This document shows, one piece after another, positions 1 through 64,000 of a stretch of 64,000 bases of DNA (its first letter is position 1; the number at the start of each line of letters is the position of its first letter). The DNA lies in contig OX387608.1 of NCBI GenBank assembly GCA_947568835.1, positions 17,270,535-17,334,534 on the forward strand. Reading direction: 5' to 3'. Source of the DNA: Protonemura montana (taxonomy: Eukaryota; Arthropoda; Insecta; Plecoptera; Nemouridae). A model generated the notes under the pieces. That model did not search any database. It had not been told where the DNA came from and worked only from the letters and a program-made list of their open reading frames with translations. A program made the translations under genes and the position numbers.

Positions 1-273
1 GGTCATGTGTATGATGGTCACCAATCCAATACCTGACCCAGCGCAGTGTTGCTTAACTTTCATCCCTCCAACCTCTCTCCCGAACAGAACTGGTCATGTG
101 TATGATGGTCACCAATCCAATACCTGACCCAGCGCAGTGTTGCTTAACTTTCATCCCTCCAACCTCTCTCCCGAACCGAACTGGTCATGTGTATGATGGT
201 CACCCATCCAATATCTGACCCAGCGCAGTGTTGCTTAACTTTCATCCCTCCAACCTCTCTCCCGAACAGAACT
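1..273 (-). repeat. 5S rRNA-derived SINE head, three 91-bp tandem copies
   Basis: Three 91-bp units start at 1, 92 and 183. Read on the minus strand each carries GAAAGTTAAGCAACACTG and GGATGGGTGACCATCATA, which match the internal promoter region of animal 5S rRNA (box A, intermediate element and box C). The same unit recurs at 4414-4605 and at 49.3-49.7 kb, where it is joined to a SINE body. It is not a 5S gene because both ends of the rRNA are absent. Confidence 0.75.
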
Positions 274-548
274 GGTCATGTGTATTATGGTCATGTGTAT
301 GATGGTCGTGTGTATGATGGTCATGTGTATGATGGTCGTGTGTATGATGGTCATGTGTATGATGGACATGTGTATGATGGTCATGTGTATGATGGTCATG
401 TGTATGATGGTCATGTGTATGATGATCATGTGTATGATGGTCATGTGTATGATGGTCATGTTTATGATGGTCATGTGTATGATGGTCATGTGTATGATGG
501 TCTTGTTTATGATGGTCGTGTGTATGATGGTCATGTGTATGATGGTCA
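274..548. repeat. 15-bp minisatellite (ggtcatgtgtatgat)n
   Basis: About 18 copies of a 15-bp unit grow directly out of the last 91-bp 5S-derived unit, whose own sequence contains one copy (actggtcatgtgtatgatgg). Because 15 is divisible by three, all frames stay open and give artefactual HVYDG-type or MVMCM-type reading frames. Confidence 0.9.
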
Positions 549-599
549 CCCATCCAACTCGCCAGACCGTTCACTGCTGCCCTCTCCAATGTGTTCCTG

Positions 600-1240
600 A
601 CAGGTTATTCTAACACCTGTCTCCACCTGTTGGCGGTTGTTGCTCTTCTGATCTTTATTGTTTTATGCAAAGTAAAGTTGTTGTTGTTTTTATGTACTAG
701 TCACGTGTTCAATAAAATTATAACACATTTGATAAAGTGTTCGAATTCTAAGAAAGCTTCGAAGCTTTACAGAATGTCAGTTTGTCACAGAAATGTTTTA
801 TCTTGACTTATTTATTATTGTATAGTTTCCACAAGGCTTGTCACAAGTTTATCCAGAAGGTGAACTGAACTGAACATAGAAGAGTTCATATTGTTGATAC
901 GGTTTGGCTTTGTTTTTAAGAGGTTTGCGACCCTGAAAAGGGTCCAAAGTAGCGACGTTTCGACGAGTCATCTTCAGGAGAATCTTTTCAAGTTCTTCAG
1001 ATTGCAGAATTAATTAGGTTTCTTATTATTTTTATTTTTTTTTGACAGTCCGAAACCAGTGCACTGTAATTTTTTTTATTCCTGCTAAGTTGTTTCTTGA
1101 GTTTGGGTTTAAAGTTGTTTTCGGAAGGCCTTGGCAAGGTGGTTGTTGGTTCTTTTGTTACAACAAACCCTTGATAAAGTAACTGGTACATGTTACGAAA
1201 CGTTCGACTTGACTTACCAGACAAAAGGCAGTCTGAATAT
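600..1240. other. Non-coding stretch with a small hammerhead-like repeat fragment
   Basis: No finger exon is seen. At 905-985 the minus strand reads CTGAAGATGACTCGTCGAAA, a CUGANGA...GAAA core like that of the foldback family described at 32.4 kb. At 1120-1205 there is a diverged piece of the same family (ttgataaagtaactggtaca and then ttacgaaacgtt). Confidence 0.5.
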
Positions 1241-1565
1241 TTTTTTAAAATTATTAACAACACTATAACCGTCTCAAAAATTGATGCCCAAACGGGGACT
1301 CGAACCCTGATCTCCACCTGTCGCGGGTGTTGCTCTAACCAATTGAGCTACTTGGACCCCGATCTCCACCTGTCGCGGATGTAACTCTAACCAATTGAGC
1401 TACTTGAACACTAGCTTTTTGAGACGATTTTAGTGTATTTGATGAGAATGACAGATCTCCAAGGAGTAGAACCAAGAGGCTGTGAATACTCACAGTCACT
1501 CTGATTCTAGTGACGCTATATCACGTCACAACCTGTCAAACTCGAATAACTTCAATTTGACGTTT
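1241..1565 (-). mobile_element. tRNA-derived SINE copy with two A-box units
   Basis: On the minus strand this has the family layout: a 5' segment ending in CGTCTCAAAAAGC, repeats of TAGCTCAATTGGTTAGAG (A box), one B box (GGTTCGAGTCC, here slightly mutated), then TTTTTGAGACGGTTATAGTG. The 11-bp CGTCTCAAAAA / TTTTTGAGACG pair flanks the tRNA-like part in inverted orientation. Confidence 0.75.
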
Positions 1566-1727
1566 GATTCGTTGTTGTTTTGAGAAGAATTCTTTAATTT
1601 TTAAATAATTTCATCTAAATAAAGTCTGAATCGATTGTTTCTCGACAATTGACCGTCATAATGTCAATGATAGCGTCACCACAACGTCATCACCAAGCAA
1701 ACCAACTGACATTTGTTTCAATTACAG

Positions 1728-1924
1728 GTGGATCTCAGATGAAAGGCCACCCTTGCGCTCGGTGCGGCAAATACTACTACCACGTGGGCAGCTTATGGAA
1801 TCACAGACGCTACGAGTGCGGCAAGAAGGCCGAGTACCAGTGTCCAATGTGTCAGTACCAGTGCCGTCGTAAGGGAAGCCTCAAGATACATGTGGCAAGA
1901 CTGCATGGTGCCAAGAAGCCGTGA
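1728..1924 (+). CDS. lola: Z1: lola-type terminal zinc-finger exon
   Basis: This exon encodes 64 residues of the DNA-binding end of a BTB zinc-finger transcription factor that acts in the nucleus. The acceptor is attacag ending at 1727, and two bases complete a split codon. Finger 1 (CARC...H-x4-C) is the C2HC type and finger 2 (CPMC...H-x4-H) is C2H2, the arrangement typical of Lola isoforms. Predicted helix residues (-1,2,3,6) are H,G,S,N and R,G,S,I. The tail HVARLHGAKKP and stop are the first unit of an 18-copy 41-bp minisatellite. AATAAA lies just past that array (2669-2674). An ATG upstream at 1649 is in frame but belongs to the intron. The Lola assignment is by family pattern, since the BTB exons are outside the window. 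Confidence 0.9.
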
Positions 1925-2622
1925 AGATACATGTGGCAAGACTGCATGGTGCCAAGAAGCCGTGAAGATACATGTGGCAAGACTGCATGGTGCCAAGAAG
2001 CCGTGAAGATACATGTGGCAAGACTGCATGGTGCCAAGAAGCCGTGAAGATACATGTGGCAAGACTGCATGGTGCCAAGAAGCCGTGAAGATACATGTGG
2101 CAAGACTGCATGGTGCCAAGAAGCCGTGAAGATACATGTGGCAAGACTGCATGGTGCCAAGAAGCCGTGAAGATACATGTGGCAAGACTGCATGGTGCCA
2201 AGAAGCCGTGAAGATACATGTGGCAAGACTGCATGGTGCCAAGAAGCCGTGAAGATACATGTGGCAAGACTGCATGGTGCCAAGAAGCCGTGAAGATACA
2301 TGTGGCAAGACTGCATGGTGCCAAGAAGCCGTGAAGATACATGTGGCAAGACTGCATGGTGCCAAGAAGCCGTGAAGATACATGTGGCAAGACTGCATGG
2401 TGCCAAGAAGCCGTGGAGATACATGTGGCAAGACTGCATGGTGCCAAGAAGCCGTGAAGATACATGTGGCAAGACTGCATGGTGCCAAGAAGCCGTGAAG
2501 ATACATGTGGCAAGACTGCATGGTGCCAAGAAGCCGTGAAGATACATGTGGCAAGACTGCATGGTGCCAAGAAGCCGTGAAGATACATGTGGCAAGACTG
2601 CATGGTGCCAAGAAGCCGTGAA
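1885..2622. repeat. 41-bp minisatellite seeded by the Z1 coding tail (18 copies)
   Basis: Units start at 1885 + 41k, for k from 0 to 17. The first unit is coding and contains the last residues and stop of Z1. The other 17 lie in the 3' UTR and are almost identical to it. They end 47 bp before the AATAAA, so the array should be transcribed. Long minus-strand reading frames here are repeat artefacts. Confidence 0.95.
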
Positions 2623-2899
2623 GCCGAGAAGAGACCTCATTTATGTTGATGAACTTAACTTCTTCTTTAATAAAGACTTAGCTTTTGGTTTTAGTTATTT
2701 TTCTGTGTACATTTTGGTTCAGTTCATCAAATATCTGTGGCTGCTTTAGCAAATGCACCAGCTCTGTAGGTATACATATATATTTTTAAAGGCATTGTTG
2801 CTGTCTTCTATTTTGTCATCCAGAATTTCCAGAAATCCTCATTTCATTAGTAAGATTATCCTAATTAATACCCTAGCATAGCATATCCTATGCGAGGAT

Positions 2900-4112
2900 G
2901 GCCTAGCATAGGAGGTTCAATGTTAGCACGGGTATATCATGACCTAGCATAGGAGGTTCAATGTTAGCACGGGTATATCATGGCCTAGCATAGGAGGTTC
3001 AATGTTAGCACGGGTATATCATGGCCTAGCATAGGAGGTTCAATGTTAGCACAGGTATATCATGACCTAGCATAGGAGGTTCAATGTTAGCACGGGTATA
3101 TCATGACCTAGCATAGGAGGTTCAATGTTAGCACGGGTATATCATGGCCTAGCATAGGAGGTTCAATGTTAGCACGGGTATATCATAGCCTAGCATAGGA
3201 GGTTCAATGTTAGCACGGGTATATCATGGCGTAGCATAGGAGGTTCAATGTTAGCGCGGGTATATCATGGCCTAGCATAGGAGGTTCAATGTTAGCACGG
3301 GTATATCATGACCTAGCATAGGAGGTTCAATGTTAGCACGGGTATATCATGGCCTGGCATAGGAGGTTCAATGTTAGCACGGGTATATCATGACCTGGCA
3401 TAGGAGGTTCAATGTTACCACGGGTATATCATGGCCTAGCATAGGAGGTTCAATGTTAGCACGGGTATATCATGGCCTGGCATAGGAGGTTCAATGTTAG
3501 CACGGGTATATCATGGCCCAGCATAGGAGGTTCAATGTTAGCACGGGTATATCATGGCCTAGCATAGGAGGTTCAATGTTAGCACGGGTATATCATGGTC
3601 TGGCATGGGAGGTTCAATGTTAGCACGGGTATATCATGGCCTAGCATAGGAGGTTCAATGTTAGCATGGGTATATCATGGCCTAGCATAGGAGGTTCAAT
3701 GTTAGCACGGGTATATCATGACCTAGCATAGGAGGTTCAATGTTAGCACGGGTATATCATGGCCTAGCATAGGAGGTTCAATGTTAGCACTGGTATATCA
3801 TGGCCTAGCATAGGAGGTTCAATGTTACCACGGGTATATTATGGCCTAGCATAGGAGGTTCAATGTTAGCACAGGTATATCATGACCTAGCATAGGAGGT
3901 TCAATGTTACCACGGGTATATCATGGCCTAGCATAGGAGGTTCAATGTTAGCACGGGTATATCATGGCCTAGCATAGGAGGTTCAATGTTACCACGGGTA
4001 TATCATGGCCTGGCATTGGAGGTTCAATGTTAGCACGGGTATATCATGGCCTAGCATAGGAGGTTCAATGTTAGCGCGGGTATATCATGGCCTAGCATGG
4101 GAGGTTTGGGAG
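2900..4112. repeat. 41-bp minisatellite (ggcctagcataggaggttca...), 29 copies
   Basis: Unit starts at 2900 and 4089 are exactly 29 x 41 bp apart. The array sits in the intron and ends about 70 bp before the Z2 acceptor. The same sequence appears as part of 114-bp units at 61.5-61.9 kb. The sequence just after the last unit (gagccatggaaatgctaatca) matches a portion of that longer unit, which suggests the 41-mer is a deletion form of it. The stretch 2675-2899 shows nothing else. Confidence 0.95.
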
Positions 4113-4180
4113 CCATGGAAATGCTAATCATGCTCGCTGTATCCAAGCCAGAGATTAACACTCTGGTTTTCGGCCTACAG

Positions 4181-4413
4181 GAGCAGCCTTCGGTTACTCC
4201 CGAGGACGCATGGTACCCAAGCCCTACCGCTGCGAGCGCTGCGGCAAGTGCTACCAACATCACCACAATCTGCAGCGACACACAAACTTCGAGTGCGGCA
4301 AACCGCCGCAGTTCCAGTGCCAACATTGCAAATACCGTAGCAAGCAGAAGGTCAACATGCAACGACATTGCTTTAGAAAACATCGACCCCAGTACGAGAC
4401 CATGAAGAAGTAA
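4181..4413 (+). CDS. lola: Z2: lola-type terminal zinc-finger exon
   Basis: Acceptor cggcctacag ends at 4180, phase 1, 76 residues. The lead contains GYSRGRMVPKPYRC, a form of the YSRGRL..KP lead shared by several left-group exons. Finger 1 (CERC..., helix H,H,N,R) is C2HC and finger 2 (CQHC..., helix Q,V,N,R) is C2H2. The protein ends ETMKK. Choosing the ATG at 4210 would cut off the YSRGR lead, so the splice acceptor and not that ATG marks the start. If the upstream split base were T the codon would be TGA, so that base must not be T. AATAAA is at 4756-4761. Confidence 0.93.
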
Positions 4414-4605
4414 ACTCAGCGCAGTGTTGCTTAACTTTCATCCCTCCAACCTCTCTACCGAACAGAACTGGTCATGTGTATGATGGTCACCCATCCAATA
4501 CCTGACCCAGCGCAGTGTTGCCTAACTTTCATCCCTCCAACCTCTCTCCCGAACAGAACTGGTCATGTGTATGATGGTCACCCATCCTATACCTGACCCA
4601 GCGCA
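4414..4605 (-). repeat. 5S rRNA-derived SINE head, two units, directly after the Z2 stop
   Basis: Two 91-bp units like those at 1-273 begin within two bases of the Z2 stop codon and so form the start of its 3' UTR. Box C-like GGATGGGTGACCATCATA is on the minus strand. Confidence 0.75.
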
Positions 4606-5998
4606 GTAAGATTGAAGATGTGTGCTTTTAAAAGACTGAACGTTTAGCGGCTCGATGTTTAACTTGGCAAGAACTTGCTGCTGATCAACTGTCACCATGA
4701 CTGTTTTGATGTTTTGTTTGGATTGTCAACTTGAATGACAGCCAATGGTATAGAAAATAAAATAAAAATTATAATGATATTTCTGATCGCTTATGAAGTT
4801 AATGTTTTGATTGTAAATGAAAAGGCTTTGCAGGGGTTTTAATGTTTTCTGGTTTAAACTCGATTATTCTTATCTGCTGATTTTTTAAAGTATTTTTAGC
4901 TTCTTTCTGCTCAAATACTGACCGTCATCTTTGCTTTGCAGGACGTTAACACACTGATCGTTGAGTAATCAAACAACTCGCTTGGTTAAGACACCAGAAA
5001 CTAAACCTGAACCTGGCTCCATCCACAGCATCTATCAGCAGCGACATGGCCAAGCCAGGACTGAGATCAAGAAGTCTTTAGATGGTACTCATGGATGGAG
5101 ACCTCGTTGAAGGATGCAAGTTCGATGCCCGATTTCTTCAAGACTGTTTCAATTTGTCTCGGTGACGTTTAGAGGAAGCTTCTGGTTGCTGAATTAACTT
5201 GCAGACATTTTGATAGATTGCCTGCTATTTTGTGTGGCATTTTAATCTAGTTACCATAAAAATCATTAAATAATAACACTGTCCATTTGATATTGAAAAT
5301 ACAATTGAATTGTGTGACTTCTTCTCTAATGCTTTCATTTATTATTATCCGTAAGACTAATTTGTTCGCTTTTAGTTAATATGCTATTTTGTTCAAGTTA
5401 TTAACCATGTTTTAACATTGTTAACGTTTTATGACCAGATAGGAGCTCATTTAAATGGCGCCAGTTTTTCCTACTTAAGTCTTATTATTCCTGAACTTAT
5501 GCCTAAAGTTTCATCCACCGAGTGGCTAGTGGGCAAGGTGGGCAAAGCGCTGGTAGCCACTGGATTGTGAGTCCATCTTGCAGGGGGGGCAACCCGTTCA
5601 CTCCAATACCCAATCTTATATTTTTGTCAGGTTTAAACTTTCTCTCTCCTGAACGTCTCGGTTTGAATCTCTTAACTCGATGACACTCAAACATTTCATC
5701 GGCTCATGGAAATGCAACACTTTGTCTCTTCAGCGTTGGGTTTATTTCTAACATTTGTCCCCTCCTTGTCGCACTAGCGCGGTGTCCGAACAATGTTCTT
5801 AATTCACTGCGTAATGACCGAGATGAAGCACCGCACATTATCCAACTTTATCATTCTAGTCTCGTGGTTTGAGAACTAGCACCGGTATTAGGACCGCTCT
5901 AAAACTTACTGCCAGTTTGGCACGATGAACGTCCACAATATTTGTGTAACCGGTCAGGGGTTCGGTGCTATTTGTGTTAAGAGCATGCCAAGAATACC
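4606..5998. other. Intron/3' UTR, no supported gene
   Basis: An acceptor-like ctttgctttgcag ends at 4941. In the array's phase it is followed by a stop after one codon (cgt taa). It could be a dead terminal exon or a decoy. Nothing finger-like follows in any frame. Confidence 0.35.
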
Positions 5999-6325
5999 TA
6001 ACCTATCTTTACCTAACCTAACCTAACCTAACCTAACCAATCCTAACCTAACCTAACCTAACCTAACCTAACCTAACCAATCCTAACCTATCCTAACCTA
6101 ACCAACCTAACCTGACCTAACCTAACCTAACCTAAACTAACCTAACCTAACCTAACCTAACCTATCCTAACCTAACCTAACCAACCTAACCTATCCTAAC
6201 CTAACCAACCTAACCTGACCTAACCTAACCTAACCTAACCTAACCAAACCTAACCTGACCTAACCGAACCTAACCTAACCTATCCTATCCCAACCTAACC
6301 TAACCTAACCTAACCTGACCGACCT
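5999..6325 (-). repeat. Interstitial telomere-type (CCTAA)n tract
   Basis: About 330 bp of CCTAA repeats with scattered variants (cctgacc, ccaacc, cctatcc). TTAGG is the ancestral arthropod telomere repeat. Here it lies inside the gene, oriented CCTAA on the + strand. Confidence 0.9.
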
Positions 6326-6510
6326 TAATATGGTAACAGCGCCAAAAAGTGGATTATTTGTTTGGGATCGAAAAAAAACCGGGAAAGAAAAACTGATTGA
6401 AAAATAAACGTCAAATCTTTAAGTTTCCTTTCTCAATATCCTCGCCTTCATTACAACAACCACGACTTCAATACATAATATGGTAATAATATGGTACCAT
6501 GACCCATACT

Positions 6511-6764
6511 ACCATGGTAATACCTTGCCCCATGATACCATGGTAATACCTTGCCCCATGGTACCATGGTAATACCTTGCCCCATGATACCATGGTAATA
6601 CCTTGCCCCATGGTACCATGGTAATACCTTGCCCCATGGTGCCATGGTAATACCTTGCCCCATGATACCATGGTAATACCTTGCCCCATGGTGCCATGGT
6701 AATACCTTGCCCCATGATACCATGGTAATACCTTGCCCCATACTACCATGGTAATACCCAGCCC
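6511..6764. repeat. 26-bp minisatellite (accatggtaataccttgcccc...)
   Basis: Nine full 26-bp units start at 6511, with a partial tenth at 6745. The unit contains the palindrome taccatggta. It ends about 60 bp before the Z3 acceptor. Confidence 0.93.
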
Positions 6765-6825
6765 CTTGTTAAACAACCCGGTCCTCATACCGCCACGAGC
6801 CCCGCTGACCAAACTTTTCTTGCAG

Positions 6826-7112
6826 ACGACCTTCACGTGCCCGACTTCTCGTTCGGCGTCCTTCAGTCGCGTACTTTGCGCACGCGCTTTGAGTGCCCGA
6901 AGTGCGCGCGCAGTTACAAGAACCGACGTCACTTGAATCGTCACGTGAGCTTCGAGTGCGGAATCGAGCCGCAGTTCGCATGCGTCGTGTGCAGTCGAAG
7001 ATATCGACAGAAGACGGACATGTTAAGACATTGTAGACAGAAACACGGCCTTGTGGGGTTGTCAGGGAGGGAGGGGCAGGAGGTGACCGTATTCACCAAG
7101 ATATCGCCATAA
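6826..7112 (+). CDS. lola: Z3: lola-type terminal zinc-finger exon with long tail
   Basis: Acceptor cttttcttgcag ends at 6825, phase 1, 94 residues, the longest finger exon here. The lead begins DLHVPDFSFG and lacks the YSRGR motif. Finger 1 is CPKC...H-x4-C (helix N,R,H,R). Finger 2 is CVVC...H-x4-H (helix Q,T,D,R). About 20 residues follow the HG end, finishing FTKISP. No clear AATAAA was found before the next acceptor. Confidence 0.92.
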
Positions 7113-7756
7113 AACGACCTTGGTTTCGCGGAACGACCTTGACAAATGACATTGGTTTTTAAATCGACCTTGGGTAATGACCTTGACAAAGTGGCCTTGA
7201 AGTGGTTTTCCCAAACGACCCTGAGAAAAGTTCAAAGCAAAATATACAAAAAATAATTTTAATTGGTTTAACTGCCGTCCGCGTGAGGCGCCACCTGTCT
7301 CAACGCAGCATTACGTTAACCATGCATTTTTTTTTCAGCTATAATTTAACCTAGCGAAACTTTTGTTTATGTTTAGCATTTGTCTTCGTTGGGCGAAAGG
7401 AAGTTTTGATGTTTTTTCATTGTGCGCAAGTTTTACTCGGGGAAAATGTAGCTGTCAAATCGAAATTAAATTTAGTGAAATATTTGCTTCTTGTGTTGTC
7501 TTTGTTTTCACCTGTCATTTCATGCCACTTGGATACATTTAGTCCAGAGTTGAAAATTAGCGCTGTGACTTGGATTCAATGTTTTTCCCTAATGTAAGTG
7601 TTCCTCTTAAGTTTGCATGTTATTCTTGAAGTGATTGTTACCAATGTTAATGCAATGTTAATGTTAAAGCAATGTTAATGCAAGTTACCAAAGTGATGAT
7701 AAACCTGGACTCTGGGATTATTTCTAAAATGCTGTTTTTCCCGTTGCTTGTTTCAG
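7113..7756. other. Intron between Z3 and the BEN exons
   Basis: AT-rich sequence with no finger motif. Short open frames at 7406-7597 have no recognisable content. A poly-T/cag acceptor near 7340 is followed by a stop within four codons in the array phase. Confidence 0.4.
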
Positions 7757-7839
7757 GTGTAATGGAGTCGACTCTGACATCTAAACCTCCCAGTGCTAGT
7801 GGATTCCTCCAATTGAAGTACCATCAAGGAGACCTTGGT
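7757..7839 (+). CDS. lola: BEN isoform, first specific exon
   Basis: The acceptor gcttgtttcag ends at 7756 and the exon starts with two bases of a split codon, the same phase 1 as every finger exon, so it can receive the shared lola donor. It encodes 27 residues from VMESTLTSKPP to YHQGDLG, a low-complexity link with no domain. The exon ends after GGT, before a textbook donor gtgagt (7840-7845), in phase 0, which matches the start of the next exon. Unlike most finger exons it is not terminal. Reading on through the donor would stop at 7881, giving a short finger-less end, so an unspliced form is an alternative. Confidence 0.75.
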
Positions 7840-8030
7840 GTGAGTTACCATCATAGACGTATGGGTTTTATAGTTTGTTGAGGTTAGAATTAATAAAGAA
7901 TGATTCGAGTTATCTGCGAGAAAAAGTCACCATCCTCGGTCGGTATTTTCCACAATAAAGTGGAATAAATTCGCTGGGGCTTTGACTTTCTAACTCGTTC
8001 CACGGGACGGTGTGTTCGTGTACTCCCCAG

Positions 8031-8262
8031 GTATGCGAGCTGGTGCCCAAGTCGGGGATCTATATCAACAAGGAGGCGCTGGAAATCATCAAAGTTGTGT
8101 CCTATTCTCACACGACGACAGCTGGCAATCTCCTTGACGCCCTCTTTCACCGGCAATACTTGATGGAATCCACGGTCTTCTCGGTTCAACGGTCACCCGC
8201 TGAACCGATCTTGTGTCTGACTGATACCCAGCTCTATGAAGCTGCTGTCGAAGCCATCTTAG
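8031..8262 (+). CDS. lola: BEN isoform, second exon: N-terminal part of a BEN domain
   Basis: The acceptor gtactccccag ends at 8030 and the reading frame starts in phase 0, as exon one requires. It encodes 77 residues. The BEN pattern is clear: CELVPKSGIYINKEALEII, then an alanine/leucine helix NLLDALFHRQYLMES, then LTDTQLYEAAVEAIL. This fits the BEN family core (a 'G-x-Y/W-I' strand-helix start, 'LL..LF....L' helix, 'L....L.A....' helix). BEN domains bind DNA or mediate protein contacts in chromatin factors such as BANP, NAC1, Insensitive and mod(mdg4) isoform C. The donor is gtacga at 8263, leaving one base (phase 1). Confidence 0.82.
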
Positions 8263-8946
8263 GTACGATCCGACCTACGTCATCAATACCTGCTTGCTGT
8301 TTTATTATTAACAACACTATAACCGTCTCAAAAATTGATGCCTAAACGCGGACTCGAACCCCGATCTCCACCTGTCGCGGGTGTTGCTCTAACCAATTGA
8401 GCTACTTGGACCCCGATCTCCACCTGTCGCGGGTGTTGCTCTAACCAATTGAGCTACTTGGACCCCGATCTCCACCTGTCGCGGGTGTTGCTCTAACCAA
8501 TTTAGCTACTTGGATACTGGCTTTTTGAGACGATTTTAGTGTATTTGATGAGAATGACGGATCTCCAACGAGTAGAACCAAGAGGCAATTGAGCAACACC
8601 CGCGACAGGTGGGGATCGGGGTCCAAGTAGCTCAATTGGTTAGAGCAACACCTGTGACAGGTGGAGATCGGGGTCCAAGTAGCTCAATTTGTTAGAGCAA
8701 CACCCGCGACAGGTGGAGATCGGGGTCCAAGTAGCTCAATTGGTTAGAGCAACACCCGCGACAGGTGGAGATCGGGGTCCAAGTAGCTCAATTGGTTAGA
8801 GCAACACCCGCGACTGGTGGAGATCAAGGTCCAAGTCCACATTTGGGCATCAATTTTTGAGACGGTTATAGTGTTGTTAATATTTAAAAAAAACCGCGCA
8901 TTGCAAGCGTTTGACACCTGTCAACAACTTCTTATCTTCGTTGCAG
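8263..8946. mobile_element. Intron of the BEN isoform holding a head-to-head pair of tRNA-derived SINEs
   Basis: A minus-strand SINE copy (about 8303-8590) meets a plus-strand copy (about 8590-8885). The outer ends taacaacactataaccgtct and agacggttatagtgttgtta are perfect inverted complements, so the intron can form a roughly 580-bp imperfect hairpin. Each half contains several 52-bp A-box units. Confidence 0.8.
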
Positions 8947-9137
8947 AGTTCAGTCACACGTTCGCCACCGCGAACCGTTGGACGACGATGACGTGTCACG
9001 TGGTCGAGAAGTGTCTTACCAAGAAGTTGGCAGTCATGGGCAGAAGACCTGCACCTCGAGGTGGTTGCCCGGGGCAACGTTTAACTGTTGACATACAACG
9101 CAGCGTCAACTGCATCAATGACAGCAACAAAGAATGA
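8947..9137 (+). CDS. lola: BEN isoform, terminal exon: C-terminal part of the BEN domain
   Basis: The acceptor ttcgttgcag ends at 8946. The two leading bases AG complete the G left by the previous exon to give Glu, so the join reads ...EAVEAIL-E-FSHTF.... Sixty-two residues follow before the stop. The segment RWTTMTCHVVEKCLTKKLA fits the last BEN helix (aliphatic positions followed by K-C). A basic tail MGRRPAPRGG and an unremarkable end follow. The three exons together give about 168 isoform-specific residues. Phase agreement at both junctions is the main support; transcript evidence is missing. Confidence 0.72.
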
Positions 9138-9149
9138 TTCGAGAAGATC

Positions 9150-9255
9150 ATTCTGTCAGCTGTCATCTGTCACCTGTCATCTGTCATCTATCACCTGTCA
9201 TCTTTCAGCTGTCACCTGTCATCTGTCACCTGTCACCTGTCACCTGTCACTGCAG
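9150..9255. repeat. (ctgtcacctgtcat)n simple repeat
   Basis: About ten imperfect copies of ctgtcac/ctgtcat follow shortly after the BEN stop codon, in its presumed 3' UTR. The sequence 9256-9410 shows nothing else. Confidence 0.8.
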
Positions 9256-9423
9256 GCTCTCGACTTCTTCTATAATTGCATTATTATTATTCATTGAGTT
9301 TGTGTGTGTTTTTAGTTTTTTTTCTCATTAATTTTAATTTCAAGACTGTGGTTTTATCTGTACGCGTCTATGCTGTTTTGCATAGGAGTGAATTTGTGAT
9401 AAAAATTGACTTTTAACTTTCAG

Positions 9424-9586
9424 TGCCGAGCGATGCAAGTTACATTGAGTTCAACAATATAATTTACCCCACCAGACTTTCAGATCCCATCCCTAGGCTA
9501 GAACTTAGCGGTTATAATTCTGCGATGTTACCAGTGCAAGTTGTTGGTTTGTACGGTGCTCGATTTCAACAACATATCGTGTGTTA
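9424..9586 (+). CDS. Possible finger-less terminal exon, unknown product
   Basis: A good acceptor (aacttttaactttcag, ending 9423) is followed, in the array's phase 1, by 53 codons open to a stop: the product begins PSDASYIEFNNIIYPT and ends HIVC. I recognise no domain. It could be another alternative end of the BTB protein, an alternative last exon for the BEN isoform (phase 1 also fits the donor at 8263), or chance. An open run of this length arises by chance in several percent of cases. Confidence 0.3.
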
Positions 9587-9629
9587 ATATTTCATCATTT
9601 TGTCGACAGCCCATGCTAAACACGAACAA

Positions 9630-10090
9630 CTTTCAAGTGTCCCCGTTTGGGCATTAATTTCTGAGACGGTTATAATAATAAATACCCTGCGCATTGCAAG
9701 CGTTTGCAATTTAAATAAGATTTCTTCCTAATTTAAGCGAAATCACTACACGAATCATTCGAGTTAGCACCTGATTTAACGACCTTCAGTCAGTGAAGAG
9801 ATTCTATTGGTTATGGTTGAAGAAGTGAATCGACAAACCAACTGATTTATATGTATCTATGTGGCGTTCGGACCAACGGTCTTATGGCGTATTCTTGGAC
9901 AGTGTTAATAGAGATTGCACCGATATAATTACCATGTACGGAAGTTACAGTAAAATGTGGAATACAAGAAAATAACCATATTATTATTATTAGAAAACAC
10001 TGGAAACGTCTTAAAAATTGACGGTTACAGTGTTGATAATAATAAAAAGCCCCGCGCATTGCAAGCGTTTGGAATTTAAATAAGATTTCA
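9630..10090 (+). repeat. Two 3'-end fragments of the tRNA-derived SINE
   Basis: Pieces at about 9645-9720 and 9990-10090 contain the SINE tail (gagacggttataa, gcgcattgcaagcgtttg, aatttaaataagatttc) without the tRNA-like head. The second ends about 75 bp before the Z4 acceptor. Confidence 0.7.
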
Positions 10091-10167
10091 TCTAAATTGA
10101 CTGTGAACCTGTGTGGACCAAAGAAGTGAAGAGGTTTGTGCCACAATGACTCTGACCCCTGTTGCAG

Positions 10168-10412
10168 GTGCTCGCCGTCCTGCGCCTGCGCTGGACTACT
10201 CTCGAGGCAGGATGCTGGCCAAGCCGTACACCTGCTGCACCTGCGCAAAGAGCTACGTGCGACTGACGAGTCTGCGCAAACACGAGCGCTATGAATGTGC
10301 GCAGGCGCCGAAGTTTGCGTGTCCGCGCTGCGCACGTAGGTTCAAGCACAAGGCGCATGTGCAGAGACATTGCACCGCCGTGCACGGAATGAAATGCGTC
10401 AAGACTAGCTAG
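10168..10412 (+). CDS. lola: Z4: lola-type terminal zinc-finger exon
   Basis: Acceptor cctgttgcag ends at 10167, phase 1, 80 residues. The lead holds ALDYSRGRMLAKPYTC, a YSRGR-type lead. Finger 1 reads C-C-T-C (the spaced pair is C-x2-C), helix R,T,S,K, ending YEC. Finger 2 CPRC..., helix H,A,H,R. The tail is HGMKCVKTS. An ATG in frame at 10146 is intronic. Confidence 0.93.
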
Positions 10413-11601
10413 AGGCGGCGGTGCTCGGCATGCAAATTGTTCTTTACTTTGGCTACCAAAAGTTGCAATCTCGGATTTTTCTTGCATTTTTTGTGTTGAA
10501 AATGTCAACAAAAATGCTGTTATTTGAAAAAAATTGCGGTAAATTATCTCTTAGTTCTTCCAGTCGGCTTCTAGGTTAGCTCTCGAGCTCCTCTGCTATT
10601 GTCAAACGTTCGACTGAGCAAACGAGCCGGCAACACGTGGTCTTTTAATTAAATAGTTACGAGTCAAAATATCGATAAGTAGATACCAACCGTTGCAACT
10701 GTTTTCTGTAATTCAGAAGTATTATATCCTAATATACCCGGAGTAGAAATGTATTGAAATGTATTATAATTAGCCATATGTAAAAAAAAACAAATACAAT
10801 AATATTAAATGCATGGCACGTATTTATTATGTAAACAAAATGAGTTCCCAAAACAAAAGTGACTAAAAAACGCTCTTCAATCTCCCCGCCTTCTTGTTCT
10901 CGAAAGGCGCTGAAAAATGTGTTCGTCTTTTGTCTTTGTAGCTTTTCATTTGATTTTTCTAGCAAACAAAACGTCAGACGTCAGAAGGTTTTAAATGTTT
11001 ACTGACTCGTCTTTTGTTCTCTTCTCTTCTCTCTCTTGGTTGGTCGGTGGCAGCTTTCAACCTCACAATCCACATCCGCAACAATAGAAACATCTGCAAC
11101 AATAGAAATATCTGCAACAATAGAAACATCTGCAACAATAGGAACAACAAAACAGAGTTCAAGTTAAATCTCGCGAGTTAACAAAATGCTCAGCAAATCG
11201 CAGATGATGTATTCCAGGGTTAAAACTTAACCCTGGAATTTATGCTGGGGTTAGGCAAAAACTCTGCTCTGTGATTGTTCTATTATTTTCAGAGACCACC
11301 TGATGGCTTTCTGTTGTTGTTGTTTTACACTTGAATTCATTGGACTCCTTTTTGAAAGTCGCATATTTTGCAGGCCGTTCACCTAAAATTGGGAAACAAT
11401 TCCTGACTTTCCGAAATTTATGTTTTATTTCAGGATAATAACCACCAGGAAATGTAATTTAATGCCAGCTTTATAACAACATTCACCCCCAAGAACTTCC
11501 CGGCATTTGTTTAGCAGGAATTGTTAACCGTTACTTCAAAACCTGAATAAATCCACAAAACCACTTGTTACCAGCTCTGACATCTTCCCGTGTGGTTGCA
11601 G
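10413..11601. other. Intergenic/intronic stretch with a small 18-bp repeat
   Basis: AT-rich sequence with no gene supported. At about 11078-11150 there are four copies of an 18-bp unit caacaatagaaacatctg. Confidence 0.5.
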
Positions 11602-11840
11602 ACTTCTCCGCCTCGGCGCTGCACTACAGCAGAGGCCGGCTGATCCCCAAACCGTTCGCGTGCAGCACGTGCTCGAAGACTTACCAGTACAAGCAGACGC
11701 TGGTGCGACACATGAAGTTCAACTGCAACCGAGAGCCAAGATACAAGTGCCCCAGCTGTCCGCACACCAGCCGACAGCGCTACGCGATTAGAAACCACTG
11801 TCTGAAGGCTCATGGAGTGATCCTGGACGCCGTGCCATGA
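11602..11840 (+). CDS. lola: Z5: lola-type terminal zinc-finger exon
   Basis: Acceptor tgtggttgcag ends at 11601, phase 1, 78 residues. The lead has LHYSRGRLIPKPFAC. Finger 1 CSTC...H-MKFN-C, helix Y,Q,T,R; the usual FEC end is FNC here. Finger 2 CPSC..., helix Q,Y,A,N. The tail LKAHGVILDAVP plus stop is unit one of a 25-copy 41-bp minisatellite. The first AATAAA (13884-13889) lies beyond two minisatellites, so the 3' UTR could exceed 2 kb. Confidence 0.93.
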
Positions 11841-12840
11841 GTCTGAAGGCTCATGGGGTGATCCTGGAGGCCGTGACATGAGTCTGAAGGCTCATTGTGT
11901 GATCCTGGACGCCGTGCCATGAGTCTGAAGGCTCATGCTGTGATCCTGGAGGCCGTGCCATGAGTCTGAAGGCTCATTGTGTGATCCTGGAGGCCGTGAC
12001 ATGAGTCTGAAGGCTCATGGGGTGATCCTGGAGGCCGTGACATGAGTCTGAAGGCTCATTGTGTGATCCTGGAGGCCGTGACATGAGTCTGAAGGCTCAT
12101 TGTGTGATCCTGGAGGCCGTGACATGAGTCTGAAGGCTCATGGGGTGATCCTGGAGGCCGTGACATGAGTCTGAAGGCTCATTGTGTGATCCTGGACGCC
12201 GTGCCATGAGTCTGAAGGCTCATTGTGTGATCCTGGAGGCCGTGACATGAGTCTGAAGGCTCATGCTGTGATCTTGGAGGCCGTGACATGAGTCTGAAGG
12301 CTCATGCTGTGATCCTGGAGGCCGTGACATGAGTCTGAAGGCTCATTGTGTGATCCTGGAGGCCGTGGCATGAGTCTGAAGGCTCATGCTGTGATCCTGG
12401 ACGCCGTGCCATGAGTCTGAAGGCTCATGCTGTGATCCTGGAGGCCGTGACATGAGTGTGAAGGCTCATTGTGTGATCCTGGAGGCCGTGACATGAGTCT
12501 GAAGGCTCATGCTGTGATCCTGGAGGCCGTGACATGAGTCTGAAGGCTCATTGTGTGATCCTGGAGGCCGTGACATGAGTCTGAAGGCTCATGGTGTGAT
12601 CCTGGGGGCCGTGACATGAGTCTGAAGGCTCATGCTGTGATCCTGGACGCCGTGCCATGAGTCTGAAGGCTCATTGTGTGATCCTGGAGGCCGTGACATG
12701 AGTCTGAAGGCTCATTGTGTGATCCTGGAGGCCGTGACATGAGTCTGAAGGCTCATTGTGTGATTCTGGAGGCCGTGACATGAGTCTGAAGGCTCATGCT
12801 GTGATCTTGGAGGCCGTGGCATGAGTCTGAAGGCTCGTGT
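11801..12840. repeat. 41-bp minisatellite seeded by the Z5 coding tail (25 copies)
   Basis: tctgaaggct starts at 11801, 11842 and so on to 12826, exactly 25 x 41 bp. Unit one is coding. Copies differ at a few sites (ggggtg/tgtgtg/gctgtg; ggacgccgtgcca/ggaggccgtgaca), which gives a traceable order of variants. Confidence 0.95.
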
Positions 12841-13207
12841 GCAAGGCATCATGATATACCTAAATACATTTAGAATGGCGGAGTGGTTCAGAATCTAATG
12901 GTGATTGTAAATCATGATTTTGATCAGCTCGGTTGGACCTGGGTCGATATATCTTCAGGACTGAATTAGACCTGTCAAAGACACGAACCTAAGAAATAGC
13001 GTACATATAAGATGGATTGTAAAATATTCCTAGTGGTTCAAGTTTCCTGAATCTCGATGTAATCTCGGTGAAACCCTGATCCTATCTTCGATGACAACAA
13101 ACAAATTGCTTGACCTAAATCCCGAGAGTTACTTTAAAGTGCCGATCCTCGAATGGTGTTTCTGTTCGATGGTTGGCTGCCATGATGGCTCGATGTAGAT
13201 GTGCAAG

Positions 13208-13495
13208 ATCTTGTCCTGCCAGGGCTTGTTTGTCCTGCCAGGGCTTGCCTGTCCTGCCAGGGCTTGCTTGTCCTGCCAGGGCTTGCTTGTCCTGCCAGGG
13301 CTTGCTTGTCCTGCCAGGGCTTGCTTGTCCTGCCAGGACTTGCTTGTCCTGCCAGGACTTGCTTGTCCTGTCAGGGCTTGCTTGTCCTGCCAGGGCTTGC
13401 TTGTCCTGTCAGGGCTTGCTTGTCCTGCCAGGGCTTGCTTGTCCTGCCAGGGCTTGCTTGTCCTGCCAGGGCTTGCTTGTCCTGCCAGGGCTAGC
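13208..13495. repeat. 19-bp minisatellite (gggcttgcttgtcctgcca)n
   Basis: About 15 copies of a 19-bp unit, with single-base variants (ccaggact, ctgtcagg), 0.4 kb after the 41-bp array. All frames stay open over the array, so its translated frames are artefacts. 12841-13207 and 13496-14267 show no other feature. Confidence 0.93.
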
Positions 13496-14267
13496 AAGCT
13501 TGCAGCTGTTCCTTACAACCACTTGAACCTCCTCGGAGGACGATCTATGTTCGGTGGAAGTGCAGAAGAATTCTTCACTTTGATTTATATTTGTACACTA
13601 AATCGATTTAGGTGATCTTAATGAATAGTGTTTTAGAAATAATTGTAAATTGTTTTGAGTTATTTTTTAACAAACATGTAAAGGTAGAATTTTTCCTTGA
13701 AGGCTCATCGCAATTATATGTATTGGTACTTTTCAGTTTTATTTTAAATCTATTATTTGTAAATAATGTCTAACTCTTAGAAATTGTCTGGCGCACTTTG
13801 CGTTCGTGTAGCTCCATCAACAGTGTTGCCACATTGCTTGCTTTGTTGCCAAGTTGTTTAATTTCCTAGAAGCATTGAGTTGCAATAAATGAAATTTTTA
13901 TACGAATTTCTTAACGATCTGACCCCAATTCCAGGTGCAACTTTTCTTTGTCATCCCATGCAATGATCCAGAAAGCGGCTCAGTCGCTAGGCAACCAGTT
14001 TGCACTGCAGTATAATGCATGAAAGATATGATCATGATGATATTGACATCATTGATCATTTACATGATGATATTTGGATGCCGCTTTAAAGCGGCATTTA
14101 CCTTTCAAAATTAATTTTTACCATAGATTTGTAACTGTAGTATGAATTGAAATTGACCTATTTTTAAAAGAATTTTCTGACAAAATGGCCCTTTAAGTGG
14201 CACGATGTTCTCGCAACGCCCCGTGGATCGCTCCTCCCCAGCAGCACTGACCACTCCCTCTTTGCAG

Positions 14268-14449
14268 GTGTGCCAATCGGGTACAGCCGAGGTCGCCTTG
14301 TTGCCAAACCGTTCCAGTGCGGCGCATGCTTGAAGGCGTACCAACATCGCGCCACTCTGAACCGCCATCTGAAGTTTGAGTGCGGACAAGCGCCTCGTTT
14401 CACGTGTCGAGTGTGCGCTCACCAGAGCCACCATCTGCACGACCTCAAG
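14268..14449 (+). CDS. lola: Z6a: lola-type zinc-finger exon, first of two
   Basis: Acceptor ctctttgcag ends at 14267, phase 1, 60 codons. The lead is VPIGYSRGRLVAKPFQC. Finger 1 CGAC...H-LKFE-C, helix H,A,T,R. Finger 2 starts CRVC but the exon stops after ...HDLK at a donor gtgcgt (14450), in phase 0, before the two zinc-binding histidines. Reading through the donor would lose those histidines and run to an unrelated stop at 14650. The exon at 15384 restores them, so splicing is the better model. Confidence 0.88.
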
Positions 14450-15383
14450 GTGCGTGCAATGTTGGCATCATTGCTCAAACTAATACTAGTTCAGTGCATT
14501 CACAAAATCTGTCCGAATGATTTATGTGATAATTCGGTCGCAGCCGACCTAGCCTCTGGTTTCAAACTGTTCCAGCGACTTATTGTGCGATTCAGGAAAG
14601 AATTTCTCCCTTTTAAGAAAAACTATTTGAACTGGGTTTTGAATTCTTAGTAAAGGGCTACTAAATTTCCCGAAGTTTCGTAACATATACTAGTTACTTC
14701 TTCAGAGGACTGCTCAAACCCCTGAAGAAGTAACTAGTATATGTTACGAAACGTCAGGAAATTTAGTAGCCCTTCACTTAGCATTCAAAACCCAGTTGAA
14801 ATAGTTTTTCTAAAAACTTGTGCTAAGTTTACATCAAGTAGACATGAGTCTAAAAACCATCATAATCTCTCCCTTCTTCGGTCCTAAGCTTCCGCTCGCA
14901 TTGTGCACTACGTCAGGCACCCAAGCCTTGACTTTCCCAGTTCAGTTGCTTGACAATTGTACTTGCGCCATCCCAGAGCCACCTTCTCTGCGTACTTTGT
15001 CCAGTGTTCCATTAACACAGCGTACTTTGTTATCATATGGTCTTCGGTTTTGCTCTGCGTTGAAGAGGTTTGCGGTCCAAGAAAACAACATGAACGACAT
15101 TCTCCTGAAGATGACGAGACGTGAGACTCTTTCCAGGGCTGCAAACCTCTTCAACGCAGAGCATAACCATGTTTTGCTCTGCATCATCAAAACCATCAAA
15201 ACATAGTTTGATTGATTGGATAGAATTGAGTTCCTCGGAAATTTCTCTTATTTGTAAAGGGTAAAATTATAAGGATAGCGATTGATAAAACAAGACCAAT
15301 AACTCCCCCTAACTTATTAGGAATTGATCGTAGGATAAATATCAATCTGGTTGTTGCCTCTTTGATAATTTGTTTTGTTTTAG
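14450..15383. mobile_element. Intron of Z6 with two hairpin elements
   Basis: At about 14640-14780, two arms of the hammerhead-like foldback family meet head to head: gggctactaaatttcc is mirrored by ggaaatttagtagccc, and cgtaacatatactagttac by its complement. At 15044-15170, tgctctgcgttgaagaggtt is mirrored by aacctcttcaacgcagagca. The intron can therefore form two strong stem-loops between the halves of one zinc finger. Confidence 0.75.
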
Positions 15384-15440
15384 GTACACGCCCGCTCGGT
15401 GCACGGGATCGAAGACGCGTTGGTGGAGACGAAGAAGTGA
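15384..15440 (+). CDS. lola: Z6b: terminal exon completing the second finger of Z6
   Basis: The acceptor tttgttttag ends at 15383, and the frame opens in phase 0 to give [18 protein letters not shown] and a stop. Joined to Z6a this yields CRVC-AHQSHHLHDLKV-H-ARSV-H, exactly the x12 and x4 spacing of the other exons (helix H,H,D,V). The combined isoform part is 78 residues, the usual size. Z6 is the only finger exon in the window that is interrupted by an intron. Confidence 0.87.
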
Positions 15441-17400
15441 TTCGCCTCCTGAGGACTCGGCAGAAATGTGGCCGATGTTTGTGTAGTTTCTGACAGAACG
15501 ACTTTGTAGATTTAGTGCCGTGAACTTTAGTGTGACGTCACGTGAACAGAATCTTATCTTTTAATGAAATGTGAACAAGAAATGTGTTTTATTTTTAGAC
15601 GTTTCATTTTATAATCTAATTATAAAATTATAATTAATTATTATATAATTATAAGCCACTCAGGCTTAAAAACCCAGACATTATTTAATAACGCATTGTT
15701 GTTGTTTTTAAATAAGTGATGAACTTTTTGCAAATAAGGAATGCACGTGAGACGATCGTCGTACAAATGACGGAATTTTTGAAATTTTGACTTTGAATTT
15801 GTATTTGAAATTTTTACTTAATTTTAGTTTTTAAGCATCGTGACAATTTTCAACGCTTGTAAAATTCACGAACGTTTCTTTCACAAAGAAATGTACGAAT
15901 AACTGAAACAAAAACTATTTCAACTGGGTTTTCAATGCTAAGTGAAGAACAACTAAATTTCCCAACGTTTCGTAACTTGTACCTGTTACTTTATCAAGGG
16001 TAGTTATTATTATTAATATTTTTTTTATTTTCTATTTATTTATTTTTTGCTTAAGCTTTTAGCAATTACCGGGTCTGCGCTCAAAGTTATAAATTAAATG
16101 GATTTATTTAACTTTAAAATAGTGTACATACACACAATATACGTACATACCTATATGTGGGAGACGGTTGGACTTATTGCTGTTGCTTGTTATTGGTGTT
16201 GCTCTAACCAATTGAGCTACTTGGACCCCGATCTCCACCTGTCGCGGGTGTTGCTCTAACCAATTGAGCTACTTGGACACTGGCTTTTTGAGACGATTCT
16301 AGTGTATTTGATGAGAATTACGGATCTTCAAGGAGTAGAACCCGTTTGGGCATCAATTTTTGAGACGGTTCTATTGTTGATAATAATAAAATGGTTGTAA
16401 TTGTTAGTGTTGCAGGTTGGTAAGAGTGGAAGTAATTTAATGTTGACTCCAGCTTCCAACCTGTGTCAGCTGCCTCGAGGCAAGTTGTCGAAACAGTTGC
16501 GTGACGTCAAACTCAACAAATCAATTGTCTAATTGTTAAAACTTGCACATAAACTAAAATACAAACTAGAACAACTTTGCTGCATTTGTCTACTAAAATA
16601 ATTATCCCCTGGCTATCACGTGACATTCTTAAAACTGTTAAAATTTCAGAAAGTTGGCTTCATGTATTCACTTCCTTGTCACGGCCAGGCGAGAACACGC
16701 CTTGACTTCTTGTTGCTATGGTGACGGTACAAATGTTTGGGTGCTACATTGTTGTGTATGTAAACTGTCGTGACTGTCACTGCATTGCTGAGGGTTGCCA
16801 TGGTTACACCGCCGATAACAAGACGCCGTTACGACCGTAACACTCTTCCGTTACTAACCTAATCACTAGCTTGAATAAACCGTTGCTACTAACAACTAAC
16901 CCAGCTTATATTTTCCTCTCTTAACTAACTAATAACTTGCATCTTATTGGTCAGCCGGCTTAAGATTGTGTTTTTCTTTGGCTCAAATTGCTGTCAAACA
17001 AATAAAACCAGTTCAAAACGCCGCATGTCAAATCTTTTCTGGGTTTCAAATCAGAATCTGGAGATGAAAACTTTGCCAAAACTCATAGCTTTTAGGAATT
17101 GGGAAATCTCTTTAAATTTGAAACTATTTTTTTATTTATTTTTTGTGAGAAAATAATGAACACGTATTTTTTTATTTTCTTCTAAATCTAATTTTGAATA
17201 AAATATCTCTGTTTAAAATGTTTGCGTTTGAATCTCGTACGAAAACGAGGGTCGCCATTTTTTATGACATGAAGTGAAATCTGACGTCAGTATGACGTCA
17301 AGAAACAGAAGCGAACGCAAAGGATACAACAAAATGACGTCAGAACTACGTGTAGTTAATCACGGCCCGTTTTAATCCCGCCACGAGAATTCATATTTTA
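15441..17400. other. Intron/3' UTR with two repeat insertions
   Basis: Minus-strand foldback-family copy at about 15900-16010. tRNA-derived SINE pieces at about 16195-16385 (minus strand, two A-box units). An acceptor-like gttagtgttgcag ending at 16413 is followed by a stop after one codon in the array phase. No gene is supported in 16420-17400. Confidence 0.5.
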
Positions 17401-18546
17401 GAGCCGAAATTACAATGTCCGGTTAGCGAGTAGATTTTGTTGCCGTTAGCGTAACCGGGAGGATAGTCAATTTTTTGTGTATTACAATGTCCAGGTAGTG
17501 GCTATCTGGCAGGATAGAATAAGCTAACTGCAGGATTTCTTAACCAGTGCTCTAGGTACCGGTTACCGACTTATCTACCAGGATAAGAATAAAAGATGGC
17601 TGACAGTTCAATTCGTGACTTGGCTAGAGGCATGGTGTAAGGTTATGTTTGTCATTTTGTAATTTGTTTTATGCATCAGGAATAATATTGAAACAATAGG
17701 AACATTTCGTTATTATTGGTGGTTATTATAATTAAGTTTATAATATATATAATGATAATAATACGCTATTATTCCGCAAAATATTGATGTCTTATGAATT
17801 TCTACAGTTTTTAAGATTTCTTTTTGAAACTTTTTGCATTTTATGGCATTCGTCTTATCTCTACAATATATTGCCGCTCCAAAAGCGTGTTGTAATAGGA
17901 CTTTAACTCGTTCCAGTCTCCGATTGAAATGGATAATTTGGTTGTGTCCGATTCCGACGGGGAAATTTCGAGCTTGTTTGATTCTGATTTTGACGACTCT
18001 GATAGTGACGACGAAATGATGATGCATATTGCTGCCCGAGGTAGAGTTGCGAAAAATGTAAGACCTAGAGTGAATCACTTCGAGATTTGGACTGAAGATG
18101 AGTTTTTTATGAGGTTCCGGCTTACGAGACCAACAGTGCTTCATATTTTCATATTTTCATATTTTTTATTTCATATTTCGGTTCGCTTGTTCTCTATAAT
18201 ATTACGGTGTTCTTCCACCAAGTCAACCAAAACATTAACTTCTTCGACGTCGAAATTCACTGCGCGCACACGCTTCGACGCCATAATAATATATTGGGAT
18301 GAAACTGACAGCTAGGCAGGCGAGCAGCTGACATAAAAATGTACAATTGCGCATGCGTGGTGTACAGTCGAACCGAAACTTTAAGCATGGCAGAAGCCAC
18401 CCGACGGTTAGACTGGCCGGTACGTAGACGGATGATAACTAGCGTTCGTAATACGCGTCAAAAAACTTATCCGGCCGTTAAGCTATCCTGCCGCTAGCTA
18501 CCCGCAACAAAATCTACTCGCTAACCGGAGATTGTAATTTCGGCTC
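17401..18546 (+). mobile_element. PIF/Harbinger-type DNA transposon, internally deleted
   Basis: The terminal inverted repeats start GAGCCGAAATTACAATGTCC and end with the complement, and they match over about 43 bp with one visible mismatch. The element is flanked by TTA on both sides (17398-17400 and 18547-18549), the 3-bp target duplication typical of PIF/Harbinger. At 1146 bp it is too short for the usual two genes, so it is non-autonomous. Confidence 0.85.
17929..18315 (+). pseudogene. Truncated Harbinger-type transposase N-terminus
   Basis: Inside the transposon an open frame starts with an acidic region (DSDFDDSDSDDE) and continues into FEIWTEDEFFMRFRLTRPTV. The latter resembles the 'F..RFR+S...' start of PIF/Harbinger nuclease-type transposases. 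After about residue 75 the similarity ends abruptly in AT-rich sequence, with none of the DDE catalytic region. A deletion is the likely cause. It cannot be an active transposase. Confidence 0.65.
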
Positions 18547-18821
18547 TTAGCCATTCTTAAAACAAATAGAAATAGAAAAGTTATGATCGGATCATAAAAA
18601 GATAAAATACTTCAGATTTTATTTTGAATGCGTATTTGAACACAATGATAATAATTAAATAATAATCTTAAGGATATTTCCCTCTTACTTGTTGTAAAAA
18701 GTAAAAGACCAAACATCATTCAAAGTTAGCCGTCACATTTGTCCAATGCTTAAGTCTGTGCAGATTTGTGTCCTCCACTCGCCGTGGTCAGCCCATCTAA
18801 CCCAGCGCTTATCCCTTGCAG

Positions 18822-19048
18822 GCGACGACGGCGACACGTGGCACTACTCACGAGGTCGTCTCATCGAGAAGCCGTTCAAGTGCGCCTCCTGCGGCAAGAG
18901 TTACAAGCTGAAGAAGGACCTGACGAGGCATGCGCGGTTCGAGTGTGGTCAGGAGCCAAGATTTCAGTGTCCTTGTTGTCAGCAACGTTGCAAGCATCGC
19001 AGTGACATCCAGCGGCATGTCTTCAAGAAACATGGGCTCAAGATTTAA
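18822..19048 (+). CDS. lola: Z7: lola-type terminal zinc-finger exon
   Basis: Acceptor cttatcccttgcag ends at 18821, phase 1, 74 residues. The lead is DDGDTWHYSRGRLIEKPFKC. Finger 1 CASC...H-ARFE-C, helix L,K,D,R. Finger 2 CPCC..., helix H,S,D,R. It ends HGLKI. AATAAA at 19219-19224. Upstream in-frame codons from 18746 are intronic. Confidence 0.94.
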
Positions 19049-19589
19049 CACTTGACAGCCAGGCTTAGCTAGACAACCAGAAGCCATGTTCTGAATTGTA
19101 TGATTATTGTTGTTGGTATTATTGTTGGTATTATTATTATTATTGGTATTAAATTAACTAGACAATCAGAATGATGGCTAACTGCACTCTGCAATGGCAG
19201 GGTCAATTTTTCACCACAAATAAAGCTTACCTAGAAACCGTCCGTAAGCTTTCTGTGTAAGCTTTGCCTGTGAGCTACTTGGATGTATAGACCAAATATA
19301 AGCCATCTGGAGTTCTGATCAGTACCAAAGTGAATGACCTGATCGTTCCTCGACAGAGTCAATATCTTCAGAAAAACACCTTCGTTCAGAAGCAACAACC
19401 AGAAGCTGAATATCTAAATAGCAGTGGACATTTCTCAAGTGGCCGATTAAAGTAACCGAGCTTAGCTTTTGTTCGCTTAGCCAATGAATGGGTCACGGCC
19501 AGGTGTTATTCTTCTAGCAAAGGACAAACAAAAGTGGTTCCAGTTGTTTTACCTCTCGACGATACGGGTCTTCAGTTGTGTTTTAGTTT

Positions 19590-19805
19590 ACTAAGTAATT
19601 GTTATAATTTTGTGTGGTTCTTTTGTTATCGGAAAATTGTCAGGACTGCTCTTACCCTTGATAAAGTAACAGGTACAAGTTACGAAACGTTGGGAAATTC
19701 AGTTGTTCTTCACTTAGCATTCAAAACCCAGTTGAAATAGTTTTTGTTAGAACTTGTGCTAAGTTTACATCAAGTAGACATGAGTCTTAAAACAATCATA
19801 CAAAA
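19590..19805 (+). mobile_element. Foldback-family copy, right arm
   Basis: Contains cttgataaagtaacaggtac, ttacgaaacgttgggaaatt, then agcattcaaaacccagttga and agtagacatgagtc, the standard right arm of the family described at 32398-32885. The rest of 19049-20401 shows no gene. Confidence 0.8.
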
Positions 19806-20401
19806 CTTATCCAGTCAAACCAAAGAACGCAGGACCGAGTTTAAGAATAGGTTTTAAAATTTGTGCAAACCTTTTTTGTTTTCAAGGACATGTTTATAAG
19901 CCTCCTTGGCACCCAAAGATTCCGATCAGCGTGCGTGTGTTTTGTTTTCTGTGTTTTTACCACTACTCACCTATTTTACCACAATTTATCAAATGCACGG
20001 TGTGATTATTTGTTGTCTTAAATCTCCATGGCAACCTCTCTGTAGCGATTGTTTAGAAATAATTTTAATTTCATTATAAGCGCCACATTTTCTTGATTTG
20101 AAATTAATAAAGAAATGTCAAATAAAATGTCAAAATTCACTCGATTCATTCTAAAAATGACGCCTGTGTGTCATGTGTCGTGTGTTCAACTCTTAAAAAA
20201 TGGCGGCTCTCGTCTCAAAATGGCGTCGCTCGCCTCGTCTCAGCAAATGTCAATATTATGTTATTGCTATTTAATATTAATTATCTTTATTTAAAATGAC
20301 GCTGAAATGTCTGGTCCAGTGCTGCCAACACATTTTCCCAACAGACTTTTGTAGACTCATCCAAGATGGCGCCTGAACTCACCTCGCTTTCTGTCTTCCA
20401 G

Positions 20402-20637
20402 ATGACGCAACAATGACTGGGCTCCGCCCCCTAGCAACCAAACCATTCCAGTGTCCACGCTGCGCACGCAGCTACCAGCATCGCAGCACCCTGCTACGTC
20501 ACGTGCAGTTCGAGTGTGGGGCGCACGCGCGGTTTCAATGTCCGAGCTGTCGCTTCGCTTGCACACGAAAAACAAGTCTACAACGCCACTGTGCGGCCAG
20601 GCACGGCTTGGTGTATGAGCCGTCTCATGGGCCGTGA
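20402..20637 (+). CDS. lola: Z8: lola-type terminal zinc-finger exon
   Basis: Acceptor ttctgtcttccag ends at 20401, phase 1, 77 residues. The lead DATMTGLRPLATKPFQC keeps the KPF but not YSRGR. Finger 1 CPRC...H-VQFE-C, helix H,S,T,R. Finger 2 CPSC..., helix R,T,S,R. The tail HGLVYEPSHGP and stop have been duplicated downstream. AATAAA at 21070-21075. The ATG at 20413 is downstream of the acceptor and need not be a start. Confidence 0.93.
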
Positions 20638-20778
20638 TCCGCCACTGTGCTGTACGAGTCCTCTCATGGGCCTTGATACGCCACTGTGCTGTGCGAGCCC
20701 TCTCAGGGGCCGTGATCCGCCACTGTTGGTGTATGAGTTCTCTCATGGGCCGTGATACGCCACTGTGCTGCTTATATC
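20584..20778. repeat. Short tandem repeat seeded by the Z8 coding tail
   Basis: Starting with the coding segment at 20584, units beginning cgccactgt recur at 20640, 20679, 20718 and 20758 with lengths near 39-40 bp (the coding unit is 56 bp). Each non-coding unit carries tctcatgggccgtga or a near copy, which contains the exon's own stop codon. Confidence 0.8.
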
Positions 20779-21289
20779 CTGAAAACCATTCGCCAAATCC
20801 ACTTGGCTTTGACTGAGCTGAACGTAGCCACCGCCTTCTCAACATGGTTCATATGTATTTGAATTGTTTGTTTTGAATGAAAAGTTCGTTGTGTTTTTGT
20901 ATTCAACATGGCTATGTACTTTCACAGTGGCGTTCCACAGCCTTCTGGATTTCTGGAAACAAAATTCTTTTGAATATTTTCAAACCCTTGTTTTCCTCAA
21001 GTGTTCTGTTTTACTCTAAGCCTCATGAAGCTGTGACGTCACCTGTATTGCGATTGTTTTCCACCTGTTAATAAAATAACAATCTCAACTCAACTCTCTC
21101 TCGGCCAATGAAACCGCTGTTTAGAACCTGTACCTTGGTTCAATCCCAGCTTGAGTCACCATCCTGGATTCCAGGCTTTCCCTCGTACAATTCCTGGAAC
21201 ATTTCCTCATTTCCCGTACAGATTCCTGGATGCAGCCTTTGCATTTATTAATGGGTAACAATGATGATGATTTATGTAACTTTAACAAA

Positions 21290-21660
21290 AATTATTTGAA
21301 ATGGGTGTTGAATCCGTACATATAATTGGTTAGTTTGTAAAAAACGCCAATGTGTTCGAGATCTTATTTCAGAAAATACAAAATACATTAGTTTTTAAGT
21401 TATTGACCCTGATTATTTTATTAAGATGCATTTAGGAAGCTTGAACTTGGTAATTGTTATAATTTTGTGTGGTTCTTTTGTTATTGGAAAATTGTCAGGA
21501 CTGCTCAAACCTCTGAAGAAGTAACTAGTATATGTTACGAAACGTCGGGAAATTCAGTTGTTCTTCACTTAGCATTCAAAACCCAGTTGAAATAGTTTTT
21601 GTTAAAACTAGTGCTAAGGATAAATCAAGTAGACATGGGTTTTAAAAACAATCGTTGATG
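21290..21660 (+). mobile_element. Foldback-family copy, centre plus right arm
   Basis: Runs from the unique centre (acattagtttttaagttattgaccctg) to the right arm. The arm core here is the less decayed form CTGAAGAAGTAACTAGTATA then TGTTACGAAACGTCGGG, in which GTAAC and GTTAC can pair between a CUGANGA box and a GAAA box. Confidence 0.8.
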
Positions 21661-21747
21661 TAATTTATTTATTTGTATTTTATACTTTTTAAACTTAAAT
21701 TGGTTAAGATTTCAATGCCACTAACTCCACGTCTCGTTGTCTTGCAG

Positions 21748-21974
21748 TGGTCATGGAATACACACGTGGCCGTCTGATCGCGCGTCCGCACGCATGCGCC
21801 ACCTGCACCAAACGCTACTCACGTGCATCGCATCTCAAGCGTCACGTGACCTTCGAGTGCGGTCGCGACCCGCAGTTCCCATGCGGTCACTGCGGGCTGC
21901 GGTTCAAGCACAAAGCTGACATGACGCGTCACGTGCAGTCCAAGCATCTCGGCATCGTAGTGCGGGGCACATGA
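21748..21974 (+). CDS. lola: Z9: lola-type terminal zinc-finger exon
   Basis: Acceptor tctcgttgtcttgcag ends at 21747, phase 1, 74 residues. The lead is VMEYTRGRLIARPHAC, with Thr for Ser in the YSRGR motif. Finger 1 CATC...H-VTFE-C, helix R,S,H,R. Finger 2 CGHC..., helix H,A,D,R. It ends LGIVVRGT. About 50 bp after the stop (to 22025), pieces of the finger coding sequence (agtgcggtctcgccccgcag) recur in altered order. AATAAA at 22209-22214. Confidence 0.92.
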
Positions 21975-22044
21975 CCCGCAAGTGCGGTCTCGCCCCGCAG
22001 TTTCCGTGCGGGGCACGTGACCCGCATTCAACACTAAGTGGAGT

Positions 22045-22183
22045 TACAGTTGTGTTAGCCTTACCTTGCCACAGCCTGGTGGACTCTGACTACAGTTGTG
22101 TTAGCCTAACCTTGCCACAGCCTGGTGAACTCTGACTACAGTTGTGTTAGCCTAACCTTGCCACAGCCTGGTGGACTCTGATT
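22045..22183. repeat. 46-bp tandem repeat, three copies
   Basis: tacagttgtgttagcc...ggtggactctgac is repeated three times in the Z9 3' UTR, just before AATAAA. Confidence 0.9.
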
Positions 22184-22975
22184 ACACATTGCCAACTTTA
22201 GAATGCAAAATAAAGCCAGTCTTCACCGGGGAGTTTGAAATTAACCAGAAAATTATGACCAAACAATGCATCATGCACTTAAATTCTTTGTGGATTTATC
22301 AGTTTATTTACATGAAATTAATTCTATTGAAAAATAAGAACTTAAATGCAAAACTAAAAGTCCTAATGGCTTCTGCTAAATACCTACCGTACACTAGCGG
22401 ATTCTAGCAATGGCTGCCAAAAAGCAGTTTGCGAGCTTGGTTTCCTGCCTAAACCTGATAAAAGGTAAAAGTAATCCAAAATATATTAATTTTAACTTTG
22501 GTTGATAAACATTTATTGTTTTTCAGTAAATATTTTGTTTTCCTGGAATTATTAAATGTTTCAACCAAAGAAAAACATTATTTTGTTGCTTTTAAATCGG
22601 ATAGTTAACAGTAGCATCATGGTGTCATATTTTCCTGGTTGGTACAAGCACCCCAGAAAGTGGCAAACTCAAATTAATCCTAGTGTAGTGCGTGTGTCCG
22701 CATGATGGCACGTCACGTGCCGTCCGTTTTTACAAACTTTCATGATTCAATATAAAAAAAAATTTAAAAAAATCGAATATTTTTCTGAAATTCGAGTAAA
22801 CTGCAAGAAATGACGAGATAAGATTCTGTAAAACCTTGTAATGGCTGCGACTCCATCTCAAGGCTACCACATTTCTATCCTTGTTGGTCTTGTTTGTTGT
22901 AAATAAAGGTTAAACCCGACTTGGTCTTTGTTTATTTAAAATTCTTTACCTCTATTAATGCATCTTTGTTTCCAG

Positions 22976-23118
22976 GTGTCTTTAAGTTAAGCTCTAAAGA
23001 TGACTTCCTAAAGATTACTCCATCTTTAAAAACTAGCCTTCATTTCACTGGCAGCCGCTTAACTAATTCAAATCTCTTCGAGTTGACTGTTTGGTTGAAT
23101 TACTTCAATACATTTTGA
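22976..23118 (+). CDS. Possible finger-less terminal exon, unknown product
   Basis: Acceptor catctttgtttccag ends at 22975. In phase 1 it opens 46 codons, from VFKLSSKDDFLKITPSLKT to NYFNTF, then a stop. An AATAAA lies about 25 bp later (23142-23147). Acceptor, phase, stop and poly(A) signal together fit an alternative last exon. I see no domain, no cysteine/histidine pattern and AT-rich codon use, so chance is quite possible. Confidence 0.3.
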
Positions 23119-23584
23119 CGTGGGTAACTAATTTACCGAAATAAAATTACAGTTCTAAAGAAATTAAGTTAAATGTGTATTTATTTCATTATTACAAAAT
23201 AATCTTTACTTCATTAAATATAAATATATATAAATATAATCCGTTTTCGATGTTCCCCCATTGAAAGGTGCATGAAAGTTGAGAAATCACCGCCACTGTG
23301 GCAACAAATCATGTTCCGGTCACCGCCCCCTGGTTCCCTGTGGATTGCTTTCAGTGGCGCATGCGTTGAATCAGATCAAGTTTGCTGCCTGGAGGTTGAA
23401 CCGAAGGCATTCCACATTCCACTGCAAACAAAATGAAGATGAATGCCTTTCCAGGCAGAGTATTAAACAATTGCTGTGATTAGCGCTCAATTCTCGCTGA
23501 ACTATTCCCTTTAAAAACATCTGAACAAGGGTTTTTATTTCTGGTATTCTAAACCTTCTGAAAATTTTGTCAAATGCTGAGCTA

Positions 23585-24934
23585 GTGCAAGTTTTGAGTG
23601 CCGGGCACTTGATATGGAATGACCTGATAGTGCAAGTTTTGAGTGATGGGCACTTGATATGGAATGACCTGATAGTGAAGGTTTTGAGTGACGGGCACTT
23701 GATATGGAATGACCTGATAGTGAAGGTTTTGAGTGACGGGTACTTGATATGGAATGACCTGATAGTGAAGGTTTTGAGTGACGGGCACTTGATATGGAAT
23801 GACCTGATAGTGAAGGTTTTGAGTGACGGGCACTTGATATGGAATGACCTGATAGTGAAGGTTTTGAGTGACGGGCACTTGATATGGAATGACCTGATAG
23901 TGAAGGTTTTGAGTGACGGGCACTTGATATGGAATGACCTGATAGTGAAGGTTTTGAGTGACGGGCACTTGATATGGAATGACCTGATAGTGAAGGTTTT
24001 GAGTGACGAGCACTTGATATGGAATGACCTGATAGTGAAGGTTTTGAGTGACGAGCACCTGATATGGAATGACCTGATAGTGAAGGTTTTGAGTGACGGG
24101 CACTTGATATGGAATGACCTGATAGTGAAGGTTTTGAGTGACGGGCACTTGATATGGAATGACCTGATAGTGAAGGTTTTGAGTGACGGGCACTTGATAT
24201 GGAATGACCTGATAGTGAAGGTTTTGAGTGACGGGCACTTGATATGGAATGACCTGATAGTGAAGGTTTTGAGTGACGGGCACTTGATATGGAATGACCT
24301 GATAGTGAAGGTTTTGAGTGACATGCACTTGATATGGAATGACCTGATAGTGAAGGTTTTGAGTGACGGGCACTTGATATGGAATGACCTGATAGTGAAG
24401 GTTTTGAGTGACGGGCACTTGATATGGAATGACCTGATAGTGAAGGTTTTGAGTGACATGCACTTGATATGGAATGACCTGATAGTGAAGGTTTTGAGTG
24501 ACATGCACTTGATATGGAATGACCTAATAGTGAAGGTTTTGAGTGACGGGCACTTGACATGGAATGACCTGATAGTGAAGGTTTTGAGTGACGGGCACTT
24601 GATATGGAATGACCTGATAGTGAAGGTTTTGAGTGACGGGCACTTGATATGGAACGACCTGATGGTGAAGGTTTTGAGTGACGGGCACTTGATATGGAAT
24701 GACCTGATAGTGAAGGTTTTGAGTGACGGGCACTTGATATGGAATGACCTGATAGTGAAGGTTTTGAGTGACGGGCACTTGATATGGAATGACCTGATAG
24801 TGAAGGTTTTGAGTGACGGGCACTTGATATGGAATGACCTGATAGTGAAGGTTTTGAGTGACGGGCACTTGCTATGGAATGACCTGATAGTGAAGGTTTT
24901 GAGTGACGGGCACTTGATATGGAATGACCCGCTA
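23585..24934. repeat. 45-bp minisatellite (30 copies) before Z10
   Basis: gtgaaggttttgagtgacgg... repeats every 45 bp, from 23585 to the last unit at 24890. It ends 65 bp upstream of the Z10 acceptor, so it is intronic. Variants (gacatg, gacgag) mark particular units. Because 45 is divisible by three, very long open frames exist on both strands; they are artefacts. 22185-22975 and 23119-23584 show no supported gene apart from the candidate exon at 22976. Confidence 0.95.
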
Positions 24935-24999
24935 ATGAATTATATATTTAACAATAATATTCTTGAAGGAGTCCGTCTAACTCTTTGTCTCTCTTGCAG

Positions 25000-25202
25000 G
25001 TGTCTACCCCGACGCGTGCGGACTCTACCCATGCGCCATCTGTGGACGTCACTACAAATCAAAGGGCGCCTTGCAACGTCACTGCCGCGTGGAGTGCGGT
25101 CAAGAGCCACGTCACATCTGCGTCATCTGTCAACACCCGTTCCGTCACAGACACAACCTGCGCGCGCACTCTCTAGCTGTGCACAGAGCTAACATCGTGT
25201 AG
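25000..25202 (+). CDS. lola: Z10: lola-type terminal zinc-finger exon
   Basis: Acceptor gtctctcttgcag ends at 24999, phase 1, 66 residues. There is no ATG in its frame, so it is easily missed by ORF calling. The lead is VYPDACGLYPC. Finger 1 CAIC...H-CRVE-C, helix S,G,A,R. Finger 2 CVIC..., helix H,H,N,A. It ends HRANIV. The last 60 bp and 27 bp of 3' UTR are duplicated once. AATAAA at 25518-25523. Confidence 0.93.
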
Positions 25203-25316
25203 CGTGGGTCGGGGGTTCGATGCCCGTGACGTCACAGACACAACCTGCGCGCGCACTCTCTAGCCGTGCACAGAGCTAACATCGTGTAGCGTGGGTCGGG
25301 GGTTCGATGCCCAGGA
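25143..25316. repeat. 87-bp direct duplication of the Z10 tail
   Basis: cgtcacagacacaacctgcg begins at 25143 (coding) and again at 25230 (3' UTR), so the unit is 87 bp. It includes the stop codon and a B-box-like gggttcgatgccc. The two copies are nearly identical. Confidence 0.93.
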
Positions 25317-25343
25317 CGCCACTTGTTGCAGCAGATTTTATGA

Positions 25344-25392
25344 CTCGATAGTGCGTTTTTTAACACGCACTTTTAGAAAACGCACTAACGAG
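25344..25392. repeat. About 50-bp hairpin element
   Basis: ctcgatagtgcgtttt is mirrored by aaaacgcactaacgag around a short centre. A second copy with a cleaner stem is at 62342-62389. It may be a minimal MITE-like element. Confidence 0.6.
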
Positions 25393-26354
25393 GATTTTCG
25401 CCATTTTTTTATTTTTACCATTTCAGAAATTAATGAAATTATTTAGACAATTAGAAATGTTTTATGTACAATATTTTAGTCGGCTTTGCTTTCTGGTGTT
25501 TTATGTGAACGTGTAACAATAAAAATACGATTTCTGCAATTGTTTTTATGTCTATTTCCACAGGGCTGTTGTCGGGTTGGTTCCTCTTAAAGGGGCATTC
25601 ACCCTTTAAAGTTAATTTTTACCATTGATTTGGAAGATTTAATAATGGCACATGGACTATAAAATAAAACTCCTGTGTCCACGGCCGTCCGTGTAGAAAT
25701 TGCCAAAGTCGGCGTTTTTCGGCTTGGATGCTTAGAAAAAAACTTGCATAAGAAATAACCCGTAGTGTTTTTTTGACCCCTAGCACCTGGACAAACCTCT
25801 CATCAGATAAAATTCAAATAATTTGAGCAAAGTCCTCCATTCTTCCTCTGTGTTGATTTAATTTGGCTTCAAGATACAATTATTTGTTTAGCTACGGTAA
25901 GCGAATTACCGCAGGTGTGTAATTAGCATGTTGCATATTTTCGTGCAGCGACAGCGCTCGGAAGGTAGAATCGGTAGGGAGGGGATAGGGCAGGGAGGTG
26001 ATAGGGTAGGGAGGTGATAGGGTAGGGAGGGGATAGGGTAGGGAGGGGATAGGGTAGGGAGGGGATAGACTTTTGGTGACTTTGGCCAACGGAGCGGCCG
26101 CAGGGAAAGACGGGACTCTACAAGAGAATCTTACTCAGCTCGCAGATCGCGCCGCAAGAAAAGCCACAAATCTCAGATAACTAATTGCAGATCCATTTTG
26201 TCAGAAAATTCTTTTAAATCTGCGAATTTCAATTCATACTAAAGTTACAAATCTATGGTAAAAATTAATTTTGAAGGGCAGATGCCTCTTAAATGTCTCA
26301 CGAATGTCATCTGTTACTTTCTTCTATAACTCAGTGACGTTCCTCGTATTCCAG
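25393..26354. other. 3' UTR/intron before Z11
   Basis: No gene is supported. At about 25975-26068 there is a small tandem array of a 15-bp unit of the type ggatagggtagggag (five to six copies). Confidence 0.5.
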
Positions 26355-26587
26355 CTGCTACTTCCGGCCTGTCCTACTTCCGGGGCCAACTGGTGCCCAA
26401 GCCCTTCCGGTGCCAGGCGTGTGGCAAGTGTTACCAACACAAGCACACGCTGGGACGTCACACAAAGCTGGAATGCGGACTTCCGCCTCAATTCCACTGC
26501 ACACTTTGTGCGTACAGCTCGAAGCATCCGGAGACGCTACAGAGACATAAGAGAACTCGTCACGGCCAGGTGGCACCTGCGCCGTGA
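26355..26587 (+). CDS. lola: Z11: lola-type terminal zinc-finger exon
   Basis: Acceptor cctcgtattccag ends at 26354, phase 1, 76 residues. The lead is ATSGLSYFRGQLVPKPFRC, a diverged YSRGRL..KP. Finger 1 CQAC...H-TKLE-C, helix H,H,T,R. Finger 2 CTLC..., helix H,E,T,R. The tail is HGQVAPAP. A 44-bp unit (26543-26586, ending inside the stop codon) is repeated once right after it (26587-26630). AATAAA at 27135-27140. Confidence 0.93.
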
Positions 26588-26630
26588 GACATAACAGAAC
26601 TCGTCACGGCCAGGTGGCACCTGCGCCGTG
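26543..26630. repeat. 44-bp direct duplication of the Z11 tail
   Basis: agacataa...gcgccgtg starts at 26543 and 26587, and agact restarts at 26631. The first copy is coding and the second is 3' UTR. Confidence 0.93.
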
Positions 26631-26694
26631 AGACTGAAGAGCCAAAATTATACTGGCTAAAATGTAATTCGTGTACTTTTGAGGAACTTTGTTT

Positions 26695-27080
26695 CTAACG
26701 AAAACTATTTCAACTGGGTTTTGAATGCTTTTCCAAACACATAATTGATTAGTTAGTAAAAAAAACGCCAATGTGTTCGAGATCTTATTTCAGAAAATAC
26801 AAAATACATTAGTTTTTAAGTTATTGACCCTGATTATTTTATTAAGATGCATTTAGGAAGCTTGATTTTGGTAATTGTTATAATTTTGTGTGGTTCTTTT
26901 GTTATTGGAAAATTGTCAGGACTGCTCTTACCCTTGATAAAGTAACAGGTACAAGTTACGAAACGTTGGGAAATTCAGTTGTTCTTCACTTAGCATTGAA
27001 AACCCAGTTGAAATAGTTTTTGTTAAAACTAGTGCTAAGTTTACATCAAGTAGACATGAGTCTAAAAACAATCATAATTT
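26695..27080 (+). mobile_element. Foldback-family copy
   Basis: Near-complete centre plus right arm in the + direction, from cacataattgattagttag to tagacatgagtctaaaaaca. A short piece of left-arm sequence (aaaactatttcaactgggtt) is at its start. Confidence 0.8.
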
Positions 27081-27239
27081 GTCTCTGGTTGTCACTTTTA
27101 ATTAGTGCTGTAAAACTGTCTGCTGCCAGATCGTAATAAATGTGTGCCAATGTTCCCGAGTCTTATTTGTTCCTCCATTCAACATTTCAGATCCAGGAAC
27201 TGATGAAATAGCTTCCATTATCTGCCAATGAAATGTATT

Positions 27240-27420
27240 TGAACCTGACCTAACCTAACGTAACCCAACCCAACACTACCCAATCTAACCTAACACGACC
27301 CAACCCAACCCAACTAAACCTAACATAACCTAACCTAACCTAACCTAAACTAAACTAACCTAACCTAACCTAACCTAACCTAACCTAAGCTAAACTAACC
27401 TAACCTAACCTAACCTAACC
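27240..27420 (-). repeat. Interstitial telomere-type (CCTAA)n tract
   Basis: About 180 bp of cctaa repeats, more regular to the right and degenerate (caacccaac, taaactaa) to the left. Confidence 0.88.
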
Positions 27421-27684
27421 TATTTTTTTTTTATTTTCTTGAAAGCATTTTGGAATATAAAAAAAAATATATATAAAATCAGGTATGCCGTTGATTGCGT
27501 CAGAGCAGTGTAAGCGGTAACATCACTTTTAAAATCGCTTTCCAAACTTCGAGTTAGAATCAAAAACTGGGAAAACATGTCGAGACAAAAAAGTAGTAAA
27601 ATTGTGTGCTTTTTCAAACGGCGCAACTTGGCCCAGCGTCACCATGCAGTGACGCCATCTAACCCACGTGTCTCACACTTTCAG

Positions 27685-27887
27685 AATCCAGTGGCGCCCC
27701 GGTGCGTCTACACCACTGTCCCGGCTGCGTCCGATCTTACAAGAACGCTACGTCACTGACACGGCATCTTATGTTCGAGTGCGGACACGCCCCTAAGTTT
27801 GTTTGTCCCGTTTGTCCGTTCCGCAGCAAGAGAAAGTGCAACCTGCAGGCGCATTGTTTCAAATTACACGGCCTTCACGTGACATAG
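27685..27887 (+). CDS. lola: Z12: lola-type terminal zinc-finger exon
   Basis: Acceptor tctcacactttcag ends at 27684, phase 1, 66 residues. The lead SSGAPVRLHHC is short. Finger 1 CPGC...H-LMFE-C, helix N,T,S,R. Finger 2 CPVC..., helix R,C,N,A. The end HGLHVT plus stop (cacggccttcacgtgacatag) is the seed of the largest array in the window. AATAAA follows at 29878-29883, beyond the array. Confidence 0.93.
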
Positions 27888-29605
27888 AGGCTATCCACAC
27901 GGCCTTCATGTGACATAGAGGCTATCCACACGGCCTTCACGTGACATAGAGGCTATCCACACGGCCTTCACGTGACATAGAGGCTATCCACACGGCCTTC
28001 ACGTGACATAGAGGCTATCCACACGGCCTTCACGTGACATAGAGGCTATCCACACGGCCTTCATGTGACATAGAGGCTATCCACACGGCCTTCATGTGAC
28101 ATAGAGGCTATCCACACGGCCTTCACGTGACATAGAGGCTATCCACACGGCCTTCATGACACATAGAGGCTATCCACACGGCCTTCATGTGACATAGAGG
28201 CTATCCACACGGCCTTCATGTGACATAGAGGCTATCCACACGGCCTTCATGTGACATAGAGGCTATCCACACGGCCTTCATGTAACATAGAGGCTATCCA
28301 CACGGCCTTCACGTGACATAGAGGCTATCCACACGGCCTTCACGTGACATAGAGGCTATCCACACGGCCTTCATGTGACATAGAGGCTATCCACACGGCC
28401 TTCACGTGACATAGAGGCTATCCACACGGCCTTCATGTGACATAGAGGCTATCCACACGGCCTTCATGTGACATAGAGGCTATCCACACGGCCTTCACGT
28501 GACATAGAGGCTATCCACACGGCCTTCATGACACATAGAGGCTATCCACACGGCCTTCACGTAACATAGAGGCTATCCACACGGCCTTCACGTGACATAG
28601 AGGCTATCCACACGGCCTTCATGTAACATAGAGGCTATCCACACGGCCTTCATGTGACATAGAGGCTATCCACACGGCCTTCACGTGACATAGAGGCTAT
28701 CCACACGGCCTTCACGTGACATAGAGGCTATCCACACGGCCTTCATGTGACATAGAGGCTATCCACACGGCCTTCACGTGACATAGAGGCTATCCACACG
28801 GCCTTCACGTGACATAGAGGCTATCCACACGGCCTTCACGTGACATAGAGGCTATCCACACGGCCTTCACGTGACATAGAGGCTATCCACACGGCCTTCA
28901 TGTGACATAGAGGCTATCCACACGGCCTTCATGTGACATAGAGGCTATCCACACGGCCTTCACGTGACATAGAGGCTATCCACACGGCCTTCATGACACA
29001 TAGAGGCTATCCACACGGCCTTCATGTGACATAGAGGCTATCCACACGGCCTTCATGTGACATAGAGGCTATCCACACGGCCTTCATGTGACATAGAGGC
29101 TATCCACACGGCCTTCATGTAACATAGAGGCTATCCACACGGCCTTCACGTGACATAGAGGCTATCCACACGGCCTTCACGTGACATAGAGGCTATCCAC
29201 ACGGCCTTCATGTGACATAGAGGCTATCCACACGGCCTTCACGTGACATAGAGGCTATCCACACGGCCTTCATGTGACATAGAGGCTATCCACACGGCCT
29301 TCATGTGACATAGAGGCTATCCACACGGCCTTCACGTGACATAGAGGCTATCCACACGGCCTTCATGACACATAGAGGCTATCCACACGGCCTTCACGTA
29401 ACATAGAGGCTATCCACACGGCCTTCACGTGACATAGAGGCTATCCACACGGCCTTCATGTAACATAGAGGCTATCCACACGGCCTTCATGTGACATAGA
29501 GGCTATCCACACGGCCTTCACGTGACATAGAGGCTATCCACACGGCCTTCACGTGACATAGAGGCTATCCACACGGCCTTCACGTGACATAGAGGCTATC
29601 CACAC
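27865..29605. repeat. 31-bp minisatellite seeded by the Z12 coding tail (about 55 copies)
   Basis: The unit cacacggccttcacgtgaca tagaggctatc repeats about 55 times between the Z12 stop and its first AATAAA. Unit variants (acgtgacat, atgtgacat, atgacacat, atgtaacat, acgtaacat) occur in the same order in two blocks 837 bp (27 units) apart: markers at 28153 and 28525 recur at 28990 and 29362. So a large block was duplicated after the units had diverged. Confidence 0.96.
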
Positions 29606-30828
29606 GTACTGGCTCAGTCGGGGCCATCTGCACCTCGAAGCTCTCTCTTTGTGTTCAAGGTTAATGCTGGTTAAAGGATCATTTACCCCTCAAAATTAAT
29701 TTTTATCGTAGATTTGTAACTGTAGTATGATTCGGAATTGACCTTTTTAAAAAATAAAATCTGATAATATAGATTTGCAATTAACTATCTAAGATTTCTG
29801 GCTTTTCGCGCCGGCGCGATCTGCGAGCTGAATAGCTACCTGAAGTGAACCTTCTGACGACTTAAATTGTGGAAATTAATAAAACAATTGTTGAAACCTC
29901 TCGTAGCTCGGTGACCGGGGTTCGAGTCCTCGATTAGGTACTGATCAGTGCCATCTAGAAGCGAATGTTCATTGACTCATCCAGGAGGGATGTTTCAACG
30001 TGGCGGTGTCAGTCCACTAAGCTTAGTCTGTTTACCTTGTAAACTTGTCGTGCCATGTCGATAAAGTAATTTGTTAGCGCCCGTCATTGCGATATTTTTT
30101 AACCCTGAGTTAAGCTTCTAAATCTCAGAAACAGCTGACTATCACTGCTTGTGATTGTTTGTTGCCATAGCAATTATAGCATGGCCATGACATTTGTAAT
30201 ACTGGGCATAAAGTGGCTAAAAAACATGTGCCAGTTACAACAGCACTGGAAAACAGCTGACAGATGAAATCACAGCCCCAACGAATGAATATTTTCAATG
30301 TTTAGACCAGGACAACCAACCTGTTGCTTGAATTCTGTGTTCATGTGTTTTCAAATTATGTATGAAATTGTGTGCCATAAAATATGTAGCCGAGTCTTGC
30401 TGACGTCATCGTATTATTTCAATACCAGTTTCCTTCCTTCTCATATCGACCATCAACTGTCAGAAGACCTCAAGACCTTGTTTTATCCATGCCGGGCACG
30501 GGTCACTTGTTTTATTATCCTTTTCTCGACAAGACCAGACACAATGGGGAATCCTCCAGGTGGCTTAGTCTTCAGCTCACCCATCCTAGAGTTAATCTTC
30601 TGGAATAAAGAATTTATAATCCTAGGGTTACAAAGATGAACTACAAAGTCAGTCACGGCAAAGAAGTCATTCTTTGTTCACTTGTTTTGTTTCCTGAGAT
30701 TTGTGCAATCGTCGTTTGTCTCAATTATATAAACTTGTGACATGTTTGAAGAAACAAAATCTTCAAAAGTGTATCCGTCGCTGTGAAACGCCCCGCCCTC
30801 TTTAACTAAACAACGCCTCCCTTTGCAG
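29606..30828. other. 3' UTR/intron before Z13
   Basis: No gene is supported. 29900-29945 has a tRNA-like scrap (tagctcggtgaccggggttcgagtcc: A-box and B-box halves close together). A 113-codon open frame at 30298-30639 has no recognisable content. Confidence 0.4.
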
Positions 30829-31052
30829 ACTCGTGCGTGATCCAGTGCGCCGTGAACCACGTGTTCTATTGTCGCCGCTGTGCCAAGGGCTATCAACACA
30901 AAGAGTCGCTGCATCGTCACGTGCGTTTCGAGTGTGGCAAAGTAGCTCAGTTCGCCTGCACGCATTGCGTGTTTCGCTGCCACCAGAAGAATAACATGCG
31001 TAGACACTGCGTCAAGGTGCACGGCGTTGCGTACTCGGCACAGTGTCCTTGA
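30829..31052 (+). CDS. lola: Z13: lola-type terminal zinc-finger exon
   Basis: Acceptor gcctccctttgcag ends at 30828, phase 1, 73 residues. The lead is SCVIQCAVNHVFYC. Finger 1 CRRC...H-VRFE-C, helix H,E,S,R. Finger 2 CTHC..., helix Q,N,N,R. The tail is HGVAYSAQCP. Two additional cysteines in the lead and one at the end are unusual. AATAAA at 31927-31932 lies beyond a 60-bp minisatellite. Confidence 0.93.
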
Positions 31053-31203
31053 TTGGCGGCCATTTTGTCAGCGTCTCTAAGCTAAACAAAATGGCGGCCG
31101 ATCGAAATACCGACTGAAATGTGTCGCCGTCCTCTTATTCCATAACTCACTTCATATTTCTTTTAGCTAATCTCAACAATTGATAACCAAAGATCGATAT
31201 TTT

Positions 31204-31557
31204 GAGCGCCATCAGGTGGCACCTACCGTTACCACGTGTTGCCGGCCTCGTTTGCTCAGCAGCAAGCGCCATCGGGTGGCACCTACCGTTACCACGTGTT
31301 GCCGGCCTCGTTTGCTCAGCGGCAAGCGCCATCGGGTGGCACCTACCGTTACCACGCGTTGCCGGCCTCGTTTGCTCAGCAGCAAGTGCCATCGGGTGGC
31401 ACCTACCGTTACCACGTGTTGCCGGCCTCGTTTGCTCAGCAGCAAGCGCCATCGGGTGGCACCTACCGTTACCACGTGTTGCCGGCCTCGTTTGCTCAGC
31501 AGCAAGTGCCATCGGGTGGCACCTACCGTTACCACGTGTTGCCGGCCTCGTTTGCTC
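31204..31557. repeat. 60-bp minisatellite, six copies
   Basis: gcgccatcgggtggcaccta... repeats every 60 bp in the Z13 3' UTR, with very few differences. A single copy of most of the unit (cacctaccgttaccacgtgt and ttgccggcctcgtttgctca) is in the Z36 3' UTR at 60648-60700. All six frames are open because 60 is divisible by three. Confidence 0.95.
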
Positions 31558-32397
31558 GCTGGACCGAAGCCTTCTTGATGCTCGCGTCGTTCTGAAATTT
31601 AAAAAAACTAAGTGATTATTACGAAGGCGCACGACTATGGTGCGGTGGCAGTTGTCATGGCAATTTGACATTGACGTAAGACGAATGAAAGTCAAGAAAA
31701 ATAATGATTTATTACGCTTCTTGTTGTCAAGCTAGAACTGAAGGCTGAGCTGTTTCCGCTTCCGCTCATTGTGAGCTGACTTTTTGAAGCGTTTTGATTG
31801 GCTGTTGTTGTATTTAGCCGCATTGTGATAATGTTTGATATGCGTCAACTGATTCAGCATCTTGCAACAAATTTGTATTTTGGGAAAATAAAAAATACGG
31901 ACAAATATTTGTTTGTATTAAGCACAAATAAATTCACTTCTCTACTTGTGCGTGTTTATTCAATGACTGCGTCGAGATGAAATGATTTCACTCGAGTTGG
32001 GATTTATTTTGAAATGTTGGTCACACTGAAATGTTTGGCGACTTAACGACTCTTGCGTCATCAGGTGGTGGCTTCTTTACAAAACCGTGCAATTTTTTTT
32101 TTTTTTTTTTTTATTACTTGAAGTTACAGAGAACTTTTGTATATGAAATTCAAATATATTTGTACATAAATGGAGAGCAAAAACCGGTTTCCTGTGACAC
32201 AGGTTTTGTCAAATATAATTCGTTTCCAGGAAATCTCAAACTTTTTTACCTAATATATTTTTTTTCCCCACAAAATTAGCAAAATTTTAGACAACCTCCG
32301 ACCCCAAAATATCCCAACTCTTGGCACATGGTAAATGTAAATGAGCATTGAAACAAGTAAAATTACTTGGGTTTTAAAATTCTAGATAAAAACTAGA

Positions 32398-32885
32398 CAA
32401 CACTCACTTTATGATTGTTTTTAGACTCATGTCTACTTAATGTAAACTTAGCACTAGTTTTAACAAAAACTATTTCAACTGGGTTTTCAATGCTAAGTGA
32501 AGAACAACTGAATTTCCCAACGTTTCGTAACTTGTACCTGTTGCTTTATCAAGGGTAAGAGCAGTCCTGACAATTTTCCAATAACAAAAGAACCACATAA
32601 TTGGTTAGTTGGTAAAAAACGCCAATTTGTTCGGGATTTTACTTCAGAAAATACAAAATACATTAGTTTTTAAGTTATTGACCCTGATTATTTTGTTTAG
32701 ATGGATTTAGGAAGCTTGAACTTGGTAATTGTTATAATTTTATGTAGTTCTTTTGTTATTGGAAAATTGTCAGGACTGCTCTTACCCTTGATAAAGTAAC
32801 AGGTACAAGTTACGAAACTTTGGGAAATTCAGTTGTTTTTCACTTAGCATTCAAAACCCAGTTGAAATAGTTTTTGTTAAAACAA
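32398..32885. mobile_element. Near-complete foldback element with hammerhead-like cores
   Basis: The left arm (tgattgtttttagactcatg to caataacaaaagaaccac), a centre of about 130 bp and the right arm, which is the reverse complement of the left, make one element of about 490 bp. Each arm holds TTGATAAAGTAACAGGTACA then AGTTACGAAACGTTGGG, a GTAAC/GTTAC stem flanked by boxes like those of hammerhead ribozymes. Copies or fragments occur about 18 times in the window. The right end is truncated 40 bp before the Z14 acceptor. Confidence 0.75.
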
Positions 32886-32924
32886 TCCTTTGCTTGACCC
32901 TACTAACTCGTGACTTCTTTCCAG

Positions 32925-33184
32925 GTAACGCAGCCTTCGCCTTCGTTCGGTCTCCCTTCGTGCAACCTCGGGGAACGTTCGGGCAACCTCGAGCCAAGCC
33001 CTTCTCATGTGAAGGCTGTGGCAAGCGTTACGAGCACAAGGGCACTCTGTTACGTCACGCCAAGTTTGAGTGTGGTCAAGCACCGCAATATCATTGTCCT
33101 CAGTGCAACTTCCAGTGCCATCAGAAGTCGAATGTCAGGAGGCACTGCACCAAAGTGCATCACGTCGAGTACGAGGGGCCGTGA
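32925..33184 (+). CDS. lola: Z14: lola-type terminal zinc-finger exon
   Basis: Acceptor gacttctttccag ends at 32924, phase 1, 85 residues. The lead is long, with a FVQPRGTFGQPRAKPFSC region in which QPRG/QPRA is repeated. Finger 1 CEGC...H-AKFE-C, helix H,G,T,R. Finger 2 CPQC..., helix Q,S,N,R. It ends VEYEGP. The exon sits between a right arm of the foldback family 40 bp upstream and a left arm 35 bp downstream, which are complementary to each other. Confidence 0.93.
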
Positions 33185-33214
33185 TTTACACTTGCAAACA
33201 TACTTTGCACACTT

Positions 33215-33640
33215 AACAAAAACCATTTCAACTGGGTTTTGAATGCCAAGTGAAGAACAACTGAATTTCCCAACGTTTCGTAACTTGTACCTGTTGCTTT
33301 ATCAAGGGTAAGAGCAGTCCTGACAATTTTCCAATAACAAAAGAACCACATAAAATTATAACAATTACCAAGTTTAAGCTTCCTAAATGCATCTAAATAA
33401 AATAATCAGAGTCAATAACTAAAAAACTAATGTATTTTGTATTTTCTGAAATAATATCCCGAACAAATTGTCAGGACTGCTCTAACCCTTGATAAAGTAA
33501 CAGGTACAAGTTACGAAACGTTGGGAAATTCAGTTGTTCTTCACTTAGCATTGAAAACCCAGTTGAAATAGTTTTTGTTAAAACTAGTGCTAAGTTTACA
33601 TCAAGTAGACATGAGTCTAAAAACAATTATACATTTGTAT
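33215..33640. mobile_element. Foldback-family element, both arms
   Basis: Left arm 33215-33365, then a reversed centre segment, then a right arm 33465-33640. The centre is shortened and inverted relative to the copy at 32.4 kb. 33641-34078 shows no gene. Confidence 0.75.
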
Positions 33641-34078
33641 TATTCACTGGTGTTTTCTGCGCTTTGCACCAGTTAAAATGGCCGACCCAACAGGTGATGT
33701 TGAGATCGCGGCCATTTTAACACTTTTATACTGTACCTGCAACAAAACTCATTCTGTTTAATGTTTGTCTGATAAAACATTTCGTCTAAAAATAACGACG
33801 AGCCAAAAAAACTGGTTTAAAAAACGCGTGCATTGTTTTTAAAAATAAAACAAATTTCTGGTCATCTTCCTCAGCATCAACTTCCTGTTCAACGCCTCCT
33901 GGTTTCTGTCCCAGCATTCAACGAAACAGCAAAACATGGCGTGCTTCTTAACTTTGGTTTGATTTGTTTCTAGTTTATCTTCACACTTCCACTAACAGGT
34001 GGTTGCTATGGTTGCTAACAGGCTTTCCATTGTTAAAAGCCGCCCTGAACGCCTAGACAATGTCTTGAACCAAGTTAA

Positions 34079-34512
34079 ATCGTTGAGTGTAGGTTCTAGG
34101 TAGAGACAGAACGTCAATGTTACAGTCTCTGCGTGAAAGATGGCCGCCAAATGACTGCCTTACCGACAAAAATGCAGAGTACCGGAACATCACGTTAAGT
34201 GGAGCCACTGTCGTATGAATTTTAATTTCGATATTTCTCGTAGGTTAACTCGCTTTTGTGACTTTTCATGCTCAAAAAATCTCCATCAATGTTTACCTCA
34301 ACGATTGATAGACACGTAACGATATTAAAAAGCGAGAAACCTACGAGAAATATCGAAATTAAATTTCATACGACAGTGGCTCCACTTAACGTGATGTTCC
34401 GGTACTCTGTATTTTTGTCGGTAAGGTGGTCATTTGGCGGCCATCTTTCACGCAGAGACTGTAACATTGACGTTGAAACTCTACCTATAACCTACACTCA
34501 ACGGTTTTATGA
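34079..34512. mobile_element. Second foldback family, complete palindromic copy
   Basis: cgttgagtgtaggttctagg at the left is mirrored by ctacctataacctacactca at the right. Inner stretches such as atggccgccaaatgactgcc and tcgatatttctcgtaggtt are also mirrored, which gives arms of about 200 bp. A single arm with expanded end repeats is at 40.8-41.2 kb. No coding capacity. Confidence 0.8.
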
Positions 34513-34794
34513 AACTCACTGGCCGTGAGTTATTGAAGAATCGCACAAAGTTTAAGTCCCAAGCTCAACGACCCCAGCAGCCAGAACACAAGCCCTTGTG
34601 ATATTATTATTATTTATTAATCTTGGAAAACCTTCAGACTCAACTAATCCAAGAATTTTGTCTCAAAGTCCACCTATCACAGATGAAGCCAAATGTCGCT
34701 AATATTGTTGTATAATGTTTAAACTAACAAACACACAAACAAGCCGTGATGCAGACATTTTGTTTCTATCACTGACACGTGTTTGCGATTGCAG

Positions 34795-35036
34795 CGCCGG
34801 TGTCGGTGATGTTCGGCAGCTTGCCACCGCAGCAGCACCGGTCTCCCAGCGCTGCCAAGCCGTACATATGTCCGAGCTGCTCTAAATGCTACCAACACAA
34901 AGAGACGCTACTCAGACATACAAAGTTTGAGTGCGGCATCTTGCCGAAGTTCCAGTGTCGCTACTGTCAACACCGTAGCAAACACAAAGCCAACCTACGC
35001 AAACATTGCGTGTACAAACATGGAGTGAAGGAGTGA
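34795..35036 (+). CDS. lola: Z15: lola-type terminal zinc-finger exon
   Basis: Acceptor gtttgcgattgcag ends at 34794, phase 1, 79 residues. The lead PVSVMFGSLPPQQHRSPS runs into AAKPYIC. Finger 1 CPSC...H-TKFE-C, helix H,E,T,R. Finger 2 CRYC..., helix H,A,N,K. It ends HGVKE. AATAAA at 35777-35782, after a SINE insertion in the 3' UTR. Confidence 0.93.
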
Positions 35037-35049
35037 AGGAGGGGAGGTA

Positions 35050-35500
35050 TTTTATTATTAATAACACTATAGTCGTCTCAAAAATTGTTCAAAAGTTATT
35101 CGAGTTTGACAGGTTGTGACGTGATATAGCGTCACTTGAATCAGAGTGACTGCGAGTATTCACAGCCTCTTGGTTCTACTCCTTGGAGAACTGTCATTCT
35201 CATCAAATACACTGAAATCGTCTCAAAAAGCCGGTGTCCAAGTAGCTCAATGGTTCAGAGCAACACCCGCGACAGGTGGAGATCGGGGTTCGAGTAGCTC
35301 AATTGGTTAGAGCAACACCCGGGACAGGTGGAGATCGGGGTCCAAGTAGCTCAATGGGTTAGAGCAACACCCGCGACAGGAGGAGATCGGGGTTCGAGTC
35401 CGCGTTTGGGCATCAATTTTTGAGACGTTCATAGTATTGTTAATAATAAAATACCCCGCGCATTGCAAGCGTTTGCAATTTAAATAAGAGTTCATCTAAA
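35050..35500 (+). mobile_element. tRNA-derived SINE, near-complete copy with three A-box units
   Basis: The order is 5' segment (gtgactgcgagtattcacag, ctccttggag, tcatcaaatacactgaaatc), CGTCTCAAAAAGCC, three units with TAGCTCAATTGG or a near copy, one B box (GGTTCGAGTCC), TTTTTGAGACG, and the tail ending gcgcattgcaagcgtttg. The last unit plus B box folds as a tRNA-like cloverleaf with a GCTC/GAGC D stem and a CGGGG/CCCCG-type T stem. Confidence 0.82.
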
Positions 35501-36453
35501 GTAGGGAAGGCTTTGTGCCTTGCCTTATATAAGAAGATTAGATAATCATCATCATCATCATCGTCATCATCATCATCGTCATCATCATTTATGTATTTAC
35601 GATTGACTATGCGTGTGTAATTGTGTTAATAATAATTTAATTTAGTTCCCACTGCAAGCTGGATCAGTCGGCCTCCTGGAGTCTCGACTTCTTGCCTTGT
35701 CTTGCTCAGAGGCCAGCTTTTAGTTCACATTTTACCCGCAATCTGTGAATGTAGCGCTGCACGAGAGAATTGAAGCAATAAAATTATCGCCTGAAATTTT
35801 GTCGAGTTATTTGATTCGATTGTTTTTATTGACAGTTTTACGAGTTCATTTGTTCGTCGTTTCGTGTTTTAAAAATGAACCTCGCCAATTTGTCGTTGAT
35901 TTGTTTGTGAAAAATTAACTTCAATTAAATCGTGGGCAAAATCCAATGACAGAAACCTGTAAAATATTTCTCAAACATTTCACCAAGTCTAGTCGATCTC
36001 ATGACCAGCCCTAACCCGTCCCTTCCACACTCTTATGACGCTACAAACGGCCCGTTATCGAGTTAACAGGCTGTTAAACCTGTCACGTGGCAACGCCCCA
36101 TCAGAATGTCAACGATAAGTCCTTCGTTAACTCGAAAAAAAAACGCACTAACGAAACTCTCGTTAAATTTTTTTTCTCTATTTTTTAAAATGTTAAGTTA
36201 TTAATTGTTAATATTATGTATTACGTATCCAAGTACTTATTTCTTCGGCTTTACACTGACATTTTCGATATTTCTTGGTAGAAATTTGAAAAAAGTATAA
36301 TTTTTTTTTAAATCCTCTCTGCACCTGTCAAAATTGACGTTTTAAACGAATAAATAAAAACCGTTATGACAAACCATTGCTGCGATCTCACGCTCTAGAC
36401 CGCCTCGTCAAAACATTGCGTCGTTAAACAGCCCGTCTCTATTCTTGCCCCAG
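35501..36453. other. 3' UTR/intron before Z16
   Basis: Only a short atc/atcatcg microsatellite at about 35546-35588 and AT-rich sequence. No gene is seen. Confidence 0.4.
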
Positions 36454-36725
36454 GCGCTGCTGTTCGGGTGCTCGTGCGTGGTCGCTTGGTTACCAAACCC
36501 TACCGCTGCACGCGCTGCGGTCGCTTCTATCTGCACAAGAAACACCTGACACGTCACACTCACTTCGAGTGCGGCAAGCCTCCGCAGTTCGAGTGTCAAG
36601 TCTGCTACCAGAGATTCACCCAGAAGGTCACATTAGTCAAACATTGTGTCATCAAGCACCCCTTGGAGTCCATGGGTGACACGTCATTGATCTCCAGAGG
36701 AACTGATGGAAGCTCTCAAATCTAG
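36454..36725 (+). CDS. lola: Z16: lola-type terminal zinc-finger exon
   Basis: Acceptor tattcttgccccag ends at 36453, phase 1, 89 residues. The lead is AAVRVLVRGRLVTKPYRC, keeping RGRL..KP. Finger 1 CTRC...H-THFE-C, helix H,K,H,R. Finger 2 CQVC..., helix Q,V,T,K. A longer polar tail runs from PLESMGDTSL to GSSQI. This is the last exon of the left subfamily; the first-finger end changes in the next exon. Confidence 0.93.
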
Positions 36726-36749
36726 TGCAAACCATAAAGTAATAATAAT

Positions 36750-37045
36750 AATAATTTTTTCTATACTCATGTCAACTTGATCTAAACTTAGCGCCAAAAA
36801 CTATTTCAACTGGGTTTTGAATGCTAAGTGAAGAACAACTGAATTTCCCAACGTTTCGTAACTTGTACCTGTTGCTTTATCAAGGGTAAGAGCAGTCATG
36901 ACAATTTGTTCGGGATTTTATTTTAGAAAATACAAAATACATTAGTTTTTAAGTTATTGACCCTGATTATTTTATTTAGATGCATTTAGGAAGCTTGAAC
37001 TTGGTAATTGTTATAATTTTATGTGGTTCTTTTGTTATTGGATAT
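36750..37045. mobile_element. Foldback-family element, both arms partial
   Basis: Minus-oriented arm 36750-36905, then the centre and the start of the right arm, ending at ggttcttttgttattgga. It lies directly after the Z16 stop. Confidence 0.75.
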
Positions 37046-37059
37046 TATAATTTTATAAT

Positions 37060-37415
37060 TTTACAATGTTTGGCAAGTTGATTGAATGCCAGGCCGATCC
37101 AGAGCCTGGTTCCTCTGCCAAGCAGTGAGTGGTGTCCTATGTTTGTCAAGTTGATTGAATGACAGGCTGATCATAGCCTGGTTCCTCTGCCAAGCAGTGA
37201 GTGGCGTCCTATGTTCGTTCCATAAAACTTTATAAATAGTTTTTTTCCATTATCAGCTCGAACTACCGCCTTGTTTAGGTTAGTTTCGACATATTTGGCT
37301 ACCAGGTCCACACACCGCCTTGTTTAGGTTAGTTTCGACATATTTGGCCACCAGGTCCACACACCGCCTTGTTTAGGTTAGTTTCGACATATTTGGCTAC
37401 CAGGTCTACACACAG
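37060..37415. repeat. Two small tandem duplications
   Basis: About 71 bp beginning ggcaagttgattgaatg is present twice (from 37068 and about 37142). A 48-bp unit containing ccgccttgtttaggttagtt is present three times (37265-37415). Confidence 0.8.
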
Positions 37416-37836
37416 CCTTGTGGATGCGATATCTGTCATAGCAGAAATATTGAATTGAGAAGCTTAGAATGTCAAACATGATAATAATAAGCATGTGCTT
37501 GCAAATATTTTGTCTATTCAGTTGTTTCAGTAAAAGCTAATATAACTGTCACACTGTCCAGGCATTGTGACAGTACCTATATATGTTTCCACCTTCTATG
37601 CGCATGCCTAATTTCTCCGTATAGTTCCACAAAAATACGTGTGCCAACAAAATAAATCTCTGTAATAATTATGATCGTGTGTATATTTGTCAGACTGCGT
37701 CTCAAAATGTCGTCCTATCAAAGTTTCCAGCGCGAGTTCCTTGCAACATCAGCCCAACCAATCAGGACTCGACACAAAGACAGCTGCAGTTGAAGGATCC
37801 TGCTCCCCGCCGACTGTCACTAACCTAGTCTTGCAG

Positions 37837-37915
37837 ACGCGTCCCTCGAGTTCTTCCTCTAGTAAACCATTACAACGACACTGCTTTTGTTCCTCTTGAG
37901 CTTGACCGCACATGA
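37837..37915 (+). pseudogene. Possible dead or finger-less terminal exon
   Basis: A strong acceptor (ctagtcttgcag, ending 37836) is followed in phase 1 by ASLEFFL and a stop. In another frame the next residues read KPLQRHCF, reminiscent of a finger helix. This could be a decayed finger exon or a very short real end. ATTAAATAAA follows near 37990. Confidence 0.3.
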
Positions 37916-38129
37916 AGTTGTCTTTCTAAAATTGTCAAAACAGAAACGCATCAAACTTGTTCCTACAACCGTTCAATACTTGTGTCAGTATTAAATAAAC
38001 AAATGCACGCTTCTTTTTGTTTTTCAATGGAATTGTTTGTTTGTTTTATTTCACTGCCTGTTGGAAGCTGGATTCAAATAAAAAAATCATTCACATTCGT
38101 GTGCATATAATTTTAAAATGATCTACACC

Positions 38130-38345
38130 TGTTGATTATGTTGGACCTGTGTCTAATGGCGTTGATTCACGATGTGGTGATGATGAATCTAACCTAGCCT
38201 AGAAGGGAGGAGGGGAAACCCGGTGCTGGCACGTAGCCTACTCCTGTCGAAGACCAAGGGGACCATCGGCTTAACGTCCCTTCCGAAGGACGGTACAACG
38301 CGGACAACAGGATTCCTCCACAAATCCATGCTGTCGAGAGGTTGA
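38130..38345 (-). mobile_element. Body of the 5S-derived SINE
   Basis: On the minus strand this contains gaagggacgttaagccgatg, gtccccttggtcttcgacag, gtaggctacgtgcc and a gatgatgaatc tail, as at 49.7-50.0 kb. Its 5' side runs into the 36-bp minisatellite below. Confidence 0.75.
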
Positions 38346-38536
38346 TAAGCAAGGCGAGTGAAGTTGATGTCGAGAGGTTGATAAGCAAGGCGAGTGAAGT
38401 TGCTGTCGAGAGGTTGATAAGCAAGGCGAGTGAAGTTGCTGTCGAGAGGTTGATAAGCAAGGCGAGTGAAGTTGCTGTCGAGAGGTTGATAAGCAAGGCG
38501 AGTGAAGTTGCTGTCGAGAGGTTGCTAAGCAAGAGC
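38333..38536. repeat. 36-bp minisatellite abutting the Z17 acceptor
   Basis: gtcgagaggttgataagcaa... starts at 38333, 38369 and so on to 38513 (five full units plus a partial one). The unit is a segment of the SINE body: its complement occurs once at 49739-49780. The last unit ends about 15 bp before the acceptor AG. Confidence 0.93.
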
Positions 38537-38551
38537 GTCTGCTTGTTCCAG

Positions 38552-38769
38552 GTTCCCGTCGTGCCGGCGTGTCGGGGCCAGGTTGTCACCCCTGCCTCCT
38601 CTGTGGCAAGGTGTACCGGTACAAACGCGGCCTCTCCGAGCATCTAATCCACGACTGCGGCAAAGATCCTCAGCTCCAGTGCCCGGCGTGTCCCTTCCGA
38701 ACCTACCGGAGATCGAACATGAAGAAACACCAGCGGAACATGCACAAAGACATGGCTCTAACACTTTAA
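38552..38769 (+). CDS. lola: Z17: lola-type terminal zinc-finger exon, middle subfamily
   Basis: Acceptor tgcttgttccag ends at 38551, phase 1, 71 residues. The lead SRRAGVSGPGCHPC has no YSRGR. Finger 1 CLLC...H-LIHD-C, helix Y,R,G,E, is the first of the HLIHDCGK type. Finger 2 CPAC..., helix R,S,N,K. It ends MHKDMALTL. Glu at helix position 6 instead of Arg suggests a changed base preference. Confidence 0.92.
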
Positions 38770-39191
38770 ATTGTGACATCGGGGAGTCGGACCCAGGTCC
38801 CCACCTTTTGTCCGATGTTCTTTCATCTGATGTATTTGTCTGTAACTTTCCACTATGCCCAGTGTCGCCAATACAATCTCTGAACAGTTCGATTTAGTAT
38901 TCATTTCTTCTCTTTCTTTACCAATTACCACTCCTAAAATACACTGTTGTCAACTTTATAACTCAAAGTATCATTCGTATTATTTTAAAACATTTTAAAA
39001 CACCAAATAGGTACAGTAATTCTTTGACTGATTCCCTAAATGCAAACCTAACCTAACTTTAGATGTCATTCAGAGTGAAGAAAACACTCAGAATGTCTTG
39101 AATTATTCTGATCATCCACAGGTGTCTACCTCCTTCACACCGGTCGCTACATAGACCCGACTCAACGCCCCCGTCTTTGCTTGTGTTACAG

Positions 39192-39391
39192 ACAATCGCC
39201 CCACTGGTTGGTCCGGGGACAGGTTCCAGTGTCCATCCTGCGACAAGAGCTACAAGTACAAGGGCGATCTGACCCAACACATCACGTACAGTTGTGGGCA
39301 AGAGCCCCACTTTCAATGTCCGGTCTGTCCCTATCGGACGCACCGGAAGTTCTGTCTGAAGAGTCACGTCAAGAACATTCATAAACTGTAG
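39192..39391 (+). CDS. lola: Z18: lola-type terminal zinc-finger exon
   Basis: Acceptor gcttgtgttacag ends at 39191, phase 1, 65 residues. No in-frame ATG, so ORF calling misses it. The lead is NRPTGWSGDRFQC. Finger 1 CPSC...H-ITYS-C, helix Y,G,D,Q. Finger 2 CPVC..., helix R,F,C,S. It ends NIHKL. From about 130 bp of upstream intron through finger 1 it is almost identical to Z21, while finger 2 differs. AATAAA at 39459-39464. Confidence 0.93.
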
Positions 39392-40458
39392 TCGCACTCG
39401 AGTCTGATGAGCCTTTTTTGTAATTTATTTTGACATCTTTTTATTTATTCTCTGTCTCAATAAATAGAGTAAACATGACTTATATAAATAAACAAATGCA
39501 CACATAAGCTACGCTTGTGTGGAAAATTATTCATATAAATATTGATTTTTTTCAGATTTTTCACCCAATGCATACAAAGTAATAATACTCGTAATAAATC
39601 AAAATCAAAATAGAAATATTGTATGAGACGAGTTTCAGATCTTATTGACGATGGTTTGTACGTTCATAAGAACATTTGATTGTTTTGTGGTGTTTAACGA
39701 CGCACCGTTTTGACGACGAGCCATGCGGCATGGCTTCAGTGAACTAGAGGATGATGATGAACCTAACCTGAACTGTCACATTACCCAACTCTGTCCTATT
39801 GTTACCCAATGCCACGCCTCTATGCAGACTTTGGCTCAGTAGGTACCGGACCTCGGACTCGGCTCATGTCGACCCTGGCGAGGACACAAATAAACCTCAC
39901 GAGTACAAATTACAATCTGTGTTTCTGTGTTTTATATGAAAGTACCTTCACATTGCGCTGGACATTTTGGGAACTGTACTGCGGTGATCTCTTCTGTTTG
40001 CTTTACCAATTACCACTGGTTTCCAAATATACAATATAAACTGTAGTACTAACATTATTTTTATTAAATATTAAATATAATAATGGTGTAATATTTCTAA
40101 TAATAATCTGTTCGAGTCCCCGTTTGGTAGGAGTGCGCATTGCAAGCGTTTGCAATTGAAATAAGATTTAAAATACAGTTGACATGAGGCTAAAAAAACC
40201 GCAAAACAATGGATAATTACGTTCTTTTTTTCCACCAATATACATTTTCAAATGCTTCCCTGATCGTTATCTTTTACAATCACACGTCCATTGTTCTTCA
40301 CTTAGCATTGAAAACCCAGTTGAAATAGTTTTTGTTAAAACTAGTGCTAAGTTTACATCAAGTAGACATGAGTCTGAAAACAATGATAGTTGAGAACGAG
40401 TTTCTAGAACAGCGAACGTATCTCTCTCTCAACGCCCCTGACTTGGCCTGTGTTGCAG
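39392..40458. other. Intron with SINE and foldback fragments
   Basis: 39690-39775 holds the complement of the 5S-SINE tail (gtttaacgacgc ... gatgatgatgaacctaac). 40115-40170 holds a tRNA-SINE tail fragment. 40285-40390 holds a foldback right-arm end. No other gene is seen. Confidence 0.5.
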
Positions 40459-40670
40459 GTGTCTACCATCACCGCGTCAAGTACACCTGCCCGACATGCA
40501 ACAAGTGGTACAAGTTCAAGGGTAACCTGACCCAACACATGCTTCACGGGTGCGGCAAGAAGCCCCAGTTGAAGTGTCCTTGTTGCCCTTACCTGGCAAG
40601 ATGGAAGTCCAACCTGACTCAGCACCTGAGGAACATGCATCCAGTGCCATGTGACCAGCAGCAAGACTAG
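40459..40670 (+). CDS. lola: Z19: lola-type terminal zinc-finger exon
   Basis: Acceptor ggcctgtgttgcag ends at 40458, phase 1, 69 residues. The lead is VYHHRVKYTC. Finger 1 CPTC...H-MLHG-C, helix F,G,N,Q. Finger 2 CPCC..., helix W,S,N,Q. The tail is MHPVPCDQQQD. In-frame codons from 40332 upstream are foldback-element sequence, not exon. Confidence 0.93.
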
Positions 40671-40789
40671 GCGGGTGTTTAAATGTTAACACAAATAATT
40701 CACAGTGAAATTCTAAAGTGTTTTTAGGATTTAATTAAACTAGTTTCTAATTCATTAACTAATTAATTACACTAGTTCGCTTTTAAATA

Positions 40790-41180
40790 TCGTTACGTGT
40801 TTATCAATCGTTGAGGTAAACATTGATGGAGATCTTTTGAGCATGAAAAGTCACAAAAGCGAGTTAACCTACGAGAAATATCGAAATTAAATTTCATGCG
40901 ACAGTGGCTCCACTTAACGTGATGTTCCGGTACTCTGCATTTTTGTCGGTAAGGTAGACATTTGGCGGTCATCTTTCACGCAGAGACTGTTACATTGACG
41001 TTCTGTCTCTACCTAGAACCTGCACACTCAACGGTTTAACATTAACGTTCTGTCTCTACCTAGAACCTGCACACTCAACGGTTAAACATTAATGTTCTGT
41101 CTCTACCTAGAACCTGCACACTCAACGGTTTAACATTAAGGTTCTGTCTCTACCTAGAACTTGCACACTCAACGGTTCTA
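40790..41180 (-). mobile_element. Single arm of the second foldback family with 47-bp end repeats
   Basis: Matches the right half of the element at 34.1-34.5 kb (tcgatatttctcgtaggtta complement, ccacttaacgtgatgttccg). The end segment ttctgtctctacctagaacc...caacggtttaacatta is repeated four times at about 47 bp. Confidence 0.8.
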
Positions 41181-41279
41181 ACAATTTGGCTGAGTTAACT
41201 CATTTGAATGCCAAACGCTTCAAGAACAAGGTGCAAGAAGATACTTTATATCAGTGTTGACCATCGCTTACCATTGCAC

Positions 41280-41780
41280 CTGTGGGAAGCTGCACAGTTT
41301 GCTGCAGTGTAGCCACCATCTGGCCGTGTGCAGATTGTTACATTCAACTGCATGTGTCTTCTGGTTTACCACAAGGCTCAATATTGGGTCTGCTATTGTT
41401 CGTGGCAACGATTTGCCCGCCTGTTTCATATACTCAAACTCTAGGTCCACCCCCAGTAAATAGTGTTAATAATTGTGCGTTCTTGCAGCGGGACATTGAC
41501 CGCCTTGCCGAGTGGTCTTCCACCTTGCAGCTGAGTTCAATTGTGGCAAAGTGCAATCTATATTTGTACGATAAATACTCTTCAAGTTGTCCGAGAATAC
41601 TTATTCTGTTTAACTTGTAAAGACAGCAAGAATCTGGATATTCATCATTTGTCTCTGTTTGATTTTAAGAATGTTAAACTCGAGCTGCTGAATTGTTTTT
41701 GTCCATGTCTCTATTTACTTTTTTTTAATGTTTTAATATGTTTTATTGTCAGACGCAACTGGGTACTTACCTGTCTGTCA
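41280..41780 (+). pseudogene. Decayed non-LTR retrotransposon reverse transcriptase fragment
   Basis: One frame reads SSGLPQGSILGLLLF, the conserved 'G.PQGS.LGP.LF' motif of LINE reverse transcriptases. A frame-shifted continuation gives NDLPACF, and later LQRDIDRLAEWSSTLQLS matches the 'L..DL..L..W.....L..N..K' region. Frameshifts and a lost YADD motif show it is inactive. Confidence 0.75.
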
Positions 41781-41985
41781 TAATGGTCTAATATGTAGTG
41801 AAAATTACGTGCTTTGGAGGCAATGTTTTCTATTGCTTACCATTTAACTGCTAGAAAATTACAACATTTACCTGTATTCTAAGAATCAGGTACAAAAAAA
41901 ATAACCGAAATTAAATGTAAGACTTATCGCAGACATCTAGTTTGTTTACTCTGACCTAGCAACTTGATCCCGGTTCCATCTCCAG

Positions 41986-42227
41986 AACATAAGTCCGAGT
42001 CCCTCGTCAAACTCAGGAACCAACTGGTTCAAGAACCGGAGTTCAATCACAGCTACCTCCACATTCCAGCGATACAGAGCTCGGCAAAATGTTCCAGCCT
42101 TTTGTTAAAAGCACACATTGGCTTTCATCACAATGGCTGGACAATCATGTCAATGTACAATCAATGTTTGCCTGCAACTTTAATTGTTCTTTCATCCAGA
42201 CGCGACAGAAATTCTGTAGTCAAATAA
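41986..42227 (+). CDS. Doubtful finger-less open exon
   Basis: An acceptor-like ggttccatctccag ends at 41985 and phase 1 stays open for 79 codons (HKSESLVKLRNQLVQEP... to RDRNSVVK). No domain is recognisable and no clean AATAAA is close. It may be a remnant of something older or chance. Confidence 0.2.
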
Positions 42228-42451
42228 TTAAAAAATGTCCGTATTACATTTTTATTCAGTAAAACCGAAATTAAATTAAAGAATTTAAATGTGACATTGA
42301 CATTTGCTGCCAGCCGAGCATCAAGATTCACTGTCAGCCAGTTTGAACGCCAACGTGAAGTGATCCACGTGGCTTGAAACTTGAACTGATTTGACAGGAA
42401 TTGAATCTAGCTGCTCGTGTCCGACTAACGCCCCGCTTGTTTGCGTTCCAG

Positions 42452-42636
42452 ATGGAGGGTCATCGCACGCGTGCTCCACGTGTGGCAAGACTTACAAGCA
42501 CAAGGGCACGTTGACCCAGCATCTGATATACGGGTGTAGCAAGATCGCTCAGCTGCAGTGCCCTGAGTGCCCTTATATAGCGCACTGGAGATCAAACTTG
42601 GTCAGGCACATGAGAAACATCCACAAACTTGTCTAG
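42452..42636 (+). CDS. lola: Z20: lola-type terminal zinc-finger exon
   Basis: Acceptor gtttgcgttccag ends at 42451, phase 1, 60 residues, among the shortest. The lead is only GGSSHAC. Finger 1 CSTC...H-LIYG-C, helix H,G,T,Q. Finger 2 CPEC..., helix W,S,N,R. It ends NIHKLV. AATAAA at 42915-42920. Confidence 0.93.
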
Positions 42637-43212
42637 CTACTACTGTACTGTCACATGTCCATCTTTAAAATGTGTTAAAACTTGAGTTATTATGTCTCTC
42701 CGTTGGCTAATTTAATGTATCTAAGTATAAATCTCAACTTGGAAAGAAGCTTTCAAACGTTACTAGTTGTAAATGTCAACAGTGAACAATTAAAACCCGA
42801 CAAAAGTTTAACTCTTTTTACCATCGTTTATGTTTTTGTGTGAAATTGCACGCATTATTTACTCTGTCTCGATATGTTTGCTCTTTGACAGATAATTATT
42901 GTTTTAAATATCGTAATAAATTGTCATCTTGATGTTGTTTCGTTTCTAGCTCATTTTAAAACACCAAATACTGTAATTCTTTGGCTGATTCCCGAAATGC
43001 AGACCCAACCTAACCTCGGATGCCAATCAGATAATTAATGTGAGGATTGTTCCTCGAGTTCGATTTGCTCAAATAAATAAAATGCTATTAAAAGTCAGGA
43101 AAACACTCCGAATGTCTTGAATTATTCTGAACATCCATATACGTTGCTGCCTCCTTCACACCGGTCGCTACATAGACCCGACTCAACGCCCTCGTCTTTG
43201 CTTGTGTTACAG

Positions 43213-43418
43213 ACTATCGCCCCACTGGTTGGTCCGGGGACAGGTTCCAGTGTCCATCCTGCGACAAGAGCTACAAGTACAAGGGCGATCTGACCCAACA
43301 CATCACGTACAGTTGTGGCAAAGAGCCGACCCTCCAGTGTCCGGTCTGTCCCTATCGGGGTCACTGGAGGTCCAACATGATCAGACACTTAAAGAACAAA
43401 CACAACGTGCTCGGATGA
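43213..43418 (+). CDS. lola: Z21: lola-type terminal zinc-finger exon
   Basis: Acceptor gcttgtgttacag ends at 43212, phase 1, 67 residues. The lead YRPTGWSGDRFQC and finger 1 (helix Y,G,D,Q) match Z18 residue for residue after the first codon. Finger 2 CPVC...H-LKNK-H, helix W,S,N,R, is instead like Z20. It ends KHNVLG. AATAAA at 43648-43653. The pattern suggests partial gene conversion or duplication limited to the acceptor and first finger. Confidence 0.93.
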
Positions 43419-43726
43419 ACCTTCTGAAGACGCTTCTCCGAGGAAAGAAAACAGCTATAGATGAAACCGGCTACAGATATGTGCTGTACCAATCGTTCTG
43501 TCAAAGTTAACAACATTAATCTAGTAGTCTGTAAACAAATTGACAATGTAAATGTACATTGCAAACATTGCTGGCCGACAATTCCGATAATGTTTAAATG
43601 CGTTTATATTGAAATAGCATCACATAATTGTAAACCCTTTAATTTTAAATAAAATGAAGACACCACGACTTAAGATATTTCAACTTGAGCAGCCACGTCC
43701 AGATTCTAAGACGCTTTTCTTTCCCC

Positions 43727-44030
43727 AAGGATGGATGGGATATCTGTGCAAGCTTCATCTGTGCTAGTCTTTGCCTCATAAGGATGGAATATCTGTGCAA
43801 GCTTTATCTGTGGTAGTCTTTGCCTCATAAGGATGGAATATCTGTGCAAGCTTTATCCGTGCTAGCCTTTGCCTCATAAGGATGGAATATCTGTACAAGC
43901 TTTATCTGTGCAAGTCTTTGCCTCATAAGGATGGAATATCTGTGCAAGCTTTATCTGTGCTAGTCTTTGCCTCATAAGGATGGAATATCTGTGCAAGCTT
44001 TATCTGTGCTAGTCTTTGCCTCATAAGGAT
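43727..44030. repeat. 49-bp minisatellite abutting the Z22 acceptor
   Basis: aaggatggaatatctgtgca... starts at 43780, 43829 and so on to 44025, with one diverged unit before. The last partial unit ends 19 bp before the Z22 exon, so it occupies the place of the branch point. Confidence 0.93.
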
Positions 44031-44049
44031 GCTGGTGTTTTTGTTGCAG

Positions 44050-44252
44050 TCTGGCACGGCGTGGTGGGGGACCAAGTCAGACACTGCTGTCCCGAGTGCG
44101 GCAAGTCTTACACCTACAAGCGTGGACTTACTGACCACCGGACGCATGACTGCGGCAAGGTGCCTCAGTTCCGGTGTCCGTCATGTCCATACGTGGCTCA
44201 CCGGAAGTTCAATGTCACCAAGCACTTGAAGAAAGTTCACCGTCTCGAATGA
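44050..44252 (+). CDS. lola: Z22: lola-type terminal zinc-finger exon
   Basis: Acceptor gtgtttttgttgcag ends at 44049, phase 1, 66 residues. The lead is WHGVVGDQVRHC. Finger 1 CPEC...H-RTHD-C, helix Y,R,G,D. Finger 2 CPSC..., helix R,F,N,K. It ends VHRLE. AATAAA at 44347-44352, within 100 bp of the stop. Confidence 0.93.
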
Positions 44253-44608
44253 CAGCTCCTTTACGCGATGGCTCTACTCGATTATACTTTCCGTTTTACC
44301 AAGATTCTTTCTCTCGCCGTTCGTGTACACAGCGAAATAACGCATTAATAAATGAAAAGAATCCCATAATTTGTTTGTGCTTCTCGAATGGTGATGGTCT
44401 TTCCGAGGCTATTTCTAGGTAAACGGCTGGTGGTAGTGTCGCTTGTCTTTCCGTCTCTCAACATTTATGACAGGCTTGCAGAAATGCAAGCCGGAAGGTC
44501 AATCGTAACAGAATGAACGACTTTATCTGCACGAGGTCGTGTATTTTGGTTGCCCGCTCGGTGATTGGTAGATACCTTCAAGTTGATGTCTTGTCCCGTG
44601 TTTTGCAG

Positions 44609-44814
44609 AGGTCGGTCTTCCCGAATGGTTGGGCAGCAAAGAGAGGTTCGCGTGTCCATCTTGTGACAGGAGCTACAAGTACAAGGGCGACTTGAATCAA
44701 CACTTGATCCATGATTGCGGGAAACCTCCGCAGTTCGAATGTCCTCGATGTCCGTACAGAGCGCACCGGAAGTCGACGCTGACCAAACATGCGAAGAACG
44801 TACACAAGACTTGA
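44609..44814 (+). CDS. lola: Z23: lola-type terminal zinc-finger exon
   Basis: Acceptor tcccgtgttttgcag ends at 44608, phase 1, 67 residues. The first two bases are AG, so an upstream T would give a TAG stop; with Z2 this excludes T as the last base of the shared exon. The lead is VGLPEWLGSKERFAC. Finger 1 CPSC...H-LIHD-C, helix Y,G,D,Q. Finger 2 CPRC..., helix R,S,T,K. It ends NVHKT. Confidence 0.93.
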
Positions 44815-45835
44815 GTGAACTTTGTTGCCCCAATATTCTGAAATCCATTTCAAATAACAAAAAAAAATCATCTTTTATCTAAAGATGTTATCATCTATTA
44901 TCTTTTAGCTGGAAGATATTTATGAGAATCATCTACTATCTTTATCTAGATAAAAAAAATTCTCTAGTCACAGGCCTAGCCTACAACCCAACTTACTGGA
45001 AACTTTTGACCGAGGCTTTTAATTTAATAAGGCAAATTTAAAGTTCATTTTTCGTTCTTTACATTTTTTAAACCAAAAAATGTGTTTCAAAACATTGATA
45101 TTTTGAAAATTGGAAATCGAAACATGTGCACAACGCAAGACGAACAAGAAATACGATTTTTTCAACTCCGTTTTTGCTTCGAAACGATAGACTTGGCGGC
45201 AAAACAGTGGCAAAAAATTGAATGTCGTTTTCCTACTCTGACATTAAATGCAATGTGTCAAAGTGAACTTTCCACGCCCAGTTGGGTCTTGAGATGAAAC
45301 TGCGTCTCGGCGCATGACATGTCAGTGCCTTCTTGATGCAGCGCCACAATTTAAATTTTACTTTGTGTCTTTTTTGTTGTTTTATATCTGTCTGTGTATT
45401 CAAATCTGGCAACATGGCGTCTTAAAAATGAACATCAATGTTGACCTAAAACACCCGCATTTAACATCGATTGTTGTTGAAGTTGACCACGAGGCAGACT
45501 CGATGACCAACCACTTGTAGACAATCAACCAACTTCACTTGTCTCATTGTTGTAACCTACTTTATTGTTAATTCTTGTATTTAATTAAAATAAACCAACT
45601 GCAGAAAACAACTGTCCACATTGCGTCGTCATGGTGATGAAACGTTAACACTTTAACATTCAATTGTCTTTCTTATAATCATCATCTCATGACGCTTGCT
45701 ATCTCTGTCACATGCTGTTTCTACTCGGCACCCTTCGAACAAAAGCACATTCCACCGCATCCTTGAGCTTGTTCACCGCCATCTTCTAGCGCACCTTCAA
45801 CTTTTCACAGCCCCTGACTTTGTTTTCTCTTTCAG
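44815..45835. other. 3' UTR/intron before Z24
   Basis: AT-rich. 44868-44955 contains imperfect repeats of atcttttatct/atcatctatta. No gene is supported. Confidence 0.4.
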
Positions 45836-46068
45836 ACTTGAAGGACTTGAGACTCCAGACAAGACACGGCTGTCCATCTTGTAGCAAGTCTTACAAGAAC
45901 AAACGAGACCGCGACTACCACGCCACGCACAACTGCGGCAAGGAGGCGAAGTTTATGTGCAACAAGTGTTCCTATCGGTCACAAAGAAGTTTTAATTTGA
46001 AGAAACATCTGGAGAACATGCACCCGTCATGTGGGTCAGAGAATCCAGGAGACCGAGCGGTCGTCTAG
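45836..46068 (+). CDS. lola: Z24: lola-type terminal zinc-finger exon
   Basis: Acceptor ttgttttctctttcag ends at 45835, phase 1, 76 residues. The lead is LKDLRLQTRHGC. Finger 1 CPSC...H-ATHN-C, helix N,R,D,Y; it has RDRDY where most have a leucine, so the helix core is atypical. Finger 2 CNKC..., helix R,F,N,K. The tail is MHPSCGSENPGDRAVV. Confidence 0.91.
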
Positions 46069-46224
46069 GCTCTAGAGGACTTTGTGCACAACTGAAAAAA
46101 ATGAAACAACATTTTTTCCAGAGCCAGGCTTAAAACTGTTTGAATCTCATGTTTTTAATAAGAAAATTGGCAATTATATTAAACATAACCAAAATATACA
46201 TTTGTTTTTATAAATGAACTCTTA

Positions 46225-47575
46225 TTTAAAATTGCAAACGCTTGCAATGCGCGGGGTATTTTATTATTAACAACACTATAACCGTCTCAAAAATTGATGC
46301 CCAAACGGGGACTCGAACCCTGATCTCCACCTGTCGCGGGTGTTGCCCTAACCAATTGAGCTACTTGGACCCCGATCTACACCTGTAGCGGGTGTTGCTC
46401 TAACCAATTGAGCTACTTGAACCCCGATCTCCACCTGTCGCGGGTGTTGCCCTAACCAATTGAGCTACTTGGACCCCGATCTTCACCTGTCGCGGGTGTT
46501 GCTCTAACCAATTGAGCTACTTGGACCCCGATCTCCACCTGTCGCGGGAGTTGCTCTAACCAATTGAGCTACTTGGACCCTGATCTCCACCTGTCGCGGG
46601 TGTTGCTCTAACCAATTGAGCTACTTGGACCCCGATCTCCACCTGTCGCGGGTGTTGCTCTAACCAATTGAGCTACTTGGACCCCGATCTCCACCTGTCG
46701 CGGGCGTTGATCTAACCAATTGAGCTACTTGGACCCCGATCTCCACCTGTCACGGGTGTTGCTCTAACCAATTGAGCTACTTGGACCCCGATCTCCACCT
46801 GTCGCGGGCGTTGATCTAACCAATTGAGCTACTTGGACCCCGATCTCCACCTGTCACGGGTGTTGCTCTAACCAATTGAGCTACTTGGACCCCGATCTCC
46901 ACCTGTCGCGGGTGTTGCTCTAACCAATTGAGCTACTTGGACCCCGATCTCCACCTGTCGCGGGCGTTGATCTAACCAATTGAGCTACTTGGACCCCGAT
47001 CTCCACCTGTCACGGGTGTTGCTCTAACCAATTGAGCTACTTGGACCCCGATCTCCACCTGTCGCGGGCGTTGATCTAACCAATTGAGCTACTTGGACCC
47101 CGATCTCCACCTGTCACGGGTGTTGCTCTAACCAATTGAGCTACTTGGACCCCGATCTCCACCTGTCGCGGGTGTTGCTCTAACCAATTGAGCTACTTGG
47201 ACCCCGATCTCCACCTGTCGCGGGTGTTGCTCTAACCAATTGAGCTACTTGGACCCCGATCTCCACCAGTCGCAGGTGTTGCTCTAACCAATCGAGCTAC
47301 TTGGACCCCGATCTCCACCTGTCGCGGGTGTTGCTCTAACCAATCGAGCTACTTGGACCCCTATCTCCACCTGTCGCGGGTGTTGCTCTAACCAATTGAG
47401 CTACTTGGACCCCGATCTCCACCTGTCACGGGTGTTGCTCTAACCAATTGAGCTACTTGGACACTGGCTTTTTGAGACGATTTTAGTGTATCAGCCCCTT
47501 AGTGTATATGTATGTTTAAGTTTCAGGTGGAGATCGGGATTCGAGTCTGCGTTTGGGCATCAATTTTTGAGACGG
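46225..47575 (-). mobile_element. tRNA-derived SINE with a 52-bp A-box unit amplified about 22 times
   Basis: On the minus strand: 5' segment remnant, CGTCTCAAAAAGCCAGTG, then about 22 tandem 52-bp units (each TAGCTCAATTGGTTAGAGCA, acacccgcgacaggtggaga), a single B box near 46310 and the usual tail. Alternating variants (cgggtgttgctc/cgggcgttgatc and cacggg) show amplification in multi-unit blocks. A second partial SINE end lies at 47525-47575. No intact tRNA gene is present: the loop has G where U33 is required. Confidence 0.88.
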
Positions 47576-47731
47576 TTACAGTGTTGTTAATAATGAAATA
47601 TAATTTGTTTACGATATTTTTATTTTATTTAGCATGTGTTTACTAACGCAACACTAGGTGACCCAGCAGTATCTTTTAGTTCTTCCGAGACACGCTAGTG
47701 GTATTAAATCAAGTCCACGTCATTGTTGCAG

Positions 47732-47943
47732 ACTTGTACCCAGGGCTGGACACGTTCGTTCAGGGTCTGGGTCGATTCCCGTGCGTGGCATGCGGCAAGT
47801 CTTACAAGAACCGAGCCGATCTGTCTCAGCATCTCGTGCGGGAGTGCGGCAAAGAGCCGCAGTTCCGGTGTCCGGCATGTCCGTACCGGTCACACCGGAA
47901 GTTCAACGTCACCAAACATCTGAAGAATGTTCACAAGATCTAG
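47732..47943 (+). CDS. lola: Z25: lola-type terminal zinc-finger exon
   Basis: Acceptor gtcattgttgcag ends at 47731, phase 1, 69 residues. The lead is LYPGLDTFVQGLGRFPC. Finger 1 CVAC...H-LVRE-C, helix N,A,D,Q. Finger 2 CPAC..., helix R,F,N,K, nearly the same as Z22. It ends NVHKI. Confidence 0.93.
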
Positions 47944-48019
47944 CCGGCGCCATACCGGAGATTAAAACAACTGTTTATTTAAAAACTCATTTTAGAACCT
48001 AATTTTGTGACTTCCTGTG

Positions 48020-48300
48020 ACCTGACAAAAACTATTTCAACTGGGTTTTCAATGCTCAGTAAAGAACAACTGAATTTCCCAACGTTTTTTAACTTGTACC
48101 TGTTACTTTAACAAGGGTAAGAGCAGTCCTGACAATTTTCCAATAACAAAATTGCCTAGTTCGAGCTTCCTAGATGCATCTAAATAAAATAATCAGGGTC
48201 AATAACTCTAAAACTAACGTATTTTGTATTTTCTGAAATAAAATTCCCGATCAAATTGGCGTTTTTTTTTAACTAACTTTAACCAATTATGTGTATTTAT
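48020..48300 (-). mobile_element. Foldback-family copy
   Basis: Left arm and centre in the minus orientation, from aaaactatttcaactgggtt to the attggcgttttttt segment. 48350-48430 holds a scrap of the 5S-SINE tail (gatgatgaaccaaacctaac). Confidence 0.75.
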
Positions 48301-48618
48301 GGAAACTTGTGACCTGTTTTCTTGTGAGATGCATTTGAAAATATCGGCGAGCAAGTTGCTATTAGACGTAACATACATTATGATGATGAACCAAACCTAA
48401 CCTAGCCTTAAAGGGAGAGGGGGAAACTCGGTGTATTACATTAGACATAAGCAAGTTGAGAGTTGGGCTATAATACGATAAATACGACATCCGCTAAAAT
48501 ATTTGCAAATCACGGTACTGGGATTTAAATACTCTTGAATGATGCAGAAGATGCTGATTGGTGGTTTTTAACTTGTCTCATTGGTCAACCATTCCTCTGA
48601 CATCTTCTAACATTTCAG

Positions 48619-48812
48619 ATTGTCTTCGAGTTGTTCCCACCCAGGAGTGGTATCCGTGCCCGGCCTGTAAGATGTCGCTGACCAAACAATGTCCGAACTG
48701 TCCGTACCATCTCAAGCAACATCACAAGATCAAGACGACCAGGATTATAAGACCGATCTCACCGATGTCACGGCGCATGCTCGGCTTGAACTCGAAGAAC
48801 ACTAAGAAGTAA
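48619..48812 (+). CDS. lola: Z26: degenerate lola-type exon, first finger destroyed
   Basis: Acceptor tctaacatttcag ends at 48618, phase 1, 63 residues. The lead CLRVVPTQEWYPCPAC parallels Z27 (FLRVVQPQERFPCPSC), so the two are duplicates. After CKMSLT the sequence jumps to KQCPNCPYHLKQHHKI: about 25 residues including the finger-1 His and Cys are missing. The second finger lacks a properly spaced His pair. The frame stays open to RRMLGLNSKNTKK with a basic tail. AATAAA at 48885-48890. It is either a decaying exon or a new finger-less end. Confidence 0.75.
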
Positions 48813-49330
48813 CTTTAGTTTCTGTTCTGCAAATACCGGTTTGACTTCACAACGTGTTTTAAAACATAGTAACAGGTCATTAAGAATAAAATATGGACAG
48901 TAAAATCACAAATAATTATTTTTAGTTGATTTATATGAATACAGTTGGGTTATAATTCGCATTATTTTCGTTTGCTTTTCTTTGAATTCACAGCTCAGTA
49001 AATTGTTGATATCCCTATGTTCTGATTTTGTAGCTCAAATATATTTACGTGGACAAAACGTTGAACTTTTCTTGAATTTTCGCTGACCAATTTCCCTGCT
49101 GTATTGTTTGCAAAACTGGCCGCCAGTTGGTTTCTTCGCCCGTCTCGAAATAAACAAAGTCACTAGATCGTTGTCCACTTGTTCGTTCCATTTACCAGGC
49201 ATCCATTTTGTAATCCTGATAATCCTGACCTACACTGTAACTGGTACATGTCATTAAAGTTAGACTTGTAGCGTTGAGCAGCCTGATGACCAACCTGTTC
49301 TCACCAAACGCTTTGACGTGTTGGAAACAT
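48813..49330. other. 3' UTR/intron, no gene seen
   Basis: AT-rich sequence containing only a weak trace of the foldback arm (ctgtaactggtacatgtcat) near 49235. Confidence 0.4.
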
Positions 49331-49990
49331 AGGTTCTCGTGAGATCACCGAAGTTAAGCAACACTGCGCTGGGTCAGGTATTGGATGGGTGACCATCATA
49401 CAAATGACCAGTTCTGTTCGGGAGAGAGGTTGGAGGGATGAAAGTTATGCAACACTGCGCTGGGTCAGGTATTGGATGGGTGACCATCATACACATGACC
49501 AGTTCTGTTCAGAAGAGAGGTTGGAGGGATGAAAGTTAAGCAACACTGCGCTGGGTCAGGTATTGGATGGGTGACCATCATACACATGACCAGTTCTGTT
49601 CGGGAGAGAGGTAGGAGGGATGAAAGTTAAGCAACACTGCGCTGGGTCAGGTATTGGATGGGTGACCATCATACACATGACCAGTTCTGTTCAGAAGAGA
49701 GGTTGGAGGGATGAAAGTTAGTACAGCAACTTCACTCGCCTTGCTTATCAACCTTTTGACAGCATAGGTTTGTGGAGGAATCCTGTTGGTTGCATTGTAC
49801 CATCCTTCGGAAGGGACGTTAAGCCGGTGGTCCCCTTGGTGCTCTTCGACAGGAGTAGGCTACCGGGTTTCCCCTTCCTTCTACGCTAGGTGAGCTTCAT
49901 AATCATCATCATCCACTCATTCACCGACGCCATCAGACCAGTGCTGCATGGCCAGATGTCAAAACAGTGCTAAGTTAAACACTACAAATA
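49331..49990 (+). mobile_element. 5S rRNA-derived SINE, complete copy with a multiplied head
   Basis: It starts ggttctcgtgagatcaccga then agttaagcaacactgcgctg, tracking animal 5S rRNA through GGATGGGTGACC. The 91-bp head unit is repeated about four and a half times and is then joined at about 49735 to the body (cttcactcgccttgcttatc, ggaagggacgttaagccggt, cttcgacaggagtaggctac) and the tail (catcatcatccactcattca). This copy links the head units at 1 and 4414 with the bodies at 38.2, 52.0 and 62.1 kb. Confidence 0.85.
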
Positions 49991-50060
49991 ATAATGACCA
50001 ACCACTTCTCTGGTCTCGCCACGACCACAACTTAAGTCCCTTCTTTGTCTTTAGTTCCAG

Positions 50061-50260
50061 ACTTTCTTCGAGTCGTCCAGCCCCAGGAGCGGTTCCCGTG
50101 TCCATCATGTGGCAAGACGTACAAGTACAGACCTGACCTGACCCAGCACTTGATCCATGACTGCGGCAAAGAGCCTCAGTTCCAGTGTCCGAGCTGTCAG
50201 TACCGAGCTCATAGAAAGTTCAACCTGATGAAACATCTCAGGAATATTCATAGGACGTAG
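50061..50260 (+). CDS. lola: Z27: lola-type terminal zinc-finger exon
   Basis: Acceptor gtctttagttccag ends at 50060 (an upstream ag at 50053-50054 would break the phase), phase 1, 65 residues. The lead is FLRVVQPQERFPC. Finger 1 CPSC...H-LIHD-C, helix Y,P,D,Q; proline inside the helix is unusual. Finger 2 CPSC..., helix R,F,N,K. It ends NIHRT. AATAAA at 50584-50589. This is the intact relative of Z26. Confidence 0.92.
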
Positions 50261-50279
50261 GGTTCGATAAGTAAAGACT

Positions 50280-50445
50280 AAGTAAAGACTGCGCTTACTC
50301 TTGATAAAGTAACAGGTATAAGTTACAAAACGTTGGGAAATTTAGTTGTTCTTCACTTAGCATTCAAAACCCAGTTGAAATGGTTTTTGTTAAAACTAGT
50401 GCTAAGTTTACATCAAGTAGACACGAGTCTACAAACAAAAAAAAT
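50280..50445 (+). mobile_element. Foldback-family right arm
   Basis: From cttgataaagtaacaggtat to tagacacgagtcta. It starts about 20 bp after the Z27 stop. Confidence 0.75.
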
Positions 50446-50982
50446 GCGCTCGATGTTGTCTCGCATGGTTTGCTATTGTTTCGAAGCCTAGTTTTTAAAG
50501 CGACTCAAGATGGCCACGGTGACCGTTAAATCGCTGTGCGTATTGCTATTAGCAACGCACACATGTTATGTGTAAAACCTGTAAATAAATTTAATGTACC
50601 TTCCGTGTGCTAACTTGAATGTCTGTCCATCTTCCTTTACCATACCATTCCCATGCACACAATGTCGACAATGCATTCATACCAATATCACATTGTCTGA
50701 TGATTAATCTGGTATTACAAATTAAATAAAAAATAAATTTAACATTAGATGACAGAGTTAAAGTGAAAGATTCAGACTTTGGGGTGACTGGAAGTTGCTT
50801 CTCTCACCACGGACTTCGGGTAACCTCGGTGGCATGTTTTTCCAGACATCCCTCGACTTCTTTGCGTGCGTTTGATCGCATCCACCTCTGGACTCGGGGT
50901 TTGAATCCCTGTGACACCCCTCATGTAATCCACGAACGTGGTTCCATCGAACTCTTCTCACAAACCACGGTCCCGATTTCAG

Positions 50983-51218
50983 CATGGCTGGTGAACTTGC
51001 CCGCGCCTGCGCAGCACCGCTGCTCCAAGTGCAGCAAGATGTACAAGCACAAGAGCGACCTCGGGCGTCACCGCCGCCTAGAGTGCGATGGTAACCCGCG
51101 GTTCCCGTGTCCGTTCTGCGAGTACCGGGCCTTCCAGAAGAGCGCGCTCAAAAAGCACCTGCTTCGACTGCACGCCGCCCAGATGGCGTTGATGACGTCG
51201 CCACAGCAAGCTGTCTAG
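50983..51218 (+). CDS. lola: Z28: lola-type terminal zinc-finger exon
   Basis: Acceptor ggtcccgatttcag ends at 50982, phase 1, 77 residues. The frame is open far upstream (to 50763), but that part has no finger content and lies before the acceptor. The lead is WLVNLPAPAQHRC. Finger 1 CSKC...H-RRLE-C, helix H,S,D,R. The linker is DGNPRFP. Finger 2 CPFC..., helix Q,S,A,K. The tail is LHAAQMALMTSPQQAV. AATAAA at 51263-51268. The first finger is closer to the left and right groups than to its neighbours. Confidence 0.92.
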
Positions 51219-51672
51219 TCGACCTGGTGTGGGACTTCTTCGTTCTTGGCCAATCAGAGTTTAATAAAATATATTTCGGGAAAGTACAACGCGTTCCCTT
51301 TTCCCTTCCCTAACAATCTTTATCCTTCCTTATTATGGTTTTTAGACTCATGTCTACTTGATTTATCCTTGGCACTTGTTTTAACAAAAACTATTTCAAA
51401 TAGCTTTTGTTTTCTCCTGCCTCCTCGCTGAGAAGCGAAACAAACGCAAGACTTAAGAATGTTATATTTGAAAAACACCGAAAATTTCTCACTTGCTTTG
51501 GAATTTCTTTTCACATTCAGATAAAACTTAATCAACTGTTTAGCATGAAACTAAGACGCGATCTGCTCAATTTTAACCTAAAATTATCGTCAAGTTTTTC
51601 TTGAAATTATTGAGATGATTTCTGCTCTGTTTGAGGTCCGACCACTCAGCTGACTCAAACCACTTGTTGCAG

Positions 51673-51860
51673 CCGCTTCAACTTTGCCCCGCTGCGCGCG
51701 CTGCTGTCGCTGCTACAAGTATCCAGGAGACCTGGCACGTCACGTGCTTCTTGGATGCTCTCACACGCCTGCGCGCCTGCACTGCCCTCTGTGCGGCTAT
51801 CGTACGCACTACAAGCACGCGTTGCGTAGTCACGTCACGCATGCGCACGAACAGCAGTAG
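51673..51860 (+). CDS. lola: Z29: lola-type terminal zinc-finger exon, divergent
   Basis: Acceptor accacttgttgcag ends at 51672, phase 1, 61 residues, no in-frame ATG. The lead is ASTLPRC. Finger 1 CARC-CRCYKYPGDLAR-H-VLLG-C, helix Y,G,D,R, with two further cysteines directly after the second ligand. The linker is eight residues (SHTPARLH) instead of seven. Finger 2 CPLC...H-VTHA-H, helix Y,H,A,S. It ends EQQ. CpG-rich codons contrast with the AT-rich flanks. Confidence 0.88.
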
Positions 51861-51969
51861 CCTGCGATCGTTGGCCTGGTCATGATTTGTCACTTATAAA
51901 GATGTTTCTAGAATTAATTATTCGTCGTGCATTTGTTTAATTATCCCGAAAGTACAAAACCTCGTTTCA

Positions 51970-52550
51970 TCATCACTCACTCAGGAGTAGGCTACGTGCC
52001 GGCACCTGGTTTCCCCTCCTCCCTTCTAGGCTAGGTTATGTTCATCAGGTTGGTTTTTAAACTTAGCACTAGTTTTAACAAAAATTATTTCAAATGGGTA
52101 TTGAATGCTAAGTGAAGAACAACTAAATTTCACTTAAATAAACTAAAAATAAATTTACTTGTCCTTTACGTAGCATTCAAAACCCATTTCAAATAGTTTT
52201 TGTTAAGGTTCATCATCATCCACTCGTTCACCGACGCCAATAGACCAGCGCCGCATGGCCAGATGTCAAAACTGTGCTAAGTTAAACACCACAAATCAAT
52301 CAAATCAACCGTGCCTATAGAAGGTAAGCTGTAAGTGCGACCAGAGGAAGATGGAATCGATCGGCATATGTCTTCAGTACCGAGTAGCCTGTACTCTATG
52401 ATTGTTTTTAGACTCATGTCTACTTGATGTAAACTTAGCACAAGTTTTAAACAAAAACTATTTCAACTGGGTTTTCAATGCTAAGTGAAGAACAACTAAA
52501 TTGTCCTTTACTTAGCATTCGAAACGCATTTCAAATAGTTTTTGTTATTG
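51970..52550 (+). mobile_element. 5S-SINE body with nested foldback fragments
   Basis: SINE body pieces at 51975-52050 (ggagtaggctacgtgccggc) and 52205-52300 (catcatccactcgttcaccg) are separated by inverted foldback arm ends (52060-52215), an insertion into the SINE. Another arm pair is at 52400-52545. A smaller arm fragment is at 51335-51405. Confidence 0.7.
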
Positions 52551-52788
52551 TACTGTGTTTTCATTTGATCCCTAGTGCATTCAAAGTGTAGACCACGTCA
52601 GTTATTATATACAAGCAAACACATGTCAGAAAAGTCATTACAATTGTGGCAAATGTCAACGCAAGAGTGAAAATAAAAACATATTGTCAAAGTGATGCTG
52701 TTTTGTAAGGAGGTTTTAAAGCTATCTCCATTTTTGACCGCTTCTGCCAGGCGTCTGCCAGTTCTGACTCGCTCTGTCTTTGTTCCAG

Positions 52789-53018
52789 GTGGCGACGGGC
52801 GACTTCTCTGTCCGAAGTGCACCAAGAGTTTCAAGGTCAAGAGTCACCTGAATCAGCACCTGCGTCACGCGTGTGGGATTCGGCCGCAGTTCACTTGTCC
52901 CAGGTGCCCCTACGCGTCGAACTGGAAGTTCTGTCTGACCAAACACGTGAAGAGGATTCATCCGGAGGCTGGCTACCACGCGACCAAGACCGTCCAACAA
53001 AATCCGCCTTTTCATTAG
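52789..53018 (+). CDS. lola: Z30: lola-type terminal zinc-finger exon
   Basis: Acceptor tgtctttgttccag ends at 52788, phase 1, 75 residues. The lead GDGRLLC is short. Finger 1 CPKC...H-LRHA-C, helix V,S,H,Q. Finger 2 CPRC..., helix W,F,C,K. The tail is long: IHPEAGYHATK to NPPFH. AATAAA at 53275-53280. This is the last exon with a non-Glu/Cys-type (HAC) first-finger end. Confidence 0.92.
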
Positions 53019-53299
53019 ATTATAATTATTTTATAATCTTTCCAGTTTCATTTAGAATAACATGCTTTGATCAAAATCAAAATCAAACTCGAAACAAAAC
53101 CAATTCTTTCCAGAGCTTGATGGATGTTAAGTTGACTTGCTCAGCAAGCCCCGTGGAGACTTGATATTTACCTGTCAAATCTTTCAATCACGATCGCACT
53201 TTGTTTCACAGTTTGACAGCTGGTATCTGTCAAGTTGACGTTTAAAACGTTTGTAAGTGCAATGCTATGTCACGAATAAATTAATGATTATTGAGTTTA

Positions 53300-53425
53300 A
53301 TTGTTTTTAGACTCGTGTCTACTTGATTTATCCTTAGCACTAGTTTCACTCCGAGCTTAGCTTGGGAAATTTAGTTGTTCTTTACTTAGCATTCAAAACC
53401 CAGTTGAAATAGTTCTTGTTGAATA
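53300..53425. mobile_element. Foldback-family arm ends
   Basis: tagactcgtgtctacttgat in one direction and gcattcaaaacccagttgaa in the other lie close together with the middle missing. 53430-53800 shows no gene. Confidence 0.65.
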
Positions 53426-53802
53426 CTGAGCTGCTTTTTAATCTAGCTTTGGTAGTGATCTAGTCTCTTCTTCGTCCGCTTTCGACATCAGCGCTTATTG
53501 GTTACTACTTAAGATTAGAATGTCTGCATCTTCTTTTTTCTTTGTAGCTAAGTTTTTTTTTTGTTTCGCTTTCAACTGTCAAAGGTTCAGGCGTTTGTAG
53601 CTAAAAGAATCTGAAACCATGTATTGTTTTTATATTTTCCCTTCGTGTCGGTTTTCCCAGTGATCCGTTAAGAACCTAACAGTCTGTTAATTTGTTATTT
53701 GCTTAGCGACAGCCAGTCAGTCTAACGGTCTGTTATTAACTTAACGTCCCGCTGAAAACCAGCGCTAAGTCTGTGTACATAATACAAGCTTACTAAAGCA
53801 GC

Positions 53803-54469
53803 CAATGGGCGTGCTTGTTTCAACTAAAGCAGCAGCCAATGGGCGTGCTTGTTTCAACTGAAGCAGCAGCCAATGGGCGTGCTTGTTTCAACTGAAGCAG
53901 CAGCCAATGGGCGTGCTTGTTTAAACTAAAGCAGCAGCCAATGGGCGTGCTTGTTTCAACTGAAGCAGCAGCCAATGGGCGTGCTTGTTTCAACTGAAGC
54001 AGCAGCCAATGGGCGTGCTTGTTTAAACTAAAGCAGCAGCCAATGGGCGTGCTTGTTTCAACTGAAGCAGCAGCCAATGGGCGTGCTTGTTTAAACTAAA
54101 GCAGCAGCCAATGGGCGTGCTTGTTTCAACTAAAGCAGCAGCCAATGGGCGTGCTTGTTTCAACTGAAGCAGCAGCCAATGGGCGTGCTTGTTTCAACTG
54201 AAGCAGCAGCCAATGGGCGTGCTTGTTTCAACTAAAGCAGCAGCCAATGGGCGTGCTTGTTTAAACTAAAGCAGCAGCCAATGGGCGTGCTTGTTTCAAC
54301 TAAAGCAGCAGCCAATGGGCGTGCTTGTTTAAACTAAAGCAGCAGCCAATGGGCGTGCTTGTTTCAACTGAAGCAGCAGCCAATGGGCGTGCTTGTTTCA
54401 ACTGAAGCAGCAGCCAATGGGCGTGCTTGTTTAAACTAAAGCAGCAGCCAATGGGCGTGCTTGTTTCAG
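53803..54469. repeat. 34-bp minisatellite running into the Z31 acceptor (19+ copies)
   Basis: caatgggcgtgcttgtttca... starts at 53803 and the last at 54449, exactly 19 x 34 bp. The ttgtttca of the last unit is the polypyrimidine tract of the Z31 acceptor: there it reads ttgtttcag|ac, while in all other units it reads ttgtttcaac or ttgtttaaac with no AG. The unit also has CCAAT. Confidence 0.95.
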
Positions 54470-54663
54470 ACGTCCAGCCGTACCAATGCAACAAGTGTAA
54501 CAGGTGCTACAAACACAAGCAAAGTCTGTTGCAACATCAGCGCCTCGAGTGCGGCAAACAGCCGAAGTTTCACTGCGTCTTCTGTCCTTATCGCACTTAC
54601 TGGAAGAGTACGCTTAGAGTGCACGTGAACAGACTTCATCTTGCCAGGACAACTGCCTCCTAG
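54470..54663 (+). CDS. lola: Z31: lola-type terminal zinc-finger exon
   Basis: The acceptor tgcttgtttcag (ends 54469) is supplied by the last unit of the 34-bp array. Phase 1, 63 residues. The lead VQPYQC is the shortest in the window. Finger 1 CNKC...H-QRLE-C, helix H,Q,S,Q. Finger 2 CVFC..., helix W,S,T,V. It ends LHLARTTAS. The first AATAAA (55469-55474) lies after a telomere-type tract. Confidence 0.92.
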
Positions 54664-54714
54664 ATACACGAAGTCTGGCCTGTCAGAGTTTGAAACATGT
54701 GATAACGCTAGTGT

Positions 54715-55290
54715 TAGGTTGGGTTTGGTTAGGATAGGTTAAGTTAGGTTGGGTTAGGTTAGGTTGGGTTGGGTTTGGTTAGGATAGGTTAAGTTAGGTT
54801 GGGTTAGGTTAGGTTGGGTTTGGTTAGGATAGGTTAAGTTAGGTTGGGTTAGGTTAGGTTAGGTTAAGTTAGGTTGGGTTAGGTTAGGTTAGGTTAGGTT
54901 GGGTTTGGTTAGGATAGGTTAAGTTAGGTTGGGTTAGATTAGGTTGGGTTGGGTTTGGTTAGGATAGGTTAAGTTAGGTTGGGTTAGGTTAGGTTGGGTT
55001 TGGTTAGGATAGGTTAAGTTAGGTTGGGTTAGGTTAGGTTAGGTTAAGTTAGGTTAGGTTAGGTTAGGTTGGGTTTGGTTAGGATAGGTTAAGTTAGGTT
55101 GGGTTAGGTTAGGTTGGGTTGGGTTTGGTTAGGATAGGTTAAGTTAGGTTGGGCTAGGTTAGGTTGGGTTTGGTTAGGATAGGTTAAGTTAGGTTGGGTT
55201 AGGTTAGGTTAGGTTAAGTTAGGTTGGGTTAGGTTAGGTTTGGTTAGGTTAGGTTAGGTTAGGTTAGGTTAGGTTAAGTTAGGTTAGGTC
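54715..55290 (+). repeat. Interstitial telomere-type (TTAGG)n tract with higher-order structure
   Basis: About 575 bp of ttagg variants (ttggg, tttgg, ttaag, ataggt) in the Z31 3' UTR. The variant order of about 54721-54900 repeats at 54901-55070 and begins again after that, so there is a higher-order unit of roughly 170-180 bp. Orientation is opposite to the tracts at 6.0 and 27.3 kb. Confidence 0.9.
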
Positions 55291-55764
55291 GGGTATATGT
55301 ATATGGGTATCTTTTGTACTGTTTGACTTTTATTTTGATTGCTGATTGTAGTTTGATTTTATTATTCGTCACTTGTGACGAATAATGTATTTATTACGAT
55401 TATTATTATATTATTATTATTATTATTATTTATTTACGAATTTAAATGTATTAAAACAGTAAAAGTGTAATAAAAACATAATATTGTGACGAGAATGATT
55501 GATTTCAATGTGTGTACGACAACTTGGGTCTACAAATTATTTAATTTTACTCTGTTGGTAACTCTGGCCTTGAACTCGATGTTTAAGAGTATATATATAT
55601 ATATATATACCCTCTCAAAAATGTGTCCCAATCGCAAACACGTACCAAAATACAAGTTTTATGTTTAAAAAAAATGCTATTTTCAATTGACTCGATTTGT
55701 GTTTCTTTTTTTTTGTTAGCCTCATTAAATCTCAAATAATACAAACCTACTTTCTGTATTTTAG

Positions 55765-56006
55765 GCTTACCTCTACAAGATGGCTTACCTCTACAAGATG
55801 GCGGCCGACACAGCTGCGCTAGCTGCGGCAAAGATTACAAGCACAGATCTCACCTGACACGTCACAAGAACTTCGAGTGTGTTTTCAATACGAGCATCGC
55901 ATTCCAGTGCCCTGTATGTCCGTACGGCACTCATCGCAAGGGATCGCTCAAAAGACATCTGACAACAATGCATTACGTTGCACCTGTTTTAATGTCAAGT
56001 TTCTAA
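55765..56006 (+). CDS. lola: Z32: lola-type terminal zinc-finger exon with a longer linker
   Basis: Acceptor tttctgtattttag ends at 55764, phase 1, 79 residues. The lead carries a perfect 18-bp tandem repeat (LPLQDG twice). Finger 1 CASC...H-KNFE-C, helix H,S,H,R. The linker VFNTSIAFQ has nine residues where seven is the rule. Finger 2 CPVC..., helix R,G,S,R. It ends VLMSSF. A start at the second or third ctacaag is possible but breaks the phase. Confidence 0.86.
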
Positions 56007-56996
56007 TTGAAACTGTTTCATTTCTAGCACTTGTTTTAAATGCTGTCTTCATTTTACTGATTCTCTCTTAACAAACACAACTGCATTCAAATGTTTTATT
56101 CATCAAAGAAGGAACAAGTTTCTAATGTTTTTATTTAGCATTTTGCTATAAGTTGCGACGTTTCCAATCAGCCGTGTTCACCGCTTACTTCATTCTGGAA
56201 ATAACTAATACTTGAATGGCAGAGTATAGCTTTTGTTCTGATCTGTGATTACCACATAAAGAACGAAACGAAGATTTTATAAACTGTTAATTGTTTTATT
56301 ATTTACCAATTTTGCTACTTTGGTTCATTTGCATTTTTTAAATATATTGCCGTACATTTCAGATAAATTAATTCACATTTCTAGTGTTTCTAGTATTTAC
56401 AGGTAACTTACCATATTCTCTTCTGTCCACGTACATTATTCCCCTGTCTACGCTACCACATTTATCCGTTTTATTTACTATCTTACATTCATCCCTTAGT
56501 CTATGATTATTTTCTTTTAACTCTAACCTGTTTTGCAAATACACTGGCAGCTCTCCATGTATGTCAAATTTAAAAACAAAAAATTTAGCTGTTCATGTTT
56601 TTGCCTTCGTTTAGTCTTGACCAATGGAGAACTAGATTTTAAACCATTCTTAAATTTTGTATATTTAATTATTTAACATTAAATAATATATTGAAATATA
56701 ATGTTGACATTGTATTTGACATCCAAATCTTCGAACATAAGTTGGTACATTAGTAAACAGAGTAGGCTTATATCGAGCTGCTTTTATTTTAATCATTTCA
56801 CGTAAAGAAACAAATATTAAAATTTTTTGTAGAAATAAATAAAAAAATGAACGTATGTAATGTCCACAGATTTGTTTTCCTGATGTAATTGTACTTCATC
56901 CCCGAGTTGAACGCGTCAATGAAACAAACATCTGAAAATCAAATACACGTTGAGTTGTAAAATATTTCACCTGACCGAGGTTTTGTTTCCTTGCAG
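56007..56996. other. AT-rich 3' UTR/intron, nothing identified
   Basis: No finger motif, repeat family or long reading frame was recognised. Confidence 0.4.
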
Positions 56997-57217
56997 ATGG
57001 TCACGCCCCCAGAGATCCCCCGGGCGATTACCACGCTTGCAAACGCTGCGGCAAGAATTACAAGCAGAAGGGAAATTTGGCGCGACATTTGAAATTCGAG
57101 TGCGGGATCGAGCCGCAGTTCCAGTGCCCTCTATGTACATTCCGTACTAATCACAACAGCACGTTGAAAAAACATCTTCAAGGCATTCATCGGGTGGGCG
57201 ACGAAGCGAAGATCTGA
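56997..57217 (+). CDS. lola: Z33: lola-type terminal zinc-finger exon
   Basis: Acceptor gtttccttgcag ends at 56996, phase 1, 72 residues, not an ATG-started frame. The lead is GHAPRDPPGDYHAC. Finger 1 CKRC...H-LKFE-C, helix Q,G,N,R. Finger 2 CPLC..., helix H,S,T,K. It ends IHRVGDEAKI. Confidence 0.93.
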
Positions 57218-57932
57218 GAAACAAACAAACGTAGAATGTTCTGAAATAATAATCAGGAAAACAAAAGAATATTCATGTTGACAGTCACATGTCATGTGTG
57301 CTACATTTAGCAACTTTTCATGTGAAGTTTGTATTTGCATTCGATGTTTCCAGCAAGCCAAGTCTTTCCACATTTTGTTTGTCATATTGTTGTCATAAAC
57401 ACCGAACAATTGAAACCTTCTGAAAATGTTTCCTGTTTTTCCTTCTTTCCATCCCAGAGCAACCACTAGGTCACTAAATCAGAGAATTTAGCTGCGTTGT
57501 CAAATCTATCTCCCATCCCGAGGACATGAATTGCATTTATATTCTTGGTATTCACCAGATTGGCTGGGTTGGGGGTAGGTACGTGAGTTGGCAACACTGC
57601 TAAGATGGTCGAGTAGAGACGCGTTGAAATTTTGACAAGAATCGAACAAAGACCCTCCGGATTTTCAGTTGAAATCTGATTTAAATTGCAAACGCTTGCA
57701 ATGCGCGGGGTATTTTATTATTAACAACACTATAACCGTCTCAAAAAATTGATGGCCAAACGGGGACATTGATTTTGAGACGGTTATAATGTTGATAATA
57801 ATAAAATACCCTCCTGATTTCTATTTCTTTGAAAGTTTGAAACTCTCAGCACTTGGTCTTGGGTGACGGTCCACAGCTATATGGTGTAAAATTGACAAGC
57901 CAATAACACCGCCTTCTCTCCCCCGATTGCAG
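57218..57932. other. Intron with a SINE tail pair
   Basis: 57675-57815 holds a minus-strand tRNA-SINE tail (gcaaacgcttgcaatgcgcg, accgtctcaaaaaattgatg) meeting a short plus-strand piece (attttgagacggttataatg). No gene is seen. Confidence 0.55.
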
Positions 57933-58147
57933 ACACCAGCAGGCAGTTGTTTCAACGCGTGCTGGAGGCTGAAGGTCGTCACACGTGCGTGCACTGCGGC
58001 AAGACTTACATGCACAGACGCCACCTGACACGTCACATGACCTACGAGTGTAATCAGGAGCCGCGGTTTCCCTGCCCCCTTTGTTCGTACAGGAGTCACC
58101 AGAAGTCAACGCTCAAGACGCACATGGCCAGAGTCCACAAGGGATGA
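57933..58147 (+). CDS. lola: Z34: lola-type terminal zinc-finger exon
   Basis: Acceptor tcccccgattgcag ends at 57932, phase 1, 70 residues. The lead is TSRQLFQRVLEAEGRHTC. Finger 1 CVHC...H-MTYE-C, helix H,R,H,R. Finger 2 CPLC..., helix Q,S,T,T. It ends VHKG. It resembles Z35 (RRH.TRH.TYEC, YRSHQK). Confidence 0.94.
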
Positions 58148-58164
58148 AAGTAGCAGCACGTAAA

Positions 58165-58672
58165 ATGGATTTTTTGATGAAATCTTATTTAAATTGCAAA
58201 CGCTTGCAATGCTCGGAGAATTTTATTATTATAAACACTATAAACGTCTCAAAAATTGATGACCAAACGCGGACTCGAATCCTGATCTCCTCTTAAACGT
58301 CTAAAAAGCCAGTGTCCAAGTAGCTCAATTGGTTAGAGCAACACCCGCGACAGGTGGAGATCGAGGTCCAAGTAGCTCAATTGGTTCAGAGCAACACCCG
58401 CGACAGGTGGAGATCGGGGTCCAAGTAGCTCAATTGGTTAGAGCAACACCCGCGACAGGTGGAGATCGGGGTCCAAGTAGCTCAATTGGTTAGAGCAACA
58501 CCCGTGACAGGTGGAGATCGGGGTCCAAGTAGCTCAATGGTTCAGAGCAACACCCGTGACAGGTGGAGATCGGGGTCCAAGTAGCTCAATTGGTTAGAGC
58601 AACACCCGCGACAGGTGGAGATCGGGGTTCGAGTCCCCGTTTGGGCATCAATTTTTGAGACGGTTATAGTGT
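58165..58672 (+). mobile_element. tRNA-derived SINE, flanked by its own tail in reverse, six to seven A-box units
   Basis: A minus-strand tail (58190-58265) is followed by a plus-strand copy with CGTCTAAAAAGCCAGTG, six to seven 52-bp units, a canonical B box (GGTTCGAGTCCCC) and TTTTTGAGACGGTTATAGTG. The final unit gives the best tRNA-like fold in the window. Confidence 0.82.
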
Positions 58673-58739
58673 TCATAATGCTAACATGAAATGTATTTTA
58701 TTTTTATAATTGTTGATGATGGTTATAAGAAATAAGGTG

Positions 58740-58835
58740 ATAATATAGATATATAATAGTATTAATAATAATAATAATAATAATAATAAATATAATATAA
58801 TAATTATAATATATTGTATTAATTATTTTAAGCTG
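58740..58835. repeat. (aat)n / AT-rich microsatellite
   Basis: ataataataataataata and related AT-rich sequence. Confidence 0.85.
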
Positions 58836-58954
58836 TTAAACTAGTGGACTCAGGAATCTCAGAATAATACGATTGTAATTTTTATGACAATGTTTTAAAT
58901 ATGTACTTCGTGCAATTGTTTTGTTTACTTTCTGCTTGCCATGGATTTCCATTT

Positions 58955-59287
58955 TCCATACACATAATTGGTTAGTTAAAAAACACCAATTTGTTCGGGA
59001 TCTTATTTTAGAAAATACACAATACATTAGTTTTTAAGTTATTGACCCTGATTATTTTGTTTAGATGCATTTAGGAAGCTTGAACTTGGTAATTGTTGTA
59101 ATTTTATGTGGTTCTTTTGTTATTGGAAAATTGTCAGGACTGCTCAAACCTCTGAAGAAGTAACTAGTATATGTTACGAAACGTTGGGAAATTCAGTTGT
59201 TCTTCACTTAGCATTGAAAACCCAGTTGAAATAGTTTTTGTTAAAACTAGTGCTAAGTTTACATCAAGTAGACATGAGTCTAAAATG
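58955..59287 (+). mobile_element. Foldback-family copy, centre plus right arm
   Basis: From cacataattggttagttaa to tagacatgagtctaaaa. The arm carries the CTGAAGAAGTAACTAGTATA then TGTTACGAAACG form of the hammerhead-like core. Confidence 0.8.
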
Positions 59288-59408
59288 GTTGCTATGGTTA
59301 TAAAGCCTCATATATTTTTACATCACAACATTACAAAAATTCACACCTGACGTTTATTCAACAAGCCGAGCAACGAACCCGCGCCCCTGACCCAATATCT
59401 CCTTGCAG

Positions 59409-59659
59409 ACAAGCGCCATCCTCGCCTGCCAGACGCCATCTTGGATTCAGACGGGCGACACTGCTGCGCTCGCTGCGGCAAAAGCTACAAACAACGGCGC
59501 CACATGACACGTCACGTTACCTACGAGTGCGGCGTGGATCCACAATTCCAGTGCCCTCTTTGTTTCTATCGAAGCCACCAGAAAATACACTTGAAAAGTC
59601 ATTTGAAAAGTATCCACAAGACCGCTGACTTGTCGACATTGTTGCCAGCGGACAAATGA
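59409..59659 (+). CDS. lola: Z35: lola-type terminal zinc-finger exon
   Basis: Acceptor aatatctccttgcag ends at 59408, phase 1, 82 residues. The lead is KRHPRLPDAILDSDGRHC; its DNA contains cgccatcttgg, a Pho/YY1-like motif. Finger 1 CARC...H-VTYE-C, helix Q,R,H,R. Finger 2 CPLC..., helix Q,I,H,S. The tail is IHKTADLSTLLPADK. Confidence 0.94.
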
Positions 59660-60325
59660 CTTGAAACAAACTGGCTTTGTTCACCTTTAACTTGTTTCAT
59701 TGTTATCTCTACTGCGATTGGTCGAACATTGTTTTGTGTTTTCATTCACTTTCAGGAGCTGGTTTTAAAATAAAAAATACACAAGTTGACTCGATTTTCA
59801 TTTACATTTTTCTCTCAAAATCCCAAAGAAAAAATCAAGCTTTTACGAACTCAAGTTCGGGGTTGATCGCTTGGGAAATTTTCGTGCCAAATATAATTGT
59901 TGTCTTTTGTGCATCGCTTTTCTTTGTTGCGCTTTGCTTTGTTGACTCTGCAACAATATTCTGTAATCAAAAACAATTCTAATTACCAACTGTCCATATC
60001 ACGGCCCCTATTCCTGGCTCTCCATTCGGGAATAATTCACTGTATCCATGGCCAAGCTTTACCATCCGCAAACCTTTCTTGAGCTTCTAGTTTACAAAAA
60101 AACATTTCTATTTCACTGCTCGTCATTGGAAGTCGCCATGGTAATTACTTCAGCACTTGTGAGGTATTTGCAAGAATTCTCATATGTGTACGATTTCCAA
60201 TCAATAACAGTTATTTGGAAGTTGGTCTCTGAGGTTAAGAATTGTTTGTATCCCATGACAACGGCTAAAGACTCGGGTTTAGTCCAGGTTTATCTCGCTA
60301 ACCACCTGTCATTGTTACCTTGCAG
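59660..60325. other. 3' UTR/intron before Z36, nothing identified
   Basis: Short open frames only; no repeat family or finger motif. Confidence 0.4.
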
Positions 60326-60534
60326 ACGCCGCGCCGGAGGATCCTGGTTCGCGGACTCACCGCTGCACGCGCTGCTCACGCAGGTACAAGAACAAGAAGC
60401 ACTTGCAACGCCATCTGGAGTACGAGTGCGGAGTTATTCCGAGATTCAAGTGTCCAATCTGTGACTATCGTACTTGTCATAGAAACACTGTACGCAATCA
60501 CATGAATGCCAGGCACAGAAACCAACTGTCATAG
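60326..60534 (+). CDS. lola: Z36: lola-type terminal zinc-finger exon
   Basis: Acceptor tgttaccttgcag ends at 60325, phase 1, 68 residues, no in-frame ATG. The lead is AAPEDPGSRTHRC. Finger 1 CTRC...H-LEYE-C, helix N,K,H,R. Finger 2 CPIC..., helix H,N,T,N. It ends RHRNQLS. AATAAA at 60840-60845, with a single copy of the 60-bp unit from the Z13 UTR in between (60648-60700). Confidence 0.93.
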
Positions 60535-61249
60535 TCAACAATCGTTGCCATGGGAACACATTTTGAAAACATTTTTAGAACATTTTGACAGAATCTTTTG
60601 TCAGAGTCGCAGTGCTAATGGTTCACACGTAACAGCAGCCAGAGGCGAAGTCACCTACCGTTACCACGTGTTGCCGGCCTCGTTTGCTCAGCAGCACTTT
60701 TAGCGTTAGCGCTGGGACTCTGACTAAATGTATAAACCTAATGGGACCGAGACCGTCCATATTTAATTTAACTTTTATTGCCTGTGTATTTCTTTCGATC
60801 GAATGTTCGCCCAGTTTCTTATTTTCAACTTTTCTGCAAAATAAATGTTTTGTGGCCTGCGATAATTTCGTTGATCGTATCTTGTCTTTTACTTGTGAAA
60901 TAAAACACAGCTGACCACCTGTTGTGAGCCCAATGCGTCACATTTCTTCCCGGATTCCACCGCCTCCTGTCACCAACATTTCATGTCAATCTGCACTTTC
61001 GATGACACTTGCCATGGAAACCAATTACCGACCTGTCTTTTCACAAGCCTTTGTTCACTTTATGATTTGTCGACTCTGGTTTTTAGTGAGATGCATCCAG
61101 GAAGCCTTGACAAGGTAAAGTAAATCCTTGATAAAGTAACTGGTACACGTTACGTAACGTTGGGGAAATTCATCAATTTTTAAACCGACCTGTCTTACCA
61201 GACTTGATATATTTTGTTTGTTCAATGTGCGCATGTTTCTTGCTTGCAG

Positions 61250-61434
61250 TTTTGCCCGCCTCAGGGCGCTACAGCTGCGCTCGCTGCGGCAAAAGCTACA
61301 AGCGCAACTCTGGGCTGACACGTCACGTGACCTTCGAGTGCGGCGTCGAGCCAAAGTTTCCGTGTCCTTACTGTAGTTACCGCGCCCAACGCAAGAGTTC
61401 TCTGCAAACCCACGTGGCAACCCACAGGATCTGA
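61250..61434 (+). CDS. lola: Z37: lola-type terminal zinc-finger exon
   Basis: Acceptor tttcttgcttgcag ends at 61249, phase 1, 60 residues. The lead is LPASGRYSC. Finger 1 CARC...H-VTFE-C, helix R,S,G,R. Finger 2 CPYC...H-VAT-H, helix R,S,S,T, has three residues between the histidines where all other intact exons have four. It ends HRI, with almost no tail. Poly(A) signal AATAAA at 62033-62038. 61110-61200 upstream holds a diverged foldback arm. Confidence 0.92.
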
Positions 61435-61459
61435 CAGAAGACAACTAACTTAACTGAAA

Positions 61460-61870
61460 TCAAGCTTTTATGAGGTTCAATCTTAGCACGGGTATATCAT
61501 GGCCTAGCATAGGAGGTTCAATGGTAGATTCAACGTTTTGTAGCCATGGAGATGCTGAGATCGCCTGACAGAGCTTCTCAATTCTGCTATCTTATGTTAC
61601 CACGGGTATATCATGGCCTAGCATAGGAGGTTCAATGGTAGATTCAACGTTTGGTAGCCATGGAGATGCTGAGATCACCTGACAGAGCTTCTCAATTCCG
61701 CTCTCTGATGTTACCACGGGTATAACATGACCTAGCATAGGAGGTTCAATGGTAGATTCAATGTTTGTTAGCCATGGAGATGCTGAGATCACCTGACAGA
61801 GCTTCTCAATTCTGCTATCTTATATTACCACGGGTATATCATGGCCTCGCATAGGAGGTTCAATGTTAGA
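61460..61870. repeat. 114-bp tandem repeat sharing the 41-bp unit of the 2.9-kb array
   Basis: ggcctagcataggaggttca (or a near copy) occurs at 61501, 61615, 61729 and 61843, exactly 114 bp apart. The extra 73 bp (ggtagattcaacg...gatgctgagatc...cttatgttacca) is absent from the 41-bp array 57 kb away. Confidence 0.92.
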
Positions 61871-62106
61871 TTTAACTATTGGTTAGTTGTCAAGGTAACA
61901 TGCATACTCATTGTGTTTAATGGAGTGATTTTTTTTAAGTAAAATATTGTGACCTACGAAATTATGTCTTAATTATTTGAATGCTTGCCAATTGATGTTT
62001 GCATGGCATTGCATTTCTTAGCAATAAAGAAGCAAATAAATATAAACATTGAAACATTTCTTAGTGAAGAATTCCACTGGAAAATATCCCAGATTTTTCC
62101 TTATCG

Positions 62107-62230
62107 CCTTCACCGTTGTACCGTCCTTCGGAAGGGACGTTAAGCCGGTGGTCCCCTTGGTCTTCGACAGGAGTAGGCTACGTGCCGGCACCGGGTTTCC
62201 CCTCCTCCCTTCTAGACTAGGGGTCCACCA
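62107..62230 (+). mobile_element. 5S-SINE body fragment
   Basis: gtaccgtccttcggaaggga, cgttaagccggtggtcccct, tcgacaggagtaggctacgt and ctcctcccttctag match the SINE body at 49.8 kb. The head is missing. Confidence 0.78.
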
Positions 62231-62341
62231 GGTCGTTCTATGCAAGGGTTTGGTCTCGACTCGAACTGACCCGAGGATAAACGATTCTGAGTTGCCTTCA
62301 AGAGAGCAGCAGTTCTGTTCGTCTCTTGGGCTGTGTTTGCT

Positions 62342-62389
62342 TCGATAGTGCGTTTTTTTTAGCACGCATTCTTAAAAACGCACTATCGA
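62342..62389. repeat. About 50-bp hairpin element, second copy
   Basis: tcgatagtgcgttttt is perfectly mirrored by aaaaacgcactatcga. Same element as at 25344-25392. The remaining sequence to 62793 shows no gene. Confidence 0.65.
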
Positions 62390-62793
62390 GGTACCTATAT
62401 GATTCTTCATTGATATTGCAGTTTAACAATAAATTGTGCCTGATGGAATCTAATTGCAGTCCAGGAAAAGCAGGAAAAGCCTTTTTGGGATCAAATTATT
62501 GGCGCTTTTCCGTTAAGTTTTTTCATTCAAGAACTTTTGGAAGATCTACGTTCTGGTATTTCCTGTAATTGAATTTCTTTCGCTTTGTGGTAGTAAGTTC
62601 CTTTTTGTGTTTACATAAAAAATATTTATTTTAGATGATGAATGATAAATGATGTAGAAAACGTAGAATATTTATTTCTCATTAAACTACAATTAAATCA
62701 AATTTAACAATTGTGAGCCGGATGAATAAATGTGCATGGTCACGGTCTCTGTTGTTCTTGTATTCACGCTTACCCCGTGACCTTGACTTGCAG

Positions 62794-63017
62794 GTGTCCG
62801 TCGCAGAGTCAGACCGTGCTTCGACCCGAGTACCGGCGAGTACCGCTGCAAGCGCTGCGACAAAAGCTACCAAGTGGAGACCAGCTTGTTCAGACACCGC
62901 CGCCTGGAGTGTGGCAAGGATCCACAGTTCCAGTGCACACTTTGTGTTTATAAAACCCACCACAAGAGTTCACTGAAGTCACACACGCAGCGCGTCCACC
63001 CACAGACACCCAATTGA
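62794..63017 (+). CDS. lola: Z38: lola-type terminal zinc-finger exon
   Basis: Acceptor gaccttgacttgcag ends at 62793, phase 1, 73 residues, no in-frame ATG. The lead is VRRRVRPCFDPSTGEYRC. Finger 1 CKRC...H-RRLE-C, helix V,T,S,R. Finger 2 CTLC..., helix H,S,S,S. It ends VHPQTPN. A 12-bp repeat array with Pho/YY1-like motifs follows the stop directly, and AATAAA is at 63235-63240. Confidence 0.93.
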
Positions 63018-63027
63018 TAGCGTCGTC

Positions 63028-63147
63028 CGCCATATTGGACGCCATCTTGGCCGCCATCTTGGACGCCATCTTGGACGCCATATTGGACGCCATCTTGTAC
63101 GCCATCTTGTACGCCATCTTGTACGCCATCTTGGACGCCATCTTGGC
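63028..63147. promoter_or_regulatory. Ten tandem 12-bp units carrying GCCATCTTG, a Pho/YY1-like motif
   Basis: Ten 12-bp units cgccatcttgga (two with cgccatattgga) run without interruption right after the Z38 stop. GCCAT is the core bound by Drosophila Pho and vertebrate YY1, and AAGATGGC is the classical YY1 form. Whether it binds is untested; it may simply be a minisatellite in a 3' UTR. Confidence 0.45.
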
Positions 63148-63429
63148 TCCGATATGCCACGCCCTCAAGATCGTGGTTCTATTTTATCTCGATGTCGCTT
63201 GATTATCGTTTGGTATTTGTTTGAATAATTACTGAATAAACCATTGTTTTCTGCAACAATGCAACGCCTTCTTATTTTGGAGACTTGATCACCTCCGGTC
63301 CCTTGGATACTTTGTTTCCTCACATTTCATTTCATGACATTTGGCATGTGCCAAGATGTTGAGGATTTGAACTTCGTCATAGCAACGAATCTTTGGTCCA
63401 GTACATGCCAAGTTCAATGTACCACGTTA

Positions 63430-63830
63430 TGATGGCTTTTAGACTCATGTCTACTTGATTTATACTAAACACAAGTTTTTAGAAAAACTATTTGAACTGG
63501 GTTTTGAATGCTAAGTAAAGGGCAACTTAATTTCCCAACGTTTCGTAACATATACTAGTTAAGATCTCTTGTTACTATAAGTAAAAGTAGGTATTATAAG
63601 TATCTTTGTGTACATAAGATACATAAGATCTTTAGATGCATTTAGGAAGCTTAAACTTGGTAATTGTTATAATTTTATGTGGTTCTTTTGTTATTGGAAA
63701 ATTGTCAGGACTGCTCTTACCCTTGATAAAGTAACAGGTACAAGTTACGAAACGTTGGGAAATTCAGTTGTTCTTCTCTTAGCATTGAAAACCCAGTTGA
63801 AATAGTTTTTGTTAAAACTAGTAACACCTG
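63430..63830. mobile_element. Foldback-family element, both arms
   Basis: Minus-oriented arm at 63430-63565, reduced centre, right arm at 63610-63825. It ends about 50 bp before the Z39 acceptor. Confidence 0.78.
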
Positions 63831-63878
63831 TTTATCAACTCAACTTACCATTCAAGCTGCCATCTTCTTCCTTTGCAG

Positions 63879-64000
63879 ACTTCTCGCCTGACCTCGAGTT
63901 CGCGTGTACGAATTGTCCTCGTCGCTTCGCTCGCCGACACGGCTTATATAACCACGTGCAGAACGAGTGTAGTGAAACGCCGCAGGTCCCGTGTCCGTTG
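63879..64000 (+). CDS. lola: Z39: lola-type terminal zinc-finger exon, cut by the window end
   Basis: Acceptor cttcctttgcag ends at 63878, phase 1, 40 codons visible. The lead is FSPDLEFAC. Finger 1 CTNC...H-VQNE-C, helix R,H,G,N. The linker SETPQVP is followed by the first Cys of finger 2 (CPL) at the edge. The array therefore continues to the right. Confidence 0.88.

Follow-up and report, generated by a model that had tools for sequence, protein, structure and literature searches.

A divergent BEN-like domain as a probable alternative 3′ end of lola in Protonemura montana

The closest described systems are two Drosophila BTB genes: mod(mdg4), with many alternative, trans-spliced 3′ ends of which one is predicted to encode a BEN domain (PMC3510454, PMC5094011 and PMC11426971, in the portions available), and lola, for which the accessible part of PMC11426971 gives C2H2 fingers as 17 of 20 ends and reports trans-splicing, as at mod(mdg4). 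Arrays of lola ends can be large, with more than 180 forms in Nasonia and 58 in Apis according to an excerpt of PMC5000498. BTB domains of the TTK group, LOLA among them, form hexamers (PMC11426971, same portion). BEN is described as a DNA-binding domain in the available section of PMC11472053, and DNA binding has been reported for Elba1 and Elba2 (PMC3510454); apart from Elba, the only fly proteins with a BEN domain that the accessible part of the latter paper lists are Mod(mdg4)C and Insensitive. A sequence-only reading of the locus described here knew of no BEN isoform of lola, and none was found in the excerpts of open-licence papers searched; as far as that search extends, a BEN end appears to be new for lola.

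Here we analyse a window of 64,000 nucleotides of the P. montana genome (contig C11, positions 17270535–17334534, plus strand; 258 Mb and 34 contigs were searched in all), which carries an array of lola-type finger exons. Three exons within it are, in our judgement, likely to provide lola with an alternative 3′ end that encodes BEN and would replace the usual C2H2 finger pair in a transcript joined to the distant common exons. We take the end to be real and probably functional. Coordinates without a contig name refer to the window.

Three exons with agreeing splice phases

All three exons lie on the plus strand. Exon 1 (7757–7839, 83 nt) has a phase-1 acceptor, TTGCTTGTTTCAG|GT, and a phase-0 donor, GGT|GTGAGT, and reads xVMESTLTSKPPSASGFLQLKYHQGDLG, x being the split codon. 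It is followed by intron 1 (7840–8030, 191 nt, GT–AG, donor GTGAGT from 7840) and exon 2 (8031–8262, 232 nt, phase 0 in and phase 1 out), which encodes the first segment of the BEN-like domain (VCELVPKSGIYINKEALEII...LLDALFHRQYLMES...LYEAAVEAIL). Intron 2 (8263–8946, 684 nt, donor GTACGA from 8263) leads to exon 3 (8947–9137, 191 nt, phase 1 in), encoding the C-terminal part (EFSHTFATANRWTTMTCHVVEKCLTKKL), a tail and the stop codon TGA at 9135–9137. The sequence-only reading of three phase-compatible exons was borne out in full: AG acceptors, GT donors and phases 1/0, 0/1 and 1 are all present, and the proposed 168-residue translation, 167 codons plus the split first codon, is open throughout.

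Most of intron 2 is filled by a foldback (inverted-repeat) element at 8300–8888, with arms at 8300–8514 and 8674–8888 (215 nt each, 94% complementary) that contain 52-nt tandem units, among them a tRNA-Ser-like unit at 8339–8411 on the minus strand. By eye, end sequences like those of the element recur near 9650 and 9998.

The three exons sit between finger exons of the array on the same strand. The preceding one (coding part 6826–7112) has a phase-1 acceptor at 6826, fingers at 6894–7046 and the stop codon TAA at 7110–7112; the following one (10168–10412) has a phase-1 acceptor at 10168, fingers at 10233–10385 and the stop codon TAG at 10410–10412. Directly before the preceding exon, at 6500–6760, a short unit (ccatggtaataccttgcccc...) is repeated in tandem. 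By pattern, 36 paired-finger exons were found in the window, and 66 when 200 kb upstream was added. The claim that all 39 finger exons share a phase-1 acceptor therefore needs trimming in number and in universality: the best-scoring acceptor is in phase 1 for 33 of the 36, and for 59 of the 66 in the larger region. The simple acceptor score may have erred in the other seven.

A BEN-like but divergent domain

The reading of the peptide as a BEN-like domain was supported by profile and paralogue evidence. Pfam is blind to it: no family, PF10523 included, matched the spliced peptide, exon 2 or a core piece at E ≤ 10. A BEN profile built from four seeds gave 4.6 bits, a score beaten by 2 of 2,000 shuffles and by one of 450 window frames. 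With seven seeds from solved structures (BANP, two domains of BEND3, NACC1, Insensitive, Elba1 and BEND6; we take 4ix7 to be Insensitive and 4x0g to be Elba1), the peptide scored 10.5 bits, which none of 5,000 residue shuffles reached; when each seed was left out in turn, 0, 0, 0, 0, 0, 1 and 3 of 5,000 shuffles attained the score of the peptide. True BEN domains, held out, scored 13 to 63 bits, which places the peptide at the distant edge of BEN. A profile with the two P. montana BEN exons L008 and L004 added and the peptide excluded gave 19.6 bits, where the highest-scoring of 5,000 shuffles reached 8.2, a result that is not independent because L008, described below, had been found with the window peptide.

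The peptide had one match among solved structures, by chance, and single-sequence structure prediction of exon 2 alone gave a low-confidence model (pLDDT 53, pTM 0.33). In a protein database that includes insect lola proteins, a search with only the BEN part gave no homologue from another species (E ≤ 1, 70 candidates), and one with X filler placed in front of it gave no protein match (E ≤ 10, 207 candidates). Judged by the seven-seed profile and by its paralogue L008, the domain is BEN-like but divergent.

Relatives in the same genome share intron phases

Across the genome at E ≤ 10 the peptide matches only its own exons and two exons elsewhere, L008 (C16:28.263 Mb, E = 0.026) and L009 (C11:0.912 Mb, E = 0.6), whose BEN exon reads VCELMPGSGVYV...VEAIL. 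In this first BEN exon the acceptor is in phase 0 and the donor in phase 1, and both fall where those of exon 2 do in the alignment; the next exon enters in phase 1 (read in L009, with the translation of L008 in agreement) and aligns with exon 3, as the corresponding exon of L008 does specifically. When its BEN part is joined, L008 matches the window peptide at 31% identity over 107 amino acids (45 bits), and, with the copy L009 set aside, the two are mutual best matches in the genome. The L008 exon reaches 22.0 bits against PF10523 (E = 1.9e-4), just below the cut-off of 23.2, and that of L009 12.5 bits (E = 0.17). The homology to BEN runs through intermediates with shared intron phases, and L008 is the decisive link for the BEN identity of the peptide.

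On its contig, the C16 BEN gene has its nearest BTB match 286 kb away, and a frame upstream of its BEN exons looks coiled-coil by eye. When two putative upstream exon frames of this gene were compared with the window and the 200 kb upstream of it, no match had an E-value below 0.39. The BEN exons of the array were probably duplicated from another BEN gene like that on C16, and would have been captured by the array from there.

The genome also holds Pfam-detectable BEN exons (L001–L004), to which the window peptide has no match at E ≤ 10; L002–L004 lie near a BTB. Two candidate BTB–BEN genes stand on contig C1, one on the plus strand (BTB at 6.411 Mb, BEN at 6.429 Mb) and one on the minus strand (BTB at 24.817 Mb, BEN at 24.811 and 24.808 Mb).

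A lola-type common region upstream

That the array belongs to lola, as first read from the window, is supported by a lola-type common region on the same strand, 0.69 Mb upstream. A BTB domain, by eye of the TTK kind, is encoded by two exons within C11:16589201–16607600, starting from 16589327 on the plus strand, and is diverged, with 53% and 69% identity to Drosophila lola in its two exons. The hub itself lies at C11:16590271–16590459 (plus), about 688 kb from the BEN exons; neither BTB nor hub was found in C11 17.07–17.27 Mb. The first common exon ends IQPKEEFLDDHDDSIENITLDDDDDDGMDDMDQSQQPGTSHMGEGSSSQ|G ('..IENITLDDDD..GEGSSSQ|G') with the donor CAAG|GTGAGT, and the second ends GYPPSWHNSEQSNDEIFMAAQQAVGGDGTQRE|G with the donor GAAG|GTAGGT, both in phase 1. 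Matching sequences, EDLTLDDDD...GEGSSQ and DEVFLAAQEAVGAHRDSQ, are present in lola proteins of beetles and of a stick insect.

Among the best 120 of 2,264 protein matches, 114 allowed this end of the common region to be recognised, and the next residue is G, D, E, V or A in 114 of 114. Each of these residues has a codon that starts with G, so the rule of a final G followed by a phase-1 exon holds both here and in other insects. Exon 1 obeys it (G|GT GTA ATG), its acceptor phase at 7757 being that of both common-exon donors.

Three copies of the hub sequence are present in the genome, each of them on C11 (2.542 Mb on the plus strand, 15.196 Mb on the minus strand and 16.590 Mb on the plus strand), and all three lola-type hubs come with BTB exons. 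The 150 finger matches that were scored, from 848 candidates, likewise all lie on this contig. One finger block, at 8.57–8.63 Mb, is far from every hub. Another, at C11:16738094–16910312 on the minus strand, lies between the hub at 16.590 Mb (plus) and the window block; no hub was found upstream of it on its own strand, and it points to either trans-splicing or an assembly inversion.

Exon 1 as a putative phase adapter

We propose that the common exons of lola (BTB and linker), which end in phase 1 with G, would be spliced to exon 1 in place of a finger exon, and that exon 1 would take phase 1 from the common exon (G|) and hand phase 0 to the BEN exons. The hub is about 688 kb away and the reverse finger block stands in between, so a very long intron or trans-splicing would be needed: we infer joining either in cis, across some 0.69 Mb, or by trans-splicing of the kind reported for Drosophila lola. 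The product would be a BTB–BEN protein with a length of, very roughly, 425–460 residues, whose BTB part would assemble with itself and with other lola isoforms and whose BEN part would have another DNA sequence or another chromatin partner as its target.

The splice signal of exon 1 fits this role. Its acceptor scores 12.2, against a median of 8.9 for the 66 finger exons, and among 2,000 dinucleotide shuffles of 7105–8030 an open exon with phase 1 in, phase 0 out and an acceptor score of at least 12 arose in five (in 78 with an acceptor score of at least 8). Together, the profile and exon 1 shuffle controls reject a chance open frame as the origin of the three exons. The end of exon 1, LKYHQGDLG, also resembles the YSRGRL/YHRGKL leader of neighbouring finger exons, which is found in 10 of the 66, with six of the ten lying within the window's first 27 kb; against a profile of the ten leaders, 124 of 20,000 shuffles score as high. 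Because the resemblance was spotted after looking, derivation of exon 1 from a finger-exon leader is a hint and no more.

Alternative explanations

The best-surviving alternative is that a small BEN gene in its own right lies nested within the lola array; it would have its promoter within 7113–7761, start at the in-frame ATG at 7762–7764 (plus strand) and encode a protein of 166 residues with little beyond BEN. The start codon has G at both −3 and +4, the nearest relative, on C16, is not near a BTB match, and no splice over 0.69 Mb would be necessary. Such a gene nevertheless leaves unexplained the acceptor of exon 1, which has the phase of the array and a score of 12.2 matched in few shuffles, and it would have to account for exons that sit between the finger exons of the array on the same strand, for two upstream frames of the C16 gene that were not found nearby and for the post hoc resemblance of exon 1 to a lola leader. 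We consider a nested gene unlikely, and an alternative lola end the better account of exon 1.

A decayed or unexpressed fragment, in which BEN exons were copied into the array and are no longer, or were never, used, is considerably less probable still. It would suit the divergence of the peptide (31% identity to its best relative, and invisible to Pfam), the foldback element within intron 2 and the lack of relatives from other species in the protein database searches at E ≤ 1 and E ≤ 10. All three exons are open, however, with all five splice sites present, and a neutral copy this diverged would be expected to hold stops. Third-position GC in exons 2 and 3 (0.64 and 0.61) falls within the range of the finger codons of the window (0.57–0.84), against a GC content of 0.37–0.42 in the introns and flanks; in exon 1 it is lower, at 0.41, a point against the reading of all three exons as a lola end. 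A dead fragment is unlikely because the frames are open and the GC3 of exons 2 and 3 lies in the finger-codon range.

A swap of terminal exons between lola and a BTB–BEN gene of the mod(mdg4) type, the origin suggested by the sequence-only reading, recalls the predicted BEN isoform Mod(mdg4)C of flies (PMC3510454, available part) and the two C1 loci at which BEN exons follow BTB exons on one strand at a distance of 5 to 18 kb. Compared with the BEN exons of these candidate genes, the peptide lends the idea no support and we judge it very improbable: it has no match to those exons at E ≤ 10, and the C16 gene, the closest relative of the peptide, lies 286 kb from the nearest BTB match.

Other ends of lola in insects

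A protein search with a predicted isoform yielded 2,264 matches among 8,000 scored candidates, and the best 120 of these were inspected. PF10523 was detected in none of the best 120, and BEN profiles matched none of the tails of at least 40 residues available for 113 of them, the whole protein being used if no end could be assigned to its common region. The best tail scores were 5.1 bits (E = 0.18) for P0068, with the profile that includes the window peptide, and 6.4 bits (E = 0.068) for P0001, with the other. P0001, the top match, was rejected as a BEN isoform; it is a double-BTB model.

Some of these gene models carry domains of other kinds. The Leptinotarsa lola model P0115 ends in a homeodomain (E = 1.4e-14) and the Coccinella model P0068 in DUF4806 (E = 5.9e-7), a domain that falls below the cut-off in P0069 and is assigned to P0070 by precomputed annotation. 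Ends other than fingers therefore recur in lola and are, as gene models, not unprecedented. The beetle models without finger ends are P0115, P0068, P0069, P0070, P0100 and P0037, and their ends include a weak phage-integrase-like match (E = 0.0026) and a weak Psq-like match (E = 0.043), both below the cut-off. The Cys-rich tails of P0024, P0036 and P0109 look to us like the zinc-binding C terminus of PiggyBac transposases, a likeness that Pfam did not confirm for P0024 and P0036.

We tentatively suggest that the lola 3′-exon array may act as an open docking platform, in which any domain that gains a phase-1 acceptor becomes linked to BTB, so that one hub would recurrently recruit unrelated DNA- or chromatin-binding domains through very long-range splicing or trans-splicing; we hold this general idea as possible, and with distinctly less confidence than the reading of the BEN exons themselves. 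If the BEN end is expressed, lola varies more than its fingers: behind a single BTB hub it can exchange one class of DNA-binding domain for another, as is predicted of mod(mdg4) with BEN in flies. The locus would also offer a dissectable case of a foreign domain fitted into a splice array, in which a short adapter exon shifts the reading phase. Alongside the beetle gene models that end in a homeodomain or DUF4806, it makes the question of whether lola arrays are recurrent domain traps a testable one.

Comparison with known systems

In its own genome, the BEN-like end resembles L008 (about C16:28.262 Mb) and its copy L009 in the intron phases and, at the identity given above, in the sequence of its BEN part; it differs from L008 in surroundings, the latter having a coiled-coil-looking frame upstream and no BTB match within the distance stated. 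Like isoform C of Drosophila mod(mdg4), it would be an alternative 3′ end of a BTB gene with a predicted BEN domain, but the host gene is another, and the BEN domain here is nearest, within its own genome, to that of a BEN gene without a BTB match nearby. With the known ends of lola it shares the common region and an exon array entered in phase 1, and it departs from them in encoding BEN where they encode mostly C2H2 fingers. Vertebrate NACC1, whose BEN domain is among those with solved structures, has BTB together with BEN, with the BEN domain as a fixed C terminus and not as one of many alternative ends.
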